Source of the DNA: an uncultured Pelagibacteraceae bacterium
GTDB taxonomy: Bacteria > Pseudomonadota > Alphaproteobacteria > Pelagibacterales > Pelagibacteraceae
Length of the DNA stretch: 64,000 bases
Reading direction: 5' to 3'
NCBI GenBank assembly: GCA_902587295.1
Contig: CACIKS010000002.1
Span: 34,134 to 98,133 of the forward strand
Of the stretch, positions 1 to 64,000 are shown piece by piece. The first letter of the stretch is position 1. The number at the start of each line of letters is the position of its first letter. The position numbers and the translations under genes are program-made. The notes below the pieces were generated by a model. The model did not search any database. It was not told the origin of the DNA and worked only from the letters and a program-made list of their open reading frames with translations.

Positions 1-1278
1 ACTACTCAAACAATTAAAACTCAATCAAATCCCTTGCCATTTCAATTTCCTCCAGGCTCTCCTTTCGAGGATATGTTTAAAGAATTTCAAAGACCTACTG
101 AAAGAAAAGCCACTTCATTAGGTTCAGGATTTATAATTAAAAAGAATGGTACAGTAGTTACGAATAACCACGTTATCGAAAATGCTGATGACATTATTGT
201 GAGAGTAGATAATAAAGAATACGAAGCCGAAGTTGTAGGATCAGATCCATATGCAGATGTTGCGGTTTTAAAAATTCAATCTGATGAAGATTTTAAACCT
301 GTTCTATTTGGTAACTCAGACAAAGCCAGAATAGGAGACTGGGTAGTAGCGATTGGAAATCCTTTTGGGTTAGGTGGAACAGTAACATCAGGGATAATCT
401 CTGCAAGGAATCGAGACATAAATTTAACCAGGTACGATGATTTTATTCAGACCGATGCATCTATCAACCAAGGAAATTCTGGTGGGCCTTTATTTAATTT
501 AGAAGGTAAGGTAATTGGAATAAACACAGCAATCATTGCTCCTGGACAAGCTGGATCAATTGGAATTGGTTTTGCTATTCCTGCAAACGCTGCATCAAAT
601 ATTATTGATCAATTGATAAAATATGGAGAAACAAAAAGAGGTTGGTTAGGAGTTAGAATTCAACAAGTAACAAAAGAAATTGCTGAAGTTCAAAATTTAG
701 ATAAACCGAGGGGCGCTCTTATCGCAGGTGTATCCGAGGGAAGTCCTGCCGAAAAAGCTGGAATTAAACCAGGAGATATTATTTTAGAATTTGACGGACA
801 AAAAATACAAACTATGAGAAATCTTCCAAGAATAGTTGCAAACACCAAAGTGGGAAAAAATGTTGTTGTTAAAGTATGGAGAGAAAAGAAATCTTTTACA
901 AAAAGATTAACTCTCGGTAGATTAGAGTCTTCTAAAGAATTTATTCAGGAAAATAAGAAAAAAGAAAAAGTAAAAGAGACAGAAATTGAAAACTTAAAAA
1001 TTTCAGTTAGAGATTTAACCACAGAAGATACTGAGGCTAGAAAGTTAGATAAAAATTTAAGAGGAGTTGTGGTGACCGAAATTTTATCTAAAAGTCCACT
1101 TGCAGCACTACTAAGTTTAGGAGACATAATCGTTGAGGTTCAGAATAAAACAATACAAGACACTAAAAGTTTAGAAAAAGTTTCTCAAGAAATTTTTAAA
1201 AATGGTGACAAAACTTTATTAATAAGATTTATTAATAAACGAAATCAACCAAGTTATGGTACTGTTAAAATAAAATAA
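1..1278 (+). CDS. Do/DegP-family periplasmic serine protease, 5'-truncated by window edge
   Basis: Frame is open to base 1. Trypsin-like triad motifs TNNHVI, ADVAVLKI, NQGNSGGPLF, followed by PDZ-like regions (GVSEGSPAEKAGIKPGDIILEFDG). Confidence 0.93.
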   Translation, partial: TTQTIKTQSNPLPFQFPPGSPFEDMFKEFQRPTERKATSLGSGFIIKKNGTVVTNNHVIENADDIIVRVDNKEYEAEVVGSDPYADVAVLKIQSDEDFKPVLFGNSDKARIGDWVVAIGNPFGLGGTVTSGIISARNRDINLTRYDDFIQTDASINQGNSGGPLFNLEGKVIGINTAIIAPGQAGSIGIGFAIPANAASNIIDQLIKYGETKRGWLGVRIQQVTKEIAEVQNLDKPRGALIAGVSEGSPAEKAGIKPGDIILEFDGQKIQTMRNLPRIVANTKVGKNVVVKVWREKKSFTKRLTLGRLESSKEFIQENKKKEKVKETEIENLKISVRDLTTEDTEARKLDKNLRGVVVTEILSKSPLAALLSLGDIIVEVQNKTIQDTKSLEKVSQEIFKNGDKTLLIRFINKRNQPSYGTVKIK

Positions 1279-1279
1279 C

Positions 1280-2203
1280 TTGTCTAACAAAATTAAAAAA
1301 AAAATAGTCCTTTTATTCGGACCTACAGCATCTGGTAAATCAAAACTTGCACTAGACATTGCCGAAAAGTTTGACGGTGAAATTATTAATGCCGACAGTA
1401 TGCAGGTTTATAAAGAAATTAAAATCCTTTCAGCTAGACCAGATAAAAGTAAAATAATGCATCATTTTTATGGATTTATATCAGCAAAAGAAAAATTTTC
1501 AGTAGGTAAATGGTATGAGTTAGTACAAAAAAAAATAAAACAAATTAAAAAAAGAAAAAAAGTCCCTGTAGTGGTTGGCGGTACCGGTCTTTACTTTAGA
1601 GCCTTAACCGATGGTTTAGTTAAAATACCTGAAGTAGAAAAAAAAGATTTTTCTTATTTAAATCCTATTGGAAGATGGATGATGGGAAATCATTATTATA
1701 AAAAAAACCCTACAATTTTTGAAGGTATTAACCGAAACGATATTCAACGAGTTTCCAGAGCTATTTCAGTTTATGAGGGAACAGGTTTAACCCTTAAAGA
1801 ATGGCAAACTAAAGAAAATAAAAAATATTTTAAATCCTCAGATTTTATTAAATTATGTCTTTTGCCACCAAAAAACGAATTAGAAAAAAAAATTAAAAAT
1901 AGATTTAATAAGATGTTAAAAAATGGTGCACTAAACGAGGTTCGTAATTACAAAAAAAAATTTTTGGAGCCAGCATCTAATATTTCTGCAAATTCAATTA
2001 TTGGAATCTATGAAATTGGTTTATATCAGCAAAAATCAATTAACATTAAAGAGGTAAAAGAGAGGGTTTTAATAAAAACTCGTCAATATGCAAAAAGGCA
2101 ATATACCTGGCAAAGAGGTCAGATGAAGGATTGGAAACAATTCAATGACACCAATTATCTTGATTTAAGAAAAAAAATTCTAAGTTATTTATCTAAAACT
2201 TGA
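1280..2203 (+). CDS. miaA: tRNA dimethylallyltransferase
   Basis: P-loop LFGPTASGKSKLALDIA, then INADSMQVYKEI and VVVGGTGLYFRAL; typical MiaA motifs. Start is TTG. Confidence 0.93.
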   Translation: MSNKIKKKIVLLFGPTASGKSKLALDIAEKFDGEIINADSMQVYKEIKILSARPDKSKIMHHFYGFISAKEKFSVGKWYELVQKKIKQIKKRKKVPVVVGGTGLYFRALTDGLVKIPEVEKKDFSYLNPIGRWMMGNHYYKKNPTIFEGINRNDIQRVSRAISVYEGTGLTLKEWQTKENKKYFKSSDFIKLCLLPPKNELEKKIKNRFNKMLKNGALNEVRNYKKKFLEPASNISANSIIGIYEIGLYQQKSINIKEVKERVLIKTRQYAKRQYTWQRGQMKDWKQFNDTNYLDLRKKILSYLSKT

Positions 2204-2233
2204 CCCAAAATTTTCCTAAGATAGATTATATTT

Positions 2234-4000
2234 ATGGGAAAATTAATATCAGGTGCAGAAATTGTTTTTAAAGTTTTAGAACATCATAATGTAAAGCATA
2301 TATTTGGTTATCCAGGTGGTGCAGTACTACCAATTTATGATGAATTAAAAAATCATAAAACTATTAAACATATTTTAGCTCGTCATGAACAAGGCGCAGG
2401 ACATGCCGCTGAAGGTTATGCTCGTTCTTCAGGAAAACCTGGAGTAATGTTAGTTACATCAGGACCAGGAGCAACAAATGCAGTGACAGCTTTAACCGAT
2501 GCTTATATGGACTCAGTTCCAATTGTTTGTATAAGCGGACAAGTTCCAACTCATTTAATCGGAACAGATGCATTTCAAGAATGTGACACAACAGGAATTA
2601 CTAGACCTTGTACCAAACATAATTGGTTAGTCAAAGATGTTAAAGATTTAGCAGATGTAATGGATCGTGCATTTGAAATTGCAATGACAGGAAGACCAGG
2701 TCCAGTTTTAGTTGATATACCAAAAGATATTCAATTTAAAAAAACTGAATTTATAATTAAAAATAAAAAAAATAAAAAATCTAATGGGAAATTAAATGGC
2801 AAAGCAAATAATGCAGAGGTTGATAAAGTTATAAATATGATGAAGAAATCTTCTAGACCAATTTTTTACACAGGAGGAGGAGTCATAAATTCTGGACCTG
2901 AGGCAAGCAAGTTGTTGAGAGAACTTGTTTCGATTACTGGATTTCCAATAACATCGACATTACAAGGACTAGGAGCTTACCCTGGAGACGATCCTTCTTT
3001 TCTTGGAATGTTAGGAATGCACGGAACATATGAGGCTAACAACGCAATGTACAACTGCGACCTTATGATTAATATTGGAGCTAGATTTGATGACAGGATA
3101 ACAGGAAAGGTTGATGAATTTTCGCCAAAGTCAAAAAAAATTCATATTGATATTGATCCTTCATCGATAGGAAAAAATATCAAAGTAGATCTAGCTGTAA
3201 TTAGTGATGTAGAAAGTTTTTTAAAAAGTTTAAATAAGAGATTTAAAGAAAAAAATAAAGATTTCTCAAACTCTAATAAGGCTAATATATCAAATTGGTG
3301 GAAAGATATTGACAAATGGAGACAAAAAAAATCTTTAAATTTTAAAAACAGTAAAGAGGTTATCAAACCTCAATATGCTGTTCAGAGACTTTATGAACTT
3401 TCTAAACAAAAAGATACTTATATCACAACAGAAGTAGGACAACACCAAATGTGGGCTGCTCAGCATTATAAATTTAATAAACCAAACAGATGGATGACAT
3501 CAGGGGGCCTTGGAACTATGGGCTACGGACTACCAGCAGCCGTAGGTGTTCAGGTAGCAAATCCAGGTAAATTAGTAATAGATATTGCTGGGGAAGCCTC
3601 TGTTTTGATGACGATGCAAGAAATGTCCACTGCAGTTCAGTACAATCTACCAATAAAAATATTCATTTTAAATAATCAATATATGGGAATGGTTAGACAA
3701 TGGCAGGAACTATTGCATGAAAAGAATTATTCAGAAAGTTATACCGCAGCATTACCAAATTTTGTAAAACTTGCAGAAGCTTATGGATGCGTTGGAATAC
3801 AAGCAAAAAAACCTGACGAATTAGATGATAAAATTAACGAAATGATAAATATTAACAAACCCGTAATTTTTGATTGTCTAGTAGACCCGATGGAAAATTG
3901 TTTTCCTATGATACCTTCTGGAAAACCTCACAATCAAATGTTATTAGGACCAGAGGATGAAAAAGAAGAAGTTTCAGACGAGGGAAAGACTTTAGTATAA
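2234..4000 (+). CDS. ilvB: Acetolactate synthase large subunit
   Basis: ThDP enzyme with GYPGGAVLPIYDEL, RHEQGAGHAAEGYAR, GLGTMGYGLPAAVG; followed by ilvH and ilvC. Confidence 0.95.
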   Translation: MGKLISGAEIVFKVLEHHNVKHIFGYPGGAVLPIYDELKNHKTIKHILARHEQGAGHAAEGYARSSGKPGVMLVTSGPGATNAVTALTDAYMDSVPIVCISGQVPTHLIGTDAFQECDTTGITRPCTKHNWLVKDVKDLADVMDRAFEIAMTGRPGPVLVDIPKDIQFKKTEFIIKNKKNKKSNGKLNGKANNAEVDKVINMMKKSSRPIFYTGGGVINSGPEASKLLRELVSITGFPITSTLQGLGAYPGDDPSFLGMLGMHGTYEANNAMYNCDLMINIGARFDDRITGKVDEFSPKSKKIHIDIDPSSIGKNIKVDLAVISDVESFLKSLNKRFKEKNKDFSNSNKANISNWWKDIDKWRQKKSLNFKNSKEVIKPQYAVQRLYELSKQKDTYITTEVGQHQMWAAQHYKFNKPNRWMTSGGLGTMGYGLPAAVGVQVANPGKLVIDIAGEASVLMTMQEMSTAVQYNLPIKIFILNNQYMGMVRQWQELLHEKNYSESYTAALPNFVKLAEAYGCVGIQAKKPDELDDKINEMININKPVIFDCLVDPMENCFPMIPSGKPHNQMLLGPEDEKEEVSDEGKTLV

Positions 4001-4548
4001 TGGCTAAACCTAAATCAGCTTATAGTGAACCAGGTAAACTTGGAAAATCAGAGCATCACATTATTGTGGTTTGGGTTGATAATGAAGCCGGGGTGCTTGC
4101 AAGGGTAGCAGGTTTATTTTCTGGACGAGGTTATAACATTGAATCATTAGCTGTTGCTGAAGTCGATAAGAAAAAACATATTTCAAGAATAACCATAGTA
4201 ACTTCAGGGACGCCGCAAGTTATAGAACAGATTAAACTACAGTTGAGAAAGCTTATACCTGTTCATAAAGTTGCGGATTTTAAAAGAAACGACCCGAATA
4301 TATTGTTTAAAGAGTTAGCTTTATTTAAAGTTGTTTCTTCAAAGAAAAATAGAGAAAAAGCAAGAAAAGTTTGTAAAAAATATAACTCTCTTGTATTGGA
4401 CAAATCAAAAAACTCTTTCGTTATTCAGGTAACTGCATTAAGAAGAGAAATAGATAAACTTATTGACACATTAGGCCCACTTGGGTTGGTGAGCGCATCA
4501 AGAACAGGTGCAGTTGCTATGACTAGAGGTTCTGAAGTTTTTAAATAA
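4000..4548 (+). CDS. ilvH: Acetolactate synthase small subunit (ACT domain)
   Basis: VWVDNEAGVLARVAGLFSGRGYNIESLAVAEV ACT domain; overlaps the ilvB stop. Confidence 0.95.
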   Translation: MAKPKSAYSEPGKLGKSEHHIIVVWVDNEAGVLARVAGLFSGRGYNIESLAVAEVDKKKHISRITIVTSGTPQVIEQIKLQLRKLIPVHKVADFKRNDPNILFKELALFKVVSSKKNREKARKVCKKYNSLVLDKSKNSFVIQVTALRREIDKLIDTLGPLGLVSASRTGAVAMTRGSEVFK

Positions 4549-4561
4549 AAAAAGGAATTAA

Positions 4562-5584
<1,023 letters not shown>

Positions 5585-5680
5585 CCCAATCTGGTTTCAA
5601 ATTTAATATTTTTTTAATAAATATTTTGCAAATTAACGTAATAATTGTATTATAACCCTTACCTTAATTTTAAAAAGATA

Positions 5681-7246
5681 ATGGAAGATAAAAATAGAAT
5701 CATAATTTTTGACACGACTATGCGTGATGGAGAGCAATCTCCGGGCGCTTCAATGAGTCTTGAAGAAAAATTACAAATTTCTCGAGTATTTGACGAATTA
5801 GGAATTGACGTAATCGAAGCAGGTTTTCCAATTGCTTCGCCCGGTGATTTTGAAGCAGTATCTGCTATTAGCAAAATATTAAAAAAATCAGTTCCCGCAG
5901 GATTATCTAGACACACAAAAAAAGATATTGATGCTTGTTACGATGCTCTAAAATCTGCAAAAAGATTTAGAATTCATACATTTATATCTACAAGTTCATT
6001 ACATATGAAACACAAATTAAACAAAACTCCTGAGCAAGTAATTGAGTCAATTAAAGAGCACGTTACATATGCAAGAAAATTCACTGATGATGTCGAATGG
6101 TCTTGCGAAGATGGTACTAGAACTGATATGGATTTTATGTGCAAGACAGTTGAACTTGCAATTAAGTGCGGTGCTAAAACAATAAATATTCCAGATACAG
6201 TTGGTTATACAGTTCCATCAGAATTCAAAAAAATTATAGAGACTTTAAAAAATAAAGTTCCAAATATAGATAAAGCAGTACTGTCTGTTCATTGTCACAA
6301 CGATCTAGGTCTAGCAGTAGCAAATTCTTTAGCTGGAGTTTCTGCAGGTGCGAGACAAGTTGAGTGCACAATAAATGGGATCGGTGAAAGAGCAGGTAAT
6401 GCTGCTCTAGAAGAAATTGTTATGGCAATGAAAACAAGAGCTGATTTAATGCCATTTAAAACGGGCATAAATACTAAATTAATAAGCAAAGCATCCAAAA
6501 CTGTTTCAAATGCCACTGGTTTTCCAGTGCAATTTAATAAAGCAATTGTTGGAAAAAATGCTTTTGCACATGAATCAGGCATCCATCAGGATGGTATGTT
6601 AAAAAATAGAAATACTTATGAAATTATGACACCAGAGAGCGTTGGAGTAAAAAAAACTTCTTTAGTTATGGGTAAACACTCTGGAAGACATGCGTTTAAA
6701 GACAAACTATCAGACCTAGGTTATGCTGGTGTAACAGACGATGTAATCCAAACAGCCTTTGGAAAATTTAAGATTTTAGCAGATAAAAAGAAACATGTTT
6801 ATGATGAAGACATTATAGCTTTAGTAGATGATAGTTTAATTAAAGAAAGTAATGTAATAAATCTAAAATCTCTAAAAGTCTTTGCTGGAACAGGGGAGCC
6901 TCAAAAAGCTGAAATGACTCTAGAAGTTTACGGTGATTTAAAAAAAGCTAGTGAAATAGGAGATGGTCCAGTAGATGCAATATTTAAGTGTATTAAAAAA
7001 CTTTATCCTCATGAAGTTAAGCTGCAACTGTATCAAGTACATGCTGTAACAGAGGGAACCGATGCACAAGCAACAGTTAGTGTAAGAATTGAGGAAAAAG
7101 GTAAAACAACTGTTGGTCAAGCAGCAGACACAGATACCTTGGTAGCATCAGCAAATGCATATTTAAATGCTTTAAATAAAATGATTATTAAAAGAGAAAA
7201 AACTGCTCCGAAAGATTACGAGCAAGAAAGAATGAAAGGAATATAA
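5681..7246 (+). CDS. leuA: 2-isopropylmalate synthase
   Basis: FDTTMRDGEQSPGASM, HCHNDLGLAVANSLAG and C-terminal LeuA dimer/regulatory domain. ATG at 5681 preferred over the ORF-track start at 5645. Confidence 0.95.
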   Translation: MEDKNRIIIFDTTMRDGEQSPGASMSLEEKLQISRVFDELGIDVIEAGFPIASPGDFEAVSAISKILKKSVPAGLSRHTKKDIDACYDALKSAKRFRIHTFISTSSLHMKHKLNKTPEQVIESIKEHVTYARKFTDDVEWSCEDGTRTDMDFMCKTVELAIKCGAKTINIPDTVGYTVPSEFKKIIETLKNKVPNIDKAVLSVHCHNDLGLAVANSLAGVSAGARQVECTINGIGERAGNAALEEIVMAMKTRADLMPFKTGINTKLISKASKTVSNATGFPVQFNKAIVGKNAFAHESGIHQDGMLKNRNTYEIMTPESVGVKKTSLVMGKHSGRHAFKDKLSDLGYAGVTDDVIQTAFGKFKILADKKKHVYDEDIIALVDDSLIKESNVINLKSLKVFAGTGEPQKAEMTLEVYGDLKKASEIGDGPVDAIFKCIKKLYPHEVKLQLYQVHAVTEGTDAQATVSVRIEEKGKTTVGQAADTDTLVASANAYLNALNKMIIKREKTAPKDYEQERMKGI

Positions 7247-8281
<1,035 letters not shown>

Positions 8282-8299
8282 TTTATTGTTATTTAAGCG

Positions 8300-9178
8300 A
8301 TGGCAACAAGCAGAGATGATTTTGGTATAGCTATTCGCTCTGCGTTATTGCAGAGAGGAGCAAGACAAAAATTTTCTCTTTTTGTATTAATTTTAATTTC
8401 AATTTTTATTTTTGCATTAGACAACACCAATTTAAAACCAGTTAAAGCTTTCAGAAGCTTGATTAACGATGGAATTTATCGTATTTCAGCAGTTTCTTCA
8501 TCTCCAATTAGGTTTTCATCAGCCACAAAGGATTTCTTTGTTAGACACGTATTTATTTACAAAGAAAATGAAAAACTAAAAGATGAGATTAGGCAACTAA
8601 AAGAACTCGAATTAAATACATCTTATTTAAGAACTGAAAATAAACAGCTTCAGGAAATAGTACAATTAGATAAAAAAACATCTTTTAGAACGGTAGGAGC
8701 AAAAATAATGTTGGATAAGAATAGTCCTTATCTTAACTCTGCAATAATTAATAAAGGAACAAACTCTGGAATTAAACTTGGTATGCCAGTTTTGAGCAAA
8801 GGACATTTAGTAGGAAAAATTGTCGAGGTAAACTATATCTCTTCGAGAATATTATTGTTAAACGATCTTAATAGTAAAATTCCTGTGGTATTATCACCAA
8901 CAGGTGATCAAGCAATTCTTTCAGGTATAGGTAAGTTAGATCCAAGTTTAGAATATTTACCCAAAGATTTTAAAATTAAAGAAAACAAAAAAACTGGTTT
9001 ACCTATTCAAAATGTAGTTTACACATCTGGTAAGGATGGGGTTTTGCTCTCTGGAATTTCTATCGGAGAAGCATTTGCAGAAGATGGACGTATAAAAGTA
9101 AAACTTTTTACTGATCCAAATCAAATTTTTTTAGTCAATGTAATATTAGACCAAGAAACTGATTTGGAGGCTATGTAA
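8300..9178 (+). CDS. mreC: Rod shape-determining protein MreC
   Basis: N-terminal TM, coiled coil, MreC beta domain (GTNSGIKLGMPVLSKGHLVGKIVEV); synteny. Confidence 0.92.
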   Translation: MATSRDDFGIAIRSALLQRGARQKFSLFVLILISIFIFALDNTNLKPVKAFRSLINDGIYRISAVSSSPIRFSSATKDFFVRHVFIYKENEKLKDEIRQLKELELNTSYLRTENKQLQEIVQLDKKTSFRTVGAKIMLDKNSPYLNSAIINKGTNSGIKLGMPVLSKGHLVGKIVEVNYISSRILLLNDLNSKIPVVLSPTGDQAILSGIGKLDPSLEYLPKDFKIKENKKTGLPIQNVVYTSGKDGVLLSGISIGEAFAEDGRIKVKLFTDPNQIFLVNVILDQETDLEAM

Positions 9179-9179
9179 A

Positions 9180-9695
9180 ATGGCAATAAATGTTAAGACA
9201 TTCAAAAATAGCTTTTTACGAACTGCCCCATTAATTTTATTAATCTATATATGTATTTCAGAATTCCATACGCAATTTTATTATTGGAATATCTTTTCTT
9301 TCAACCTCCAATTTATAATAATTTATTATTGGATTTTGAGGGATCCTTCGATTCTAGGATATGGCTTTGTTTTTTTATCTGGAGTTATCAATGATGTGGT
9401 TTTGAGCATTCCTCTCGGGACTAGTTCTCTTTCTTTTTTGTTTGTTTCTCTGGTTGCAGCCTATGTAAGAAACGCTACAGTAAGAAGCTCTTTGTTTACA
9501 GACTGGTTTACTTTTATTGTTGCGATACTTGGCGGTAATCTACTCACATATTTTTTAATTAAAAATTTTAGCGAAATGAAAGTGGAATACATTTCAGTTT
9601 TTTACAACTCTATGTTTACATTTATACTTTATCCGGCTTTTTGGCTTATTTTTGAATTATATAAAAAAACTATATCTTTAAGGACTTATGATTAG
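9180..9695 (+). CDS. mreD: Rod shape-determining membrane protein MreD
   Basis: Hydrophobic ~170 aa protein between mreC and mrdA. Confidence 0.85.
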   Translation: MAINVKTFKNSFLRTAPLILLIYICISEFHTQFYYWNIFSFNLQFIIIYYWILRDPSILGYGFVFLSGVINDVVLSIPLGTSSLSFLFVSLVAAYVRNATVRSSLFTDWFTFIVAILGGNLLTYFLIKNFSEMKVEYISVFYNSMFTFILYPAFWLIFELYKKTISLRTYD

Positions 9696-11622
9696 ATCAG
9701 GTGGGGAAAGTAAAATAAGATTAATAGGACGAAGAATGTTTATAATATCTGCAGCAAAAGCAGTTGTTGTTTTTGGCCTTGTTGGAAGATTAATTTCATT
9801 ACAAATTAATGAAAGTAAAAAATACAAAACATTATCTGATAAAAATAGATTTAGAGAATGGAAATTTGCTTCCCCCCGTGGACTTTTTAAAGATTACTAT
9901 GGTGTACAAATAGCCTCAAACAAACAAGTTTACCAGCTTCATATTGTACCAGAAAATTCGGAAAATTTAGAAGTTTTACTTTTTAGATTAAAGAATATTT
10001 TAAATTTATCTGAAAAAGAGATTTTTAAAATTAAAAAAAAGATAGGCTCCCAAAAACCGTGGGATCCAGTAATTATTTCAGATAATTTAACCTGGTCAGA
10101 GTTTTCAAGAATAAATTTATTCTTACACGAACTACAGGGAGCGGAACCAGTAGTATCCGTAGCCAGAATTTATGATGAACCTTCTTCTGTACATATAATT
10201 GGATATGTGTCTAAAGCCAGCAAAAGGGATTTGCAAAATAAAGAATATTTAAAAAATAGAATAGCTGCAGGTACTAGAGTGGGGAAAACTGGACTAGAAA
10301 ACAAGTTAGACTCCCAGGTAATTGGTGAAGTTGGATATAAAAGATATGAAGTAAATGCCTTTGGAAAAAGAATTAGAGAGGTTTCAATTGATCCTGGAAA
10401 ATCAGGAAAAAATTTTACTACTACCCTAGATTTAGAAGTTCAAAAACTTTCTTCTGAACTTCTCAAGGGAAAGTCAGGATCAGTATGTGTGATGGATATT
10501 TATAGGGGAGATATTATTTCTATGGTGTCATCTCCAGTTTTTGATCCAAATAAATTTGTACACGGCATTGATCAAAAAAGCTGGAACAATTTAATTAAGC
10601 ATAGAGACAAGCCATTAATAAATAAGTCGATAGCAGGTCTTTATCCACCCGGATCTACAATTAAAACTTTAGCTGCAATTAGCGCATTAGAAAATGATGT
10701 TTTTAACCATAAAACAGTAATTCGTTGTACAGGTTCAATTGAGCTGTACGGAGAAAAATTTCATTGTTGGAAGAAAAAAGGACACGGTTTTATGGATATG
10801 AGAGAAGGTATTAAGCAATCTTGTGATATTTATTTTTATGAAGTTGCAAGAAAATTAGGTATAGACAGATTATCAGAAACTGCTCAAAAATTTGGTTTAG
10901 GCAAAAGAGTTTTAAATGGACTGGTAGAAGAAAGAAGTGGAGTAGTTCCAAACACAAGCTGGAAGAAAAAAAATCTTGGTAAAAATTGGTATCTTGGAGA
11001 AACACTGCACGCAGGTATAGGTCAGGGATACTGGCAATCATCACCATTACAATTATGTTTGATGACGGCTCAAATTGCAAATGGTGGTTATAAAATTGAA
11101 CCAAGAATTGTTTTAGATGAAAATAATAATGATAAATTTAGTGATTTAAATCAATTCATTAAAGATAAAAAAACATTTTCGGACGATGTAGTTAGCCTTT
11201 ATAATTTTATTGCCAAGTTTAAATATAAAAGTCTATTCAGAAATCCAGAAAATATAAAATTTGTTCAAGACGCCCTTTTCGGAGCAACGAATGAACCAGG
11301 AGGTACATCCTATGGTTCTAGACTAACTAAAAAAAACTTTATATTTGCTGGTAAAACTGGAACATCGCAAGTAAAACGATTTACTGCAAGACAAAGAGAA
11401 CTAGAAGTAAAGAATGAAGATTTACCATACGAGGACAGAGACCACGCTTTATTTGTTGCCTTTGCTCCATACGAAGACCCGCGGTATGCTATAAGTGTAG
11501 TAATAGAACATGGTGGTTCAGGAAGTAAAGCTGCGGCACCAATAGCTAAAAAAGTCATCAAAAAAGTTTTAGATAGACATCCTTTAAGAGAAACCAAAAG
11601 AGAGAATGGAGAATTAGCATAA
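9688..11622 (+). CDS. mrdA: Penicillin-binding protein 2
   Basis: Transpeptidase motifs GSTIK and FAGKTGTSQ, N-terminal dimerisation domain; upstream of rodA. Confidence 0.95.
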   Translation: MIRSGGESKIRLIGRRMFIISAAKAVVVFGLVGRLISLQINESKKYKTLSDKNRFREWKFASPRGLFKDYYGVQIASNKQVYQLHIVPENSENLEVLLFRLKNILNLSEKEIFKIKKKIGSQKPWDPVIISDNLTWSEFSRINLFLHELQGAEPVVSVARIYDEPSSVHIIGYVSKASKRDLQNKEYLKNRIAAGTRVGKTGLENKLDSQVIGEVGYKRYEVNAFGKRIREVSIDPGKSGKNFTTTLDLEVQKLSSELLKGKSGSVCVMDIYRGDIISMVSSPVFDPNKFVHGIDQKSWNNLIKHRDKPLINKSIAGLYPPGSTIKTLAAISALENDVFNHKTVIRCTGSIELYGEKFHCWKKKGHGFMDMREGIKQSCDIYFYEVARKLGIDRLSETAQKFGLGKRVLNGLVEERSGVVPNTSWKKKNLGKNWYLGETLHAGIGQGYWQSSPLQLCLMTAQIANGGYKIEPRIVLDENNNDKFSDLNQFIKDKKTFSDDVVSLYNFIAKFKYKSLFRNPENIKFVQDALFGATNEPGGTSYGSRLTKKNFIFAGKTGTSQVKRFTARQRELEVKNEDLPYEDRDHALFVAFAPYEDPRYAISVVIEHGGSGSKAAAPIAKKVIKKVLDRHPLRETKRENGELA

Positions 11623-12746
11623 TGTTTAAGCAAGGATCAATCCATTCACACTTAAGTTTAAGAGATAAAATATTTTCGTTAGATCTAGTTTTAGTTTCTT
11701 GCATTTTAATACTTGGTATAATCAGTTTCTTTGCAATGTATTCTACAGACGGAGGTGAATTTGCTTATCACACCAAGAGTCATATCGTAAGATTTTTTGT
11801 ATTTTTCTTTTTATTTATTATAGTTTCTTTCTTTAAAGCAAATTTTTGGTATACATGGAGCACTGGAATTTACTTAGCTTTTCTTACTTTATTGGTGCTC
11901 GTCCAGTTGTTTGGTTTGACTGCCTCAGGGTCACAAAGATGGTTAAATCTTTATTTTCTAAATATTCAACCCTCAGAATTAATGAAGATAGGCTTAATTT
12001 TATTTTTGGCAAAATATTATCACCGGATCTCTTCTGGTGACGTAAATAGGTTTAAGTTTTTATTAAGCCCAATCATTGCATTGATGCTGCCAGTTTTTAT
12101 GGTTCTTACTCAACCTGATCTTGGAACAGCATTTTTAATTGGAGCTGGGGGAATAGTCGTAATTTGGCTTGCAGGAGTCCAAATGAAATATTTTGCTTAT
12201 CTTGGAGGAATTTTTTTAGCAATCACCCCTATTGCAATCTCTTTTTTAAAACCTTATCAGAAATCTAGAATTTTAACTTTCCTTGATCCAACTAGGGATC
12301 CTCTTGGGGCAGGGTATCAAATTACTCAATCCAAAATTGCTATTGGCTCTGGAGGATTATTTGGTAAAGGTTTTTTAAATGGATCACAAAGCTATCTAGA
12401 TTATTTACCTGAAAAACATACAGATTTTATATTTACATTATTTTCTGAAGAGTTTGGGTTTTTTGGCTCGTGTATAGTTTTATTACTTTATATTTTAATT
12501 ACTTGGAGAATAGTTTCTATCGGAAATATGCTTAGAGATACTTTTGGTAAGTTATTCTGTTACAGTTTTGCAACAGCTTTTTTTCTATATGTTGCTGTCA
12601 ATATGGGTATGGTTTTAGGTTTGATACCCATTGTGGGCGCCCCTTTACCCATACTGTCATATGGCGGCTCTTCAATGATGGCAATGATGTTCGGATTGGG
12701 TATTGTAATGAGTTGTCGGATACATAAAGACGAGCACATTGGTTAA
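11622..12746 (+). CDS. rodA: Peptidoglycan glycosyltransferase RodA (SEDS)
   Basis: LTQPDLGTAFLIG, LPEKHTDFIFTLFSEEFGF, PLPILSYGGSSM; multi-TM. Confidence 0.95.
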   Translation: MFKQGSIHSHLSLRDKIFSLDLVLVSCILILGIISFFAMYSTDGGEFAYHTKSHIVRFFVFFFLFIIVSFFKANFWYTWSTGIYLAFLTLLVLVQLFGLTASGSQRWLNLYFLNIQPSELMKIGLILFLAKYYHRISSGDVNRFKFLLSPIIALMLPVFMVLTQPDLGTAFLIGAGGIVVIWLAGVQMKYFAYLGGIFLAITPIAISFLKPYQKSRILTFLDPTRDPLGAGYQITQSKIAIGSGGLFGKGFLNGSQSYLDYLPEKHTDFIFTLFSEEFGFFGSCIVLLLYILITWRIVSIGNMLRDTFGKLFCYSFATAFFLYVAVNMGMVLGLIPIVGAPLPILSYGGSSMMAMMFGLGIVMSCRIHKDEHIG

Positions 12747-12828
12747 TACAACTTTTAGTATGCTTTTTTCATAAAAAAATATCAATTCAGAGGTTGCATT
12801 ATCGTTAATAATTTGCTTCAATTCAATT

Positions 12829-13302
12829 ATGTTTGGATCCAAAAAACAGACCGCACCAAGACCGCTAAATGATAGCGGAAGATCTTTGATTAGTGAAACT
12901 TTTTCACTTGAAGGAACATTAAGAACTTCTGGCGCGATAGACATTGCTGGATTAGTTAAAGGTGCAGTGTACACAAATGATTTAATCATAAAGGAGACTG
13001 GATCAGTAATTGGACCAGTAGAAACAGATAGAATTGAAATTTACGGACATCTAGAAGGAAAAGTTGTGGCGAAGACAATTGTAATTGGAAATACAGCAGT
13101 TGTTAAAGGGGATATTTTATTTAGCGAAACTCTAAAAACAGAAGAAGGCGCAGATATCGCTGGCTATTTGAAAAAGACAGAGAGTACGAGTCTTGAAGCA
13201 GCTCAAGATGAATTTAAATTAGATTCTATTGAGACAAAAGATAAAGACAAAGATAAAGATAAGGCTAAAAAAGGCAGACCAAAAATAGTTGCAAGCAACT
13301 AG
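12829..13302 (+). CDS. Bactofilin family cytoskeletal protein
   Basis: Beta-helical DUF583-type repeats (LEGTLRTSGAIDIAGLVKGAVYTNDLIIKETGSVIGPVETDRIEIYGHLEGKV); adjacent to the rod-shape cluster. Confidence 0.9.
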   Translation: MFGSKKQTAPRPLNDSGRSLISETFSLEGTLRTSGAIDIAGLVKGAVYTNDLIIKETGSVIGPVETDRIEIYGHLEGKVVAKTIVIGNTAVVKGDILFSETLKTEEGADIAGYLKKTESTSLEAAQDEFKLDSIETKDKDKDKDKAKKGRPKIVASN

Positions 13303-13360
13303 TTCTAAGCAGTACAATCTAACACAGTTTAATCTAAAAAATTTTAAGTTAAAATGATTT

Positions 13361-14608
13361 ATGTCTTCGGATAAAGTTTCTTCTGTAGGGATAGTTGGGT
13401 GCGGTATTCAAGGAGTATGTATTGGTCTACAGCTATTAAAAAAAAATATTCCAACAACAATATTTGATCGAGAAGAACCCGGCTCAATGGCATCCTACGG
13501 TAATGCTGGACATTTTTCACCTTATGCAGTTCTACAATTAAATAGACCTGATATACTTTACGATGTTCCTAAAATGTTATTTAGTTCTAATGGACCTTTG
13601 GCCTTACGCTGGAACTATATTCCTAAGATGCTTCCCTGGATACTGGGATATTTAAAAAATTGTAATCAGAAATCAATGATGCATACAGCAAAAAATATGC
13701 ATCAAATTTTAAATCTTTCAATGGAAGCTTATGAGGAAATTTTCCAAGAGATTGATACAACAAATTTAGTCGATCAAAAAGGAATAATATACATTTGGAC
13801 AAATAAAAATATGAAAAGTAGAAATTTAGAAATTAAAGTAAGAGATGAATTAGGTGTAAAACAAAAAATACTTACAGTTAAAGAAATATTAGATTTAGAA
13901 CCAAATTTAAAACCAGTTTTTGATGGTGGCTGCTATTATGACTACGCTTATCATGCGAGAGATCCTCATAAAATATTAAAAAAGATATTTGATTTGTTTA
14001 TTAGTAAAGGAGGAAAGTTTATTAAAGAAGACGTAAATTCTATTAAACAACTTCAAGAAAACGAAACGCTTATTAAAACTGACACAAGAGAATATAAATT
14101 TGAAAAATCCGTTATTGCTTGTGGTGCTTACTCAAAAAAATTGACAGATCAACTTGGTGAAAATATACCGCTTGATACAGAGAGGGGATACCACGTTCAC
14201 TTCAAGGGTATGGAAAATTTAATTAAAAGACCTGTTATTTTTCTAGACCGAGGTTTTGGTATGACACCAATGAATCAAGGATTAAGAGCTGTCGGGACCG
14301 TTGAGCTTGGGGGTTTAAAAAATCCTTTATCCAAAAAAAGAATTAATTATGTCGTTAATTGTGCCAAAGAACTTTTACCACAATTAAATGATCATCAAGA
14401 TGAGTGGTTGGGTTTTAGGCCGACATTACCAGATTTTCTTCCAGTAATTGGACCATCAAAGAATAATAAAAATATTATCTATGCTTTTGGACATCAACAT
14501 TTGGGATGGACGTTGGGAGCAATAACTGGAAAAATAGTTTCTGGAATTCTTTCTAATGAAAAAACAAATTTAGATTTATCTGCCTATAGTTCGTCGAGGT
14601 TTAACTAA
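13361..14608 (+). CDS. FAD-dependent D-amino-acid dehydrogenase/oxidoreductase (DadA-like)
   Basis: N-terminal GCGIQGVCIGLQLL dinucleotide-binding motif, DAO-type C-terminal YAFGHQHLGWTLGAITGKIV. Confidence 0.83.
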   Translation: MSSDKVSSVGIVGCGIQGVCIGLQLLKKNIPTTIFDREEPGSMASYGNAGHFSPYAVLQLNRPDILYDVPKMLFSSNGPLALRWNYIPKMLPWILGYLKNCNQKSMMHTAKNMHQILNLSMEAYEEIFQEIDTTNLVDQKGIIYIWTNKNMKSRNLEIKVRDELGVKQKILTVKEILDLEPNLKPVFDGGCYYDYAYHARDPHKILKKIFDLFISKGGKFIKEDVNSIKQLQENETLIKTDTREYKFEKSVIACGAYSKKLTDQLGENIPLDTERGYHVHFKGMENLIKRPVIFLDRGFGMTPMNQGLRAVGTVELGGLKNPLSKKRINYVVNCAKELLPQLNDHQDEWLGFRPTLPDFLPVIGPSKNNKNIIYAFGHQHLGWTLGAITGKIVSGILSNEKTNLDLSAYSSSRFN

Positions 14609-15559
14609 ATGATCAAAGTCGCAGTGCTGGATGATTATCAAAATATTTTTAAAGAATTTATTGATATTAGTCAGCACAAAGAAAAGTTTGAATTCAAAAT
14701 CTTTACAAAACCTTTTGAAAATGAGGATGAAGCGATATTAGAGCTAGAGGGTTTTGAGGCTATTTTAGCAATGAGAGAAAGGACACAAATTTCTAAGAAA
14801 CTTATATCTGGTATGAGAAATCTTAAATTTATAATGACAAGCGGGATGAGAAATAAGGCAATAGATTTAGATGAAGCAAAGAAGAGAAAAATTATTGTTT
14901 GTGGAACTGAAATCAACTCTAATCCAACTGCTGAAATAACCTGGACCTTAATATTAGGACTTATGAGAAATGTCAGACAGGAGATAGATAATATGTTTCA
15001 AGGGTATTGGCAAAGTACAATCGGTTTGGAATTAAAAGGTAAAATATTAGGTATAATTGGTTTAGGAAAAATTGGATCCCAAGTAGCAAAAATTGGCCAA
15101 GCGTTTGGTATGCAAGTCGTAGCTTGGAGTGAAAATTTGGATTTAAATTTGTCAGAAAAAATGGGAGTTTTACCTATGACCAAAGATGAATTGTTAAAAC
15201 AATCCGATATTATTTCTTTGCACGTAGTATTTGGGGATAGATATAAAAACTTAATTAGTAAAAAAGAATTTGATATGATGAAAAAAACTTCCTTTTTGAT
15301 CAATACTTCTAGAGGGCCCATTGTAAACGAAAAAGATTTAGTCAAAGCGTTAGAGGACGATAATATTGCCGGAGCTGGTTTGGATGTTTATGACATTGAG
15401 CCGCTGGCACAGGATCATAAACTTAGATTTTTACCCAATGCTTTTTTATTGCCTCACTTGGGATATGTAACTGAGGAGAATTATTCTAAATTTTATAGTC
15501 AGATGATTGAAAACCTAGAGTCGTGTTTAGAAGGTAAACCAAAAAGAGTATTAAGTTAA
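14609..15559 (+). CDS. D-2-hydroxyacid dehydrogenase family protein (SerA/PdxB-like)
   Basis: GIIGLGKIGSQVAKIGQAFGMQVVAW NAD-binding motif, LINTSRGPIVNEKDLVKAL, LPHLGYVTEE. Confidence 0.88.
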   Translation: MIKVAVLDDYQNIFKEFIDISQHKEKFEFKIFTKPFENEDEAILELEGFEAILAMRERTQISKKLISGMRNLKFIMTSGMRNKAIDLDEAKKRKIIVCGTEINSNPTAEITWTLILGLMRNVRQEIDNMFQGYWQSTIGLELKGKILGIIGLGKIGSQVAKIGQAFGMQVVAWSENLDLNLSEKMGVLPMTKDELLKQSDIISLHVVFGDRYKNLISKKEFDMMKKTSFLINTSRGPIVNEKDLVKALEDDNIAGAGLDVYDIEPLAQDHKLRFLPNAFLLPHLGYVTEENYSKFYSQMIENLESCLEGKPKRVLS

Positions 15560-15722
15560 GAATTACTCATTTCGACCTCAAAGTTTCAGGTGTTTAATTT
15601 CAAAATAATAAGGAAAATCAATACTTTTTAAAGACATCAATTTCTAGTTGTATTAAACTGCATTATTTCTGTATATTTAGCAAAAAGTTTGTGATTGATT
15701 CGTTTAGGGGACGAGTTTTTTT

Positions 15723-16103
15723 ATGGGAAGTATGAGAGTATTATTATTAATAATTTTTGGAATGTTATTAACAGGCTGTTATACAAGCTCTTTAACAGTC
15801 GTTGGTCCAGCTACGGGTATAGCATCAGGTAAACTTACTGAAACTGCAGCATCACAATCAATTAATTATGTAGTTAAGAAACAAACTGGCAAAGCTCCTA
15901 TCGAATACATTTTAAGCAAAAATCAAATTGATAAAGTTGAGACTGCTAAAGACAAAGTAAATCCTTGTGCTAAAAATAAAGAGTTTTGCTCAATTGTAAA
16001 AAACAGAGTAAAAAAAGTACAAAAACAACTTATGGGTATAAATTTACAAGCAAGAATAGAAAAAACACATAAGCAAGTATTCTCCAAACCTACGAATAAT
16101 TAA
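15723..16103 (+). CDS. Small lipoprotein of unknown function
   Basis: Signal peptide with lipobox LLTGC; similar to the next ORF (GPATGIASGKLTETAASQSINYVVKKQTGKAPIEYI). Start may be the internal ATG at 15732. Confidence 0.7.
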   Translation: MGSMRVLLLIIFGMLLTGCYTSSLTVVGPATGIASGKLTETAASQSINYVVKKQTGKAPIEYILSKNQIDKVETAKDKVNPCAKNKEFCSIVKNRVKKVQKQLMGINLQARIEKTHKQVFSKPTNN

Positions 16104-16208
16104 TTAATAGTTAAACACAACTTTAAGTTTATGTTTCACGTGAACCTTGTTCACTTTTGACAAACTAATCACTTTTAAAATCCTCAACTTATGCTATGTC
16201 AATTCAGT

Positions 16209-16619
16209 ATGAAAAAATTAATTGGACTTTTAACAATACTTTTTTTGTTGCCAGGATGTTATCAAACATCAATTTCACCAATGATGGTTGCTGGACCGAT
16301 AGCGGGTGCATCTCAAGGTAGATTGGTTTCCTCGGCATTATCTACAGGATTTAATTATGTGGTTAAAGAGGAAACTGGAAAATTTCCTTACCAGCACATA
16401 GTAAAAAGGGAGACAGAGAAAATTGTTAATAAAGTCGTTTCGGTTGAAAAGACAATTATTAAAGCCTCAAAAGATATCAAATCCAAATTAGATCAATCCC
16501 CTAAAGTAAAGAGTAAGGCAGTAAATCTATACAATTCAGTGACCAAAATTAAAAAAATAGCTAAAGAAACCTTCGTAGCTAATAAGCCTCGTTATTCTTA
16601 TTTGATAACAGAAAAATAG
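16209..16619 (+). CDS. Small lipoprotein, tandem paralogue of 15723..16103
   Basis: MKKLIGLLTILFLLPGC lipobox; shared GPIAGASQGRLVSSALSTGFNYVVKEETGKFPYQHI block. Internal ATG at 16209 gives the canonical signal peptide. Confidence 0.7.
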   Translation: MKKLIGLLTILFLLPGCYQTSISPMMVAGPIAGASQGRLVSSALSTGFNYVVKEETGKFPYQHIVKRETEKIVNKVVSVEKTIIKASKDIKSKLDQSPKVKSKAVNLYNSVTKIKKIAKETFVANKPRYSYLITEK

Positions 16620-16668
16620 ACCTATTTTAATCATTTAAATCTTCCTTTAGTTATCATATTCTTTAAAT

Positions 16669-19101
16669 ATGAAATCAAAAGTTAAAGTAGTTGTAATCGG
16701 TGGAGGAGCTGTTGGTGTAAGCACACTTTATCATCTAGCCAAAAAAGGTTGGTCAGATGTCGTGTTAGTCGAAAGAAAAGAACTTACCTCTGGTTCAACT
16801 TGGCACGCCGCTGGTTTATTGCCACTTTTTAATATGAGCTATTCAGTTGGTCAGCTCCATAGGTATGCAGTTCAATTATATAAATCTTTGGAAAAAGAAA
16901 CTGGAAAGAAAGTAGGGTTCAGTGTTGTTTCAAATATCCGCTTAGCTCAAACCAAAGATCGAATGGATGAATATCACCAGTACGCAGGAGTAGCCAAAAC
17001 AATCGGAGTTAACGTAAAATTTTTAAAACCAGAAAATGTAAAAGAAATTTGGCCCCTTTGTAACATTGATGGATTGGTTGGAGCAATACAACATCCAGAA
17101 GATGGTTATATTCAACCAGCAGATCTTACCCAAGCATTAGCAACAGGAGCAAGAAATCTTGGAGCAGAAATTTATAGGAACACAACAGTTCTCGGAATTA
17201 AACAAACAAAAGATGGATGGACAGTAGAAACAGATAAGGGAGAAATTTTATGTGAACACGTTATTTCTTGCAGTGGAAACTTTGCGAGACAAACTGGACA
17301 TATGGTTGGAATAGAAATTCCAGCAATTCCAGTTGAACATCAATATATTGTAACAGAACCTCACCCAGAGCTTCAAAAAAGAAAAAAAGAAGGCAAACCA
17401 GAAATGGGAGTCTTAAGAGACAGCGATAATTCTTGGTATATGAGAGAAGAAGCCGGAGGATTTATTTTAGGACCATATGAAAAAGGTGCCCCATGTTGTT
17501 ATGTAAATGGCCCATCAAAAGATAGTGAATACGAATTATTTCAAGAAGATTTGGATCGATTAGCTCCCCATATTGAAGGAGCAATAAAAAGAGTTCCAGC
17601 TTTTGCAGAAGTTGGAGTTAAAAAAGTTTATAATGGTGCAATCTGTTATACCCCTGATGGAAATCCTATCGTAGGTCCGGCCCCGGGATTAAAAAATTTT
17701 TGGATTAATGACGGTCATAGCTTTGGAATAACAGCAGCAGGGGGCGCAGGTTGGCAATTGGCTGAATGGATCGTGGATGGAGAACCAACTATAGATATGC
17801 TTGGCGTAGATCCAAGAAGATACGGATCTTACGTAACTAAATCTTATTTAATGGAAAAAAATGAAGAAGCATACGCAAATGTATTTACAATTCATTATCC
17901 TGATGAGGAAAGAGAAGCAGGAAGACCGCTAAGACAGGCTCCATGCTATGATCGTTTAAAAAAATTAGGTGCTGTCTTTGGACAAAAATTTGGATGGGAA
18001 AGAGCTAATTTTTTTGCAACAGATGGTGACAAACAAGAAGACGATTGGTCTTTTAGAAGATCAAACTGGTTTAAGAGTGTAGAAAAAGAATGTAAAAACG
18101 TAAAAGAGAATGTTGGATTATTAGATATGACTGCATTTGGAAAATGCAGAATTAAAGGACCAGGAGCAGAAGAATTTTTAGACAAGCTTGTAGCAAATAA
18201 ATTACCAAAAAAAATTGGTCGGATAAATCTTTGTCACGCCCTTAATACAAAAGGTGGGGTACATTCAGAATTCACAATAATGAGAGAAGCCAAAGATAGT
18301 TTTTATTTAGTATCAGCTGGAGCTTTTCAATGTTTAGATCATGATTGGATACATAAATGGATGCCAAAAGATGGTTCAGTTCAGTATGAGAATTTAACCA
18401 ACAGTATGGGAGTGCTTGTTGTCTCTGGACCAAAAGCAAGAAAACTTATGCAAAAAGTTTCTAAAACAGATTTTTCAAATGAAAAATTTAAATGGTTGAG
18501 TGCACAAAATATTAATATTGGTTTAGCACCTTGTAACGCTATGAGGGTAAACTTTGTTGGTGAACTTGGTTGGGAATTACATCATCCAATCGAATATCAA
18601 AATCATATATTTGATAAACTTATGGATGCTGGAAAAGAATTTAATCTTAAACCATACGGTATTAGAGCAATGAATAGTTTAAGAGTCGAAAAATCTTATA
18701 AATTAGTGGGTACAGAACTTTCAATTGAATATGCACCTTACGAATCTGGATTGGATAGATTTATTCATCCAAACAAAGGCGATTTTATTGGACGTGCGGC
18801 ATTAGACAAATGGAGAGCAAAGGGCTTTTCAAATAAATTAGTAACTATGGAAATTCATGGTGTTTCAGATGCTGACGTTCTTGGAAATAATCCTATTTAT
18901 GAAAATGGTTCTGTAATTGGTAGAGCAACCGGGGGAGATTACGGATTTAGATTAAAAAAATCTATTGCTCTTGGAATGGTTAAACCAGAGTATGCAAAAG
19001 TTGGACAAAAACTTAAAATAGATATATTAGGTAAAATGCATGAAGTTTCTATTATTGAAGACTCTCCTTACGACTCTGAAAATAAATTACTTAGAGCTTG
19101 A
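16669..19101 (+). CDS. Dimethylglycine/sarcosine dehydrogenase-like protein (FAD oxidoreductase plus GcvT folate-binding domain)
   Basis: VVVIGGGAVGVSTLYHLAKKGWSDVVLVERKELTSGSTWHAAG, GcvT-like C-terminal half; directly followed by etfB-etfA. Confidence 0.9.
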   Translation: MKSKVKVVVIGGGAVGVSTLYHLAKKGWSDVVLVERKELTSGSTWHAAGLLPLFNMSYSVGQLHRYAVQLYKSLEKETGKKVGFSVVSNIRLAQTKDRMDEYHQYAGVAKTIGVNVKFLKPENVKEIWPLCNIDGLVGAIQHPEDGYIQPADLTQALATGARNLGAEIYRNTTVLGIKQTKDGWTVETDKGEILCEHVISCSGNFARQTGHMVGIEIPAIPVEHQYIVTEPHPELQKRKKEGKPEMGVLRDSDNSWYMREEAGGFILGPYEKGAPCCYVNGPSKDSEYELFQEDLDRLAPHIEGAIKRVPAFAEVGVKKVYNGAICYTPDGNPIVGPAPGLKNFWINDGHSFGITAAGGAGWQLAEWIVDGEPTIDMLGVDPRRYGSYVTKSYLMEKNEEAYANVFTIHYPDEEREAGRPLRQAPCYDRLKKLGAVFGQKFGWERANFFATDGDKQEDDWSFRRSNWFKSVEKECKNVKENVGLLDMTAFGKCRIKGPGAEEFLDKLVANKLPKKIGRINLCHALNTKGGVHSEFTIMREAKDSFYLVSAGAFQCLDHDWIHKWMPKDGSVQYENLTNSMGVLVVSGPKARKLMQKVSKTDFSNEKFKWLSAQNINIGLAPCNAMRVNFVGELGWELHHPIEYQNHIFDKLMDAGKEFNLKPYGIRAMNSLRVEKSYKLVGTELSIEYAPYESGLDRFIHPNKGDFIGRAALDKWRAKGFSNKLVTMEIHGVSDADVLGNNPIYENGSVIGRATGGDYGFRLKKSIALGMVKPEYAKVGQKLKIDILGKMHEVSIIEDSPYDSENKLLRA

Positions 19102-19851
19102 ATGAAAATCTTAGTAGCTGTTAAAAGGGTAATTGATTACAACGTGCAAATTAGAGTTAAAGAAGATGGCTCTGGGGTTAATACTGATAATGTTAAAATG
19201 TCAACTAACCCACCAGATGATAATGCCGTTGAAGAGTCTGTAAAATTAAAAGAGTCGGGAAAAGTAAAAGAAGTTGTTGCAGTTACAATTGGAGAAGAAA
19301 AGGCACAAGAAACTGTTAGAAAAGCTTTAGCAGTTGGTGCTGACAGAGGAATTCATGTTAAAGCAGATACTTATATAGAGCCTTTGGGGATCGCCAAAAT
19401 TTTAAAAAAAGTTGTAGAAAAAGAAAAACCAGATATGGTTTTTTTAGGCAAACAAGCAATCGATGATGATTGTAACCAAACAGGCCAAATGTTAGCTGCG
19501 ATGTTAAATTGGCCTCAAGCAACTTTTTCTTCAAAAATAACTTTAAAAGATAAAAGTATGGAGATAGTAAGAGAAATTGACGAAGGTTTAGAAACAGTTG
19601 AGGTAAATCTACCAGCGGTAGTTACTTGCGATCTAAGACTTAATGAACCTCGATATGCCTCTTTACCAAATATTATGAAAGCTAAGAAAAAACCAATTGA
19701 TCAAATGGTTGCAAAAGATTTAGGCGTAGACATTGCAAATAGAGTTCAGCAATTGAAAGTAGTGGAGCCACCAAAAAGAAAAGCAGGAATTAAAGTTGCA
19801 AATGTAGCGGAACTAGTAAGCAAACTTAAAAATGAGGCAAAGGTAATTTAA
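19102..19851 (+). CDS. etfB: Electron transfer flavoprotein beta subunit
   Basis: [42 protein letters not shown]. Confidence 0.96.
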
Positions 19852-20804
19852 TGTCAGTATTATTAATAGCAGAACACAATAATAAAAACCTTAAACCATT
19901 TACTTTAAATGCAATAACTGCAGCATCTAAAATTGATGCAGAAGTTCATGTTCTAGTAGCGGGCAGTGGATCAGAAAATGTGGCTAAAGAAGCTGCAGCA
20001 GTTCCTCTAGTTAAAAAAGTTTTACACTGCGATTCTCCTAATTATCAAAATTACTTGCCGGAAAACTTAGCCCCGCTTGTAACAAAACATTCTGAAAAAT
20101 ATGATCATATCGTTGCATCAGCAAATACATTTGGAAAAAACTTTATGCCAAGGGTTGCAGCTGCGTTAGATACTTCTCAAGTGAGTGATATTATTAAAGT
20201 AAACTCACCTGATACTTTTGTTAGACCAATTTATGCAGGAAATGCTTTTGCGACTGTAAAAAGTAACGATAAAAAAAGATGTGTAACAATTAGACCTACT
20301 TCATTTGAACCCGCAACGAAAACAGGAGGTTCAGCACAAATTGATAAAGTAGATGCAGCAGATGTTCCTAACTTTTCTAAATTTGTAAAAAGAGAAGAAA
20401 CAAAATCAGAAAGACCTGAACTTGGAACTGCAAGAATAGTAGTTTCTGGTGGAAGAGGATTAGAAAGTGGAGAAAATTTCAAACTCATAAATGATATCGC
20501 TGACAAGTTAAATGCTGCAGTTGGTGCATCACGAGCAGCTGTCGATGCAGGTTATATAAGTAACGATCATCAAGTGGGACAAACAGGAAAAGTAGTTGTC
20601 CCAGATTTATATATTGCAGTTGGAATTTCAGGGGCCATCCAGCATCTTGCAGGCATGAAAGAGAGTAAAATAATTGTTGCAATCAACAAAGATGGTGAAG
20701 CTCCAATATTCAGTATCGCTGATTATGGTTTAGAAGCAGACTTATTCAAAGCCCTTCCCGAGTTCCTTTCAGAGTTAAACAAACTCAACACTATCCAAAA
20801 ATAA
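19851..20804 (+). CDS. etfA: Electron transfer flavoprotein alpha subunit
   Basis: [52 protein letters not shown]. Confidence 0.96.
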
Positions 20805-20840
20805 ATTTTTGTCTGGTTTTGTAATCCAATAAAACTTGAA

Positions 20841-23171
20841 TTAATAAAGATGTTTTTGAAAGTCGATAAACATATTTTTTATACCTTCTGGATTTCCTAA
20901 ATTTTTTTCTCCATCTAAGAGGGCTTTATATTTAAGTATTATTAAATCACTCAATCTATTAATATCTAATTCTTCAACACCGCCCTCAACATATTTGCTT
21001 AATACGAAATCTATAAATTCTTTTTGCTTATCATTTAGGCTTTGATAAATTTTATTCTCTGCTTTACTAACTCTTGTTGCTCTTGGAATAGGTTTCTTTT
21101 GATAAGCAATATATTCAAGCACATCAAATAAATCGCTATTTTCTGCTTCAATTAAAGTCTGAATTGATTTTAAATCTGGTTTAGCAAAACCATTATCCTC
21201 TAATTTTTTTAATAATGTATTTCTTGTAATAGGTGACGACCAAAGTTTTCTTAATTCCTCTTCACTTTTTAAGATACTTGGTAAAGTAATGGTATTAAAT
21301 AGTTTCTTTATAAACTCTTCTGCAGTAACAGGTTGTCCTTGAAAATAGAATAGGGAAGTAGACATCGATTTAATAGTTAACTCTTTTCCTTCAGCAAGCT
21401 TAATCACTATTTTTTCTCTTGGAGGTTTTGGTTCTGGCGGTTCTTCACCTCCACCTTCCTCACCAGGTTCAAAAGGTTTTTCTGGTTTTTCCTCAGGCGG
21501 TTCTTCAGGAATAGGTTCACCATCCCATTCAGGGTCTGAAAAGTTTGCAGAAGCTCCAACAAAATCAACTATCGTGAAATAAAACTTATCTTCAAATAAT
21601 CTTGTTCCTCTACCAATTATTTGTTTAAATTCAATCATGTTGTTTACCGGTCTCATTAAAACTATATTTCTTATATTTAGTGCATCAACACCAGTACTTA
21701 GTTTTTGACTAGTGGTTAAAATGGTTGGTAATGTTTTTTCATTATCTTGGAATTGTCTAAGATGAGTATCTCCTGTTTTGGTATCTTTAGCTGTTACTCT
21801 GACACAATAGTCTGCAGGTGGATTCACTGAAACTTGATTAATTAAATCTCTTACCATTCCAGCATGAGCAATACTTGCACAGAAAACTAAAGTTTTTTCT
21901 TTTGGATTAATACTATCAAGCATCAACTTAACTCTTTTTTTTTCTCTTTCTTCTATAACAATTCTTTTATTAAAATCTTTTTCTTCAAATACTTCACCCT
22001 CATTTATTTCTTCTTCACCAGATAGAACATCATCATCGCCTGTATAAACATATTCATCCATTGTTGTTTGAATTCTCTTAACTTTAAATGGTGTTAAGAA
22101 ACCATCTTTAATTCCATCTTTAAGAGAGTATGTGTAAACAGGTTCACCAAAGTAAGCATAAGTGTCTGCATTAAATTTTCTTTTAGGTGTTGCTGTTAAA
22201 CCAATTTGAACCGCTGATGAAAAATATTCCATTATTCCTCTCCATCTACTTTCATCTTTAGCTCCACCCCTATGACATTCATCAATAATTACTAAATCAA
22301 AAAAATCAGCAGGGTATTGACCAAAGTAAGGTTCTTTTTCTGGACCAGACATAAAGCTTTGAAATATTGTAAAGAAGATAGAACTATTTGTGGGAACAGA
22401 ACCTTTTTTTCTAACATCACTAGGCGTAATTCTAAGCAAAGCATTCTCTTCAAACGCTCCAAATGCATTAAAAGCTTGATTAGCTAATATATTTCTATCA
22501 GCCAAGAATAATATTCTTGGTAGTCTTTTACCATCTCTTTGCTTATTCCATCTTGCTTGGAATAATTTCCAAGCTATATGAAAGGCAATAACTGTTTTAC
22601 CAGTACCTGTTGCAAGAGTTAAAAGTATTCTTTGTTGATTGTCTGCTATAGCATCTAAAGCATTATTGATTGCTATTTCTTGGTAATACCGTGGTTCTCT
22701 AATGCCTTTAAAAGGCTCAAAATTTACAGAGTCAAACTTGCTAGACCATTCATTTTTTTCTTTAAAAGTTTTAATCCATAATTCATCAGGTGTTGGAAAT
22801 TTATCAACCTCACCTTCTGAGGTGATAAACATTTCACCTTTTTCATTTTTAGAATAATTAATTTCATAAATTTTATGACCATTTGAAGAATAGCTAGTTA
22901 ATAACTTTAATTTTTGTGCATAGTCTTTTGCTTGGCTAACACCATCACTTACATTAAATTCATCACTTTTAGCTTCAATAACTGCTAGTTTTCTATTCTT
23001 ATAAATAAGAACATAATCAGCTCTAATAATACCTGCTCTTATACCTCCTGGTTTTATTTCACCATTTGTTATTTTGAATTCTCTTCTAACGAAACTGCCC
23101 TTAACATCTCCCCAACCAGCTTCTTTTATCTTTGGGTCAATTAATTCTGCTCTTGTCTCTGCTTCGTTCAT
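20841..23171 (-). CDS. hsdR: Type I restriction endonuclease subunit R (EcoEI-like helicase/nuclease)
   Basis: HSDR_N region (IEAKSD), Walker A LATGTGKTVIAF, DECHRGGAKDESRW, helicase motif QIIGRGTRLFEDK, Pro/Glu-rich linker then EcoEI-type C-terminal region. Confidence 0.95.
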   Translation of the reverse strand: MNEAETRAELIDPKIKEAGWGDVKGSFVRREFKITNGEIKPGGIRAGIIRADYVLIYKNRKLAVIEAKSDEFNVSDGVSQAKDYAQKLKLLTSYSSNGHKIYEINYSKNEKGEMFITSEGEVDKFPTPDELWIKTFKEKNEWSSKFDSVNFEPFKGIREPRYYQEIAINNALDAIADNQQRILLTLATGTGKTVIAFHIAWKLFQARWNKQRDGKRLPRILFLADRNILANQAFNAFGAFEENALLRITPSDVRKKGSVPTNSSIFFTIFQSFMSGPEKEPYFGQYPADFFDLVIIDECHRGGAKDESRWRGIMEYFSSAVQIGLTATPKRKFNADTYAYFGEPVYTYSLKDGIKDGFLTPFKVKRIQTTMDEYVYTGDDDVLSGEEEINEGEVFEEKDFNKRIVIEEREKKRVKLMLDSINPKEKTLVFCASIAHAGMVRDLINQVSVNPPADYCVRVTAKDTKTGDTHLRQFQDNEKTLPTILTTSQKLSTGVDALNIRNIVLMRPVNNMIEFKQIIGRGTRLFEDKFYFTIVDFVGASANFSDPEWDGEPIPEEPPEEKPEKPFEPGEEGGGEEPPEPKPPREKIVIKLAEGKELTIKSMSTSLFYFQGQPVTAEEFIKKLFNTITLPSILKSEEELRKLWSSPITRNTLLKKLEDNGFAKPDLKSIQTLIEAENSDLFDVLEYIAYQKKPIPRATRVSKAENKIYQSLNDKQKEFIDFVLSKYVEGGVEELDINRLSDLIILKYKALLDGEKNLGNPEGIKNMFIDFQKHLY

Positions 23172-24235
23172 GCTGCTTTATTTTGTATTTCTTGAGTAAG
23201 TATTGATGATTTTAGAGCTTCAAAACTTTGTTTTTGTTTTTTATAATTTATACGTAGCTTATGAAGATTATTTTCTATCTTTTCAAAGGCATTAACTATT
23301 TGGGACTGTTCGTCAACGGATTCTGGAAATCTAATCTTTAAATCTTTTATTGAAGAAAAAGAGATAACTGGCTGTGCAGCGTGACGTGCAAAACTCCGCA
23401 TATTTATAGAAGATAATATCAGAGAAAGGAATTTGAGATTAAAATCGTATTTGTAAGAGTGGGTATACATTGCATTATCTGTTAACCAAATTTTCTCATT
23501 AACATAATGGACATTACCGCAATAAGCTCCAACTCTTCCAATCAAAACATTTTTCCCATCTAAATTAAAATCATTATGGTTTCCAGCAATTCCATTTCCA
23601 CCATAAACTTTGATATTTCCTTCTGAATTCATTTTATTCTTTGGTAGAAATTTACCTGAACTAACTTTAAATAATGAGCCAAGTGGACTACTAATAAACT
23701 TACTATCATATCTATCAAGCAAATCTGGCAATATCTTTGATGTTACAGTTGTGGCTGCTTCTAATTTTTTATTATTTAACGAAATAGATTTATCAATCTC
23801 AGCAAATGCTGCCTCAAGTTTTGCCACTATTTGCTGTTGTTTTTCGACTGATGTTGGGTAAGTTATTTTTAATAATCTAAAATTTTTCATAGAAAGATTT
23901 CTTTGAGCCGTTCCTCTTCCAAGTTGGTAAATAGTGCTATTTAATGAAAGTATAGTTTTATCTAGAAAACCTTGTGATAAATCTTTTGTTTTAGGCGATA
24001 ATGTTAATCCGCTATCATTAAGAAAAAACTTATCTTTAACAAAGCGCGTACATTGTTCTGACATAGCGAAACGTGAAATAACAACTCTATCTTGTCGATT
24101 TGTTTTATCTATAAAAAATGTTTCACCTCCACCTCCATACACTGGATAAACTGTTCCACTATCTTTTCTCCTAACAACTCTTGTTCCATACTCTATGTTA
24201 CATATTTCATCTATAGTCGAAGTCTTCCACATCAT
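23168..24235 (-). CDS. hsdS: Type I restriction-modification specificity subunit S
   Basis: Two target-recognition domains, each with a YGGGGE/YGGNGIAG-type motif and conserved helix (EKQQQIVAKLEAAFAEIDK); overlaps hsdM and hsdR by 4 nt. Confidence 0.93.
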   Translation of the reverse strand: MMWKTSTIDEICNIEYGTRVVRRKDSGTVYPVYGGGGETFFIDKTNRQDRVVISRFAMSEQCTRFVKDKFFLNDSGLTLSPKTKDLSQGFLDKTILSLNSTIYQLGRGTAQRNLSMKNFRLLKITYPTSVEKQQQIVAKLEAAFAEIDKSISLNNKKLEAATTVTSKILPDLLDRYDSKFISSPLGSLFKVSSGKFLPKNKMNSEGNIKVYGGNGIAGNHNDFNLDGKNVLIGRVGAYCGNVHYVNEKIWLTDNAMYTHSYKYDFNLKFLSLILSSINMRSFARHAAQPVISFSSIKDLKIRFPESVDEQSQIVNAFEKIENNLHKLRINYKKQKQSFEALKSSILTQEIQNKAA

Positions 24236-25686
24236 AAAAATTCCTTAATTTTATTCAATGCTACAGAAGATTGTTTATCAAGTTCTTCTATCTCAGTCAG
24301 AATCTCTTTTGTTGTTCTGTTGTCTATTTCTTCAACCTTGTTAGGGTTTTGAACTCCTAAATCACACGTATCTTTGTTTATTTTTTCTATCTCCATAGTC
24401 CAACTATTGTCACTTAGCTTTTGTGTTTTGGCTAATTTAATAAAATCAGTTAAGTCATTATCATTTAACGAATTAGTTTTACCCATGCTCCTTCCCACAT
24501 TGAGTTGGTAGTACCAAAGTTTTTTTGTTGGTTTTCCTTTTTCAAAAAATAAAACTACTGTCTTAACCCCAGTTCCAAGGAAAGCTCCACTTGGTAAATC
24601 AAGTACTGCAAATAAATTACATTCTTCAAGCAGTTGTTTTCTAAGTGCTATGCTTGCGTTATCTGTATTACTTAAAAAAGTATTCTTAATAACAACACCG
24701 CATCTTCCTCCAGCTTTTAATTTTTTTATAAAGTGTTGAAGGAATAGATAGGCAGTTTCTCCAGTTTTAATCGGAAAATTTTCTTGGATTTGTTCTTTTT
24801 CTTTTCCGCCAAAGGGAGGGTTAGCAAGAATAACATCAACTCTATCTTTGTTTTGTATTTCTTGAATATTATCTTCTAAAGTATTTTTATGAATAATATT
24901 AGGACTTTCAATTCCATGAAGTATCATATTCATAATACCAATAATGTAAGCTAAAGTTTTTTTTTCAACTCCATAAAATGATTTTGATTGAAGTATTTTA
25001 AGCTCTGAAGTGGTCAGAGATTTTAATTTACTCATATGCTCAAATGCTTCAACTAAAAATCCAGCACTACCAACAGCTCCATCATAAATAGTTTCTCCAA
25101 CTTTGGGATTAATTACTTTAACAATGGATTTAATAAGTGGTCTTGGCGTGTAGTATTCGCCTCCATTACGACCAGCGTTACCCATGTTTTTAATTTTTTC
25201 TTCATATAATGCACTTAGTTCATGTTTTTGTTTATTGCTTCTAAACTGAAGATTATCAACTTCATCTATTACTCCTCTCAGAGTATAACCATCTTGAAGT
25301 TTATTCTTAAGTTCTGAAAATATTTCTCCTATTTTGTATTCAAGAGTATCAAAGCTTTCTGCTTTATTTCTAAATGAAGAGAGATAAGGAAATAGTTTAT
25401 CATCAACAAATTTCTTTAAATCAGGGCCAGTAAGAATTTTATTAAAATCTACTTTTCCACCTTTTGTTTTAATAATTGCCCAAGAAGACCATTGATACTC
25501 TTTATCTAATACAGGTTTAAATTTCTTATTTTCTAATGATGCTTTTGTTTCTTTCTCTTTTTCATAATCATCTAACCATTTAAGAAACAATATCCATGAA
25601 GATTGTTCTGCATAATCTAGCTCAGTGCTACAACCAGCATCCTTCCAAAGGATATCATCAATATTTTTAAAAGTTTGTTCAAACAT
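24232..25686 (-). CDS. hsdM: Type I restriction-modification DNA methyltransferase subunit M
   Basis: GGEYYTPRPLIKSIV, GAVGSAGFLVEAFEHM, VILANPPFGG (N6-adenine MTase motif IV NPPF). Confidence 0.96.
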   Translation of the reverse strand: MFEQTFKNIDDILWKDAGCSTELDYAEQSSWILFLKWLDDYEKEKETKASLENKKFKPVLDKEYQWSSWAIIKTKGGKVDFNKILTGPDLKKFVDDKLFPYLSSFRNKAESFDTLEYKIGEIFSELKNKLQDGYTLRGVIDEVDNLQFRSNKQKHELSALYEEKIKNMGNAGRNGGEYYTPRPLIKSIVKVINPKVGETIYDGAVGSAGFLVEAFEHMSKLKSLTTSELKILQSKSFYGVEKKTLAYIIGIMNMILHGIESPNIIHKNTLEDNIQEIQNKDRVDVILANPPFGGKEKEQIQENFPIKTGETAYLFLQHFIKKLKAGGRCGVVIKNTFLSNTDNASIALRKQLLEECNLFAVLDLPSGAFLGTGVKTVVLFFEKGKPTKKLWYYQLNVGRSMGKTNSLNDNDLTDFIKLAKTQKLSDNSWTMEIEKINKDTCDLGVQNPNKVEEIDNRTTKEILTEIEELDKQSSVALNKIKEFL

Positions 25687-25748
25687 AGTTGCCCATAAGA
25701 AACGGTAAATAGATTTAATAACAAAGTATAAATAGATATGTAGTAAAT

Positions 25749-26342
25749 TTATTTATAATAGTTTTCTAAAAATTCTGAATATTTTGCTCCATAGAAAGTT
25801 ACTGTTAATTTATCTACATATTTAAATTCCTTACTGTTATCATAGCAGATAATTTCTATCTCAGCCCCACTGCTCGTTGGCTTTAAAAAAAACGAGACCT
25901 TTGAGAATTTACTTTTACCAGTTTTATCACCGGGATGGAGACCTTCAGATGTCCGTTTTTCATCAAAATTGAATGACTTGTCTAGATCAAAGGCAATTTC
26001 ACTCATTTTCTTTTTACATGCATTGAAGTTATCTGGGAAATTTATCATTCCATCAATACCAATAATAACAAATCTTGAATCATTTTTTTCAAAATGAATT
26101 TGTACACTGTCATAATTTTTAAAATAAGGTTTTTTGAAAAGCACAATATGATTAACTTCATTTTGATTTTTGTATAATTCTCTTTCAAAGTGATAATTGT
26201 TTTTAATCTCCTTTTTACTATAAAATTTCAACAAACTATCCCCGATGCTCATTCCTTCAATCTGAAAGTCTCTTATATCTTCTGCATTTGACGATGTTAC
26301 AAAACATAAGCTCAGAATGATGATGGCTAAAAGGTTTTTCAT
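25749..26342 (-). CDS. Small secreted protein, DIRDFQIEG family (paralogue 1)
   Basis: Signal peptide MKNLLAIIILSLCFVTSSNA then EDIRDFQIEGMSIGDSLLKFYSKKEI; DKTGKSKFSKVSFFLKP and CYDNSKEF also shared with neighbours. Confidence 0.8.
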   Translation of the reverse strand: MKNLLAIIILSLCFVTSSNAEDIRDFQIEGMSIGDSLLKFYSKKEIKNNYHFERELYKNQNEVNHIVLFKKPYFKNYDSVQIHFEKNDSRFVIIGIDGMINFPDNFNACKKKMSEIAFDLDKSFNFDEKRTSEGLHPGDKTGKSKFSKVSFFLKPTSSGAEIEIICYDNSKEFKYVDKLTVTFYGAKYSEFLENYYK

Positions 26343-26343
26343 A

Positions 26344-26943
26344 CTAATAAGCTTTGTTAGTCATCCATTTGTCAAACTCATTTGATACAATAGAAATTCT
26401 TAAATTATCCATGATATTATGTTTCTTTTTTGCAGTTTTTCCCCAAGTAACACACTGCAACCAAACCTGTCCATCATTCAAAATAAAATAAGTTTCATGT
26501 CTTATAGCTTCCGGATCATAGTCTTCTTGACCAACAATATCCCTACTATATTTTTTTGCGTTCTTAAATAATTTGTCAATTTCAATCTCAATAGAATTTT
26601 TTTTCTCTTTGCATAATTTTTCTGACTCAGGATAATATATAGATGATTTACCGAATATCAGTGCTCCACTAAAACCATGTATCTGATAATTGTTATCATT
26701 ATTTTTTAAATGGAACTGCATAACAGGATATTCTTTAAATTTTTCACTCCAAATATCTAAAGTATAAAATTCATTATCTTTATAAGTATATTTACGTGAA
26801 GAAAGAATAGTATTTTTATCAACAAATTTTAATAAACTATCCCCAACACTTATTCCTTCAATCTGAAAGTCTCGGATATCATTCGCCTGGGATGGGGTTA
26901 TTAAAAACAAACCCAGAACCAAGATGGCTAAAAGTTTTTTCAT
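26344..26943 (-). CDS. Small secreted protein, DIRDFQIEG family (paralogue 2)
   Basis: MKKLLAILVLGLFLITPSQANDIRDFQIEGISVGDSLLKF. ATG at 26943 preferred to the ORF-track start at 26979. Confidence 0.8.
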   Translation of the reverse strand: MKKLLAILVLGLFLITPSQANDIRDFQIEGISVGDSLLKFVDKNTILSSRKYTYKDNEFYTLDIWSEKFKEYPVMQFHLKNNDNNYQIHGFSGALIFGKSSIYYPESEKLCKEKKNSIEIEIDKLFKNAKKYSRDIVGQEDYDPEAIRHETYFILNDGQVWLQCVTWGKTAKKKHNIMDNLRISIVSNEFDKWMTNKAY

Positions 26944-27085
26944 GAGACTCATCTTATCCGGACTCAATGGCGGACTCAATAAGGACTCACCCAGTAAAGA
27001 AATAGCCGTTTTTTATGCTCTAGAATTGTTGTATATCGTTAGAAGGTTAAGGGTACCTGGCAACAGAACGCCCCTTACAACTTAA

Positions 27086-27127
27086 GAGTTTTCTGAATTA
27101 AACAAACTCAACACTATTCAAATATAA
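27086..27127 (+). repeat. Degenerate second copy of the etfA 3' end (direct repeat of 20760..20804)
   Basis: Encodes [13 protein letters not shown] versus [14 protein letters not shown] in etfA; includes 20 identical nt ttaaacaaactcaacactat (20775-20794 and 27098-27117). Confidence 0.85.
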
Positions 27128-27176
27128 AAGTCATTGCACTTTGTAAATAAAATGGCTACTTTAAATAGGGGATATA

Positions 27177-27425
27177 ATGGAATTTATTGCGCTAATATTT
27201 TATGCTGCAGCAGTTATAGACTTTGTTACGTCTTGGTTAGGTTATAATTTGACTTACTTTTTAGGAGAAGCTTCTCGTTTTTCTCCAATTATTTTAGGTG
27301 GTATAGGTTTTGTTATTCAAAAATTAGGTGAGTCGGGTGGTGCAGGTTTAAGACAATCCGAGGAAGATAATTTGCCAGAACAGTATCGAACAAAATCAAG
27401 AAAAAAAACAAAGAAGAGTAAGTAA
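27177..27425 (+). CDS. Small putative membrane protein
   Basis: 82 aa ORF with two hydrophobic stretches and a basic tail; starts 50 nt after the etfA 3'-end remnant. Confidence 0.5.
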   Translation: MEFIALIFYAAAVIDFVTSWLGYNLTYFLGEASRFSPIILGGIGFVIQKLGESGGAGLRQSEEDNLPEQYRTKSRKKTKKSK

Positions 27426-27492
27426 AAATAAAAAAAAGAGAAGTCTAAATTTATCTCATAGCTGCCCATGAGAAAATGTTATTGCAATGGGT

Positions 27493-28077
27493 TTATTTGT
27501 AGTGTTCGTTTAACAGAAAGTCTGAAAATTCTTTGGTTAAGATCGCTATTGTTAAACTATTATTTTCCCAATTTTTTTGTTTTGAAAATTCTTCTGTCAT
27601 ATCATAGCAAGCAACTTCTGCGAAGCCACCGCTTTTTAACCAAAAATACACATTATGAATTTTACTTTTTCCTGTCGGATCTGCTGCATAAGATCGTTCT
27701 TTAGCATCTACTTTTTGGGAATTTATAAATATTTCTGATAATCCTTTAATTGCTTTTTCATATTCTATTTTACAATCTTTTATATTTTTAAAAATTTTTA
27801 ATCCTCTTATTCCATAAATTTTATATTTTTTGTCCTTTGGTTTGTAAATGAAATCCATTGTATCATAAGAATCGGAATTAACAGGTATTGTTATACTTAG
27901 AAATTTTTTATCTTTATAAAAATCTTTAACACCGTTATTTATTTCCTCCTTACTAAAATGATCCAGCGCACTATCCCCAACACTTATTCCTTCAATCTGA
28001 AAGTCTCTTATATCATCTGCCTTTGACGAAGTTATGAAGTATAAGCTCAGAATGATGATAACTAAAAGTTTTTTCAT
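27493..28077 (-). CDS. Small secreted protein, DIRDFQIEG family (paralogue 3)
   Basis: MKKLLVIIILSLYFITSSKADDIRDFQIEGISVGDSALDHFSKEEI; ATG at 28077 preferred. Confidence 0.8.
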   Translation of the reverse strand: MKKLLVIIILSLYFITSSKADDIRDFQIEGISVGDSALDHFSKEEINNGVKDFYKDKKFLSITIPVNSDSYDTMDFIYKPKDKKYKIYGIRGLKIFKNIKDCKIEYEKAIKGLSEIFINSQKVDAKERSYAADPTGKSKIHNVYFWLKSGGFAEVACYDMTEEFSKQKNWENNSLTIAILTKEFSDFLLNEHYK

Positions 28078-28078
28078 T

Positions 28079-28651
28079 TTAATTGGCTGTTTGTAACCAT
28101 TCATCAAACTCTGGACTATCAATCGATACTAAAATGTATTTATCTTTTGAAAAATCATCGTTCCAGTCGTAGCATACTAAGTCAATTGTACCTGTTCTGA
28201 AATAATAGTTTACTTGTTTAACCCAACTTCTTTTAGTTTTATCAGCCTCGTGCAAACGTTTCTTGCCTTCACGTCTATTTGCATTTGTAAATATTTTTTT
28301 TAAATCTTTATCAATTTTCTTTTGTTTTGTGAGACATTGGGCCATATTATCAAAAAATAATCCTCCACTAATTGCATAAATCATGTATTTTTTATCATTT
28401 TTCATAAAGACAACTTGGACGTCTTTATAAGTTTCGAAAGAATTTAATACTAACTGCGCATCATAAAATTTTCCGTCTGAATTTGGATAACTATTTTTTC
28501 TAATACTTTTTTTTATTTTCTCTTCACTAAAATAGTTTAATGCACTTTCATAGAGGCTCATTCCTTCAATCTGAAAATCAGTGATATCATCCCCTTGTGA
28601 TGGCGTTATTAAGCATAAGCTTAAAACTATAATGGCTAAAAGTTTTTTCAT
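28079..28651 (-). CDS. Small secreted protein, DIRDFQIEG family (paralogue 4)
   Basis: MKKLLAIIVLSLCLITPSQGDDITDFQIEGMSLYESALNYFSEEKI; overlaps the next gene by 4 nt. Confidence 0.8.
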   Translation of the reverse strand: MKKLLAIIVLSLCLITPSQGDDITDFQIEGMSLYESALNYFSEEKIKKSIRKNSYPNSDGKFYDAQLVLNSFETYKDVQVVFMKNDKKYMIYAISGGLFFDNMAQCLTKQKKIDKDLKKIFTNANRREGKKRLHEADKTKRSWVKQVNYYFRTGTIDLVCYDWNDDFSKDKYILVSIDSPEFDEWLQTAN

Positions 28652-29235
28652 TCAAAGGGTTTGCCAGTTAGAAACTTGGTAAACTTATCGGAGGTTAAAG
28701 CGATAGTTAGGTTATCACCCCACCCTTTGCTTTTAGTAATTTTGTCTGACCAATCAACACAATAAAGGTCAACAGATCCACGATCTAAAAAAAAAACATA
28801 TCCATAAGTAAAACTTTCACCAGATTTATCGGCACCGTGTGGAGCGTCATGCTTAGTATATTTAATGTTTATTATATTATCTTGCAAAGTATTTAAAATT
28901 TTTCTCATTTGTATTTTGCAATCCTCTGTGCTTCTTTTAGTAAAATTAATTTTTCCACTAACCCCATGAATTTCATATTTTTTGTCATTAGGCTTGAAGC
29001 TTACTTGCACACGGTCATATTCATTTGGAATAATTGGCAAAGTAATGCTCATAAACTTATTGTCTCTATATTTGTATGCAGTTTTTTTTTGTTTTTCAAT
29101 CTCACTTTCGCTTAGGTAATCTAATACACTTTGCCCAAGACTTACTCCTTCAATTTCAAAGTCTCTAATATCATCCGCCTTCAAGTGGTTTGTTAAAAGT
29201 AAACTAAAAAATAATATTGTTAAAAACTGTTTCAT
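28648..29235 (-). CDS. Small secreted protein, DIRDFQIEG family (paralogue 5)
   Basis: MKQFLTILFFSLLLTNHLKADDIRDFEIEGVSLGQSVLDYLSESEI; overlaps neighbours. Confidence 0.8.
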   Translation of the reverse strand: MKQFLTILFFSLLLTNHLKADDIRDFEIEGVSLGQSVLDYLSESEIEKQKKTAYKYRDNKFMSITLPIIPNEYDRVQVSFKPNDKKYEIHGVSGKINFTKRSTEDCKIQMRKILNTLQDNIINIKYTKHDAPHGADKSGESFTYGYVFFLDRGSVDLYCVDWSDKITKSKGWGDNLTIALTSDKFTKFLTGKPFE

Positions 29236-29831
29236 CTCTGCATGAATTTTATATAATCTTCAGAGGCAATACTAACGGCACCTGTATCATTAAAGCCGGT
29301 TTTTTTATCATATTGTGTGCACCACACTCTTACCATGCCCTTTTGAGAAGGAAAAGCATACCTGCTTACATGAGCCTTAGAGTTTCCCATATCTTTGTCT
29401 TGGTAATCAGCAACATAATCAATAAAATTTGCACCATTTAGAATTGTAGATATCTCTTTTACTACCTCATCTTTAAATTTTATACATTCTTGAAATCTAT
29501 TTTCGAATTGTTTTACACCTTTAATAGAATGAATAATAAATTTTTTATCATCGACCTTTACATGAAATCCTAATTTTGAATATAATTCAGAATTTGTATT
29601 TGTGGCAAGAACATTAAAAACTCCTTTATCATAAGTAGTAATTGGAAAATTTGAAATTTCAGACTTTGTATAAAAATCTAATAAACTATCCCCAATACTT
29701 ATACCTTCAATCTCTAAGTTTTTGATATCATCAGATTTGGCCCAAGTTTGAAAGCTTAAGGTCAAAAGATGCAAAAATAAATATTTTATAATTATAAATT
29801 TTTTCACCTCAAAATAGTAAACAAATATCAA
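29232..29831 (-). CDS. Small secreted protein, divergent DIRDFQIEG family member (paralogue 6)
   Basis: KSDDIKNLEIEGISIGDSLLDFYTKSEI after a hydrophobic leader; 4-nt overlap with paralogue 5. Confidence 0.75.
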   Translation of the reverse strand: MIFVYYFEVKKFIIIKYLFLHLLTLSFQTWAKSDDIKNLEIEGISIGDSLLDFYTKSEISNFPITTYDKGVFNVLATNTNSELYSKLGFHVKVDDKKFIIHSIKGVKQFENRFQECIKFKDEVVKEISTILNGANFIDYVADYQDKDMGNSKAHVSRYAFPSQKGMVRVWCTQYDKKTGFNDTGAVSIASEDYIKFMQR

Positions 29832-29888
29832 ATTTATTCAAATAATTATGGGGTTTCAAAAGAATGAATATATAATATAGTTTTATTT

Positions 29889-31790
29889 ATGAAGAGATTC
29901 TTAGCAACCCTTTTGTTATTTGGAATATTGTTGAGCAATCAATATGCGTGGTCATCATGGATTACCAAAAAATCAGATACATCTGAAAAAGTGGAAAGCA
30001 TAGAAAAAGAATACGCAGATGGTTTTATATCTAAATCAGAATGTAATAAACAAAAATCAAAAGTTCTTAAATTAAAAAAAATATCAGAAACAATATGTGA
30101 CAACGTTAAAGTAAAAGTTGCACAATCATCATGGATAAAAAAAAAATCGAAAGAAGAAATTAAAAAAGAAAAATCAAATTACATACAAAAAAAAGAAAAA
30201 GAGACAAAAAAGGAATTTGTAAAAAAAAAAAAGAATTTATCAAAATCTATTAAAAAATGGATTTCCAAGAAAAAAACTAAAGATAAACGGCATTTTAATT
30301 CTGTAGCGCAACTACCTAAATCTGATTACTATTTTACTGCTGTTGACGGAAGTGGAAACACATTTATTGGTTATTTAAATGGGAATGAAAATGAAGACAG
30401 CATAAGTGTAAGCGGCCAAAGTATGCTCAAAATTTCAGATGGAAAAGCTTTTCAAAATAATAAAAAAACACAGTGTGATGTTCGATCAGAAATTTTAAAA
30501 GCGGATAAATTAATATTTAATGGTGTAGTAATTATAAAGTGTCCAACAAAAGAATTTATTGGTAGTTGGACCCAAACAGGTTCAGAAGGTTTTGGTATTG
30601 CTACCTCTGAGAAAACTAGACTTGAATTCAATTTTTCACAAAGTAAAAAAATAATAAATGCAAAACATACTGAAAATAAAACTAAGACAAAAATAGTTAA
30701 AAAAGACATTCAAAGTGAAAAAATCAAAGATAGTATTTGTCCAGAGATAAAATTAGTAGATAATAATCAGGTCTTTAATAGTTCAGATTGTAAGACTAAA
30801 GTTGCGAAAATTCAGGTAACAGATGGAAATTTTTCTTTGATTGGTTTTGCTACAGACAACGAAGAAGTCCAACGCTTTTCAGTTGATGGTAGACCAATTA
30901 AGCTTAAGTCTGATGGAAGTTTTAAATACAATGGAAAAACAAATTCATCGAAAGATGTTTATCTTGTTGCTACAGATAAATTTGGAAAAATAACTGAATT
31001 GAAAGTAATTATAGAAGTTTTATCACAAAAAGAAAAATTCATTAATAAACAAAAATATTACGCTTTATTAATTGGCAATAGCAAATATCAAAAATGGGAT
31101 AATTTAACGTCACCCGTTAATGACATTGATAAAATTGCAAACACACTAGAAAAAAAATATAAATTTCAAAAAGTGAAAATTTTAAAAGATGCATCTAAAG
31201 ATGAAATTATAAATGCATTTTATGACATGCAGGAAATTGTTGGCAAAGACGGCAATTTATTAATTTATTACTCTGGTCACGGTATGACTATAACAAGACA
31301 AGGAAAAGAAAAACATTTTTGGATACCCGTTGATGGCACCAAAGAGTACAAAGGAGGTGGTAGAAGTTGGTTATCCACGTCTTTTGTAAAGGACCAAGCA
31401 GACACACTATTAGCTTCGAAAGTTTTAATAATGGTTGATAGCTGTTTTTCTGGAACCTTTGTTTCAAAAGGTAGCCACAATTTAATTACTGAAGAGGAAA
31501 AAAGTATTAACAAACTGAATTTTTTAAAAATGAATGTTAATCGTATTGGACGAGAATATATTTCTTCAGGAGCAAATCAACAAGTTGAGGATACAAATGG
31601 AGGAAAATATTCTGCTTTTGCAAAAGTTTTCATTCAAAGTTTAGAAGATAATAATGGTCATTTATATTCTAAGATACTTCACGCAAAAATACATGAATAT
31701 TTAAATCCACTGACTGGCCAACAAGCGCAATATAGTTTTATTAAGAATGCAAACCATAGTAAAGGGGTTTTTGTTTTTTCAACAAGGTAG
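29889..31790 (+). CDS. Secreted caspase-like (peptidase C14/metacaspase-type) protein
   Basis: Signal peptide, SHOCT-like segment (ESIEKEYADGFISKSECNKQKSKVLKL), Ig-like region, then C14 core YYALLIGNSKYQKWDNLTSPVNDIDKIANTL with His motif YYSGHGM and Cys motif MVDSCFSGTF. Confidence 0.88.
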   Translation: MKRFLATLLLFGILLSNQYAWSSWITKKSDTSEKVESIEKEYADGFISKSECNKQKSKVLKLKKISETICDNVKVKVAQSSWIKKKSKEEIKKEKSNYIQKKEKETKKEFVKKKKNLSKSIKKWISKKKTKDKRHFNSVAQLPKSDYYFTAVDGSGNTFIGYLNGNENEDSISVSGQSMLKISDGKAFQNNKKTQCDVRSEILKADKLIFNGVVIIKCPTKEFIGSWTQTGSEGFGIATSEKTRLEFNFSQSKKIINAKHTENKTKTKIVKKDIQSEKIKDSICPEIKLVDNNQVFNSSDCKTKVAKIQVTDGNFSLIGFATDNEEVQRFSVDGRPIKLKSDGSFKYNGKTNSSKDVYLVATDKFGKITELKVIIEVLSQKEKFINKQKYYALLIGNSKYQKWDNLTSPVNDIDKIANTLEKKYKFQKVKILKDASKDEIINAFYDMQEIVGKDGNLLIYYSGHGMTITRQGKEKHFWIPVDGTKEYKGGGRSWLSTSFVKDQADTLLASKVLIMVDSCFSGTFVSKGSHNLITEEEKSINKLNFLKMNVNRIGREYISSGANQQVEDTNGGKYSAFAKVFIQSLEDNNGHLYSKILHAKIHEYLNPLTGQQAQYSFIKNANHSKGVFVFSTR

Positions 31791-31800
31791 TTTTAGGATT

Positions 31801-33078
31801 ATGAAAGTTTTTATTTTATTTTTTACTATTGTTTTTTTTCTACAACATGTCCAAGCAGCAGATAATAAATTTAAAAGAATGGACAAAGCAAATAATATGA
31901 AAAAAGTAAACATTACTGTTGGTTTTACAAATATGATCAGTAATGAGAAAATTAAAACTCTTAATAATGAACTATCCGAGTACAAAAAAATTTCAAATCA
32001 TATTTCAGACAAAGAAAAACCAGCTACAAAGAGAAAAAAATATAAAGGCTTAAGTCAAAATATTTACAGAAATAATGCAGGCAGTGTGGTTTACATTGGC
32101 AACCCATCAGCAAAAGGAACGGGTTCTGGTTTTTTAATAAATAAAGAAGAGGGTTTGATTTTAACGAATTGGCATGTAATTGATGGAGCTAAAAAAGTAT
32201 ATGTCTGGTTCAAACCAGAAGATCCAAACAAAATGGACGAGGATTTATTAATCAATGAACCAAGAATAGATGGAACTGTAATTAAGAAAAATAAAAGCAA
32301 AGATCTAGGTTTAATTAAAGTTTTGCGTGTTCCTAAAAATGCTAAGGCTCTTGTAATAAACAAAAAAATATATGTCGATGTAGGATCAACGGCATATTCA
32401 ATTGGTCATCCGAGTGGTCTAACCTGGACTTTTAATTCTGGAATGGTGACTCAAGTCAGGAAAGGTTTTAAATGGAGATATAAAAACTCTAGACATTTAG
32501 CAAATGTAATTCAGCACGAAGTTCCCACAAACCCAGGTAATTCAGGTGGACCATTATTTAATGAAAGGGGACATGTAATTGGAGTTAATTCTTTTAAAGA
32601 TTCCAAAGGCGAGGTGATAAACTTTTCAGTATCAATAGATGAGGTTGATAAATTCTTAAAACAAAAAATAATTGAGAAAAAGAAAAGTAAATACATACAA
32701 AAAAAATCTAAGCAAACTTGGATACAAAAAAAATCAAAGAAAGAAAATAGTAAAACAGAACAAATAAAGAAAATATTTCCTAACGCAAAAATTCATGATG
32801 AGAATAAAAATGGAACAACTGACACATGGTTCGTAGATAAAAATAAAAATGGAAAAATAGATAGAGCATTCATTGATGATAACGAAGATGGAATTATAGA
32901 AGCGATATTAGTTGATAAAGATGAAAACGGAAAATGGGATTTTCTATTCGTTGATAAAGATCTTGATGGAAATCCAGATGAAGCATTTATTGATGAAGAC
33001 CAAGACGGTAATCCCGATGTAGTTGCATACGATTACAATCAAGATGGTGAATGGGATAAATTTGAAAATGTTGGTTAA
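31801..33078 (+). CDS. Secreted trypsin-like (HtrA/S1C-type) serine protease with C-terminal DxDxDG calcium-binding-like repeats
   Basis: Signal peptide MKVFILFFTIVFFLQHVQA; TNWHVIDG, KDLGLIKV, NPGNSGGPLFN triad motifs; acidic repeat tail. ATG at 31801 preferred to the track start at 31747. Confidence 0.88.
   Translation: MKVFILFFTIVFFLQHVQAADNKFKRMDKANNMKKVNITVGFTNMISNEKIKTLNNELSEYKKISNHISDKEKPATKRKKYKGLSQNIYRNNAGSVVYIGNPSAKGTGSGFLINKEEGLILTNWHVIDGAKKVYVWFKPEDPNKMDEDLLINEPRIDGTVIKKNKSKDLGLIKVLRVPKNAKALVINKKIYVDVGSTAYSIGHPSGLTWTFNSGMVTQVRKGFKWRYKNSRHLANVIQHEVPTNPGNSGGPLFNERGHVIGVNSFKDSKGEVINFSVSIDEVDKFLKQKIIEKKKSKYIQKKSKQTWIQKKSKKENSKTEQIKKIFPNAKIHDENKNGTTDTWFVDKNKNGKIDRAFIDDNEDGIIEAILVDKDENGKWDFLFVDKDLDGNPDEAFIDEDQDGNPDVVAYDYNQDGEWDKFENVG
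32791..33063 (+). repeat. In-gene tandem repeats encoding ~13-14 aa D-x-[DN]-x-[DN]-G units
   Basis: Translation HDENKNGTTDTWFVDKNKNGKIDRAFIDDNEDGIIEAILVDKDENGKWDFLFVDKDLDGNPDEAFIDEDQDGNPDVVAYDYNQDGEWDKF: about seven units. Confidence 0.85.
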
Positions 33079-33089
33079 TTTTTTTTTTT

Positions 33090-34487
33090 ATGCTTTTTAA
33101 ACGATCATTAATATATATAAAATTTTCTTTTATTATATTTTTTTTTTCAACTACATATCTTAATGCAGGAGTAGATAATTGTGATAGATTTGGTCAAGCT
33201 GTAGAGGATAAAAAAGATTTTAATTATCCAACAAAAACTATTAACGACCTTGGTATTTTCTTTCAAAAAAAATTTACTATTAACGGAGTAGAAAAAATTA
33301 TAAGAGATATAAATAATTATCCTATAATTTATTTTTCGTTATATGAAAAAGATAAACTAAAAAATGGTACTGTAATAAAATCAATTAATAAAAATAATTT
33401 ATCAAAAATTTCTGATGAAGAATTAATTCTTTTAATTAAAAAAATCAATTATGGCAGTATAGAATATTTTAAGACATCAAGTAATACCGACTTAGTTAAA
33501 ATTTATGGAAAAGATTACGGGGGTATTTTCTTTTTAGTCGATCAACTATTTATAAATACAATAGGGGAAGTTGATGCAAAAAAAGGTTTTTTCACAATGA
33601 ATTATGATTATAAGCTGATATATGATCGACCGGATTTAAAATCTGAGGGAGTTTTGTTAAAAAATGACGAATGTACAATTAATACAAAATCATATGAAAC
33701 AAAATTTAGCGATATTTACCGACCTGATAAAGAAATATTAATAAAACAATTTGATAGGGACCGGGATAAGATAGAAGAAACTTTTGGATTTTATAATGAG
33801 AACGGTAATACTTATTTATTTCAATCTATTAAAGGTACGTCGAAAATAAGAGCAAAATTTAATTTTTCAAAATTTCCATTTGATACTCAACCATTAAAAA
33901 TTCAAATTATTTCATCTTTAAAAATAAATGAAGGGAATGAGACAACACAGATTTTTCCAACATCATCATTATTTAAGAACATAAAAAATTTTAAAGAAAA
34001 CAATTTTCTTGAAGAATGGAAAGTAAAAGACTTTGAAATTTCAAATAATTTAATTAATTTAGATAATAATAAATATGACTCTTTAAAAATTTCAATAAAT
34101 GTAAAAAGGAATTCTAATTATTATATTTTTAAAATAATAATTCCTGTTTTGTTAATTTTAGCAGTTGCATGGAGCGTTTTATGGATTCCGCCTAAAGAAG
34201 AATGGGTCGAGTCAAGGTTAACAACGTCGATTGTAGCCCTGTTATCTTTGATAGCTTATAACTTTGTTTTTTTAGATGATATTCCAAAATTAGATATACT
34301 TACCAGTTTAGATTTATTTATACTCTTATCTTATTTATTCTGCGCAATACCGATTTTTACAACAATTTTTCTAAGTAGATTATTAGATAAAAGTCCGAAA
34401 AGAGCTTACACAAGAAATAAATCTATAAGAATTTATGGAGGAACAATTTATATTATTTTTAACGCCTTCATTTTTCTACCAATTTAA
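33090..34487 (+). CDS. Pentameric ligand-gated ion channel (Cys-loop receptor superfamily) homologue
   Basis: Signal peptide; Pro-loop FPFDTQPLKIQI; M1 YYIFKIIIPVLLILAVAWSVLWI; M2 ESRLTTSIVALLSLIAYNFVFLDDIPK; M3 LTSLDLFILLSYLFCAIPIFTTI; C-terminal M4 IYIIFNAFIFLPI. Confidence 0.87.
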   Translation: MLFKRSLIYIKFSFIIFFFSTTYLNAGVDNCDRFGQAVEDKKDFNYPTKTINDLGIFFQKKFTINGVEKIIRDINNYPIIYFSLYEKDKLKNGTVIKSINKNNLSKISDEELILLIKKINYGSIEYFKTSSNTDLVKIYGKDYGGIFFLVDQLFINTIGEVDAKKGFFTMNYDYKLIYDRPDLKSEGVLLKNDECTINTKSYETKFSDIYRPDKEILIKQFDRDRDKIEETFGFYNENGNTYLFQSIKGTSKIRAKFNFSKFPFDTQPLKIQIISSLKINEGNETTQIFPTSSLFKNIKNFKENNFLEEWKVKDFEISNNLINLDNNKYDSLKISINVKRNSNYYIFKIIIPVLLILAVAWSVLWIPPKEEWVESRLTTSIVALLSLIAYNFVFLDDIPKLDILTSLDLFILLSYLFCAIPIFTTIFLSRLLDKSPKRAYTRNKSIRIYGGTIYIIFNAFIFLPI

Positions 34488-34515
34488 AAAATAATATTGT
34501 TAATAATTTTTTCAT
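34466..34515 (-). pseudogene. Truncated 5' end of a secreted-protein gene (MKKLLTILFFKLVEK*)
   Basis: 34485-34515 aligns with 29205-29235 (start of paralogue 5) with about 3 mismatches in 31 nt; homology stops at the channel gene's TAA codon. Confidence 0.6.
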
Positions 34516-34516
34516 A

Positions 34517-35128
34517 TCAAGACTCAATTGAGTTTAAAATTCCAATATACCAATCTCTCAATTTTATCATTTCATTAGTGGGTTTTTTGTTATATTCGTT
34601 AATCTCATCTAATAATTCCTCAGGCATAGTGCTACCCCTGTTCGAGGACGTTATCCACTGCGATGTGCTTAATTCCCAATACTGTTTTGCTTTTACTAGG
34701 TCTCTTTTGACACCGCCTAATCCTGAATAATAGAAAAAACCAATATTATAACTTGCAATTGTAAATCCTAAATCCGAAGCTTTTTTATTCCAATCAAATG
34801 CCTCTTTATCATTCTTATTCATAATTTTTCCGGTAAAACTCTCCCAGCCTAAAGTTGTCATAGCGTTGACCTGATCTTGCCAAGCAGCCTTGTATAAATA
34901 ATCAATCCCTATACCTATATTTTTTTTATCTGGAAAAATACCGGCCCGTGGCATTCCATATAAAAAAATATGTCCTATATCATTTTGTGAAACCGCATCA
35001 CCCGAATCTGCTTTTTGTTTCATTTCAAGCAAGTATGCAGGTAAACTATCATCCGCTTTTATATTATTTGCAAAAATACTATTTAGACTTATTAAAGTGA
35101 CAAAAAGTACTATAAGTAACTTTTTCAT
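34517..35128 (-). CDS. Secreted Sel1-like repeat protein
   Basis: Signal peptide; Sel1-type units (AVSQNDIGHIFLYG, AMTTLGWESFTG, IASYNIGFFYYSGLGGVKRDLVKAKQYWELS). Confidence 0.75.
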   Translation of the reverse strand: MKKLLIVLFVTLISLNSIFANNIKADDSLPAYLLEMKQKADSGDAVSQNDIGHIFLYGMPRAGIFPDKKNIGIGIDYLYKAAWQDQVNAMTTLGWESFTGKIMNKNDKEAFDWNKKASDLGFTIASYNIGFFYYSGLGGVKRDLVKAKQYWELSTSQWITSSNRGSTMPEELLDEINEYNKKPTNEMIKLRDWYIGILNSIES

Positions 35129-35157
35129 AACTAAAATTTTATGTTATAGTTTTTTTA

Positions 35158-36765
35158 ATGTCTAGAGAGACAATGCAATACGATGTGGTTATAGTTGGTG
35201 CTGGTCCTGCAGGATTATCAACCGCAATAAGACTAAAACAGCTAAATCAAAAGTTGAATATTTGTATACTTGAAAAAGGATCTGAGGTAGGTGCGCATAT
35301 TTTAAGTGGAAATGTTTTAGAAACAAGAGCTCTTGATGAATTATTGCCGAAATGGAAAGAGCAGGGAGCCCCTATTAAAACAAAAGTTTCTAAAGAAAAG
35401 TTTTTATTTTTAGGAAAAAAATTGTCTCTAAGCTGGCCCACTTGGCTTTTACCTGCTGTTCAAAAAAATCATAATAATTATATAGTAAGTCTTGCTAATC
35501 TTTGTCGTTGGTTAGCAGAACAAGCCGAAAAATTGGGAGTTGAAATTTTCCCGGGATTTCCAGCAAGTGAAGTTCTATATAATGATGATGGATCCATCAA
35601 AGGAGTAGCAACTTTAGATATGGGCCTAGATAAAGATGGAAACAAAAAGGATGGTTATCAAGAAGGAATGGAATTGCATGCAAAGGTTACTATTTTCTCT
35701 GAGGGTTGCAGAGGGCATTTAGGAAAAGAATTAATAAAAAAATTTAATCTTGATGAAGGGAAAAACCCTCAACAATATGGAATAGGTTTAAAAGAAATTT
35801 GGGAAGTAAGTGACGAACAACACCAAGAAGGTTTAGTTATGCATACTGCCGGCTGGCCTTTAGATAGCAAAACATATGGTGGAAGCTTTATTTATCACGC
35901 AGAAAAAAAACAAATTTATATTGGTTATGTGATTGGTCTTGATTACCGAAACCCTCATCTTTCACCTTTTGATGAGTTTCAAAGATTCAAAACCCATAAG
36001 GCAATTAGAAAAATGCTAGAGGGTGGAAAAAGAATTTCATTTGGTGCGAGAGCTTTAATTGAAGGTGGACTTCAAAGTTTACCTAAAATGTATATGCCAG
36101 GCGCCTTATTAGTAGGTTGTGATGCTGGAACTTTAAATATGCCAAAGATAAAAGGAACACATACTGCAATGAAGAGCGGGATGATTGCAGCAGAAACTAT
36201 TATTGAGCATTTTAAAAACAAAAGAAAATTGTCTTACTATGAGGAGTTATTTAAAAAAAGTTGGGTGTATCAAGAGCTACATTCCGCAAGAAATGTAAAA
36301 CCAAGCTTTAGTTGGGGTTTGATTTTAGGAATTATTTTTACAGGTATCGACCAAATACTTTTTAGAGGTAAATTACCATTTACACTTAAACATAAATATG
36401 CTGACCACGAAGCATTAAAACCTTCAGCCCAAATGCCTAAAATAGAGTATCCAAAACCCGATGGTAAACTAACCTTTGACAAAACAAGCTCTGTTTATTT
36501 GACAGGTACTAACCACACAGATAATCAACCCGTACATCTAAAATTAAAAGATCCTAATTTGCCAGTAAGCTATACTTTAAGTAAATATGATGAACCTGCT
36601 CAACGATACTGTCCTGTTGGAGTTTATGAAATTCAACAAGAAAAATTTGTGATAAATTCTCAAAATTGTATTCACTGTAAAACTTGCGATATTAAAGAGC
36701 CCTCTCAGAATATTACTTGGGTTGCCCCGGAGGGTGGCGGTGGACCTAAGTATGGCAATATGTGA
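35158..36765 (+). CDS. Electron transfer flavoprotein-ubiquinone oxidoreductase
   Basis: VVIVGAGPAGLSTAIRLKQL, CDAGTLNMPKIKGTHTAMKSGMIAAE, C-terminal 4Fe-4S motif NCIHCKTCDIKEPSQNITWVAPEGGGGPKY. Confidence 0.96.
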   Translation: MSRETMQYDVVIVGAGPAGLSTAIRLKQLNQKLNICILEKGSEVGAHILSGNVLETRALDELLPKWKEQGAPIKTKVSKEKFLFLGKKLSLSWPTWLLPAVQKNHNNYIVSLANLCRWLAEQAEKLGVEIFPGFPASEVLYNDDGSIKGVATLDMGLDKDGNKKDGYQEGMELHAKVTIFSEGCRGHLGKELIKKFNLDEGKNPQQYGIGLKEIWEVSDEQHQEGLVMHTAGWPLDSKTYGGSFIYHAEKKQIYIGYVIGLDYRNPHLSPFDEFQRFKTHKAIRKMLEGGKRISFGARALIEGGLQSLPKMYMPGALLVGCDAGTLNMPKIKGTHTAMKSGMIAAETIIEHFKNKRKLSYYEELFKKSWVYQELHSARNVKPSFSWGLILGIIFTGIDQILFRGKLPFTLKHKYADHEALKPSAQMPKIEYPKPDGKLTFDKTSSVYLTGTNHTDNQPVHLKLKDPNLPVSYTLSKYDEPAQRYCPVGVYEIQQEKFVINSQNCIHCKTCDIKEPSQNITWVAPEGGGGPKYGNM

Positions 36766-37658
36766 TGACAAAAAATAAAGTTAGTTCAGCTATGTTTTTT
36801 GTTTTATTAGCTGGGTTAATCTGGTCTTTCGGACCTTTGGTAGTAAGAAACATTGATAATGCTGAAATAATTCCTTGGCAGTACTCTTTAATAAGAGGCT
36901 TTGTGATTTTTTTAATTTTAAATGTCTATTTGTTTTTAAATGAAGGAGGTAAATTTACAGATAACTATAAAAGAATTGGTCTTTCAGGATTAATTGGTGG
37001 GATATGTCTTGGTATCGCTAATATAACCTTCGTATTTTCAATAACCACAACTACAGCCGCAGTTACTTTAATGATGTTAGGGGCGATGCCTTTTATTGCA
37101 GCTTTACTAGCATTTTTTTTTTTAAAAGAGACAATTTCAAAAAGTACTCTAATCGCTATGATAATAGCAGCAACAGGAATAATTTTAATTTCTTTTGACA
37201 GCAAAGAAACCGGAACATTATTTGGTTTAATCAACGGATTAATATCATCATCAGCTTTTGCAGGATTTACAGTTTCCCTTCGATGGAGGAAAAAAACTCC
37301 AAAACTTACAACGGTATCTTTAGGTGGAATTATTGCAGCGAGCATTTCAATTATTGTTTTATTTTTTTATGATAGCAATATTTTAATATCATTAAAAAAT
37401 ACTTCTTTATCGGCGTTACATGGATTTTTAGTTTGTTCTGCTCTTATTTTGTATTCTTCGAATGCAAAATATTTACCTGCAGCAGAACTTACACTTTTAT
37501 CTTTAACAGAGGTTTTAGGAGGAATTTTTTGGGTGTGGCTTCCATTGTTAGGAATTAATGAAATTCCAAGCACAAACACAATAATTGGTGGAATAATTAT
37601 AATTATTGCAATAATTTTTTATGGATATAAAGCCAGACGCTATAGGTTTAGATATTAA
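36762..37658 (+). CDS. DMT-superfamily (EamA) transporter
   Basis: About ten TM segments in two EamA halves. Confidence 0.87.
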   Translation: MMTKNKVSSAMFFVLLAGLIWSFGPLVVRNIDNAEIIPWQYSLIRGFVIFLILNVYLFLNEGGKFTDNYKRIGLSGLIGGICLGIANITFVFSITTTTAAVTLMMLGAMPFIAALLAFFFLKETISKSTLIAMIIAATGIILISFDSKETGTLFGLINGLISSSAFAGFTVSLRWRKKTPKLTTVSLGGIIAASISIIVLFFYDSNILISLKNTSLSALHGFLVCSALILYSSNAKYLPAAELTLLSLTEVLGGIFWVWLPLLGINEIPSTNTIIGGIIIIIAIIFYGYKARRYRFRY

Positions 37659-38314
37659 TTAGACTTGGCAATTTTCTCAAGCTCATCAGACTCAAAGACT
37701 ATTTCATTTAAATCATTTTTAGAAATATAAGTTATTGCTTTTACAACATTTTCAATTTTTATAGGTTTGTATTTTTTTAAACTTCCAAAAGCTAAAAGAG
37801 TAAGAATGTTCATTATAGGTGTAAAAATTACTTCACCCAATCTAAATGATTTTCTATTCCCAACAAGTAGGGAAGGTCTAATAATAGCAAGTTTAGAAAA
37901 ATTTAAAGTTTTTAATTCTTCTTCAACTTGACCCTTATTTTTTAAGTAATTACTGGAGGCATTTGGATTGGCACCAATAGAGGAAACGTAAAAAAAAGAA
38001 TTTACAGAGTTTGCTTTTGTTATTTTTGCAACTTCTATTGGAATATCATATTCAACTCTTCTGTACTCATCTTTATCAGGTGTGTCTTTTTTTGTGGTGC
38101 CGATACAAAAATAACAATCGTCACCTATTATTTTATCTTTATGTTTTTCTAAATTAGTAAAGTCAGTTTTAATAATTTCTACCTTCGGATTATTGATTAC
38201 AGGCATAGATCGAACAAATACTTTAATTTTATCGTAAGAATTATTTAAAAGAATAGTTTTAAATAATTCATTCCCAATCAAACCTGATGAACCAAATATT
38301 ATTGCAGTTTTCAT
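37655..38314 (-). CDS. NAD(P)-binding SDR-like protein (NAD-dependent epimerase type)
   Basis: MKTAIIFGSSGLIGNELFK Rossmann motif; FFYVSSIGANPNASSNYLKNKGQVEEELK. Confidence 0.78.
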   Translation of the reverse strand: MKTAIIFGSSGLIGNELFKTILLNNSYDKIKVFVRSMPVINNPKVEIIKTDFTNLEKHKDKIIGDDCYFCIGTTKKDTPDKDEYRRVEYDIPIEVAKITKANSVNSFFYVSSIGANPNASSNYLKNKGQVEEELKTLNFSKLAIIRPSLLVGNRKSFRLGEVIFTPIMNILTLLAFGSLKKYKPIKIENVVKAITYISKNDLNEIVFESDELEKIAKSN

Positions 38315-38331
38315 AAATTTAATTTGTAGAT

Positions 38332-38703
38332 CTAAGAAAGATCTGCGGCAAATTCTTTTAATTTTTCAATTGGAACTAACTCTAAAGTTTTTTTATGTGT
38401 AGCTTTTAAATATATTGGGCACGCTTTTCCTGCTTCAAGAGCTTTTGCATACCAGCTAGCACACACGCACCATTTATCCCCATCTTTAAGTCCTGGAAAA
38501 CCAAATTCAGGGTGAGGTGTTATCAAATCATTCCCAGCCTCTTTGCACCACTGCAAGAATTTGTCATTAACTTTTACACAAACGGTATGCAAGCCAGTAT
38601 CTTCTTTATTAGTGTTGCAACAGCCATCTCTAAACCAACCCGTTATAGGATTAGTTGAACAACTTTCTAAATCTTCACCTAAAACGTTTTTTTGTTTTTT
38701 CAT
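38332..38703 (-). CDS. DUF2237 family protein
   Basis: NVLGEDLESCSTNPITGWFRDGCCNT ... GDKWCVCASWYAKALEAGKACPIYLKATHKKTLELV. Confidence 0.82.
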   Translation of the reverse strand: MKKQKNVLGEDLESCSTNPITGWFRDGCCNTNKEDTGLHTVCVKVNDKFLQWCKEAGNDLITPHPEFGFPGLKDGDKWCVCASWYAKALEAGKACPIYLKATHKKTLELVPIEKLKEFAADLS

Positions 38704-39221
38704 TATAAATCTATTGCATCTTGTAAACGATCCTTGAAGTAATCCTCAAAGGAACTATGACAAGATAAAAGATACCTATCTCCAAAGTTATACAAACAAC
38801 AATCAATTCTAGCTATTAGAGTTTGAGCCATAGTTGATACTGGAAATTTTTTTGATCGTAAATCAAAGTGAGTAAGTTTACTTAAGAAATGATTTTTATT
38901 TTCTCCAGAAATTTCAAAATAAGTTGTGTTGGAATAATTGGAGGCTAAAATTTCCTCATTAGAATTAAAAGCTGATAGCAACCTAAATATTTCCTTCTCT
39001 GGTTTTGGTTTTAAAAATATCAAGGCCCATTGATCAAAAGACTGTTTAGCAAAAAGAAATTCATCATTATTTATCATTCTAAGATTATCTGTAGGAGGCA
39101 AAAGAGACACTTCTTTATTAATTATGTCTGCAAAAATGCCATCGCCTTTTCCCCTTAATAAAATTTGTTGTTTATCTTGTTGAATAATCTCCATACCTTT
39201 TGCTAAAAATGTTCTAGTCAC
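38703..39221 (-). CDS. soxG: Sarcosine oxidase gamma subunit
   Basis: Position after soxA; SoxG-like ISGENKNHFLSKLTHFDLRSKKFP and C-terminal SCHSSFEDYFKDRLQDA. Confidence 0.8.
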   Translation of the reverse strand: MTRTFLAKGMEIIQQDKQQILLRGKGDGIFADIINKEVSLLPPTDNLRMINNDEFLFAKQSFDQWALIFLKPKPEKEIFRLLSAFNSNEEILASNYSNTTYFEISGENKNHFLSKLTHFDLRSKKFPVSTMAQTLIARIDCCLYNFGDRYLLSCHSSFEDYFKDRLQDAIDL

Positions 39222-42172
39222 GATACCAACCTTTCATTTTTAGGATCAATAAAATTAGGTTTAACTACTTCGACTGGGATTACATTTAGATCAGACGTAG
39301 ATACATATAATTGACTTCCAATTTTTCTATTTCCTCCTTTAATTAATGCCATTGCCACACAGTGATTGAGCGTTGGACTAAAATAACTTGAAGTAACGTG
39401 TCCAAGCATTTTTATTGGTTTCTTGATTGGGGTATCTAAATTTTTTTCTTCAATAATATGTTGTCCCTCCTCAATACCATAAGATTTATCTAGTGGGATC
39501 AAACCTACTAATTGTTTCCTCTCAGAACTAATTATATCACTTCTAATTAAAGATCTTTTACCAATGAAATCTTTTTTATTTTTTCCAATCATCCAATCAA
39601 GATTCAGATCTATAGGGGTTACTGTTCCGTCAGTTTCTTGACCAACGATGATATAGCCTTTTTCAGCCCTTAATAAATGCATCGTTTCAGTTCCGTAAGG
39701 AACAAGATTTATACCTCTACTATAATAAAAAATTCTTTCCCAAAGAGTTAAGGCATTTTTGGGCGAAATATAAATTTCGTAACCTTGTTCTCCCGTAAAG
39801 CTTGCTCGAAGTATTCTAACTTTTGAATTCAGGTAATCAAAATTATTAAAAGTCATAAAAGGAAATTTTTTATTATTAAAATCTATATTACTAAAAACTC
39901 TCTCCATTATAGTTTTAGCTTTTGGTCCACTGATATTAAATGTAGCAAACTGTTCTGTTATTGAATTCACATAAACATTCATATCTGGCCATTCGGTTTG
40001 AGCATATTCCTCCATATGCGCCAAAACATTAGCAGCTCCTCCGGTAGTGGTAGTCGTTATAAAGTGTTGGTCATTAATTTTACAAACGATACCATCGTCT
40101 TTAACCATACCATCCTCACCTAACATAAGAGCATACCTTGCTGTCATCGGCTTCATTTTTGTAAAACTATTTGTATAAATTAGATTTATAAACGCTAGAG
40201 CATCTTTGCCTTTAATTTCTATTTTTCCAAGAGTGCTACCATCTAGAATTCCTGCAGCCTCTCTTACTTGTTTAGACTCTCTTTGAACTGCTTCGTGCAT
40301 AGTTTCATTTGTATATTTTTTATAATACCAAGGCCTCTTCCACTGCCCAACATCTTCAAAAACAGCATTATGTTTTATATGCCAAGGATGGATGGGAGTT
40401 TTTCTAACGGGATCATAAAATTCATAGGTACTTCTCCCTGCGATTGCTGAAAAATTTAGTGGAGCATAAGGCGGTCTATATGTTGTTGTTCCAACGTCAG
40501 AAATATTTTTCTTTAGTATTTTGGATACAATTCCAAGAGCATTAATGCTACTAATTTTTCCCTGATCAGTTCCCATACTATTAGTTGTGAAACGTTTTAA
40601 GTGTTCGATACGATTAAAACCTTCGGTAACTGCTTGTTTAAGATCTTTTGTTGTTACATCGTTTTGAAGATCTATGAATGATTTAGACCACAAGGATTTT
40701 TTTGCATTTTTAGTTTCCCAAAGTTCTTTGATATGAAAATTTACTGGACCCTCAATATCCAATTTTATATCTAAGTCATTAATCCCCTCTAAAAAACTGA
40801 GTTTTTCATTAATTTCTTTCATAATATTTTGATAACTAAAATTTCCACTTACAGAGCCTAAAGTAATCGTATTTTGAAAAATTTTATCAGGTTTAAATGT
40901 AATAAGATTTTCATCCCATTTAAGAAGTCCTTTGGATTGTGTAAATAAGTGTATGTCTGGATTGAAACCACCTGAGACACAAAGCATAGACGTTTTTATT
41001 TTAGCAGTTTCATTTTTTTTAAATCGTATTGTTACACTCTTTATTTCATTTTTTCCATCACAACCCTCAATTTCAGATTTTGCATAAAAAGGAATATTAT
41101 TTTTTGCTAAAAGTTCTACAACTTCTTTCTCTATTTTTTTTGGGTCTCTAATATCGACATAAGCTTTTGGTTTATGTCCAAGATCGATAAGAGATTTTAT
41201 AAGACTAAATGTAGAGGAATTATTTGTAAAAATAACTGGACTCTCATCTGGAACAACTCCGTATCTATAAATATATTTTTCAAAAGATGCAGCCAACATT
41301 ACTCCAGGTAGATCATTGTTCCTAAAAGAAATAAATCTTTCAATATGTCCGTTAGCCAGAATGGTTTGTTTTGTTCTAATTTTATGCAAAACAAGCTCAG
41401 GCTTTTTATTATCCTGAGGTTTGCCAACTGATTTATCTTCAAGTGCGATTAGATGATCTTTGAAGTTATAAGTATTAACTAAAGTATTTCTTAAAACCTT
41501 TATATTGCTTGAATTATGGATCAGTCTTTCAGTTTTTTCTATCCAATCATTAGGATCTTGATCATTAATTAATTTTATTTTCTTTGAGCTTTTTAAAATT
41601 CCACCAAATGAATTTTCTCTTTCAATTAACAAAACATCATACTTAGTCCCAGCTAATTTTTTTGCTGCTAACAAACCAGTTAAACCGCCACCAACAATGA
41701 CAATATCTACATTATGTTGAAGATGTATGCTTTTAGATTTAAATTCTTTTGGAGGCTTTCCTAATCCAGCAGTTCTTCTTATTAAAGGCTCATAAACATT
41801 TTTCCAAAAACTTTTAGGTCCCATAAAAGTTTTGTAGTAGAAACCCGCTGAAAATATAGGTGATAAAAGATTATTTATAGATCCCAAATCTCTTTTTAGT
41901 GAAGGCCATCTATTTTGACTTTTAACAACCATCCCTTCATAAATTTTTTTCACAGTTGCTCTTACGTTAGGCTCGTTGTGTTCATTAATGATTTGAACAA
42001 GAGCATTTGGTTCTTCGATTCCACAAGTATAAATACCTCTAGGCCTATGATATTTAAAACTTCTGCCAACCAACTTCACGTTATTTCTTAGCAATGCTGC
42101 AGCTATAGTATCACCCTCGTTGCCTTCAAACGTTTTACCATCAAATTTAAAATAAATTTTATTCTCAATCAT
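39218..42172 (-). CDS. soxA: Sarcosine oxidase alpha subunit
   Basis: N-terminal FEGNEGDTIAAALLRNNVKLVGRSFKYHRPRGI, FAD domain VDIVIVGGGLTGLLAAKKL, C-terminal GcvT domain. Confidence 0.95.
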   Translation of the reverse strand: MIENKIYFKFDGKTFEGNEGDTIAAALLRNNVKLVGRSFKYHRPRGIYTCGIEEPNALVQIINEHNEPNVRATVKKIYEGMVVKSQNRWPSLKRDLGSINNLLSPIFSAGFYYKTFMGPKSFWKNVYEPLIRRTAGLGKPPKEFKSKSIHLQHNVDIVIVGGGLTGLLAAKKLAGTKYDVLLIERENSFGGILKSSKKIKLINDQDPNDWIEKTERLIHNSSNIKVLRNTLVNTYNFKDHLIALEDKSVGKPQDNKKPELVLHKIRTKQTILANGHIERFISFRNNDLPGVMLAASFEKYIYRYGVVPDESPVIFTNNSSTFSLIKSLIDLGHKPKAYVDIRDPKKIEKEVVELLAKNNIPFYAKSEIEGCDGKNEIKSVTIRFKKNETAKIKTSMLCVSGGFNPDIHLFTQSKGLLKWDENLITFKPDKIFQNTITLGSVSGNFSYQNIMKEINEKLSFLEGINDLDIKLDIEGPVNFHIKELWETKNAKKSLWSKSFIDLQNDVTTKDLKQAVTEGFNRIEHLKRFTTNSMGTDQGKISSINALGIVSKILKKNISDVGTTTYRPPYAPLNFSAIAGRSTYEFYDPVRKTPIHPWHIKHNAVFEDVGQWKRPWYYKKYTNETMHEAVQRESKQVREAAGILDGSTLGKIEIKGKDALAFINLIYTNSFTKMKPMTARYALMLGEDGMVKDDGIVCKINDQHFITTTTTGGAANVLAHMEEYAQTEWPDMNVYVNSITEQFATFNISGPKAKTIMERVFSNIDFNNKKFPFMTFNNFDYLNSKVRILRASFTGEQGYEIYISPKNALTLWERIFYYSRGINLVPYGTETMHLLRAEKGYIIVGQETDGTVTPIDLNLDWMIGKNKKDFIGKRSLIRSDIISSERKQLVGLIPLDKSYGIEEGQHIIEEKNLDTPIKKPIKMLGHVTSSYFSPTLNHCVAMALIKGGNRKIGSQLYVSTSDLNVIPVEVVKPNFIDPKNERLVS

Positions 42173-42522
42173 ATTTTTTTCACCGTAAAATTTCCTGATC
42201 CAACATCGGGCTCTCCAGATGGGGATTTAAGGGTATTTTTAAATTCTTTTATTGGAGGAGGAGGGTCTCCGATTTTATAAACTTTTAATATTTCATCCGT
42301 AGAAGTATTTCTGACTGCATTGAACCATTTCCTACATCCGTGTGTATGCACCCAACGCTCATAATAAATTCCTTTAGGATTAGCTCTAATAAAAACGTAC
42401 TCTGACCATTCCCTGTCACTCACTTGGCTAGGATCTTTCGGCCTTGCCACATGAGCTTCTCCACCATTAGTAAATTCTGATTGATCTCTTTCACCACAGT
42501 AAGGACAATTTATTAAAAGCAT
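42169..42522 (-). CDS. soxD: Sarcosine oxidase delta subunit
   Basis: CPYCGERDQSEFTNGGEAHVARP ... WVHTHGCRKWFNAVRNT. Confidence 0.95.
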   Translation of the reverse strand: MLLINCPYCGERDQSEFTNGGEAHVARPKDPSQVSDREWSEYVFIRANPKGIYYERWVHTHGCRKWFNAVRNTSTDEILKVYKIGDPPPPIKEFKNTLKSPSGEPDVGSGNFTVKKI

Positions 42523-42523
42523 T

Positions 42524-43774
42524 TTAATGAGCTACAGCTGCTGCCCCGTGTTCATCAACCAATCTTCCGCTGACAAAACGTTCCAAGCTAAACGGAGCAT
42601 TTATTGAGTGAGGATTATCTTTAGCCACAGTGTATGCAAACAAGTTTGCACTTCCTGGAGTAGCTTTAAATCCTCCTGTTCCCCATCCACAATTAAAATA
42701 TAATCCTTCTATTTCACATTTGCTTATTATGGGACTTGCATCGGGACAAATATCTACAATGCCGCCCCACTGACGAAGCATTTTCATTTTTCCAAATATT
42801 GGATAGAGTTCAATTATAGCTCTTAAAGTATCTTCGACAATATTATATCCTCCTCTTTGAGTAAAAGAATTATAACCATCTGTTCCAGCACCGATCACAA
42901 GTTCGCCTTTGTCAGATTGACTAACATAAGCATGAACGGCATTAGACATCACCACAGTATTGATAACAGGTTTAATTGGTTCGGACACTAAAGCTTGAAG
43001 AGGTTTGCTTTGTAAAGGAAGTTTTATACCTGCCGTCTCTGCTAAAACACTAGTGTGTCCTGAAGCAACAACACCAACTCTTTTAGCTCTTATTATTCCT
43101 TTAGTCGTTTCAATTCCGTAAACTTTTCCATTTTTAGTTCTAATTTTTTTAACTTCACAATTTTGAATGATATCAACCCCCAGTTCATCGGCTCTCATTG
43201 CATAACCCCAGGCCACAGCATCATGTCGAGCAGTACCAGCTCTTGGCTGATAGGATGCACCTAACACTGGATATCTACAGTTCTCAATATTCATAATTGG
43301 TACAAGTTTTTTTATTTGTTTTGGATCAGCCCAGTGAGAATCAATTCCATTAAGTTTATTTGCACTTACTCTCCTTTTTATCTCTTTTACATCATGCTCA
43401 TTGTGGGCAAGGTTTAAAACACCTCTTTGACTAAACATAACGTTATAATTTAATTCCGAAGATAAATTTTCCCAAAGCTTTAATGAATGATCATAAAGAT
43501 GAGCACTTTCATCCCAGAGATAATTTGACCTTATGATTGTAGTATTACGTCCCGTATTACCACCGCCTAACCATCCTTTTTCAATGACAGCAATATTTTT
43601 TAAACCGTGTTCTTTTGCAAGATAATAAGCAGTACCTAGACCATGACCTCCGCCACCAATAATTATAATATCGTAAAATTTTCTCGGTTCAGGATTACGC
43701 CACATCTTTTTCCAATTTTCATTGTTAGAAAAAGCATTTTTTATAATATTAAAAATGGAATATTTTTTTTTCAC
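42524..43774 (-). CDS. soxB: Sarcosine oxidase beta subunit
   Basis: [51 protein letters not shown]. Confidence 0.95.
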
Positions 43775-43815
43775 TACTTAAAATTAACAAATAAATTTGA
43801 TTTCATCTACTAAAT

Positions 43816-44280
43816 TTAGGTTGAAGATCCTAATGGAATTGGTTGAGAAACAACGGTTGTAAGCCAACAATTTTTCAAAGGACCGCTTTTTAAAAATTTT
43901 TCTACCTGCCATCTAAATTTAAAAAATTGTTTGTTTGCATCTAAAACTATTACTTCATACAGAGCTGTATTTTCATTAGCATAAATCTTAGAAACTTCAT
44001 GACTTAAATGATTTAATAACATATCGTAAGATTCTCCCTTTATCATTTCCTTAAACCTTTCAATTGGTCCAGTAAATTTTTGATTATTTGGATGAGCAAA
44101 TTCCCAGGTTTGTTCGATCCCACTATCCTTGTATGGAATATCATTCTGCATTAAACCTTTAAGCTGAATTTTAATTACTTCATCAGGCTTAATTTTATTA
44201 TTAGGCTTGAGTATCTCATCTTTGGCATAACTAGAGCTAAATAAAAAAAATAGTAAAAATAACTTTAAAATTTTATCCAT
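43816..44280 (-). CDS. DUF4864-like secreted protein
   Basis: Signal peptide; IQLKGLMQNDIPYKDSGIEQTWEFAHPNNQKFTGPIERFKEMI; WRVEKF-like end. Confidence 0.65.
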   Translation of the reverse strand: MDKILKLFLLFFLFSSSYAKDEILKPNNKIKPDEVIKIQLKGLMQNDIPYKDSGIEQTWEFAHPNNQKFTGPIERFKEMIKGESYDMLLNHLSHEVSKIYANENTALYEVIVLDANKQFFKFRWQVEKFLKSGPLKNCWLTTVVSQPIPLGSST

Positions 44281-44303
44281 TTAAGATTTTTAAATGAAAG
44301 GTT

Positions 44304-44334
44304 TAATACGTCAAGTCGACTACTTGACGTATTA
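44304..44334. other. Perfect 13-bp inverted repeat taatacgtcaagt-cgact-acttgacgtatta
   Basis: Read from the sequence; 24 nt upstream of the 44280 start codon and downstream of metY. Confidence 0.85.
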
Positions 44335-44346
44335 ACAAAAAATAAT

Positions 44347-45642
44347 TTATGCAGCTAAAGCTTGTTTAATATCTGAAATGATATCGTCTGGATGTTCGAT
44401 ACCAATTGAAAGCCTTACGTATCCCGGAGTTACTCCTGCTTCAGCTAATTGTTTTTCATTAAGCTGACTGTGGGTTGTAGAAGCAGGGTGTATAGCTAAA
44501 CTTCTTGCATCACCAATGTTTGCAACATGATAAAGAAGTTTTAGGTTATCGATAAATTTTGCACCAGCTTCTAAACTTCCAAGATCCATACCAACCAAGG
44601 ATCCATAACCACCTTTCATATATCTTTTAGCTCTATCTCTAATCTCACCTTGATGGTTTGTAGGATAGATTACGTTCCTAACTTTTTTTTGGGTCTCCAA
44701 AAACTTAACAACCTTTTCTGCATTCGCGCAATGCTGCTTCATTCTTAGGGCAACAGTTTCTAAACCTTGAATTATTTGAAAAGCGTTAAATGGAGACAGC
44801 GGAGCACCAAGATCTCTTAACAAAACAACTCTAGCTCTTACAGCAAAAGCAACATTTGCACCTGTCATCTTAGGGACATCTCTTCCCCAAATTGCACCGT
44901 TATAACTTGGATCAGGTGTATTGAACAATGGTTGTCTCTTAGGATCTCTTACCCAGTCAAAATTTCCACCATCAACTATTATTCCGCCGATAGAGGTACC
45001 GTGTCCTCCAATATATTTTGTTAATGAATGCATAACTATGGCGGCACCGTGTTCTAAAGGTCTGCAAATTACTGGTGCAGCAGTATTATCAATAATTAAT
45101 GGTATTCCATGTTTCTTTCCTATGTCAGCAACTTCTTTAATTGGAAAGACTCTAAGATAAGGGTTGGGACAAGACTCACCATAGTAAGCTCTTGTCTTTT
45201 CATCAGTTAACTTTTCGAAATTTTTAGGATCTTTTGGATCAGCAAATCTAACCTCGATTCCCTGCATACTTAAAGTATTTTTAAACAAATTTACTGTTCC
45301 ACCGTAAAGATCTGTAGATGAAACTATATTATCTCCAGCTTGACAAACGTTTTGCACACAAAACGCGGAAGCAGCTTGTCCCGATCCAACTGCAACTGCA
45401 GCCAATCCACCTTCTAAAGCAGCAACTCTTTTTTCAAGTATATCGCAAGTAGGATTATTAATTCTAGTATATATATTTCCAAATTCTTTAAGACCAAATA
45501 AATTTGCTGCTGTTTTCGCATCTTTAAATTGATATGAAGTAGTTTGGTAAATAGGAACTGCAACAGCAGTAGTTGCTGGATCACTTCTATATTCACCCCC
45601 GTGAAGACCTATAGTCTCTGGGTTTTTTATTTTATCGGCCAT
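44347..45642 (-). CDS. metY: O-acetylhomoserine sulfhydrylase / PLP-dependent Cys/Met metabolism enzyme
   Basis: [36 protein letters not shown]-lysine region [20 protein letters not shown]-riboswitch-like leader. Confidence 0.93.
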
Positions 45643-45649
45643 TTTTTTT

Positions 45650-45710
45650 CTCCTTTTTTAGTACTTCGACAATTAGTCAGGCGTACAATACAGTTCAAAT
45701 GCCCGGTTTT
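45650..45710 (-). promoter_or_regulatory. SAM-V riboswitch-like aptamer overlapping the metY Shine-Dalgarno
   Basis: Minus strand: aaaaccgggcatttgaactgtattgtacgcctgactaattgtcgaagtactaaaaaaggag. P1 GGC/GCC and 3' core CUAAAAAAGGAG that includes the RBS. Confidence 0.8.
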
Positions 45711-45726
45711 AATTTGAAACTATTCC

Positions 45727-45755
45727 AAAAAAAAACCACCGTCTAAAGCGGTGGT
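45727..45755 (-). terminator. Rho-independent terminator inside the metY leader
   Basis: Minus strand: accaccg-ctttaga-cggtggt followed by TTTTTTTT. Confidence 0.87.
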
Positions 45756-45767
45756 CTATTAAGATTT

Positions 45768-45821
45768 GACGCTTTAGCAGGTTTTATAAAGCGCTCGCAA
45801 TTTGTTTTAAATCAGCGCTAA
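45768..45821 (-). promoter_or_regulatory. SAM-II riboswitch-like aptamer
   Basis: Minus strand: ttagcgctgatttaaaacaaattgcgagcgctttataaaacctgctaaagcgtc. P1 AGCGCU/AGCGCU, GAUUUAA loop, GCUAAA 3' core. Confidence 0.78.
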
Positions 45822-45909
45822 AGATAAAATTATATTAGATTTACAGTCAAAAAGTCAACAACAATTTGGTCCATTTTTAACTAGTAAAAAATGTTATAAA
45901 AGACAAATA

Positions 45910-46281
45910 ATGAATAGTAAATGGATCAATAAACTAACTCCGGAGCAAAGCCATATATTAAAAGAAGAGGGAACTGAGCCGCCGGGATCAAGTCCATTAA
46001 ATAATGAAAAGAGGGAAGGCGACTATCTATGCGCAGGTTGTGGAACTAAACTTTTTAGCTCCTCAATGAAGTACGAAAGTGGTTCTGGATGGCCTTCTTT
46101 TTTTTCATCTTTACCAGATGTTTTTGAGACAAAAATCGATACATTCATTGGTTACGAAAGAACAGAATATCATTGTAAAAAATGTGGCGGTCATCACGGA
46201 CATATATTTGAAGATGGACCAAAACCAACAGGAAAAAGGTTTTGTAATAACGGTCTATGTTTAGTATTTAAACCAAAATAA
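45910..46281 (+). CDS. msrB: Peptide-methionine (R)-S-oxide reductase
   Basis: YLCAGCGTKLFSSSMKYESGSGWPSF, YHCKKCGGHHGHIFEDGPKPTGKRFCNNG. Confidence 0.95.
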   Translation: MNSKWINKLTPEQSHILKEEGTEPPGSSPLNNEKREGDYLCAGCGTKLFSSSMKYESGSGWPSFFSSLPDVFETKIDTFIGYERTEYHCKKCGGHHGHIFEDGPKPTGKRFCNNGLCLVFKPK

Positions 46282-46994
46282 TGATTTTGAATTTAGCAAT
46301 TGCTTTTGGGGCTGGACTAATTAGTTTTTTATCACCCTGTGTTCTGCCATTAATACCTGGCTATATTTCATACATATCAGGAGAAAGTCTTGGTGATATT
46401 GTCGAGAAACAAAAAAAAATTATTTTGAAAACAATACTATTTACAGTTGGTTTTTCATTAGTTTTTATAGGTTTTGGTGCTACAGCATCGTTAATTGGAA
46501 ATTTATTATTAGAATATTCAAACGCACTGAGAATTTTTGCTGGAATTATTATAATTATTTTTTCTTTGCAATTAATTGGAATTTTAAATCTTAATTTTTT
46601 AAATAGAGAAAAAAGATTTCAAACCAAAAATTATTCTGACAATTTATTTTTCCCAATTGTTGTTGGTGCAGCTTTTGGCTTTGGTTGGACACCATGTATT
46701 GGACCAGTATTAGGCTCAATTTTAACTTTAGCAGCTGTTGAAAGTAGTATTGGTAAAGGAGTTTTATTATTGACTTTTTACTCATTAGGCTTGGCCATAC
46801 CCTTTGTTTTATCAGGTTACGGAATTTCAAAATTTTTAGAATTTTCTAAAAATTTTAAAAAAAATATTAGACTAGTTTCCATTATTGGTGGGATTATTTT
46901 GTTAATGACTGGAATTTTAATTTTAACAAATCAATTACAAACGCTTGGGTATTTTTTACTCGAGGCTTTTCCTTTTTTAGGAAACCTAGGCTAA
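46281..46994 (+). CDS. ccdA: Cytochrome c biogenesis protein CcdA
   Basis: GAGLISFLSPCVLPLIPGYISYISG, GAAFGFGWTPCIGPVLGSIL. Confidence 0.93.
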   Translation: MILNLAIAFGAGLISFLSPCVLPLIPGYISYISGESLGDIVEKQKKIILKTILFTVGFSLVFIGFGATASLIGNLLLEYSNALRIFAGIIIIIFSLQLIGILNLNFLNREKRFQTKNYSDNLFFPIVVGAAFGFGWTPCIGPVLGSILTLAAVESSIGKGVLLLTFYSLGLAIPFVLSGYGISKFLEFSKNFKKNIRLVSIIGGIILLMTGILILTNQLQTLGYFLLEAFPFLGNLG

Positions 46995-47240
46995 TAATTT
47001 ATCTAACTCGCCACTTTTGTTAGCAGCTTGTAATTCGGCGTTACCACCAACGTGATGATCACCTATGAAAATTTGCGGTACAGAGGTTCTTCCTCCACTT
47101 TTTTTTAACATTTCTGCTCTTTTACTTTCATCTTCCCAAACATTTATTTCTTGATAAGGAATTTTTTTTGAATCAAGTAGTGCTCTTGCATAAACGCAAT
47201 AAGGACAAGGATTACCAGTATACATTACAACTTTTTTCAT
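46986..47240 (-). CDS. grxC: Glutaredoxin 3
   Basis: VVMYTGNPCPYCVYARALLDSK, SVPQIFIGDHHVGGNAELQAAN. Confidence 0.93.
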   Translation of the reverse strand: MKKVVMYTGNPCPYCVYARALLDSKKIPYQEINVWEDESKRAEMLKKSGGRTSVPQIFIGDHHVGGNAELQAANKSGELDKLLA

Positions 47241-47242
47241 AA

Positions 47243-47542
47243 TTAATATATATCACTTATTCTAATTTTTTCTCTCATTTTCTTTCTTTCAAGTTTAAAT
47301 TTTTTCCTGTGCTTAATACTTGTTTTGTGAACTCTTTTCCTCCACAACCTAAATGAACTAGGTTTCAGGTTTTTTCTCATAATTTTTATAACTTGAGATT
47401 CATTTTTTCCTGTTTTTTTTTCTATTTCTTCAAATGTAATACGGTCTGCCCAACCTGCCCAAATTATCCAATCTTCATTATATTTTTTTGGTTCTGGATT
47501 TTTAACTCTTGTTTCTGGAATAAGACTTCTTTTTTTCATCAA
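47243..47542 (-). CDS. TIGR03643/DUF2805-like small protein
   Basis: WIIWAGWADRITFEEIEKKTGKNESQVIKIMRKNLKPSSFRLWRKRV. Confidence 0.75.
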   Translation of the reverse strand: MMKKRSLIPETRVKNPEPKKYNEDWIIWAGWADRITFEEIEKKTGKNESQVIKIMRKNLKPSSFRLWRKRVHKTSIKHRKKFKLERKKMREKIRISDIY

Positions 47543-47560
47543 AAAATATATAGTTTAAAA

Positions 47561-48169
47561 ATGTTTCCAGAAAATTACTTTATTTATGTTCAGTTGTTAC
47601 TGTTTCTTTTTATCACACCTGGCCCGCCTAGGGTCGTAATTGTAACAAATACTATTAATTATGGATTAAAAAAATCGATTTGGACTGCCTGCGGTGATGT
47701 TTCAGCAAATGCTGTCCAGGCAACTTTAGTTACATTTGTAATAGGTACTTTACTCATAGATAACCCAAGTATTTTCATTTATTTAAAATGGGCTGGAATC
47801 TCTTACATTATGTACTTAGCTTATGAAACTTTCACATTAAAAGTGAAAGGTCTTGGAAAAAAAAATAAAATTAAAAAAAGTAATTTTGCTATGTATAGAG
47901 ATGGGTTTTTAGTAGCAGGATTAAGTCCAAAGGCTTTAGTTACATTTGGTACAGTTTTCATACAGTTCATTAATTTTGAAAATAATATTATTTCACAATT
48001 TTTAATTTTAACATTTACTTGGATATTTTTAGATTTTTTAAGTCTCATGATGTACGGATTGGCTGCCAGAAAAGTTACAACATGGCTAAAAGGAAATCCG
48101 AGACTTTTAAATACAATTTCTGCGTGTGTCTTAATTATCATTGCTATAATTATTGGAATTAGAACTTAA
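47561..48169 (+). CDS. LysE/RhtB family translocator
   Basis: LFLFITPGPPRVVIVTNTINYGLKKS; ATG at 47561 preferred over the track start. Confidence 0.85.
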   Translation: MFPENYFIYVQLLLFLFITPGPPRVVIVTNTINYGLKKSIWTACGDVSANAVQATLVTFVIGTLLIDNPSIFIYLKWAGISYIMYLAYETFTLKVKGLGKKNKIKKSNFAMYRDGFLVAGLSPKALVTFGTVFIQFINFENNIISQFLILTFTWIFLDFLSLMMYGLAARKVTTWLKGNPRLLNTISACVLIIIAIIIGIRT

Positions 48170-48254
48170 TTTTTCCATTTTAACCTGTTGTCTAAAAAGT
48201 CAAAAGTTGCTTTAATAAAATCAAATTAATTAATTAATTTAAAGGGGGAAACAA

Positions 48255-49496
48255 ATGAATAAAATAGCAAAACTATTTATTACATTTATTTCAGCTATAA
48301 CTTTAACATTAGCAACTATTTCTTCTTCTTTTGCAAAAGTAGAAGATGGTATGATCGTGTTAGGTTCTGCGATATCTCTTACAGGAAAATATTCTTCTAA
48401 CGGAGTTCACACTCAAAACGGCTACAACTTGGCTGTTGATAGAATTAACAGCATGGGTGGCGTTAAAGTTGGAGGAAAAAGTTATAAATTTGAGATCATT
48501 TATTACGATGATGAATCAAATCCTAAAAGAGCTGCTCAGTTAGCTGAGAGACTAATTAAACAAGACGGCGTTCATTATATGCTTGGACCATACAGTTCAG
48601 GTTTAACGAAAGCCATTGCGCCAGTAACCGAGAAATATAAAATTCCTATGGTTGAAGCAAACGGTGCATCAAGATCTTTATTTACAAAAGGATACAAATA
48701 TTTGTTCGCGGTGTTATCACCAGCTAACCAATACCTTGAAGTAGCAATTGATCTTGCAGTCGAAAAAAATGGTGGTAAGCCAGTTAAAATTGCACAAGCA
48801 TTTGAACAAGATGCTTTCTCACAAGATGTGAGACTTGGAATCTTAGATGCTGCAAAAAGAACTGGATCTAAAATCATTATTGATGACAAATTACCAAAAG
48901 AGCTAAATGATATGGCTGCTACATTGGCAAAAGTAAAAGCTACTAAGCCAGATGTACTAGTAGTATCAGGGCACACAAAAGGTGCATTAACTGCAATCAG
49001 ACAAATATCTGAAATGAAAGTTGATGTTCCAATGTTAGCGATGACACACTGCGATGCTGCAAAACTTTCTAAACAACACGGAAAGAAATCAGAATACGCA
49101 TTGTGTGCTTCTCAATGGCATAAAAACTTAAGCTACAAAGATAAATTCTTTGGAAGTGGTAAGAAGTATGATAAAGACTTTAAAAAAGAATTTGGTTATG
49201 CTCCACCTTACCAATCAGCTGAGTCATCTGCCGCTTTACTAGTGTTTAAAGATGCGTTCGAAAGAGCAAATTCTTTTGACAGAGATAAAGTTAGAGATGC
49301 TCTTAAGGCTACAGAAATGCAAACTTTCTATGGAAACATTAAATTTGGTCCTGGCGGTCAAAACGTTGCTAAGCCAATGATCTTGTTCCAAGTAAGATGC
49401 AAAGGTGATACGTGTGAGAATAAAGTTGTTGCTCCAACAAAATGGGCTTCAGACAAATTCTTCCACCCGATACCACCGTGGTCTGAAAGAGGTTAA
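48255..49496 (+). CDS. ABC transporter substrate-binding protein, branched-chain amino acid/amide type (cluster 1)
   Basis: Signal peptide; IVLGSAISLTGKYSSNGVHTQNGYNLAVDRIN. Confidence 0.9.
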   Translation: MNKIAKLFITFISAITLTLATISSSFAKVEDGMIVLGSAISLTGKYSSNGVHTQNGYNLAVDRINSMGGVKVGGKSYKFEIIYYDDESNPKRAAQLAERLIKQDGVHYMLGPYSSGLTKAIAPVTEKYKIPMVEANGASRSLFTKGYKYLFAVLSPANQYLEVAIDLAVEKNGGKPVKIAQAFEQDAFSQDVRLGILDAAKRTGSKIIIDDKLPKELNDMAATLAKVKATKPDVLVVSGHTKGALTAIRQISEMKVDVPMLAMTHCDAAKLSKQHGKKSEYALCASQWHKNLSYKDKFFGSGKKYDKDFKKEFGYAPPYQSAESSAALLVFKDAFERANSFDRDKVRDALKATEMQTFYGNIKFGPGGQNVAKPMILFQVRCKGDTCENKVVAPTKWASDKFFHPIPPWSERG

Positions 49497-49516
49497 TACT
49501 TTTTAAGTATATTATT

Positions 49517-49550
49517 AAATGCCCCCTAAAATTTAGGGGGCATTTTTTTT
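49517..49550 (+). terminator. Hairpin gccccctaaa/tttagggggc plus T-tract between SBP and permease
   Basis: aaatgccccctaaaatttagggggcatttttttt. Confidence 0.87.
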
Positions 49551-49559
49551 AAAGATTTT

Positions 49560-50453
49560 ATGGATTTTTTGATTTTTAAAGCTCCAATGTTAATGGTCCA
49601 AGCTTCATTGGATGGAATTCTATTGGGAATTTTATTTGCACTAATTGCTTATGGTATGGCCCTTCAGTGGGGCGTAATGAATATAATTAATATTGCTCAA
49701 GGCGATTTAGTAATACTAGGAGGTTATATTGCTTACACAATGTATCTCGCAGGAATTCATCCAGCTTGGGGAGTCATTGTTTCCCCGATCTTGATGTATT
49801 TTGTTGGTTGGGGACTTTATAAATTAGTAATAAATAAAGTTGTGGATCGAGACTTATTTATTTCAATTTTAGCAACTTTCGGTATCGCAATTGTATTTCA
49901 ACAGTTAATGAATTTTATTTTTGGAGCAGACGTAGTTGTTGCACAATCTGAATACGGAACAACAATGTTATTTGATAATTCGGTTACCCTACCAAATTCA
50001 AAAATATTCTCTGCCTTTGTAAGCCTAGCATACGCAGTAGCTTTGGTTATTTATATGAAAAAATCTAAACTTGGACGAGCCATAAGAGCAACAGCACAAA
50101 ACGCAAGAGCTGCAAAAATTCTTGGTGTAGATACTGAAAAAGTTTATGCTGCAACATTTGGCATCAACGCTGCGTTATGTGGGATTGCAGGTGCTTTAAT
50201 TTCAATCACTCTTACTCTTCATCCTTACGTAGGACTTCCTTACACAGTTAGATCTTTTATGATAGTAATTGTTGCAGGTCTTGGAAACTTACCGGCGGTA
50301 GCAATTTCAGGAATGGGATTAGGATTATTTGAAGAGTTTGCTGATTATATTTTAGGAACAGAATTTAGAATTGGTGCAGTATTTATGCTGCTAGTCTTTA
50401 TATTAGTTTACAGAAGATTTAAACTTTCAAAAAAAAGAGAATATTTAAAATAA
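49560..50453 (+). CDS. livH: Branched-chain amino acid-type ABC permease LivH (cluster 1)
   Basis: LLGILFALIAYGMALQWGVMNIINIAQGDLVILGGYIAY. Confidence 0.92.
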   Translation: MDFLIFKAPMLMVQASLDGILLGILFALIAYGMALQWGVMNIINIAQGDLVILGGYIAYTMYLAGIHPAWGVIVSPILMYFVGWGLYKLVINKVVDRDLFISILATFGIAIVFQQLMNFIFGADVVVAQSEYGTTMLFDNSVTLPNSKIFSAFVSLAYAVALVIYMKKSKLGRAIRATAQNARAAKILGVDTEKVYAATFGINAALCGIAGALISITLTLHPYVGLPYTVRSFMIVIVAGLGNLPAVAISGMGLGLFEEFADYILGTEFRIGAVFMLLVFILVYRRFKLSKKREYLK

Positions 50454-51518
50454 ATGCAAAAAGTAAAACAAAAAGATTTAATATTATATTCTGGCCTGAT
50501 TATCTTAGGTTTAGCTGCACCTTATTTATTCTCTGCTTTTAAAGTTCAGCTTACATATCTTTGCGTCTTGATTGTACTGGCGATGACTTGGAATTTACAA
50601 GGTGGAGAAATGGGCTACAATAGTTTTGGAAATATCCTTTTCTACGGTCTTGGAATGTATCTAACCGCATCAGTTCAAGTGGGTATGTTTTTTCCATTAG
50701 CAGAATGGACAGAAAGTGGTGGAGAAAAAACATTCGTACATACAACAGCACAATATTTTCAAGGAATAGGTGTTGGTCTAATAGTTTCAGCTATCGTGCC
50801 TGCCTTAGTTGCAGGTGCTATAGGTTATGCTATTTTAGGTTTAAGAGGTCATTATTTTGCTATTTGTACTTTAGGTCTTGGTATTGCGGCAGGTGAAATC
50901 GCCGGAGGTATAGAAATTATTGGAGCAGGTCAAGGTTTCACTACACCACCTTTTCCAGCAGAAATAGTCGACGTTGAAGCCAGAGGGAAATTTTTCTACT
51001 TTTTAAGTTTTTTTGTATTAGTTCTAGCATTTGTTTTTGTTAAATATATTTACGGTTCTAGATTTAGATTAATTTTAAATGCGATAAGAGATAACGAAGA
51101 TAAAGCAGAAGCAATGGGTATTCAAACAATGAAATACAAAATTGTTGGTTGGATGGTATCTGCATTTTTCTGTGGTCTAGCCGGTGGAATTATGGGTGGA
51201 TTAATTGGATATATAGACTCAACGGATGTTGCATTTGATGGAAGAGAGATGGGAGTGTTTATGGTTTTAATGGCAATACTTGGCGGAAAAGGAACTTTGT
51301 GGGGACCAATTATTGGTGCAACTTTATTCCATTTCTTCAAAGAAGGTCTTTGGACTTTTATATTAGGCTGGCAATATGTTGCCTTGGGAGTTTTGATTGT
51401 TGTAATTGTAATTTATTTCCCAGAGGGATTAATGGGTTGGTTAAGAGAAAAATACCCTGAAAGATTTGGAGAAGTTATAGATGAAAAAGATCGTAAATCA
51501 CAGGTGGAATTAAAATGA
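50454..51518 (+). CDS. livM: Branched-chain amino acid-type ABC permease LivM (cluster 1)
   Basis: ALVAGAIGYAILGLRGHYFAICTLGLGIAAGEI; ILGGKGTLWGPIIGA. Confidence 0.92.
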   Translation: MQKVKQKDLILYSGLIILGLAAPYLFSAFKVQLTYLCVLIVLAMTWNLQGGEMGYNSFGNILFYGLGMYLTASVQVGMFFPLAEWTESGGEKTFVHTTAQYFQGIGVGLIVSAIVPALVAGAIGYAILGLRGHYFAICTLGLGIAAGEIAGGIEIIGAGQGFTTPPFPAEIVDVEARGKFFYFLSFFVLVLAFVFVKYIYGSRFRLILNAIRDNEDKAEAMGIQTMKYKIVGWMVSAFFCGLAGGIMGGLIGYIDSTDVAFDGREMGVFMVLMAILGGKGTLWGPIIGATLFHFFKEGLWTFILGWQYVALGVLIVVIVIYFPEGLMGWLREKYPERFGEVIDEKDRKSQVELK

Positions 51519-52249
51519 GTCTTTTAGAAGTAAAAAATGTAAGCAAATCTTTTGGAGGAGTGAAAGCCAATGTAGATATTTCTGTTTCTGTGGAGCAAGG
51601 ATCAATAGTTGGCTTAATCGGGCCAAACGGTTCTGGCAAAACAACATTATTTAATTCAATCGTTGGAACTCATCCAATTGATCAAGGGTCTATCGTTTTT
51701 AATAATACTGAGGTTTCAGAAATGCCTGTGCCTGCAGTAGCTAAACTGGGATTATTAAGAACATTTCAGCAAACAAGAATTTACTCTAAACTTAATTGCG
51801 TAGAAAATATGTTAATCAGTCATAAGGCTAGTGACTCAGGCTTTATATTTGCAAAAATTCCTAATGAGCTTACTGAAAAAGCAGAAAATCTTTTAAACTT
51901 TGTAGGACTCTATCAAAAAAGAAATTTAAGAGGAGGAGATTTATCATTTGGCCAGCAAAAACTTTTAGAATTAGCAATGGCATTAATGAATGAGCCTAAA
52001 ATGCTTTTATTAGATGAACCTACAGCAGGTATTAATCCAACCTTAATAAATGGAATTATAGATAGACTTATAAAGGTTAATAAGGATTATGGTATTACAC
52101 TTTTAGTAATAGAGCATAATATGAAAGTTATAATGAGTTTAGCTCAAAGTATTTTTTGTTTAGCTCATGGAAAACTTCTAGCGGAAGGCTCACCAGATCA
52201 AATTAAAAATGATAAGCGAGTTGTCGATGCTTATTTGGGAGCACAATAA
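51515..52249 (+). CDS. livG: ABC ATPase LivG (cluster 1)
   Basis: Walker A GPNGSGKTT; LSFGQQKLLELAMAL; LLLDEPTAGINP. Confidence 0.93.
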   Translation: MSLLEVKNVSKSFGGVKANVDISVSVEQGSIVGLIGPNGSGKTTLFNSIVGTHPIDQGSIVFNNTEVSEMPVPAVAKLGLLRTFQQTRIYSKLNCVENMLISHKASDSGFIFAKIPNELTEKAENLLNFVGLYQKRNLRGGDLSFGQQKLLELAMALMNEPKMLLLDEPTAGINPTLINGIIDRLIKVNKDYGITLLVIEHNMKVIMSLAQSIFCLAHGKLLAEGSPDQIKNDKRVVDAYLGAQ

Positions 52250-53034
52250 TGGCAAATCAATACGAAGTATTAGGGAAAGCACCAGATATTAAAGATCTAC
52301 AAAAACTTTCTGGATCCAACTTACATTTACAAATTAAAAACTTAAATGCTGGTTATGGTAAAATGGAAATACTTCATAACTTTGATTTATTAGTAGATAA
52401 AGCTCAATCATTATGTCTTATAGGGCCGAATGGTGCAGGAAAATCTACAATACTTCATTCTATTTATGGTTTTACAAATATATTTTCGGGAAAAATCGAA
52501 ATTGATGGAAATGAGATTACAAACCTCACACCAGCTCAAAAATTAAAGAGCTGTGGAATTGCTTATATTCTTCAAGATAATTCCGTATTTCCAGATATGA
52601 CAGTAGAAGAAAATTTATTAATGGGTGGCTACATTAAAGATAAAACCGAGGAATCTTACGCAGAAGCCCAAAAAGTTTTGGAAAAATATGAAAGATTAAA
52701 CAAAAGACGAAACCAACCTGCAAAAGTATTATCAGGTGGAGAAAGAAGACTTCTTGAAATTTCAAGAGCTTTAGTAATGCGTCCATCAATACTTTTAGTA
52801 GACGAACCATCTATAGGATTAGAACCAAGATATATTGAGATGGTTTTTGAAATTTTAGAAGATCTTCAAAAAAATGAAAAGAAAACTATCATCATGGTTG
52901 AGCAGAACGCAAAAAAAGGATTAGAATTTGCAGATATTGGTTACGTATTAGTTTCAGGACAAACAGCAATAGTTGGTAAAGGTAATGATTTGCTAAAAAA
53001 TCCCGACGTTGGAAGATTATTCCTTGGCGGTTAA
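52249..53034 (+). CDS. livF: ABC ATPase LivF (cluster 1)
   Basis: GPNGAGKST; LSGGERRLLEISRAL; LVDEPSIGLEP. Confidence 0.93.
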   Translation: MANQYEVLGKAPDIKDLQKLSGSNLHLQIKNLNAGYGKMEILHNFDLLVDKAQSLCLIGPNGAGKSTILHSIYGFTNIFSGKIEIDGNEITNLTPAQKLKSCGIAYILQDNSVFPDMTVEENLLMGGYIKDKTEESYAEAQKVLEKYERLNKRRNQPAKVLSGGERRLLEISRALVMRPSILLVDEPSIGLEPRYIEMVFEILEDLQKNEKKTIIMVEQNAKKGLEFADIGYVLVSGQTAIVGKGNDLLKNPDVGRLFLGG

Positions 53035-53735
53035 TGATAAGATCTGGATTTTATTTAAAAGGCTTATTATCAGTTCGATCAGTTGATAGTCCCGCAATAG
53101 CTCTCGGTTGTAGTTTTTTAGCTATTGGTGCTTTATTAAAAAATATTGGTTTTAATTTTCAACAAAGCTTTTTCTCCACTTTTTTTACATATGCTTTACC
53201 TGGGCAATTAGTGATGGCTGAATCTTTTTTAGTTGGAGCATCATTAATAAACATTTTTATTGCAGTTTGGTTGGTAAATGCACGTCTATTTCCAATGGCA
53301 GTTTCTATGTTTCCATTATTAAAAAGTAAAAAACAACCCAAATGGAAATATTACATCTCGTGTCATTTTCTTGCAGTCTCTTCTTGGTTGATAATGAAAA
53401 AAGATTATAGAACTATTAACGAAGATTATAGAATAGATTTCTGGATGGGTATTGGAACTGCTACCTGGTCTATTGCTATTCTCTCAACAATTTTAGGTTA
53501 CCTGGTTTCCGATTATTTAAGTAAAGATATGATGATTGGTTTAGCAATTGTAAATCCTGTTTATTTTTTTTGTATGTTATTGGGATCCATGAAAAATATT
53601 GCAATTGGAACCTCTGTTATTTTAGGAACAATACTTGGGCCCGTTTTTTATTTAATCTCACCTGAATGGTGTATTTTATATGGTGGAGTTACTGCAGGTA
53701 TAATCGCATTTTTTGCTGGAGAAATTAATGACTGA
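53034..53735 (+). CDS. azlC: AzlC family branched-chain amino acid exporter subunit
   Basis: Multi-TM, QQSFFSTFFTYALPGQLVMAESFLVGASLINIF; followed by an AzlD-like ORF. Confidence 0.85.
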   Translation: MIRSGFYLKGLLSVRSVDSPAIALGCSFLAIGALLKNIGFNFQQSFFSTFFTYALPGQLVMAESFLVGASLINIFIAVWLVNARLFPMAVSMFPLLKSKKQPKWKYYISCHFLAVSSWLIMKKDYRTINEDYRIDFWMGIGTATWSIAILSTILGYLVSDYLSKDMMIGLAIVNPVYFFCMLLGSMKNIAIGTSVILGTILGPVFYLISPEWCILYGGVTAGIIAFFAGEIND

Positions 53736-54060
53736 TTTATCTTCAAATATAATTTTAGTTATAGCGGTTACTTCTATAGCCACTTATTTATCTAGGTCGC
53801 TTGGAGTATTATTTTCGGAAAGGATTGATGAAAATTCTAAAATATTTAGAATGTTTGACTGTATAGCTTATTCAACTTTAGCAGCTTTAATTTCTAAAGT
53901 AGTAGTTTTTCCAGCAGGTGAATTAGGGGAAGCAAGCAATTTAATTAGATTAGTAGTAGTTTTTGTTTGTGTAGCTGTGTTTTTTATTGCAAAAAGAAAC
54001 CTTGTCTATCCAACAGTACTATCTGCTATACTTTTAACAACTTTAATTAAATTTGTATGA
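53728..54060 (+). CDS. azlD: AzlD family protein
   Basis: ~110 aa multi-TM protein overlapping the azlC 3' end; SIATYLSRSLGVLFSERI. Confidence 0.82.
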   Translation: MTDLSSNIILVIAVTSIATYLSRSLGVLFSERIDENSKIFRMFDCIAYSTLAALISKVVVFPAGELGEASNLIRLVVVFVCVAVFFIAKRNLVYPTVLSAILLTTLIKFV

Positions 54061-54989
54061 AAAAAATATTATTAATTATAATTTTTTCTATTTTGATCAC
54101 ACCTCTTTATGCAGGACCTAAAGACAAAGTAAGAGATGGTTTCATTTCAAAAAAGAACGTTCATCCTGTAAAAAATGATTTTAATATTAGCGATCCTAAA
54201 AACAAAATAATTTTGATTTATAATCACGGACAAAATGAAAATGATATGGCATTACAGTCATGTGCGTGGGTATCTATGCTAAGGAATCATGCTTCCCTTA
54301 TAGATCAAGAAGTTAATGGAAAAAAAATAATGGTTTACAATTTTTGTACCAATCACTTAGCTGGTGACATGTCACCAAAAAAAGATTGGTGGACCTTAAA
54401 AACTCCAGAAGTTTATAAAGGTAAACACAAACTAGATAAAAGGGTTGAAGCCAATCTTGATTTAATTAATAAATTTGTAAAAGCAGGTGTTCCAAGAAAA
54501 CAAATTTTTATTACAGGACATTCTTGTGGAGGCAAGACTACTTTGCTTTTTATGAGTAGATACCCCGACAAAGTAGGAGGAGGTATATCTTATATGCATG
54601 CTTGTTTTGGAAAGCTTTCACATAAATATAAAGTTAAAAAACTGGGTGTTGAAAAAGCAATGGAGAAATTTAGAAAAAAATGGAAAGGACCTCACGATTT
54701 AAGACAAAAAATGAACGATGAAATTAAAAATAATTTAAAAACTCCAGTTTTAGCTTTTACACATCCTAGAGATAAATATGAGGGTTTGCTTTCTGATTGG
54801 TTGGAGGAAATACCTGGAATGAAAAGAATAGTAATTTCAGAAAACTATAAAATTAATGGAAAAAAATGTATTCGAAAGGGACATGACTGGTCAGAACCTG
54901 TTAAAAAAGGTCATGATATGGATACAGGACTTTGTTTTCAATACTACAACCCTGTAATTTTAGATTATATAGCATCAAGAATAAAATGA
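54057..54989 (+). CDS. Secreted alpha/beta hydrolase
   Basis: Signal peptide; nucleophile elbow TGHSCGGKTTLLFMSRYPDKVGG; KGHDWSEP. Confidence 0.78.
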   Translation: MKKILLIIIFSILITPLYAGPKDKVRDGFISKKNVHPVKNDFNISDPKNKIILIYNHGQNENDMALQSCAWVSMLRNHASLIDQEVNGKKIMVYNFCTNHLAGDMSPKKDWWTLKTPEVYKGKHKLDKRVEANLDLINKFVKAGVPRKQIFITGHSCGGKTTLLFMSRYPDKVGGGISYMHACFGKLSHKYKVKKLGVEKAMEKFRKKWKGPHDLRQKMNDEIKNNLKTPVLAFTHPRDKYEGLLSDWLEEIPGMKRIVISENYKINGKKCIRKGHDWSEPVKKGHDMDTGLCFQYYNPVILDYIASRIK

Positions 54990-55882
54990 GTTTAGAGATC
55001 AAAGATCATTCAATATCTAAGAGAATTAAAGTAATCCAAATTCAAGAAACTGAATTAGATAAATTAATTTTCCCGTTTAATAAACATAGCATCCAGTCTT
55101 TAGAATACAAACCTTTCTCTAGATTTTCCTTAGCCAAAAGCGTTGACGATGTTTTTTCTGGAGAATTAAGTAAAGCTTTAATTAAGAATCTCAAAGACAG
55201 AGATACTGGCACTACAATTGTAGAACCTAATATTAAAAATTCCAAATTTGATAAAGACTTTCTTGTAAAATTTTCTACTGCATTAGCCTATTTAATTGGA
55301 TTACCAAACTTTGACTCTATGACAGGTAAGTACTATGCGCGTTTTCACGTAAAACATTCGGACTCTAGCGACTCTTACTTAAGAAAAGCCTATACAAATA
55401 TGGATCTTCATACAGATGGAACTTACGTAAAGGAAAAGACAGATTGGTTGTTAATGACAAAAATGGAAGAAATTAATGTTAAAGGAGGAGAAAGCGTACT
55501 ACTTCATTTAGATGACTGGGAACACTGTGATGAGCTTAGCTCAGATCCAATAGCAGAACAGAATTTTGTATGGGGTTCGCCGAAAAGTAAAAATGTAGAT
55601 TATAAAATAGAACACCCGGTATTTTCAAAAGATAAAGAAGGTAGGCCAATAATTTCTTATATAGATCAATTCCCTGAACCTAAAAATATGGAACAAGGCC
55701 TGTTTTTACAAAAACTCTCCGATGCTCTCGAAGAGAGTAAAAATAAGATTGCAATCCCCTTGGTTCCTGGATCAACAATTTTTTCAAATAATTATTTCTG
55801 GTTACACGGCAGAAAGCCTTTTAAAAAAGATGTAAATCTAAGCAGAGAATTGCTAAGAATCAGGGGGGTTTTTTTTAAGTAA
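54986..55882 (+). CDS. glaH: CsiD/GlaH-like glutarate 2-hydroxylase (Fe(II)/2-oxoglutarate dioxygenase)
   Basis: Close match to remembered E. coli CsiD: LEYKPFSRFSLAKSVDD, YYARFHVKHSDSSDSYLRKAY, MDLHTDGTYVKE, LLHLDDWEHCDEL, RPIISYIDQFPEPK, NYFWLHGRKPF. ATG at 54986. Confidence 0.87.
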   Translation: MSLEIKDHSISKRIKVIQIQETELDKLIFPFNKHSIQSLEYKPFSRFSLAKSVDDVFSGELSKALIKNLKDRDTGTTIVEPNIKNSKFDKDFLVKFSTALAYLIGLPNFDSMTGKYYARFHVKHSDSSDSYLRKAYTNMDLHTDGTYVKEKTDWLLMTKMEEINVKGGESVLLHLDDWEHCDELSSDPIAEQNFVWGSPKSKNVDYKIEHPVFSKDKEGRPIISYIDQFPEPKNMEQGLFLQKLSDALEESKNKIAIPLVPGSTIFSNNYFWLHGRKPFKKDVNLSRELLRIRGVFFK

Positions 55883-56074
55883 AAATAAAAATGTATCTGA
55901 ATATTTATTGAAACCGTAACATTTTTACAACACAAAAAGGCAGGATTTACTTGATTTTTGATCAACACAACAACCTGAAATTGACTGTTTTGGGCTAATC
56001 GTAATTTACATATGGACTTAAATCTTATAGGAATCTTGTCTTAAATAACGTTATAACGATAAAGGATTAATCTT

Positions 56075-56710
56075 ATGAAAAAGTATTTTTTAGGAATAGT
56101 TACATTCTTATCTATTACTTTACTTACATCTTCAGCATACTCAGGCGCAGGTATATCTGTGATCCTAGGGGAAGCTGACACAAGTGGTACTGAATCTGAG
56201 AAATCAGGTTCTGTAGGACCAGAGACTAATACTAAAACTATCAAAGAATCTTTTGTTGGTGGTTCACTCTTCATCGAAGGTGACGTAGGACCTTTTACAA
56301 TCGGTTTTGATTGGGTTCCATTAGATATCGACCTTGGTAGTGGTAAGAGAACAGATACAACATCTGACTCAAATGAAAGTACAGATGACTCTGGTACATA
56401 TAGCGCAAGTGCTGATATGGAAAATTTGTTAACATTATATGTTAACTATCCAATCGGACCTGGCTACGTACTTGCCGGCATACACCATGCAGATATTACT
56501 ACAACAGAAGCACTTCCAAATTCGACGTATCCAAACGATAGCGTATCTGGATACCAAATTGGATATGGAATTAAAGGAGATCGTTTCGCAGCAGAAGTTT
56601 TCTATTCTGACTTCGACGATGTATCTTTAACATCTACTTCTGGATCTAGTAAAATCACTGGTGACGCTGACGTATACGGTGTTAAGTTAAAAGCTAGCTT
56701 CGGCGGCTAA
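56075..56710 (+). CDS. Putative outer-membrane beta-barrel protein
   Basis: Signal peptide, alternating beta-strand pattern, Ser/Thr/Asp-rich loop, C-terminal VYGVKLKASFGG. Confidence 0.65.
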   Translation: MKKYFLGIVTFLSITLLTSSAYSGAGISVILGEADTSGTESEKSGSVGPETNTKTIKESFVGGSLFIEGDVGPFTIGFDWVPLDIDLGSGKRTDTTSDSNESTDDSGTYSASADMENLLTLYVNYPIGPGYVLAGIHHADITTTEALPNSTYPNDSVSGYQIGYGIKGDRFAAEVFYSDFDDVSLTSTSGSSKITGDADVYGVKLKASFGG

Positions 56711-56747
56711 AGTAAAAGATATTTATAAATTTTATAAATAAATTCAG

Positions 56748-56783
56748 AGACCCACTTAATTAATTTTAAGTGGGTCTTTTTTT
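56748..56783. terminator. Hairpin agacccacttaa/ttaagtgggtct with T-tract between convergent genes
   Basis: 12-bp inverted repeat followed by TTTTTT. Confidence 0.85.
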
Positions 56784-57848
56784 ATTCATTATTTTTAAAA
56801 TTATAGGCACAATAAATAAAATCATTAATAATCTGATTATATGGTGGAAGGATACGAACTCTGGATCTAAATCAAAAAAGATAGCAATAACTGCTACTTC
56901 ATAAATACCCCCGGGGCAATAGGATAACAACAAGGTAAAAAAATTTTTTTCAATTACAAGTCCTGCAATAAAAGCAGCTATAAGTCCGAGCAAAACCAAA
57001 AAGAAAGTAGCAACAAAACTATGAAGTGCATTTTTTGCAATTTCGTCGAAAGTTTTATCAGCAAATCTACAACCAACTGAAGAACCTAGTATTAATAAAC
57101 AAAAGTCAATTATGTTCGGAGGAAATCTATACGACGCTATCTCGGTTATTTGTAAAAAGCCACTTGCGATTAAAGTCCCTGCCAGTAGCGGAGCAGGTAT
57201 TTTAAATTTGTCAAAAATAATAATTAAAACTGTTGAAATTACTATAAGAATTAATAAATCATAAATATTTTGCTCTTTAATTATTTCATCAACTATCTGA
57301 ATGTTTTCTGTATCGTAGAAGCTATTTACAATAAATGGAAAAACCGTAATTATAATAATAAGTCTTATCAGATGAGAAGTGGCAACACGACTAAGATCAG
57401 ATTTTTCATCTTCAGCTAAAATTAAAAGTGGACCCAGAGCTCCTGGAGCCGCTGAAAATATAGATGTTTTTTTTCCATAACCTGAAAAATTTTGCAAATA
57501 TTTTGAAACCAGCAAAACACTAATTACAATGTAAAATAACATTATCAAAGAAGTCCAGGCCCAGTGATGTATTTGGGAAAATAAATTTTTATCAACATAA
57601 TTTCCAATATAAAGACCTAAGAAAATTAAGATTGTACTTAATACTAATCTTGGCATTTTAATTTTGATACCTAATAGAGATGCTAAAGATGTAACAAGCA
57701 TTGGACCCAAGAACCAAGCTAATGGAACATTAAAATAGTCAGCAATAAGTGCACCTGGAACAGATATTACTATCACTAACGCAAATTCTTTAGATAAAAT
57801 TTGCCTAAAATTTTCTTTATTAAATGGGATTGCTTGGTTATTCTGCAT
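56766..57848 (-). CDS. AbrB-family membrane protein (ammonia monooxygenase/AbrB duplication type)
   Basis: Duplicated multi-TM AbrB pattern; PGALIADYFNVPLAWFLGPMLVTSLASLLGIKI, SYCPGGIYEVAVIAI. Confidence 0.85.
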   Translation of the reverse strand: MQNNQAIPFNKENFRQILSKEFALVIVISVPGALIADYFNVPLAWFLGPMLVTSLASLLGIKIKMPRLVLSTILIFLGLYIGNYVDKNLFSQIHHWAWTSLIMLFYIVISVLLVSKYLQNFSGYGKKTSIFSAAPGALGPLLILAEDEKSDLSRVATSHLIRLIIIITVFPFIVNSFYDTENIQIVDEIIKEQNIYDLLILIVISTVLIIIFDKFKIPAPLLAGTLIASGFLQITEIASYRFPPNIIDFCLLILGSSVGCRFADKTFDEIAKNALHSFVATFFLVLLGLIAAFIAGLVIEKNFFTLLLSYCPGGIYEVAVIAIFFDLDPEFVSFHHIIRLLMILFIVPIILKIMNKKRPT

Positions 57849-57853
57849 AATTA

Positions 57854-58612
57854 ATGAAAATAGGTTTTCTGGGAACTGGACATATAACCTCCTCGGTAAT
57901 TGAGGGTATTTTTAAATCAAAATTAAAAATAAAAAAAATTTATATTTCCCCTCGCAATAGATTAATATCAAAAAAGTTAAGTAAAAAGTTTAAAAAAGTA
58001 GCTATTTCTAAGAACAATCAACAATTGTTAGATATGTCTGATTGGGTATTTTTAGCAGTTATTCCAAAAGTAGGGAATCGGATACTTAAGGATCTTAAAT
58101 TTAAGAAGAACCATAAAGTTATAAGCTTTATCTCAACAATAAACTTAAAAAATCTAAAAAAATATACAAAAGCAAAAAATATTTCTCGAGTAATTCCTCT
58201 TCCATTTATTGGAATAAAAAAAGGGCCAATAATTATTTGCCCAAGGGATGTGAGGGTTAGAAAATTTTTTGATAAACTAGGAAAAACTATAGAAATAAAT
58301 AACGAAAAAATATCAAAAAATTTTTGGACAACTTCATCATTTATGGCACCATTTTATAATTTAATGATGGTTACAAGTAATTGGCTTGTTCAAAAAGGAG
58401 TAAATAAAAAAGCTGCGGAGGATTATACCAAGGAACTTTTTATGGCTCTTTGCCAAGACTCGATATTTAAAAATAAATTGTCTTTAAAACAACTTGTAAG
58501 TGAATCTCAAACTCCTGGTGGTATTAATGCCCAAGCATTGAGAGAATTAAAAAAAAAGAAATTTTACAAAATCCAACAAAAAGTTTTAAATAGCATCTTT
58601 AAAAGATTTTAA
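57854..58612 (+). CDS. Pyrroline-5-carboxylate reductase-like protein
   Basis: MKIGFLGTGHITSSVIEGIFKS; SESQTPGGINAQALRELKKKKF matches the ProC C-terminal motif. Confidence 0.82.
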   Translation: MKIGFLGTGHITSSVIEGIFKSKLKIKKIYISPRNRLISKKLSKKFKKVAISKNNQQLLDMSDWVFLAVIPKVGNRILKDLKFKKNHKVISFISTINLKNLKKYTKAKNISRVIPLPFIGIKKGPIIICPRDVRVRKFFDKLGKTIEINNEKISKNFWTTSSFMAPFYNLMMVTSNWLVQKGVNKKAAEDYTKELFMALCQDSIFKNKLSLKQLVSESQTPGGINAQALRELKKKKFYKIQQKVLNSIFKRF

Positions 58613-58631
58613 AACTTTTTGGGGGGGGGAT

Positions 58632-59543
58632 GTGGAATATTTTCTACAACAATTAATTAACGGCGTTACCCTAGGTTCTGTTTATGGCTTAATCGCTATT
58701 GGTTATACAATGGTTTACGGAATCATTGGTATGATAAATTTTGCTCACGGTGATATTTTTATGGTGGGCGCCTTTGTTGCTTTAATTTCATTTATTCTTT
58801 TTGCTCTAACAGGAATTTCATTACCAATCGTATTAATATTAGTTTTGTTAATTGCGATGGTTTTTACAGCTTGTTACGGTTGGACAGTTGAAAAATTAGC
58901 TTATAAACCTTTAAGAAAATCTTTTAGATTAGCTCCATTAATTTCTGCATTAGGAATGTCGATCGTTCTTCAAAACTATGTTCAAGCAGCGCAGGGAGCT
59001 AGAATTAAAACACTGCAACCAGTAATTCAAGGTGGTTTTAATTTTTTTAAGGAATCAGAATTTGTAGTAACTTTAAGTTACCTTCAAATCTTTATAGTTT
59101 TGGTAACTATAGTATTGATGGCTGTTTTTACTTTATTAATTACTCGAACAGCCTTGGGTCGAGCTCAACGTGCTTGTGAGCAAGATAGAACTATGACTGC
59201 ATTAATGGGAATAAATGTTGATAGAACAATTTCTACGACATTTATAATTGGTTCTTCATTAGCCTCAGTCGCAGGGGTAATGTTTGTTATGTATTACGGT
59301 GTTATTGATTTTTATATTGGTTTCTTAGCAGGCATCAAAGCGTTTACTGCCGCTGTATTAGGTGGAATAGGTTCTATTCCAGGAGCAATGCTTGGAGGGT
59401 TATTAATTGGTTTAATAGAAACTTTTTGGTCAGGTTATATTTCAATTGAATATAAAGATATTGCTGCGTTCACTACTTTAGTTGTTGTTCTTATATTTTT
59501 CCCAACAGGTTTTCTAGGTAAACCAGATATAGAAAAAGTATAA
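58632..59543 (+). CDS. livH: Branched-chain amino acid-type ABC permease LivH (cluster 2)
   Basis: LINGVTLGSVYGLIAIGYTMVYGIIGMINFAHGDIFMVGAF; GTG start. Confidence 0.93.
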   Translation: MEYFLQQLINGVTLGSVYGLIAIGYTMVYGIIGMINFAHGDIFMVGAFVALISFILFALTGISLPIVLILVLLIAMVFTACYGWTVEKLAYKPLRKSFRLAPLISALGMSIVLQNYVQAAQGARIKTLQPVIQGGFNFFKESEFVVTLSYLQIFIVLVTIVLMAVFTLLITRTALGRAQRACEQDRTMTALMGINVDRTISTTFIIGSSLASVAGVMFVMYYGVIDFYIGFLAGIKAFTAAVLGGIGSIPGAMLGGLLIGLIETFWSGYISIEYKDIAAFTTLVVVLIFFPTGFLGKPDIEKV

Positions 59544-59545
59544 AA

Positions 59546-60808
59546 ATGGGAAAAGATTTTATTCAAAAATCACTTAAAGATAGTTTGCTTACTGGAATTA
59601 TAGCGCTTGCTTTATTCGGACCTATTGTTGGACTGAGAACAGTTGCTAAAAACGAAGTATTAGTTGTTGAACCAAAATGGTTTATTGTTTTACTTATAGT
59701 TGCCTTATGTGCTGTAGGCAGATTTTTTATAAATATTTATTCATATAAAAAAGAGCAGAGAAGAGGAGAAGCATCTTCTCTTGGAAAAATAATTGCAAAT
59801 TTTTTAGATGAAAAAGGAGCTCAAATAGCTATCGCAGCAATCGCTTTTTCAATAATCTTTCCTTTTATGCCATTCGCAGATCGTTATTGGATGGATATAG
59901 CCATTATGATGCTGACTTACATTATGCTGGGTTGGGGGCTAAATATTGTTATTGGATTGGCTGGGCTTTTAGACTTAGGTTACGTGGCCTTTTATGCAGT
60001 AGGTGCTTATTCGTACGCTCTTTTTGCTATTCACTTTGGTTGGTCTTTCTGGGTCTGTCTTCCAATCGCTGGTCTTTTTGCGGGTATGTTTGGAATTTTA
60101 TTGGGTTTTCCTGTCTTAAGATTAAGAGGAGATTATCTTGCAATTGTTACGCTTGCTTTTGGAGAAATGATAAGAATCCTTTTGTTAAACTGGTACGAAT
60201 TAACAAAAGGGCCAGATGGTCTTACTGGAATTCCAAGACCTTCATTTTTTGGTTTACCATTTAAACGCTATCCAGATGAAGGAGTAGAAACCTTTCACAC
60301 TTTTTTTGGATTGGAATATGATCCAATGCAAAGAATTATTTTTCTTTATTACTTAATTCTTGTTTTGGCACTAATAACAAACGCTTTTACAATAAAGATA
60401 AGAAGGTTACCGGTTGGTAGAGCCTGGGAAGCTTTACGAGAAGATGAAATAGCCTGTAAGTCTTTAGGAGTTAATCCAAGGAATACAAAATTAACTGCTT
60501 TTGCTATTGGAGCAATGTTTGGTGGTTTTGCAGGATCATTTTTTGCAACTCGTCAGGCTTTTATAAGTCCTGAAAGTTTTACATTTATTGAGTCAGCAAT
60601 AATAGTTGCGATAGTTGTCTTAGGGGGAATGGGTTCACAAACAGGCGTTGTCTTATCTACAATTTTTTTAATAGGACTAATAGAAGTCTTTAGAGATTTT
60701 GAGTCCTATAGAATGGTTGCTTTTGGTGGTGCTATGGTTCTCATAATGATTTTTAGACCAAGGGGAATACTAGCAAAAAGAAAACCAACTATAACAATGG
60801 GAAAATAA
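59546..60808 (+). CDS. livM: Branched-chain amino acid-type ABC permease LivM (cluster 2)
   Basis: LNIVIGLAGLLDLGYVAFYAVGAYSYALF; GDYLAIVTLAFGEMIRILLLNW. Confidence 0.93.
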   Translation: MGKDFIQKSLKDSLLTGIIALALFGPIVGLRTVAKNEVLVVEPKWFIVLLIVALCAVGRFFINIYSYKKEQRRGEASSLGKIIANFLDEKGAQIAIAAIAFSIIFPFMPFADRYWMDIAIMMLTYIMLGWGLNIVIGLAGLLDLGYVAFYAVGAYSYALFAIHFGWSFWVCLPIAGLFAGMFGILLGFPVLRLRGDYLAIVTLAFGEMIRILLLNWYELTKGPDGLTGIPRPSFFGLPFKRYPDEGVETFHTFFGLEYDPMQRIIFLYYLILVLALITNAFTIKIRRLPVGRAWEALREDEIACKSLGVNPRNTKLTAFAIGAMFGGFAGSFFATRQAFISPESFTFIESAIIVAIVVLGGMGSQTGVVLSTIFLIGLIEVFRDFESYRMVAFGGAMVLIMIFRPRGILAKRKPTITMGK

Positions 60809-60817
60809 GGATAATTT

Positions 60818-61612
60818 ATGAATGAAAAACTACTTGATGTTCAAAATCTAACAATGAAATTTGGAGGTCTAATCGCAATTGATAATCTCACCTTTTCTGC
60901 AAAAAAAGATCATATAACTTCTATTATTGGACCAAATGGAGCTGGAAAAACTACAGTATTTAATTGTTTAACAGGATTTTATAAAGCAACAGCAGGATCA
61001 ATGTATTTAAATAAAGACAACAATAAAATGGATTTAAAAAAGTTTTCAGATTTTAAAGTTGCTCAAAAAGCAGGAGTAGCTAGAACTTTTCAAAATATCA
61101 GACTGTTTCCACAAATGTCAGTGTTGGAAAATATGATGGTAGCCCAACATAACAAACTTATGACGGCATCTGGTTTTAGTATTCTTGGCCTGATCAATTC
61201 AAAATCTTACTTGCAAAAAGAGAAAGAAGCGATGGAAATTTCAAAATATTGGTTAGATATTATTGGACTAACAAACAGAGCAGATGATAATGCTGGAGAT
61301 CTTCCTTATGGAGATCAAAGAAAATTAGAAATTGTAAGAGCAATGTGCATTGAACCTCATCTTTTATGTTTAGATGAACCTGCCGCAGGATTAAACGCAA
61401 AAGAGTCAGCTGAACTGAATAAATTGCTTAAATTTATAAAAAATGACAAAAAAACAGGAATCTTGTTAATTGAACACGATATGAGTGTTGTTATGGGAAT
61501 TTCAGATCACGTTGTTGTTTTAAATTATGGAAAAAAAATATTTGAAGGAACAGCAAGTGAAACAAAAAATAGCCCAGAGGTTATTGAAGCTTATTTAGGT
61601 ACCGAGGATTAA
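60818..61612 (+). CDS. livG: ABC ATPase LivG (cluster 2)
   Basis: GPNGAGKTT; ARTFQNIRLFPQMSVLENMMVAQH; LCLDEPAAGLN. Confidence 0.94.
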   Translation: MNEKLLDVQNLTMKFGGLIAIDNLTFSAKKDHITSIIGPNGAGKTTVFNCLTGFYKATAGSMYLNKDNNKMDLKKFSDFKVAQKAGVARTFQNIRLFPQMSVLENMMVAQHNKLMTASGFSILGLINSKSYLQKEKEAMEISKYWLDIIGLTNRADDNAGDLPYGDQRKLEIVRAMCIEPHLLCLDEPAAGLNAKESAELNKLLKFIKNDKKTGILLIEHDMSVVMGISDHVVVLNYGKKIFEGTASETKNSPEVIEAYLGTED

Positions 61613-61614
61613 TA

Positions 61615-62328
61615 ATGTTAAATATTTCTAAAGTCGAGACATTTTATGGAAACATTCAAGCTCTGAGAGGAGTAGATGTTAAAGTAAATGAAGGAGAAAT
61701 TGTTGCTTTAATTGGTTCAAATGGAGCAGGAAAATCAACTTTATTAATGACTGTAAGCGGAGTAAATAAAGCTGCTAATGGTGAAATAATTTTTGATAGT
61801 AAAAATATATCAAATTTACCTGCTCATCATATTGTGAATCTTGGAATTTCTCAGGTTCCAGAGGGAAGAAGAATATTTGCAAGATTGACGGTCGAAGATA
61901 ATTTAAGGCTTGGAGCCTCAGTTAATGAGAAAGGAAAAAATTTTGAAAAAGATTCAAAAGAAGTTTACGATCTTTTTCCGGTTTTAAAAAACAGATTATC
62001 ACAAAGAGGGGGAACTTTATCAGGAGGAGAACAACAAATGTTAGCTATTGGAAGAGCTATGATGGCTAGACCACGAATGCTTTTATTGGACGAACCTTCA
62101 TTAGGTATAGCTCCTAAATTAGTAAATCAAATATTTGCTTCAATTAAAAACATCAATAAAGAAAAAAAAGTCACTGTTTTTTTAGTAGAACAGAATGCCA
62201 AAAAAGCCTTAGAGCTTGCAGATCGTGGTTATGTTTTAGTTAATGGAAAAATTTCTATCGAGGGAGCTGGTAAAGATCTACTTAACAACCCTGACGTGCA
62301 AGCAGCTTATCTTGAGGGTGGAAAATGA
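61615..62328 (+). CDS. livF: ABC ATPase LivF (cluster 2)
   Basis: GSNGAGKST; LSGGEQQMLAIGRAMMARPRMLLLDEPSLGIAP. Confidence 0.94.
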   Translation: MLNISKVETFYGNIQALRGVDVKVNEGEIVALIGSNGAGKSTLLMTVSGVNKAANGEIIFDSKNISNLPAHHIVNLGISQVPEGRRIFARLTVEDNLRLGASVNEKGKNFEKDSKEVYDLFPVLKNRLSQRGGTLSGGEQQMLAIGRAMMARPRMLLLDEPSLGIAPKLVNQIFASIKNINKEKKVTVFLVEQNAKKALELADRGYVLVNGKISIEGAGKDLLNNPDVQAAYLEGGK

Positions 62329-62416
62329 TAATTTTTTGGACAGTTTAAGTATTGCCACAAACTTGCAGTTGTAGTTCAATAACTCAATTTAATTAATTAA
62401 TTAAGAGAGGAACACA

Positions 62417-63520
62417 ATGATTAGATCAATAAAATATCTAGTTTCTGTATTTGCTGCCTTGTTAATGTTTGGTTCGTTCTCAGCTAAAGCCGACATAGTA
62501 GTCGCTAGTGCTGGACCTATGAGCGGACAATACGCATCTTTCGGTGCTCAGCTTAAAGCTGGAGCTGAAATGTGGGTAAAAGACACTAATGCTGCAGGCG
62601 GTATAAACGGAGAAAAAGTTAAATTAGTAATCGGTGATGACGCTTGCGATCCAAAACAAGCTGTTGCAGTTGCTAATAAATTTGTATCACAGAAAGTTGC
62701 CTACGTTGCTGGCCACTTCTGCTCTGGATCTTCAATACCAGCTTCTAAAGTGTACACAGAAGAAGGTATTATTCAAGTTTCTCCAGCTTCAACAAATCCG
62801 GCTTTCACGGATGAAGGTGGACCAAACGTATTTAGAGTTTGCGGTAGAGATGACCAACAAGGTGAAGTTGCTGGTAATTTTTTAGCGAAAGAATACAAAG
62901 GAAAAAAAGTTGCAATTATTCATGACAAAACTGCTTATGGAAAAGGTTTGGCAGATGCTACTAAAATGAATATGAATAAAGCTGGCTTAAAAGAAACTAT
63001 GTACGAAGCTATTACAGCAGGTGAAAAAGATTACTCTGCTTTAGTTTCTAAACTTAAGTCAAAAGGTATTGAAGCAGTTTATCTTGGTGGTTACCACACA
63101 GAAGGTGGTTTGATCGTAAGACAAATGAGAGACCAAGGTATGAAAACTAAATTAATCAGCGGTGACGCATTAGTTACAGCTGAATACTGGCAAATTACTG
63201 GAGATGCTGGAGAAGGTACATTAATGACTTTCAGTCCAGATCCAAGAAATAATCCAGAGGCTGCTCCATTAGTTAAGAAGTTCAAAGCTGCAGGTATAGA
63301 ACCTGAAGGTTATGTACTTTATTCATACGCTGCACTAGAAGTTTTTGCTCAGGCTGCAAAAATGGCTGGTTCAACCGATAGCAATAAAGTTATGAAAGCT
63401 ATGAAAAAAGGAAAATTTAATACAGTACTTGGAACACTAAGCTTTGACAAAAAAGGCGATGTGAGCTTACCAGGTTATGTATGGTATGAGTGGAGCAAAG
63501 GAAATTACAAACAACTGTAA
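62417..63520 (+). CDS. Branched-chain amino acid ABC substrate-binding protein (cluster 2)
   Basis: Signal peptide; VVASAGPMSGQYASFGAQLKAGAEMWVKDTNAAGGINGEKVKLVIGDDACDPKQAVAVANKFV. Confidence 0.94.
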   Translation: MIRSIKYLVSVFAALLMFGSFSAKADIVVASAGPMSGQYASFGAQLKAGAEMWVKDTNAAGGINGEKVKLVIGDDACDPKQAVAVANKFVSQKVAYVAGHFCSGSSIPASKVYTEEGIIQVSPASTNPAFTDEGGPNVFRVCGRDDQQGEVAGNFLAKEYKGKKVAIIHDKTAYGKGLADATKMNMNKAGLKETMYEAITAGEKDYSALVSKLKSKGIEAVYLGGYHTEGGLIVRQMRDQGMKTKLISGDALVTAEYWQITGDAGEGTLMTFSPDPRNNPEAAPLVKKFKAAGIEPEGYVLYSYAALEVFAQAAKMAGSTDSNKVMKAMKKGKFNTVLGTLSFDKKGDVSLPGYVWYEWSKGNYKQL

Positions 63521-63541
63521 TTTTTTTTAATCTGTTTAATT

Positions 63542-63572
63542 AAAAAGGGGGCTTCATAGCCCCCTTTTTTTT
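63542..63572 (+). terminator. Rho-independent terminator after the cluster 2 SBP
   Basis: aaaaagggggct-tcat-agcccccttttttt. Confidence 0.9.
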
Positions 63573-63582
63573 AGGAGGCGAA

Positions 63583-63918
63583 ATGGAAATAACGTACGAT
63601 GATTTTAAAAAGGTTAAAATTAAATTAGGGACAGTATTGTCTGTAGAAAAAAACGAAAAAGCTAGAAAGCCGTCTTTAGTCATTAAAGTTGATTTTGGAA
63701 AAGAAATAGGAATAAAACAATCTTCAGCACAAATTACGCATTATTATTCAAAAGAAAATTTAATTGGAAAACAAGTAATAGGTGTTTGCAATTTTCCAAC
63801 TAAGAATATCGCAGGAGTTGTTTCAGAAGTGTTAATATTAGGTGCGATAGAAAAAGATGGAAAGGTTGTACTTATCCACCCATCACAAAAAACTGAGAAT
63901 GGCTTGGACATTGCATAA
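63583..63918 (+). CDS. CsaA-like tRNA-binding domain protein
   Basis: DFKKVKIKLGTVLSVEKNEKARKPSLVIKVDFGKEIGIKQSSAQIT ... CNFPTKNIAGVVSEVLILGA. Confidence 0.85.
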   Translation: MEITYDDFKKVKIKLGTVLSVEKNEKARKPSLVIKVDFGKEIGIKQSSAQITHYYSKENLIGKQVIGVCNFPTKNIAGVVSEVLILGAIEKDGKVVLIHPSQKTENGLDIA

Positions 63919-64000
63919 ATGTATCCTGATTTATTAAGTCTTATTATATTTGGTTTTGTTACTGCAATGACACCTGGGCCGAATAATATTACATCTTCTT
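63919..64000 (+). CDS. LysE/RhtB-type translocator, truncated by window end
   Basis: MYPDLLSLIIFGFVTAMTPGPNNITSS, the family N-terminal motif. Confidence 0.7.
   Translation, partial: MYPDLLSLIIFGFVTAMTPGPNNITSS

Follow-up and report, generated by a model that had tools for sequence, protein, structure and literature searches.

Bacterial pentameric ligand-gated ion channels (pLGICs) are key models of neurotransmitter receptors, and their physiological role is largely obscure. One of them, DeCLIC, carries extra periplasmic N-terminal domains and is regulated by Ca, opening upon Ca depletion (PMC9897478). pLGICs have also been noted in Pelagibacter by Jaiteh et al. 2016, where operon, protease and PDZ domain go unmentioned (PMC4795631). 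Proteases and membrane permeability meet in the operons of bacterial gasdermins (bGSDM), which combine a pore protein with caspase-like and trypsin-like proteases (PMC9079055), and in Canu (CanABC) a MALT1-like caspase activates the effector of a modular locus (PMC12799240). Here, we compare with these systems a locus from an uncultured Pelagibacteraceae bacterium (SAR11), contained in a window of 64,000 nucleotides (the whole stretch of DNA analyzed) from an assembly of 852 kb that is 76% complete. The locus and its internal features are as follows.

29889..31790, + strand: C14 caspase/paracaspase-like peptidase gene (633 aa, predicted secreted); N-terminal WIxKK region, aa ~1-137; beta domain, ~138-262; catalytic domain, ~386-633
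29958..30272, + strand: stretch with the four caspase [WY]IxKK motifs (first residues: aa 24, 82, 98 and 124)
31122..31124, + strand: caspase Asp412, aligned with MALT1 Asp365, invariant (24/24)
31278..31280, + strand: catalytic His464 of the caspase (YSGHG)
31443..31445, + strand: catalytic Cys519 of the caspase (DSCFSG)
31801..33078, + strand: HtrA-type serine protease gene (425 aa, predicted secreted), without PDZ domain
32692..32733, + strand: two [WY]IxKK motifs of the HtrA protein, between protease domain and Ca-type repeats
32797..33060, + strand: D-x-N-x-(N/D)-G Ca-binding-type repeats at the HtrA C-terminus (alignments, invariant Asp columns)
33090..34487, + strand: pLGIC subunit gene (465 aa; NF033918, AF2 model, Foldseek)
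33234..33506, + strand: PDZ-like domain of the channel, N-terminal and periplasmic, ahead of the extracellular domain (ECD; secondary structure, alignment)
34209..34211, + strand: M2 Glu374 of the channel (-2' position)

An earlier note on this DNA had described three same-strand genes with gaps of ~10 nt, each coding for a protein with a signal peptide. The gene arrangement is borne out by three intact, co-directional ORFs with gaps of 10 nt (31790/31801) and 11 nt (33078/33090), and no terminator-like site was seen between the trio genes on the + strand. By inspection, all three N-termini are signal-peptide-like, which fits the second part of the description, export being a prediction. An in-frame ATG at 31747 lies upstream of the HtrA start. 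Domain scans confirmed the families that the note had named (caspase C14, S1C/HtrA-type protease and pLGIC), and the residues on whose integrity its proposal depended are indeed intact in the homologues (caspase His/Cys, 24/24; HtrA triad, 33/33; acidic residue at M2 -2', 55/56).

The channel matched the NCBIfam family LGIC_1 (NF033918, 1.5e-20) and, slightly below the cut-off, PF02932 (4.7e-6). Foldseek placed DeCLIC near the top of the structural matches to its AlphaFold model, calculated as a monomer (pLDDT 86.8), with values from 1e-17 to 1e-19 for DeCLIC, GLIC and GABA-A receptors. A beta-sandwich ECD, the invariant Pro-loop FPFD and four TM helices are all present. The acidic -2' residue together with a Leu at 9' (56/56 homologues), as found in cation-selective relatives, suggests that the channel is cation-selective as well. 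A PDZ-like region was present in 51 of the 56 channel homologues; PF00595 (PDZ) matched six of the 56 (best match 7.1e-6), the channel in the window itself giving no match. The HtrA protein matched PF13365 (1.8e-26) with the triad His125-Asp168-Ser248, and its best NCBIfam relative was Do/HtrA (TIGR02037, 1.7e-30). No PDZ domain was matched in the domain scan of this protein, and its C-terminus consists of Ca-type repeats instead, so that we refer to it as HtrA-like rather than as a canonical HtrA. The lack of a PDZ domain in the protease and the PDZ-like domain on the channel suggest, at the level of domain architecture, a physical coupling of the two proteins. The caspase (PF00656, 3.7e-21) combines the caspase fold with the catalytic His-Cys dyad of C14 peptidases, and its fold matches MALT1 (Foldseek 5e-12) and metacaspases. 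In MALT1, Asp365 is part of the S1 pocket for a basic P1 residue (PMC4357240). The corresponding Asp412 is the only S1 acid mapped in the caspase, a candidate for a C14B-type preference for basic P1 residues.

Scanning genome contigs with the channel profile yielded 79 channel loci. In 35 of them, an HtrA gene lies upstream of the channel gene at a distance of up to three genes, and in 30 of these 35 the HtrA gene was preceded by the caspase gene; in the other five (L081, L084, L092, L102, L106) the start of the HtrA ORF is 2-241 bases away from the contig end. The recurrent order in these 30 loci of other genomes was caspase, HtrA, (cl5), channel, where cl5 is a small antisense gene that usually lies between HtrA and channel and is absent there in the window and its closest relative. 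A 4-nt overlap of caspase and HtrA was the commonest junction across the loci. The distance matrices of HtrA and channel (r = 0.91, 36 loci) and of cl5 and channel (r = 0.87) were strongly correlated, these and the following correlations being uncorrected for phylogeny. Given the recurrence of its gene order in 30 loci elsewhere, the trio is more than a chance assemblage, and the caspase, HtrA and channel genes very probably form one functional unit. Adjacency in relatives, with which the earlier note had let its module stand or fall, was thus confirmed. The module itself stands as a conserved, co-evolving unit and belongs to a larger system than the note had seen, because the PDZ-like domain of the channel, the WIxKK motif, the caspase domain swap and the cl0 arrays had escaped it, as had the PrsW, CII-like and cl7/cl8 accessory genes of sister loci.

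The reading that we favor, with a probability of roughly 0.4, is that the trio is the core of an envelope proteolytic switch, which gates a depolarising influx of cations in the context of conflict or cell death. The caspase and the HtrA protein would act jointly in the periplasm as this switch and control the PDZ-bearing pLGIC in the inner membrane. A change in Ca2+, an envelope breach or an intruder-derived signal might serve as the trigger, and the channel would open through proteolysis, or because its PDZ-like domain is displaced. The ensuing influx of Na+ from seawater (or of another cation) would depolarise the membrane, and the cell would be arrested or killed. Phage defence and cell death would be candidate functions of such a switch. 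Matches in PADLOC were limited to weak, generic protease ones, with no match for the channel. All enzymes are predicted to be periplasmic, which speaks against phage sensing insofar as an intracellular phage would not be sensed directly.

The main rival of the switch is a non-lethal envelope-sensing circuit, which we regard as a possible, if rather doubtful, explanation. Here, the pLGIC would sense a ligand, an ion or pH, regulated proteolysis would be the task of the HtrA protein and the caspase (together with PrsW and the CII-like cl5 regulator at sister loci), and gene expression or envelope homeostasis would respond to the ion flux or to a fragment set free. DegS and PrsW have established roles in envelope-stress signalling, and relatives of HtrA and PrsW thus occur in circuits of this kind. 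The intramembrane protease PrsW and a CII/CP76-like HTH protein were found at many loci: sister loci add PrsW, the CII/CP76-like HTH regulator and the cl7/cl8 genes to the trio, a cl5 relative in L137 matched phage CII/CP76 (PF06892, 8.7e-6), and PrsW was located near the channel in 41 of the 44 non-trio channel loci. Such PrsW-pLGIC loci without caspase or HtrA are widespread in SAR11, indicating that the channel has a life outside the module, a point against the switch. A sensing role would also be consistent with the Ca-type repeats of the HtrA protein and the opening of DeCLIC by Ca depletion (PMC9897478). However, neither PrsW nor cl8 was found in the genome of the window (76% complete; one search without positive control), where cl5 is also missing between HtrA and channel; PrsW and cl8 may therefore be dispensable for the core. 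Furthermore, the system is patchily distributed. Among 196 genomes of the family, the caspase was detected in nine (~5%), the channel in 17 and close HtrA homologues (E<1e-59) in 11, the nearest trio-bearing relative of the window's genome being G033. This patchiness, the exchange of catalytic domains and the variety of genomic sites would be odd for a housekeeping stress circuit.

The exchange of catalytic domains is apparent from the distances between caspases. Those of the N-terminal part (aa 1-137) closely followed the distances of HtrA (r = 0.90) and of the channel (r = 0.84), whereas the catalytic domain was coupled far more loosely (r = 0.40 and 0.38, respectively), with values of 0.17 and 0.13 once the window, L079 and L080 were left out. 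The caspases of the window and L079 share 82% identity in the N-part and 44% in the catalytic part, and those of L107 and L096 share 69% and 98%, respectively. The simplest reading of these sequences is a polymorphic caspase, in which a constant WIxKK N-terminus is joined to catalytic domains that would be exchanged between otherwise co-inherited loci. A second variable component adjoins the trio in the same island, which contains the following genes.

29232..29831, - strand: cl0-family secreted protein, tandem array
28648..29235, - strand: cl0-family secreted protein, tandem array
28079..28651, - strand: cl0-family secreted protein, tandem array
27493..28122, - strand: cl0-family secreted protein, tandem array (likely start 28077)
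27177..27425, + strand: cl6, small SPW-like membrane protein, also found repeatedly next to the trios of sister loci
26344..26979, - strand: cl0-family secreted protein
25749..26342, - strand: cl0-family secreted protein
20841..25686, - strand: Type I restriction-modification genes HsdR, HsdS and HsdM
34517..35128, - strand: Sel1-repeat protein at the island edge (PF08238, 3e-12), which also adjoins some sister trios

The six cl0 genes (25749-29831) code for proteins of ~195 aa that are secreted by appearance and matched no Pfam or PDB family. A relationship to the domains of caspase, HtrA or channel was rejected, since the profiles matched only signal peptides or a 15-residue stretch. At least three cl0 copies were present in all nine caspase genomes compared to four of the 187 others (p = 7e-13); one of these four (G114) holds a WIxKK caspase, and in another (G006) a contig end carries HtrA and channel. 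Likewise, cl0 genes occurred within 10 kb of 30 of the 35 trio loci and of one of the 44 other channel loci, this lone exception (L114) starting at the channel gene and thus having lost its upstream side. The median identity of cl0 proteins within a locus was 33%. Among a few chosen loci, restriction-modification genes lie beside the cl0 arrays in the window, L170 and L177, and a candidate defence gene (PDC-S11) was seen in L174, so that the arrays may lie in defence-gene neighbourhoods. Both the catalytic-domain swap and the diversified arrays are suggestive of diversifying pressure on recognition or on target specificity, by analogy to conflict systems.

These features may also be read as those of a polymorphic-toxin or kin-discrimination system, with the caspase as exported toxin, cl0 as immunity proteins, and HtrA and channel aiding processing or entry. 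The constant N-terminus with its swapped catalytic domain, the divergence within the tandem arrays and the strong co-occurrence of caspase and cl0 all fit this explanation. Nevertheless, we consider it unlikely. A role of cl0 proteins as cognate immunity partners of the catalytic domain found no support: the partial correlation between the best cl0 identity of two loci and their catalytic-domain identity was -0.004 after removing HtrA identity (a value weakened by the 10-kb locus limits). In addition, inspection of the loci revealed neither a secretion apparatus nor a domain for outer-membrane delivery. Within the preferred reading of a proteolytic switch, an elaborated version would make the pLGIC, a relative of animal neurotransmitter receptors, the effector on which a cascade of caspase and HtrA in the periplasm acts. 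The specificity of the caspase would vary between strains, and the whole would serve protease-gated immunity or programmed death, with diversified cl0 proteins as sensors, substrates or inhibitors. We regard this full version as possible, if rather doubtful.

The two proteases are linked by a further feature. Counted as [WYF][IV]xKK and with expectations obtained by shuffling, 67 motifs were found in 30 caspases (2.1 expected) and 67 in 35 HtrA genes (1.8 expected), while no other family among the ~1,500 ORFs of these loci had two or more motifs per protein. In five loci (L073, L123, L137, L138, L145), PDZ/TPR-CHAT proteins replace the caspase beside the HtrA gene, and CRISPR genes were not noticed there. 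The HtrA proteins of these loci have the same Ca-type tail and none of them contains the motif (0/5), and the same holds for one HtrA protein with a MORN-caspase partner (0/1, L182). In these sequence comparisons, motif sharing is thus shown to be specific to the pairing of caspase and HtrA. The repeats could be docking motifs that join both proteases, or Lys cleavage sites for the caspase. Two small proteins encoded inside cl0 arrays (L181:500-817, L183:7029-7256) consist of such motifs followed by a C-terminal hydrophobic segment and a basic tail.

The specific motif sharing bears on a more mundane role in the turnover of periplasmic proteins or the scavenging of peptides, to which the adjoining channel would be unrelated. 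SAR11 bacteria, which are among the most abundant bacteria in the ocean, feed on dissolved organic matter, and both proteases are predicted by inspection to be periplasmic. Nonetheless, this role is slightly less likely still than the toxin, as it conflicts with the shared motif, the correlation of HtrA and channel (r = 0.91) and the presence of the caspase in only ~5% of the genomes.

The trio of the window is part of a 14-kb island between an ETF subunit gene (etfA) and an ETF-QO-like gene, a variable site that is empty in G180 (L073), where the ETF genes are ~21 nt apart. This location, together with the restriction-modification and array genes, might point to coincidental neighbours in a hypervariable island, an explanation that is very improbable and was rejected given the same order in 30 loci, the occurrence of trio loci at no fewer than nine genomic sites (at least nine, from flanking genes read by inspection), the co-evolution and the motif covariation. 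A viral origin of the module was likewise rejected: the viral contigs scanned contained no confirmed channel relative, and the caspase, cl0 and cl5-cl8 had no PHROG matches. In a class-wide sample, close relatives of the HtrA protein were limited to two other Alphaproteobacteria, where neither caspase nor channel adjoins them.

In agreement with the earlier note, which knew of no described system with this trio, the combination of caspase, HtrA and channel was not found in the open-access literature searched. The families are known, and their assembly, the envelope location and the polymorphic caspase were found nowhere described in that literature. The channel shares the fold of DeCLIC, GLIC, ELIC and sTeLIC, but its N-terminal domain is a single PDZ-like domain instead of the two lobes of DeCLIC, and its gene adjoins proteases. 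This co-evolving partnership gives a testable context to a bacterial pLGIC. The HtrA protein has the protease domain and triad of HtrA, DegP and DegS, and differs from them by the missing PDZ domain, which has its counterpart on the channel, and by the WIxKK linker and Ca-type repeat tail. Compared to the loci with TPR-CHAT proteases, where CHAT occupies the position of the caspase, the window uses a C14 caspase. Like Canu, the locus is modular and contains a MALT1/paracaspase-like caspase. In contrast to Canu, this caspase is predicted to be secreted, its partners are HtrA and an ion channel, and no nuclease was found: neither an MBL-type pro-nuclease nor any other nuclease domain was matched in the scanned trio and array genes. 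The constant and variable parts of the caspase and the co-occurring orphan arrays speak for a conflict system that diversifies. A parallel is offered by the bGSDM operons, which also unite caspase-like and trypsin-like proteases with a membrane-pore protein, and for both a permeability controlled by proteolysis is proposed. No gasdermin was matched among the scanned trio and array-neighbour genes, and the two systems appear to be unrelated and analogous in logic only: the trio has a ligand-gated channel as its pore, export is predicted for all three of its proteins, and phage protection would be a candidate role. If the proposed switch is true, caspase-type control would extend to the bacterial envelope and, in the most abundant bacteria of the sea, act through a channel rather than through a gasdermin pore.

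The trio's island in the window also holds a complete type I restriction-modification set (20841-25686), for which no homologue was found among the sister regions clustered for comparison. Many trios are adjoined by a block of PrsW and two accessory genes, cl7 and cl8 (for example L067:3629-6877, numbered, like all L-coordinates, within a locus from another genome; equivalents occur elsewhere). The cl7 product is predicted to be secreted and had no Pfam match, and cl8 encodes a membrane protein of ~500 aa for which no family was found.

In the variant loci L074, L171, L181 and L183, a WIxKK caspase occurs with a TPR-HtrA-like protein and genes of the secreted array family cl0, without a channel; L181 and L183 between them also encode two small WIxKK-repeat proteins with a membrane segment at the C-terminal end. 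Three caspase genes adjoin a Ca-repeat HtrA in L182 (6119-15809); all three lack WIxKK motifs and one has MORN-like repeats. Elsewhere, giant CHAT proteins carrying PDZ or TPR stand in the caspase's position beside a Ca-repeat HtrA, and among the loci examined they were confined to caspase-less ones. Besides L138 and L145, they occur at:

L137:11939-16378, giant CHAT gene
L072:7955-12250, giant CHAT gene
L073:9410-13141, giant CHAT gene

Among caspase-less channel loci (L118-L157), a cassette of the small CII-like gene cl5, PrsW and pLGIC is widespread in SAR11, and PrsW-pLGIC pairs extend beyond that group, since L140 comes from SAR86 and L155 from a gammaproteobacterial MAG. At some SAR11 loci, a flavin amine oxidase gene lies directly 5' of the pLGIC gene:

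L120:11362-12705 and 12708-13922, amine oxidase-pLGIC pair (oxidase PF01593 match, 3.7e-42)
L130:7038-9591, same arrangement
L147:6476-9006, same arrangement

These oxidases are predicted to be Tat-exported, and the adjoining channels lack the PDZ-like domain. The arrangement hints at an amine as the pLGIC ligand at these loci, which the oxidase would remove.

Follow-up and report, generated by a model that had tools for sequence, protein, structure and literature searches.

The window, that is, the whole 64,000-nucleotide stretch of DNA analysed here, carries a same-strand operon in which a caspase-like protease gene is followed after 10 bp by an HtrA-like protease gene and, after a further 11 bp, by a channel gene, the last of the string (Table 1). 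The HtrA-like protease likely starts at 31801, the longest ORF beginning at 31747. A signal peptide was read by eye at the start of all three products, and His464 and Cys519 of the caspase-like protease are invariant in its family.

Table 1. Features of the channel operon, with positions in the window
Feature	Position	Strand	Basis
Caspase-like (C14) protease with signal peptide	29889..31790	+	Pfam Peptidase_C14, 3.7e-21
HtrA-like trypsin-fold serine protease without PDZ	31801..33078	+	Pfam Trypsin_2, 2e-26; Do-family, 2e-30
PDZ-pLGIC subunit gene	33090..34487	+	465 aa, ATG start; PDB, NCBIfam, and Pfam matches to pLGICs
Predicted signal peptide, residues 1 to ~26	33090..33167	+	Read by eye, no predictor: basic residues first, then a hydrophobic segment and small residues ahead of GVDN
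Divergent PDZ domain, residues 30–146	33177..33527	+	Family profile, Pfam, leave-clade-out profile, hhalign, AlphaFold model
Cys31, half of candidate disulfide, before the PDZ domain	33180..33182	+	Pair conserved in nearly all members
Carboxylate-binding-loop motif D-L-G-I, residues 53–56	33246..33257	+	Gly in 33/34 members
Ligand-binding domain, residues 147–343	33528..34118	+	TIGR00860 match, 155–438; Pfam LBD in orthologue L017
Cys195, other half of candidate disulfide, in the LBD	33672..33674	+	Pair conserved in nearly all members
Pro-loop FPFDTQPL, residues 262–269	33873..33896	+	P263 and D265 in 43/43 members with residues there
Transmembrane domain M1–M4, residues 344–465	34119..34484	+	Pfam Neur_chan_memb, 349–442; GLIC alignment to residue 461
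M2 pore helix, -2' E374 to 21' D397	34209..34280	+	Family conservation of pore positions

The C-terminus of the HtrA-like protease (32700–33078) contains Asp/Asn-rich repeats (DxNxNG/DxDxDG) resembling Ca-binding repeats. A W-I-x-K-K motif (SWITKKSD, TWIQKKSK) is common to the caspase and the serine protease (29889–33078) outside their catalytic domains, possibly as a shared docking or cleavage site. On the opposite strand, four members of an uncharacterised family (F1; ~200 aa, with a signal peptide, no Pfam match) stand in tandem at 27493–29831, and in several relatives F1 genes likewise border the channel locus. A complete type I restriction-modification gene set lies near the operon (20841–25686, minus strand), which suggests a variable genomic island.

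Identity and anatomy of the channel

The ORF at 33090–34487 had been described in the original prediction as a homologue of pentameric ligand-gated ion channels (pLGICs) from a marine bacterium of streamlined type, and the description was borne out. Solved pLGICs in the PDB were matched at E-values from 1e-12 to 1e-14, namely sTeLIC (6fl9; 1.4e-14), DeCLIC (6v4a; 1.7e-14), ELIC (~4e-13), and GLIC (~1e-12), with the matches covering the later ligand-binding domain (LBD) and the transmembrane domain (TMD). An HMM search against the pLGIC families, proposed at the outset as a check, matched NCBIfam LGIC_1 at 1.5e-20 and Pfam Neur_chan_memb at 4.7e-6, the latter falling slightly short of the curated cut-off. 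Membership of the predicted subunit in the superfamily is well supported at the sequence level, and because homology implies fold, a beta-sandwich LBD and a four-helix TMD are expected. A full-length AlphaFold model from a five-sequence alignment reached a pLDDT of only 40, too low to be informative, although strands followed by four helices can be made out.

The host was assigned to SAR11 because an orthologue with 77% identity (L017) comes from an uncultured Pelagibacteraceae isolate. The host genome measures 852 kb and is 76% complete. Orthologues of the channel were found in 14 of 101 relatives and in 48 of the 397 genomes of the order. Between the window and L017, dN/dS was 0.33 for the PDZ domain, 0.10 for the LBD, and 0.05 for the TMD; the values are rough because synonymous sites are near saturation, and every domain is under purifying selection.

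The first LBD strands (FFLVDQLFINTIGEVDAKKGFFTMNYDYKLIYDRPDL) begin at residue ~147, and the Pfam LBD model matches residues 128–341 of the L017 orthologue. The Pro-loop, M1 (IIIPVLLILAVAW), and M2 (ESRLTTSIVALLSLIAYNFVFLDD) are present, and M4 runs to the C-terminus, as had been read from the sequence originally. P263, D265, and the pre-M1 residue R340 are invariant across the family. The window's M2 runs E374(-2')-S-R-L-T(2'), with V at 6', L at 9', A at 13', and F at 16'; of 44 family members, 42 carry E or D at -2', 43 carry L at 9', all 44 carry A at 13', and 41 carry F at 16'. This pattern resembles the pore residues of the cation-selective channels GLIC and ELIC. The alignment of the -2' Glu with GLIC, also claimed earlier, held, and since the position is acidic in 42 of the 44 members, a cation-selective pore remains a fair inference.

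No classical Cys-loop had been apparent, and indeed no Cys flanks FPFD, so that the eukaryotic-type disulfide pair is absent from the channel sequence. A different pair, Cys31/Cys195, is conserved in nearly the whole family. Both residues are missing together in L018 and L020; L019 and L070 also lack the pair, the sole pre-pore Cys of each sitting elsewhere. Because the two residues recur and vanish together, a disulfide that links the N-terminus with the LBD is suggested.

A PDZ-type domain at the N-terminus

An extra N-terminal domain was part of the original prediction. Its existence was confirmed, but the stated ~190 residues before the LBD proved too many: the region comprises ~146 residues, divided between a signal peptide of ~26–29 residues and a separate domain of ~117. 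Searched alone, the window domain matched Pfam PDZ only weakly, below the Pfam cut-off (E 0.063 and 0.043). The family as a whole gave strong evidence: a profile from an alignment of 27 N-terminal domains of channels from the order had only PDZ domains or PDZ proteases among its 60 listed PDB matches. Its best match (8.8e-11) was summed over both PDZ repeats of 3wkl; single matched stretches reached 1.3e-8 with another RseP-type PDZ construct and 3.1e-7 with a Do-type protease. Taken singly, 14 of the 27 domains matched Pfam PDZ, at best with 1.6e-6.

As a leave-clade-out control, 684 sequences, comprising N-terminal domains and neighbouring ORFs, were searched with a profile from which the window's clade had been left out. 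This profile recovered the window domain at 8.1e-6 along with all members of the window's clade. Outside the channels it matched at E < 0.01 only two HtrA-type PDZ proteins, namely the HtrA-like L057 and the product of the ORF at 34–1278 of the window, which has two Pfam PDZ_2 matches. The reverse profile search retrieved several other-clade domains, and the hhalign probability was 97.3%. A profile of the window's clade alone found no match in the PDB, and the PDZ link required the wider family; on this ground, the domain is inferred to have drifted in that clade.

An AlphaFold model of residues 28–146 (pLDDT 66, pTM 0.60) kept the PDZ order of strands and helix. The matches listed by Foldseek and VIA-align 2 for this model were PDZ domains or PDZ proteases, among them DegS with an OMP-type peptide, at a modest Foldseek E-value (0.026) and VIA Z-scores of up to 6.6. 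With its middling confidence, the model supports the PDZ assignment and does not carry it. Taking profiles and model together, a PDZ fold for this domain is well supported. The hydrophobic-Gly-hydrophobic pattern of the carboxylate loop is present, in the window as an HtrA-like x-L-G-I, with the Gly in 33 of 34 members.

Small-molecule accessory domains (PBP, Cache) and a DeCLIC-type N-terminal domain were considered for the same region and had no sequence support, although absence from the listed structure matches excludes no family. The phmmer match to DeCLIC begins at DeCLIC residue 414 and covers the LBD and TMD only; the N-terminal region of the window channel is shorter and PDZ-like, though the lack of a match there does not in itself exclude a DeCLIC-type fold. 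PDZ-type domains also occur on pLGICs of another alphaproteobacterial family (L086, L087), the isolated L086 domain matching PDZ_2 at 1.6e-4. No further PDZ-pLGIC was detected with the SAR11 PDZ profile in 398 genomes across the phylum, where the long pLGICs examined were mostly PBP fusions.

Gene neighbourhoods in SAR11 relatives

The order caspase, HtrA-like protease, channel recurs in L018–L020 and L070–L074, where a divergent small regulator (F3) separates the last two genes; in L078, the contig stops after the protease. The full caspase type was found in 9 of the 397 genomes of the order, and in seven of these it lies within ~3.5 kb of a channel of the window's clade (Fisher p 1e-12). A counter-example, L115, carries the caspase and HtrA-like protease without a channel. 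In a different clade (L075 and L079), F3 is followed by PrsW, the channel, and the HtrA-like protease, the channel gene overlapping its two neighbours by 17 and 4 bp, so that a link between protease and channel is seen in two clades.

PrsW was present in 12 of 101 SAR11 relatives, in 7 of the 14 that bear the channel against 5 of the 87 others (p 1e-4), and lay within ~3 kb of the channel in all seven channel-bearing relatives that have it. These co-occurrence statistics are not corrected for kinship. In L065, L067, L075, L076, L077, L079, and L080, the gene of this intramembrane protease and the PDZ-pLGIC gene share 4 to 23 bp, an overlap from which translational coupling of protease and channel is inferred.

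F3 resembles a phage CII regulator (Phage_CP76 matched by 12 of 16 members, best 3.4e-7) and adjoins the channel in L113 and L114 too. Both F3 and PrsW are also found without the channel in island-like contexts, and for that reason the notion that every neighbour linkage reflects function was rejected. Channel-free F3 stands beside PrsW, DNA methylases, or other island genes in L117, L118, L121, and L122, and F3 may be a marker of variable SAR11 islands. Since no homologue of the channel was found in phage, plasmid, and viral-contig collections, there is no sign that the channel is phage- or plasmid-borne.

The channel tree separates PDZ-bearing subunits (33 tips, support 67) from PDZ-less ones of ~400 aa (9 tips, support 99). 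A Tat-type flavin amine oxidase gene adjoins the PDZ-less channel gene in seven loci (L059, L061, L063–L067; gaps of -4 to 10 bp), and a PDZ channel is nearby in six of the seven. Two PDZ-pLGIC genes stand in direct tandem in L062 (7823–10940) and L068 (7336–10448), separated by 10 bp in one case and overlapping by 19 bp in the other, and a two-subunit channel is possible there. The loci with an amine oxidase hint that amines may be ligands and that bacterial channels may be heteromeric, and the tandem PDZ and PDZ-less subunits of sister clades likewise suggest that some bacterial pLGICs are naturally heteromeric.

Possible gating of the channel and comparison with known systems

As judged from sequence and model, the locus encodes a pLGIC core preceded by an N-terminal domain of PDZ type and places the channel in one same-strand gene string with two proteases. 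PDZ domains recognise C-terminal peptides, and DegS is the periplasmic model for this activity. Given the conserved PDZ loop and the gene string with a caspase and a PDZ-less HtrA-like protease, the channel may be a sensor of periplasmic proteolysis or misfolding whose output is a cation pore. The product would be a periplasm-facing subunit of a pentameric cation channel with a PDZ domain atop each LBD, and the PDZ domains would form a ring above the channel. Their grooves may bind exposed periplasmic C-terminal peptides, which the co-encoded HtrA-like and caspase-like proteases, or PrsW in sister clades, would generate or lay open; binding would then shift the LBD and alter the open probability of the cation-selective pore. 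The logic would be that of DegS, whose PDZ domain senses peptides and thereby switches the protease, except that here the switched element would be an ion channel. A small co-ligand may still occupy the canonical site between LBDs.

That C-terminal peptides from co-encoded proteases gate the channel is a tentative inference, made without binding, current, or expression data. The complete scheme, a proteolysis-sensing pentameric channel whose PDZ domain reads C-termini made by the caspase, HtrA-like, or PrsW proteases and opens a cation pore, is rather unlikely when taken as a whole. Peptide gating draws inferential support from the pLGIC core, the PDZ assignment by three routes, the loop Gly, the PDZ dN/dS, and the acidic -2' ring, and further from the PDZ-less HtrA-like protease 11 bp upstream, the caspase before it, the trio in the clade, and the PrsW linkage. 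Against it stand the drift of the PDZ domain in the window's clade, the middling domain model, and the weak Foldseek E-values, as well as the position of the neighbours in variable islands and the occurrence of F3, PrsW, and the caspase with HtrA-like protease (L115) without the channel.

Just as likely, and no less tentative, is an ordinary small-molecule-gated pLGIC, in which an amine, an amino acid, betaine, or protons would bind between LBDs and open the pore, while the PDZ domain would only tether the channel to a periplasmic partner, such as a protease or another subunit, or aid assembly. To our knowledge, all characterised prokaryotic pLGICs respond to small ligands or ions. The stronger constraint on LBD and TMD than on the PDZ domain (dN/dS 0.10 and 0.05 vs. 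0.33) fits this reading, as do the amine oxidase genes within -4 to 10 bp of the PDZ-less channel in seven sister loci. However, the amine oxidase is missing from the window's clade, and loop conservation and the repeated protease linkage are less directly explained.

A defence or self-killing module appears improbable. In such a module, attack on the envelope by a phage or predator would trigger the proteases to cut the PDZ cap or a partner, and the cation channel would depolarise and stop the cell. PADLOC defence models hit the caspase (1e-12) and the trypsin-like protein (4e-17), but the hits are to generic protease folds, and the channel itself has none. The type I restriction system at 20841–25686 and the CII-like regulator, which accompanies the channel at many loci and R-M-type genes at others, are compatible with defence, whereas no phage-borne homologue was found in the collections searched. 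The two proteases here, with their by-eye signal peptides, differ from the known cytosolic defence caspases. Least likely is that the PDZ domain of the window's clade has lost its peptide function and serves merely as a structural cap or assembly domain. In favour of this are the drift of the clade, the largest in the family, its profile without a PDB match, and the weak single-sequence PDZ match; against it stand a loop Gly (D-L-G-I) still kept in the clade, a model that preserves PDZ strand and helix order, and a PDZ dN/dS of 0.33.

For most bacterial pLGICs neither the natural ligand nor the role is known, and the well-understood peptide chemistry of PDZ domains together with a repeated protease neighbourhood opens the question to specific tests. 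The present evidence suggests, and does not demonstrate, that control of the channel lies with peptides or protein damage and not solely with a small transmitter. If true, the ligands of the neurotransmitter-receptor superfamily could extend from small molecules to peptides, and SAR11, the dominant ocean bacterial group, would signal envelope damage through a member of that family. SAR11 genomes are so small that any accessory gene kept is of interest.

No description of a PDZ-pLGIC, or of its linkage to PrsW or another protease, was found in the open literature searched, which leaves out most subscription papers and all bioRxiv preprints outside PMC. The pLGICs of SAR11/Pelagibacter were already listed in 2016, in a survey that discarded terminal parts and left PDZ domains unmentioned (Jaiteh et al. 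2016, PMC4795631). What is new here is the PDZ domain on a SAR11 pLGIC and the protease operon, neither of which the original prediction had recognised.

GLIC, ELIC, and sTeLIC share with the window channel the LBD, the Pro-loop FPFD, four TM helices, an acidic -2', and the 9'/13'/16' pore pattern, but they lack an N-terminal domain, whereas the window channel has a PDZ domain before the LBD and adjoining protease genes. DeCLIC (6v4a), a close match in LBD and TMD, does have an accessory periplasmic domain before the LBD, yet this consists of two Ca-binding lobes (PMC12664993) in contrast to the ~117-residue PDZ-type domain of the window. Other bacterial pLGICs with an accessory sensor domain, met as controls in other proteobacteria, are likewise N-terminal fusions; their domains bind small molecules, and the source describing them mentions neither PDZ nor proteases. 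The DegS/DegP-type proteases, with DegS among the structural matches listed, also have a periplasmic PDZ domain with a hydrophobic-Gly-hydrophobic loop. In those enzymes the PDZ domain is fused to the protease, whereas here it is carried by the channel and the neighbouring protease is without one.
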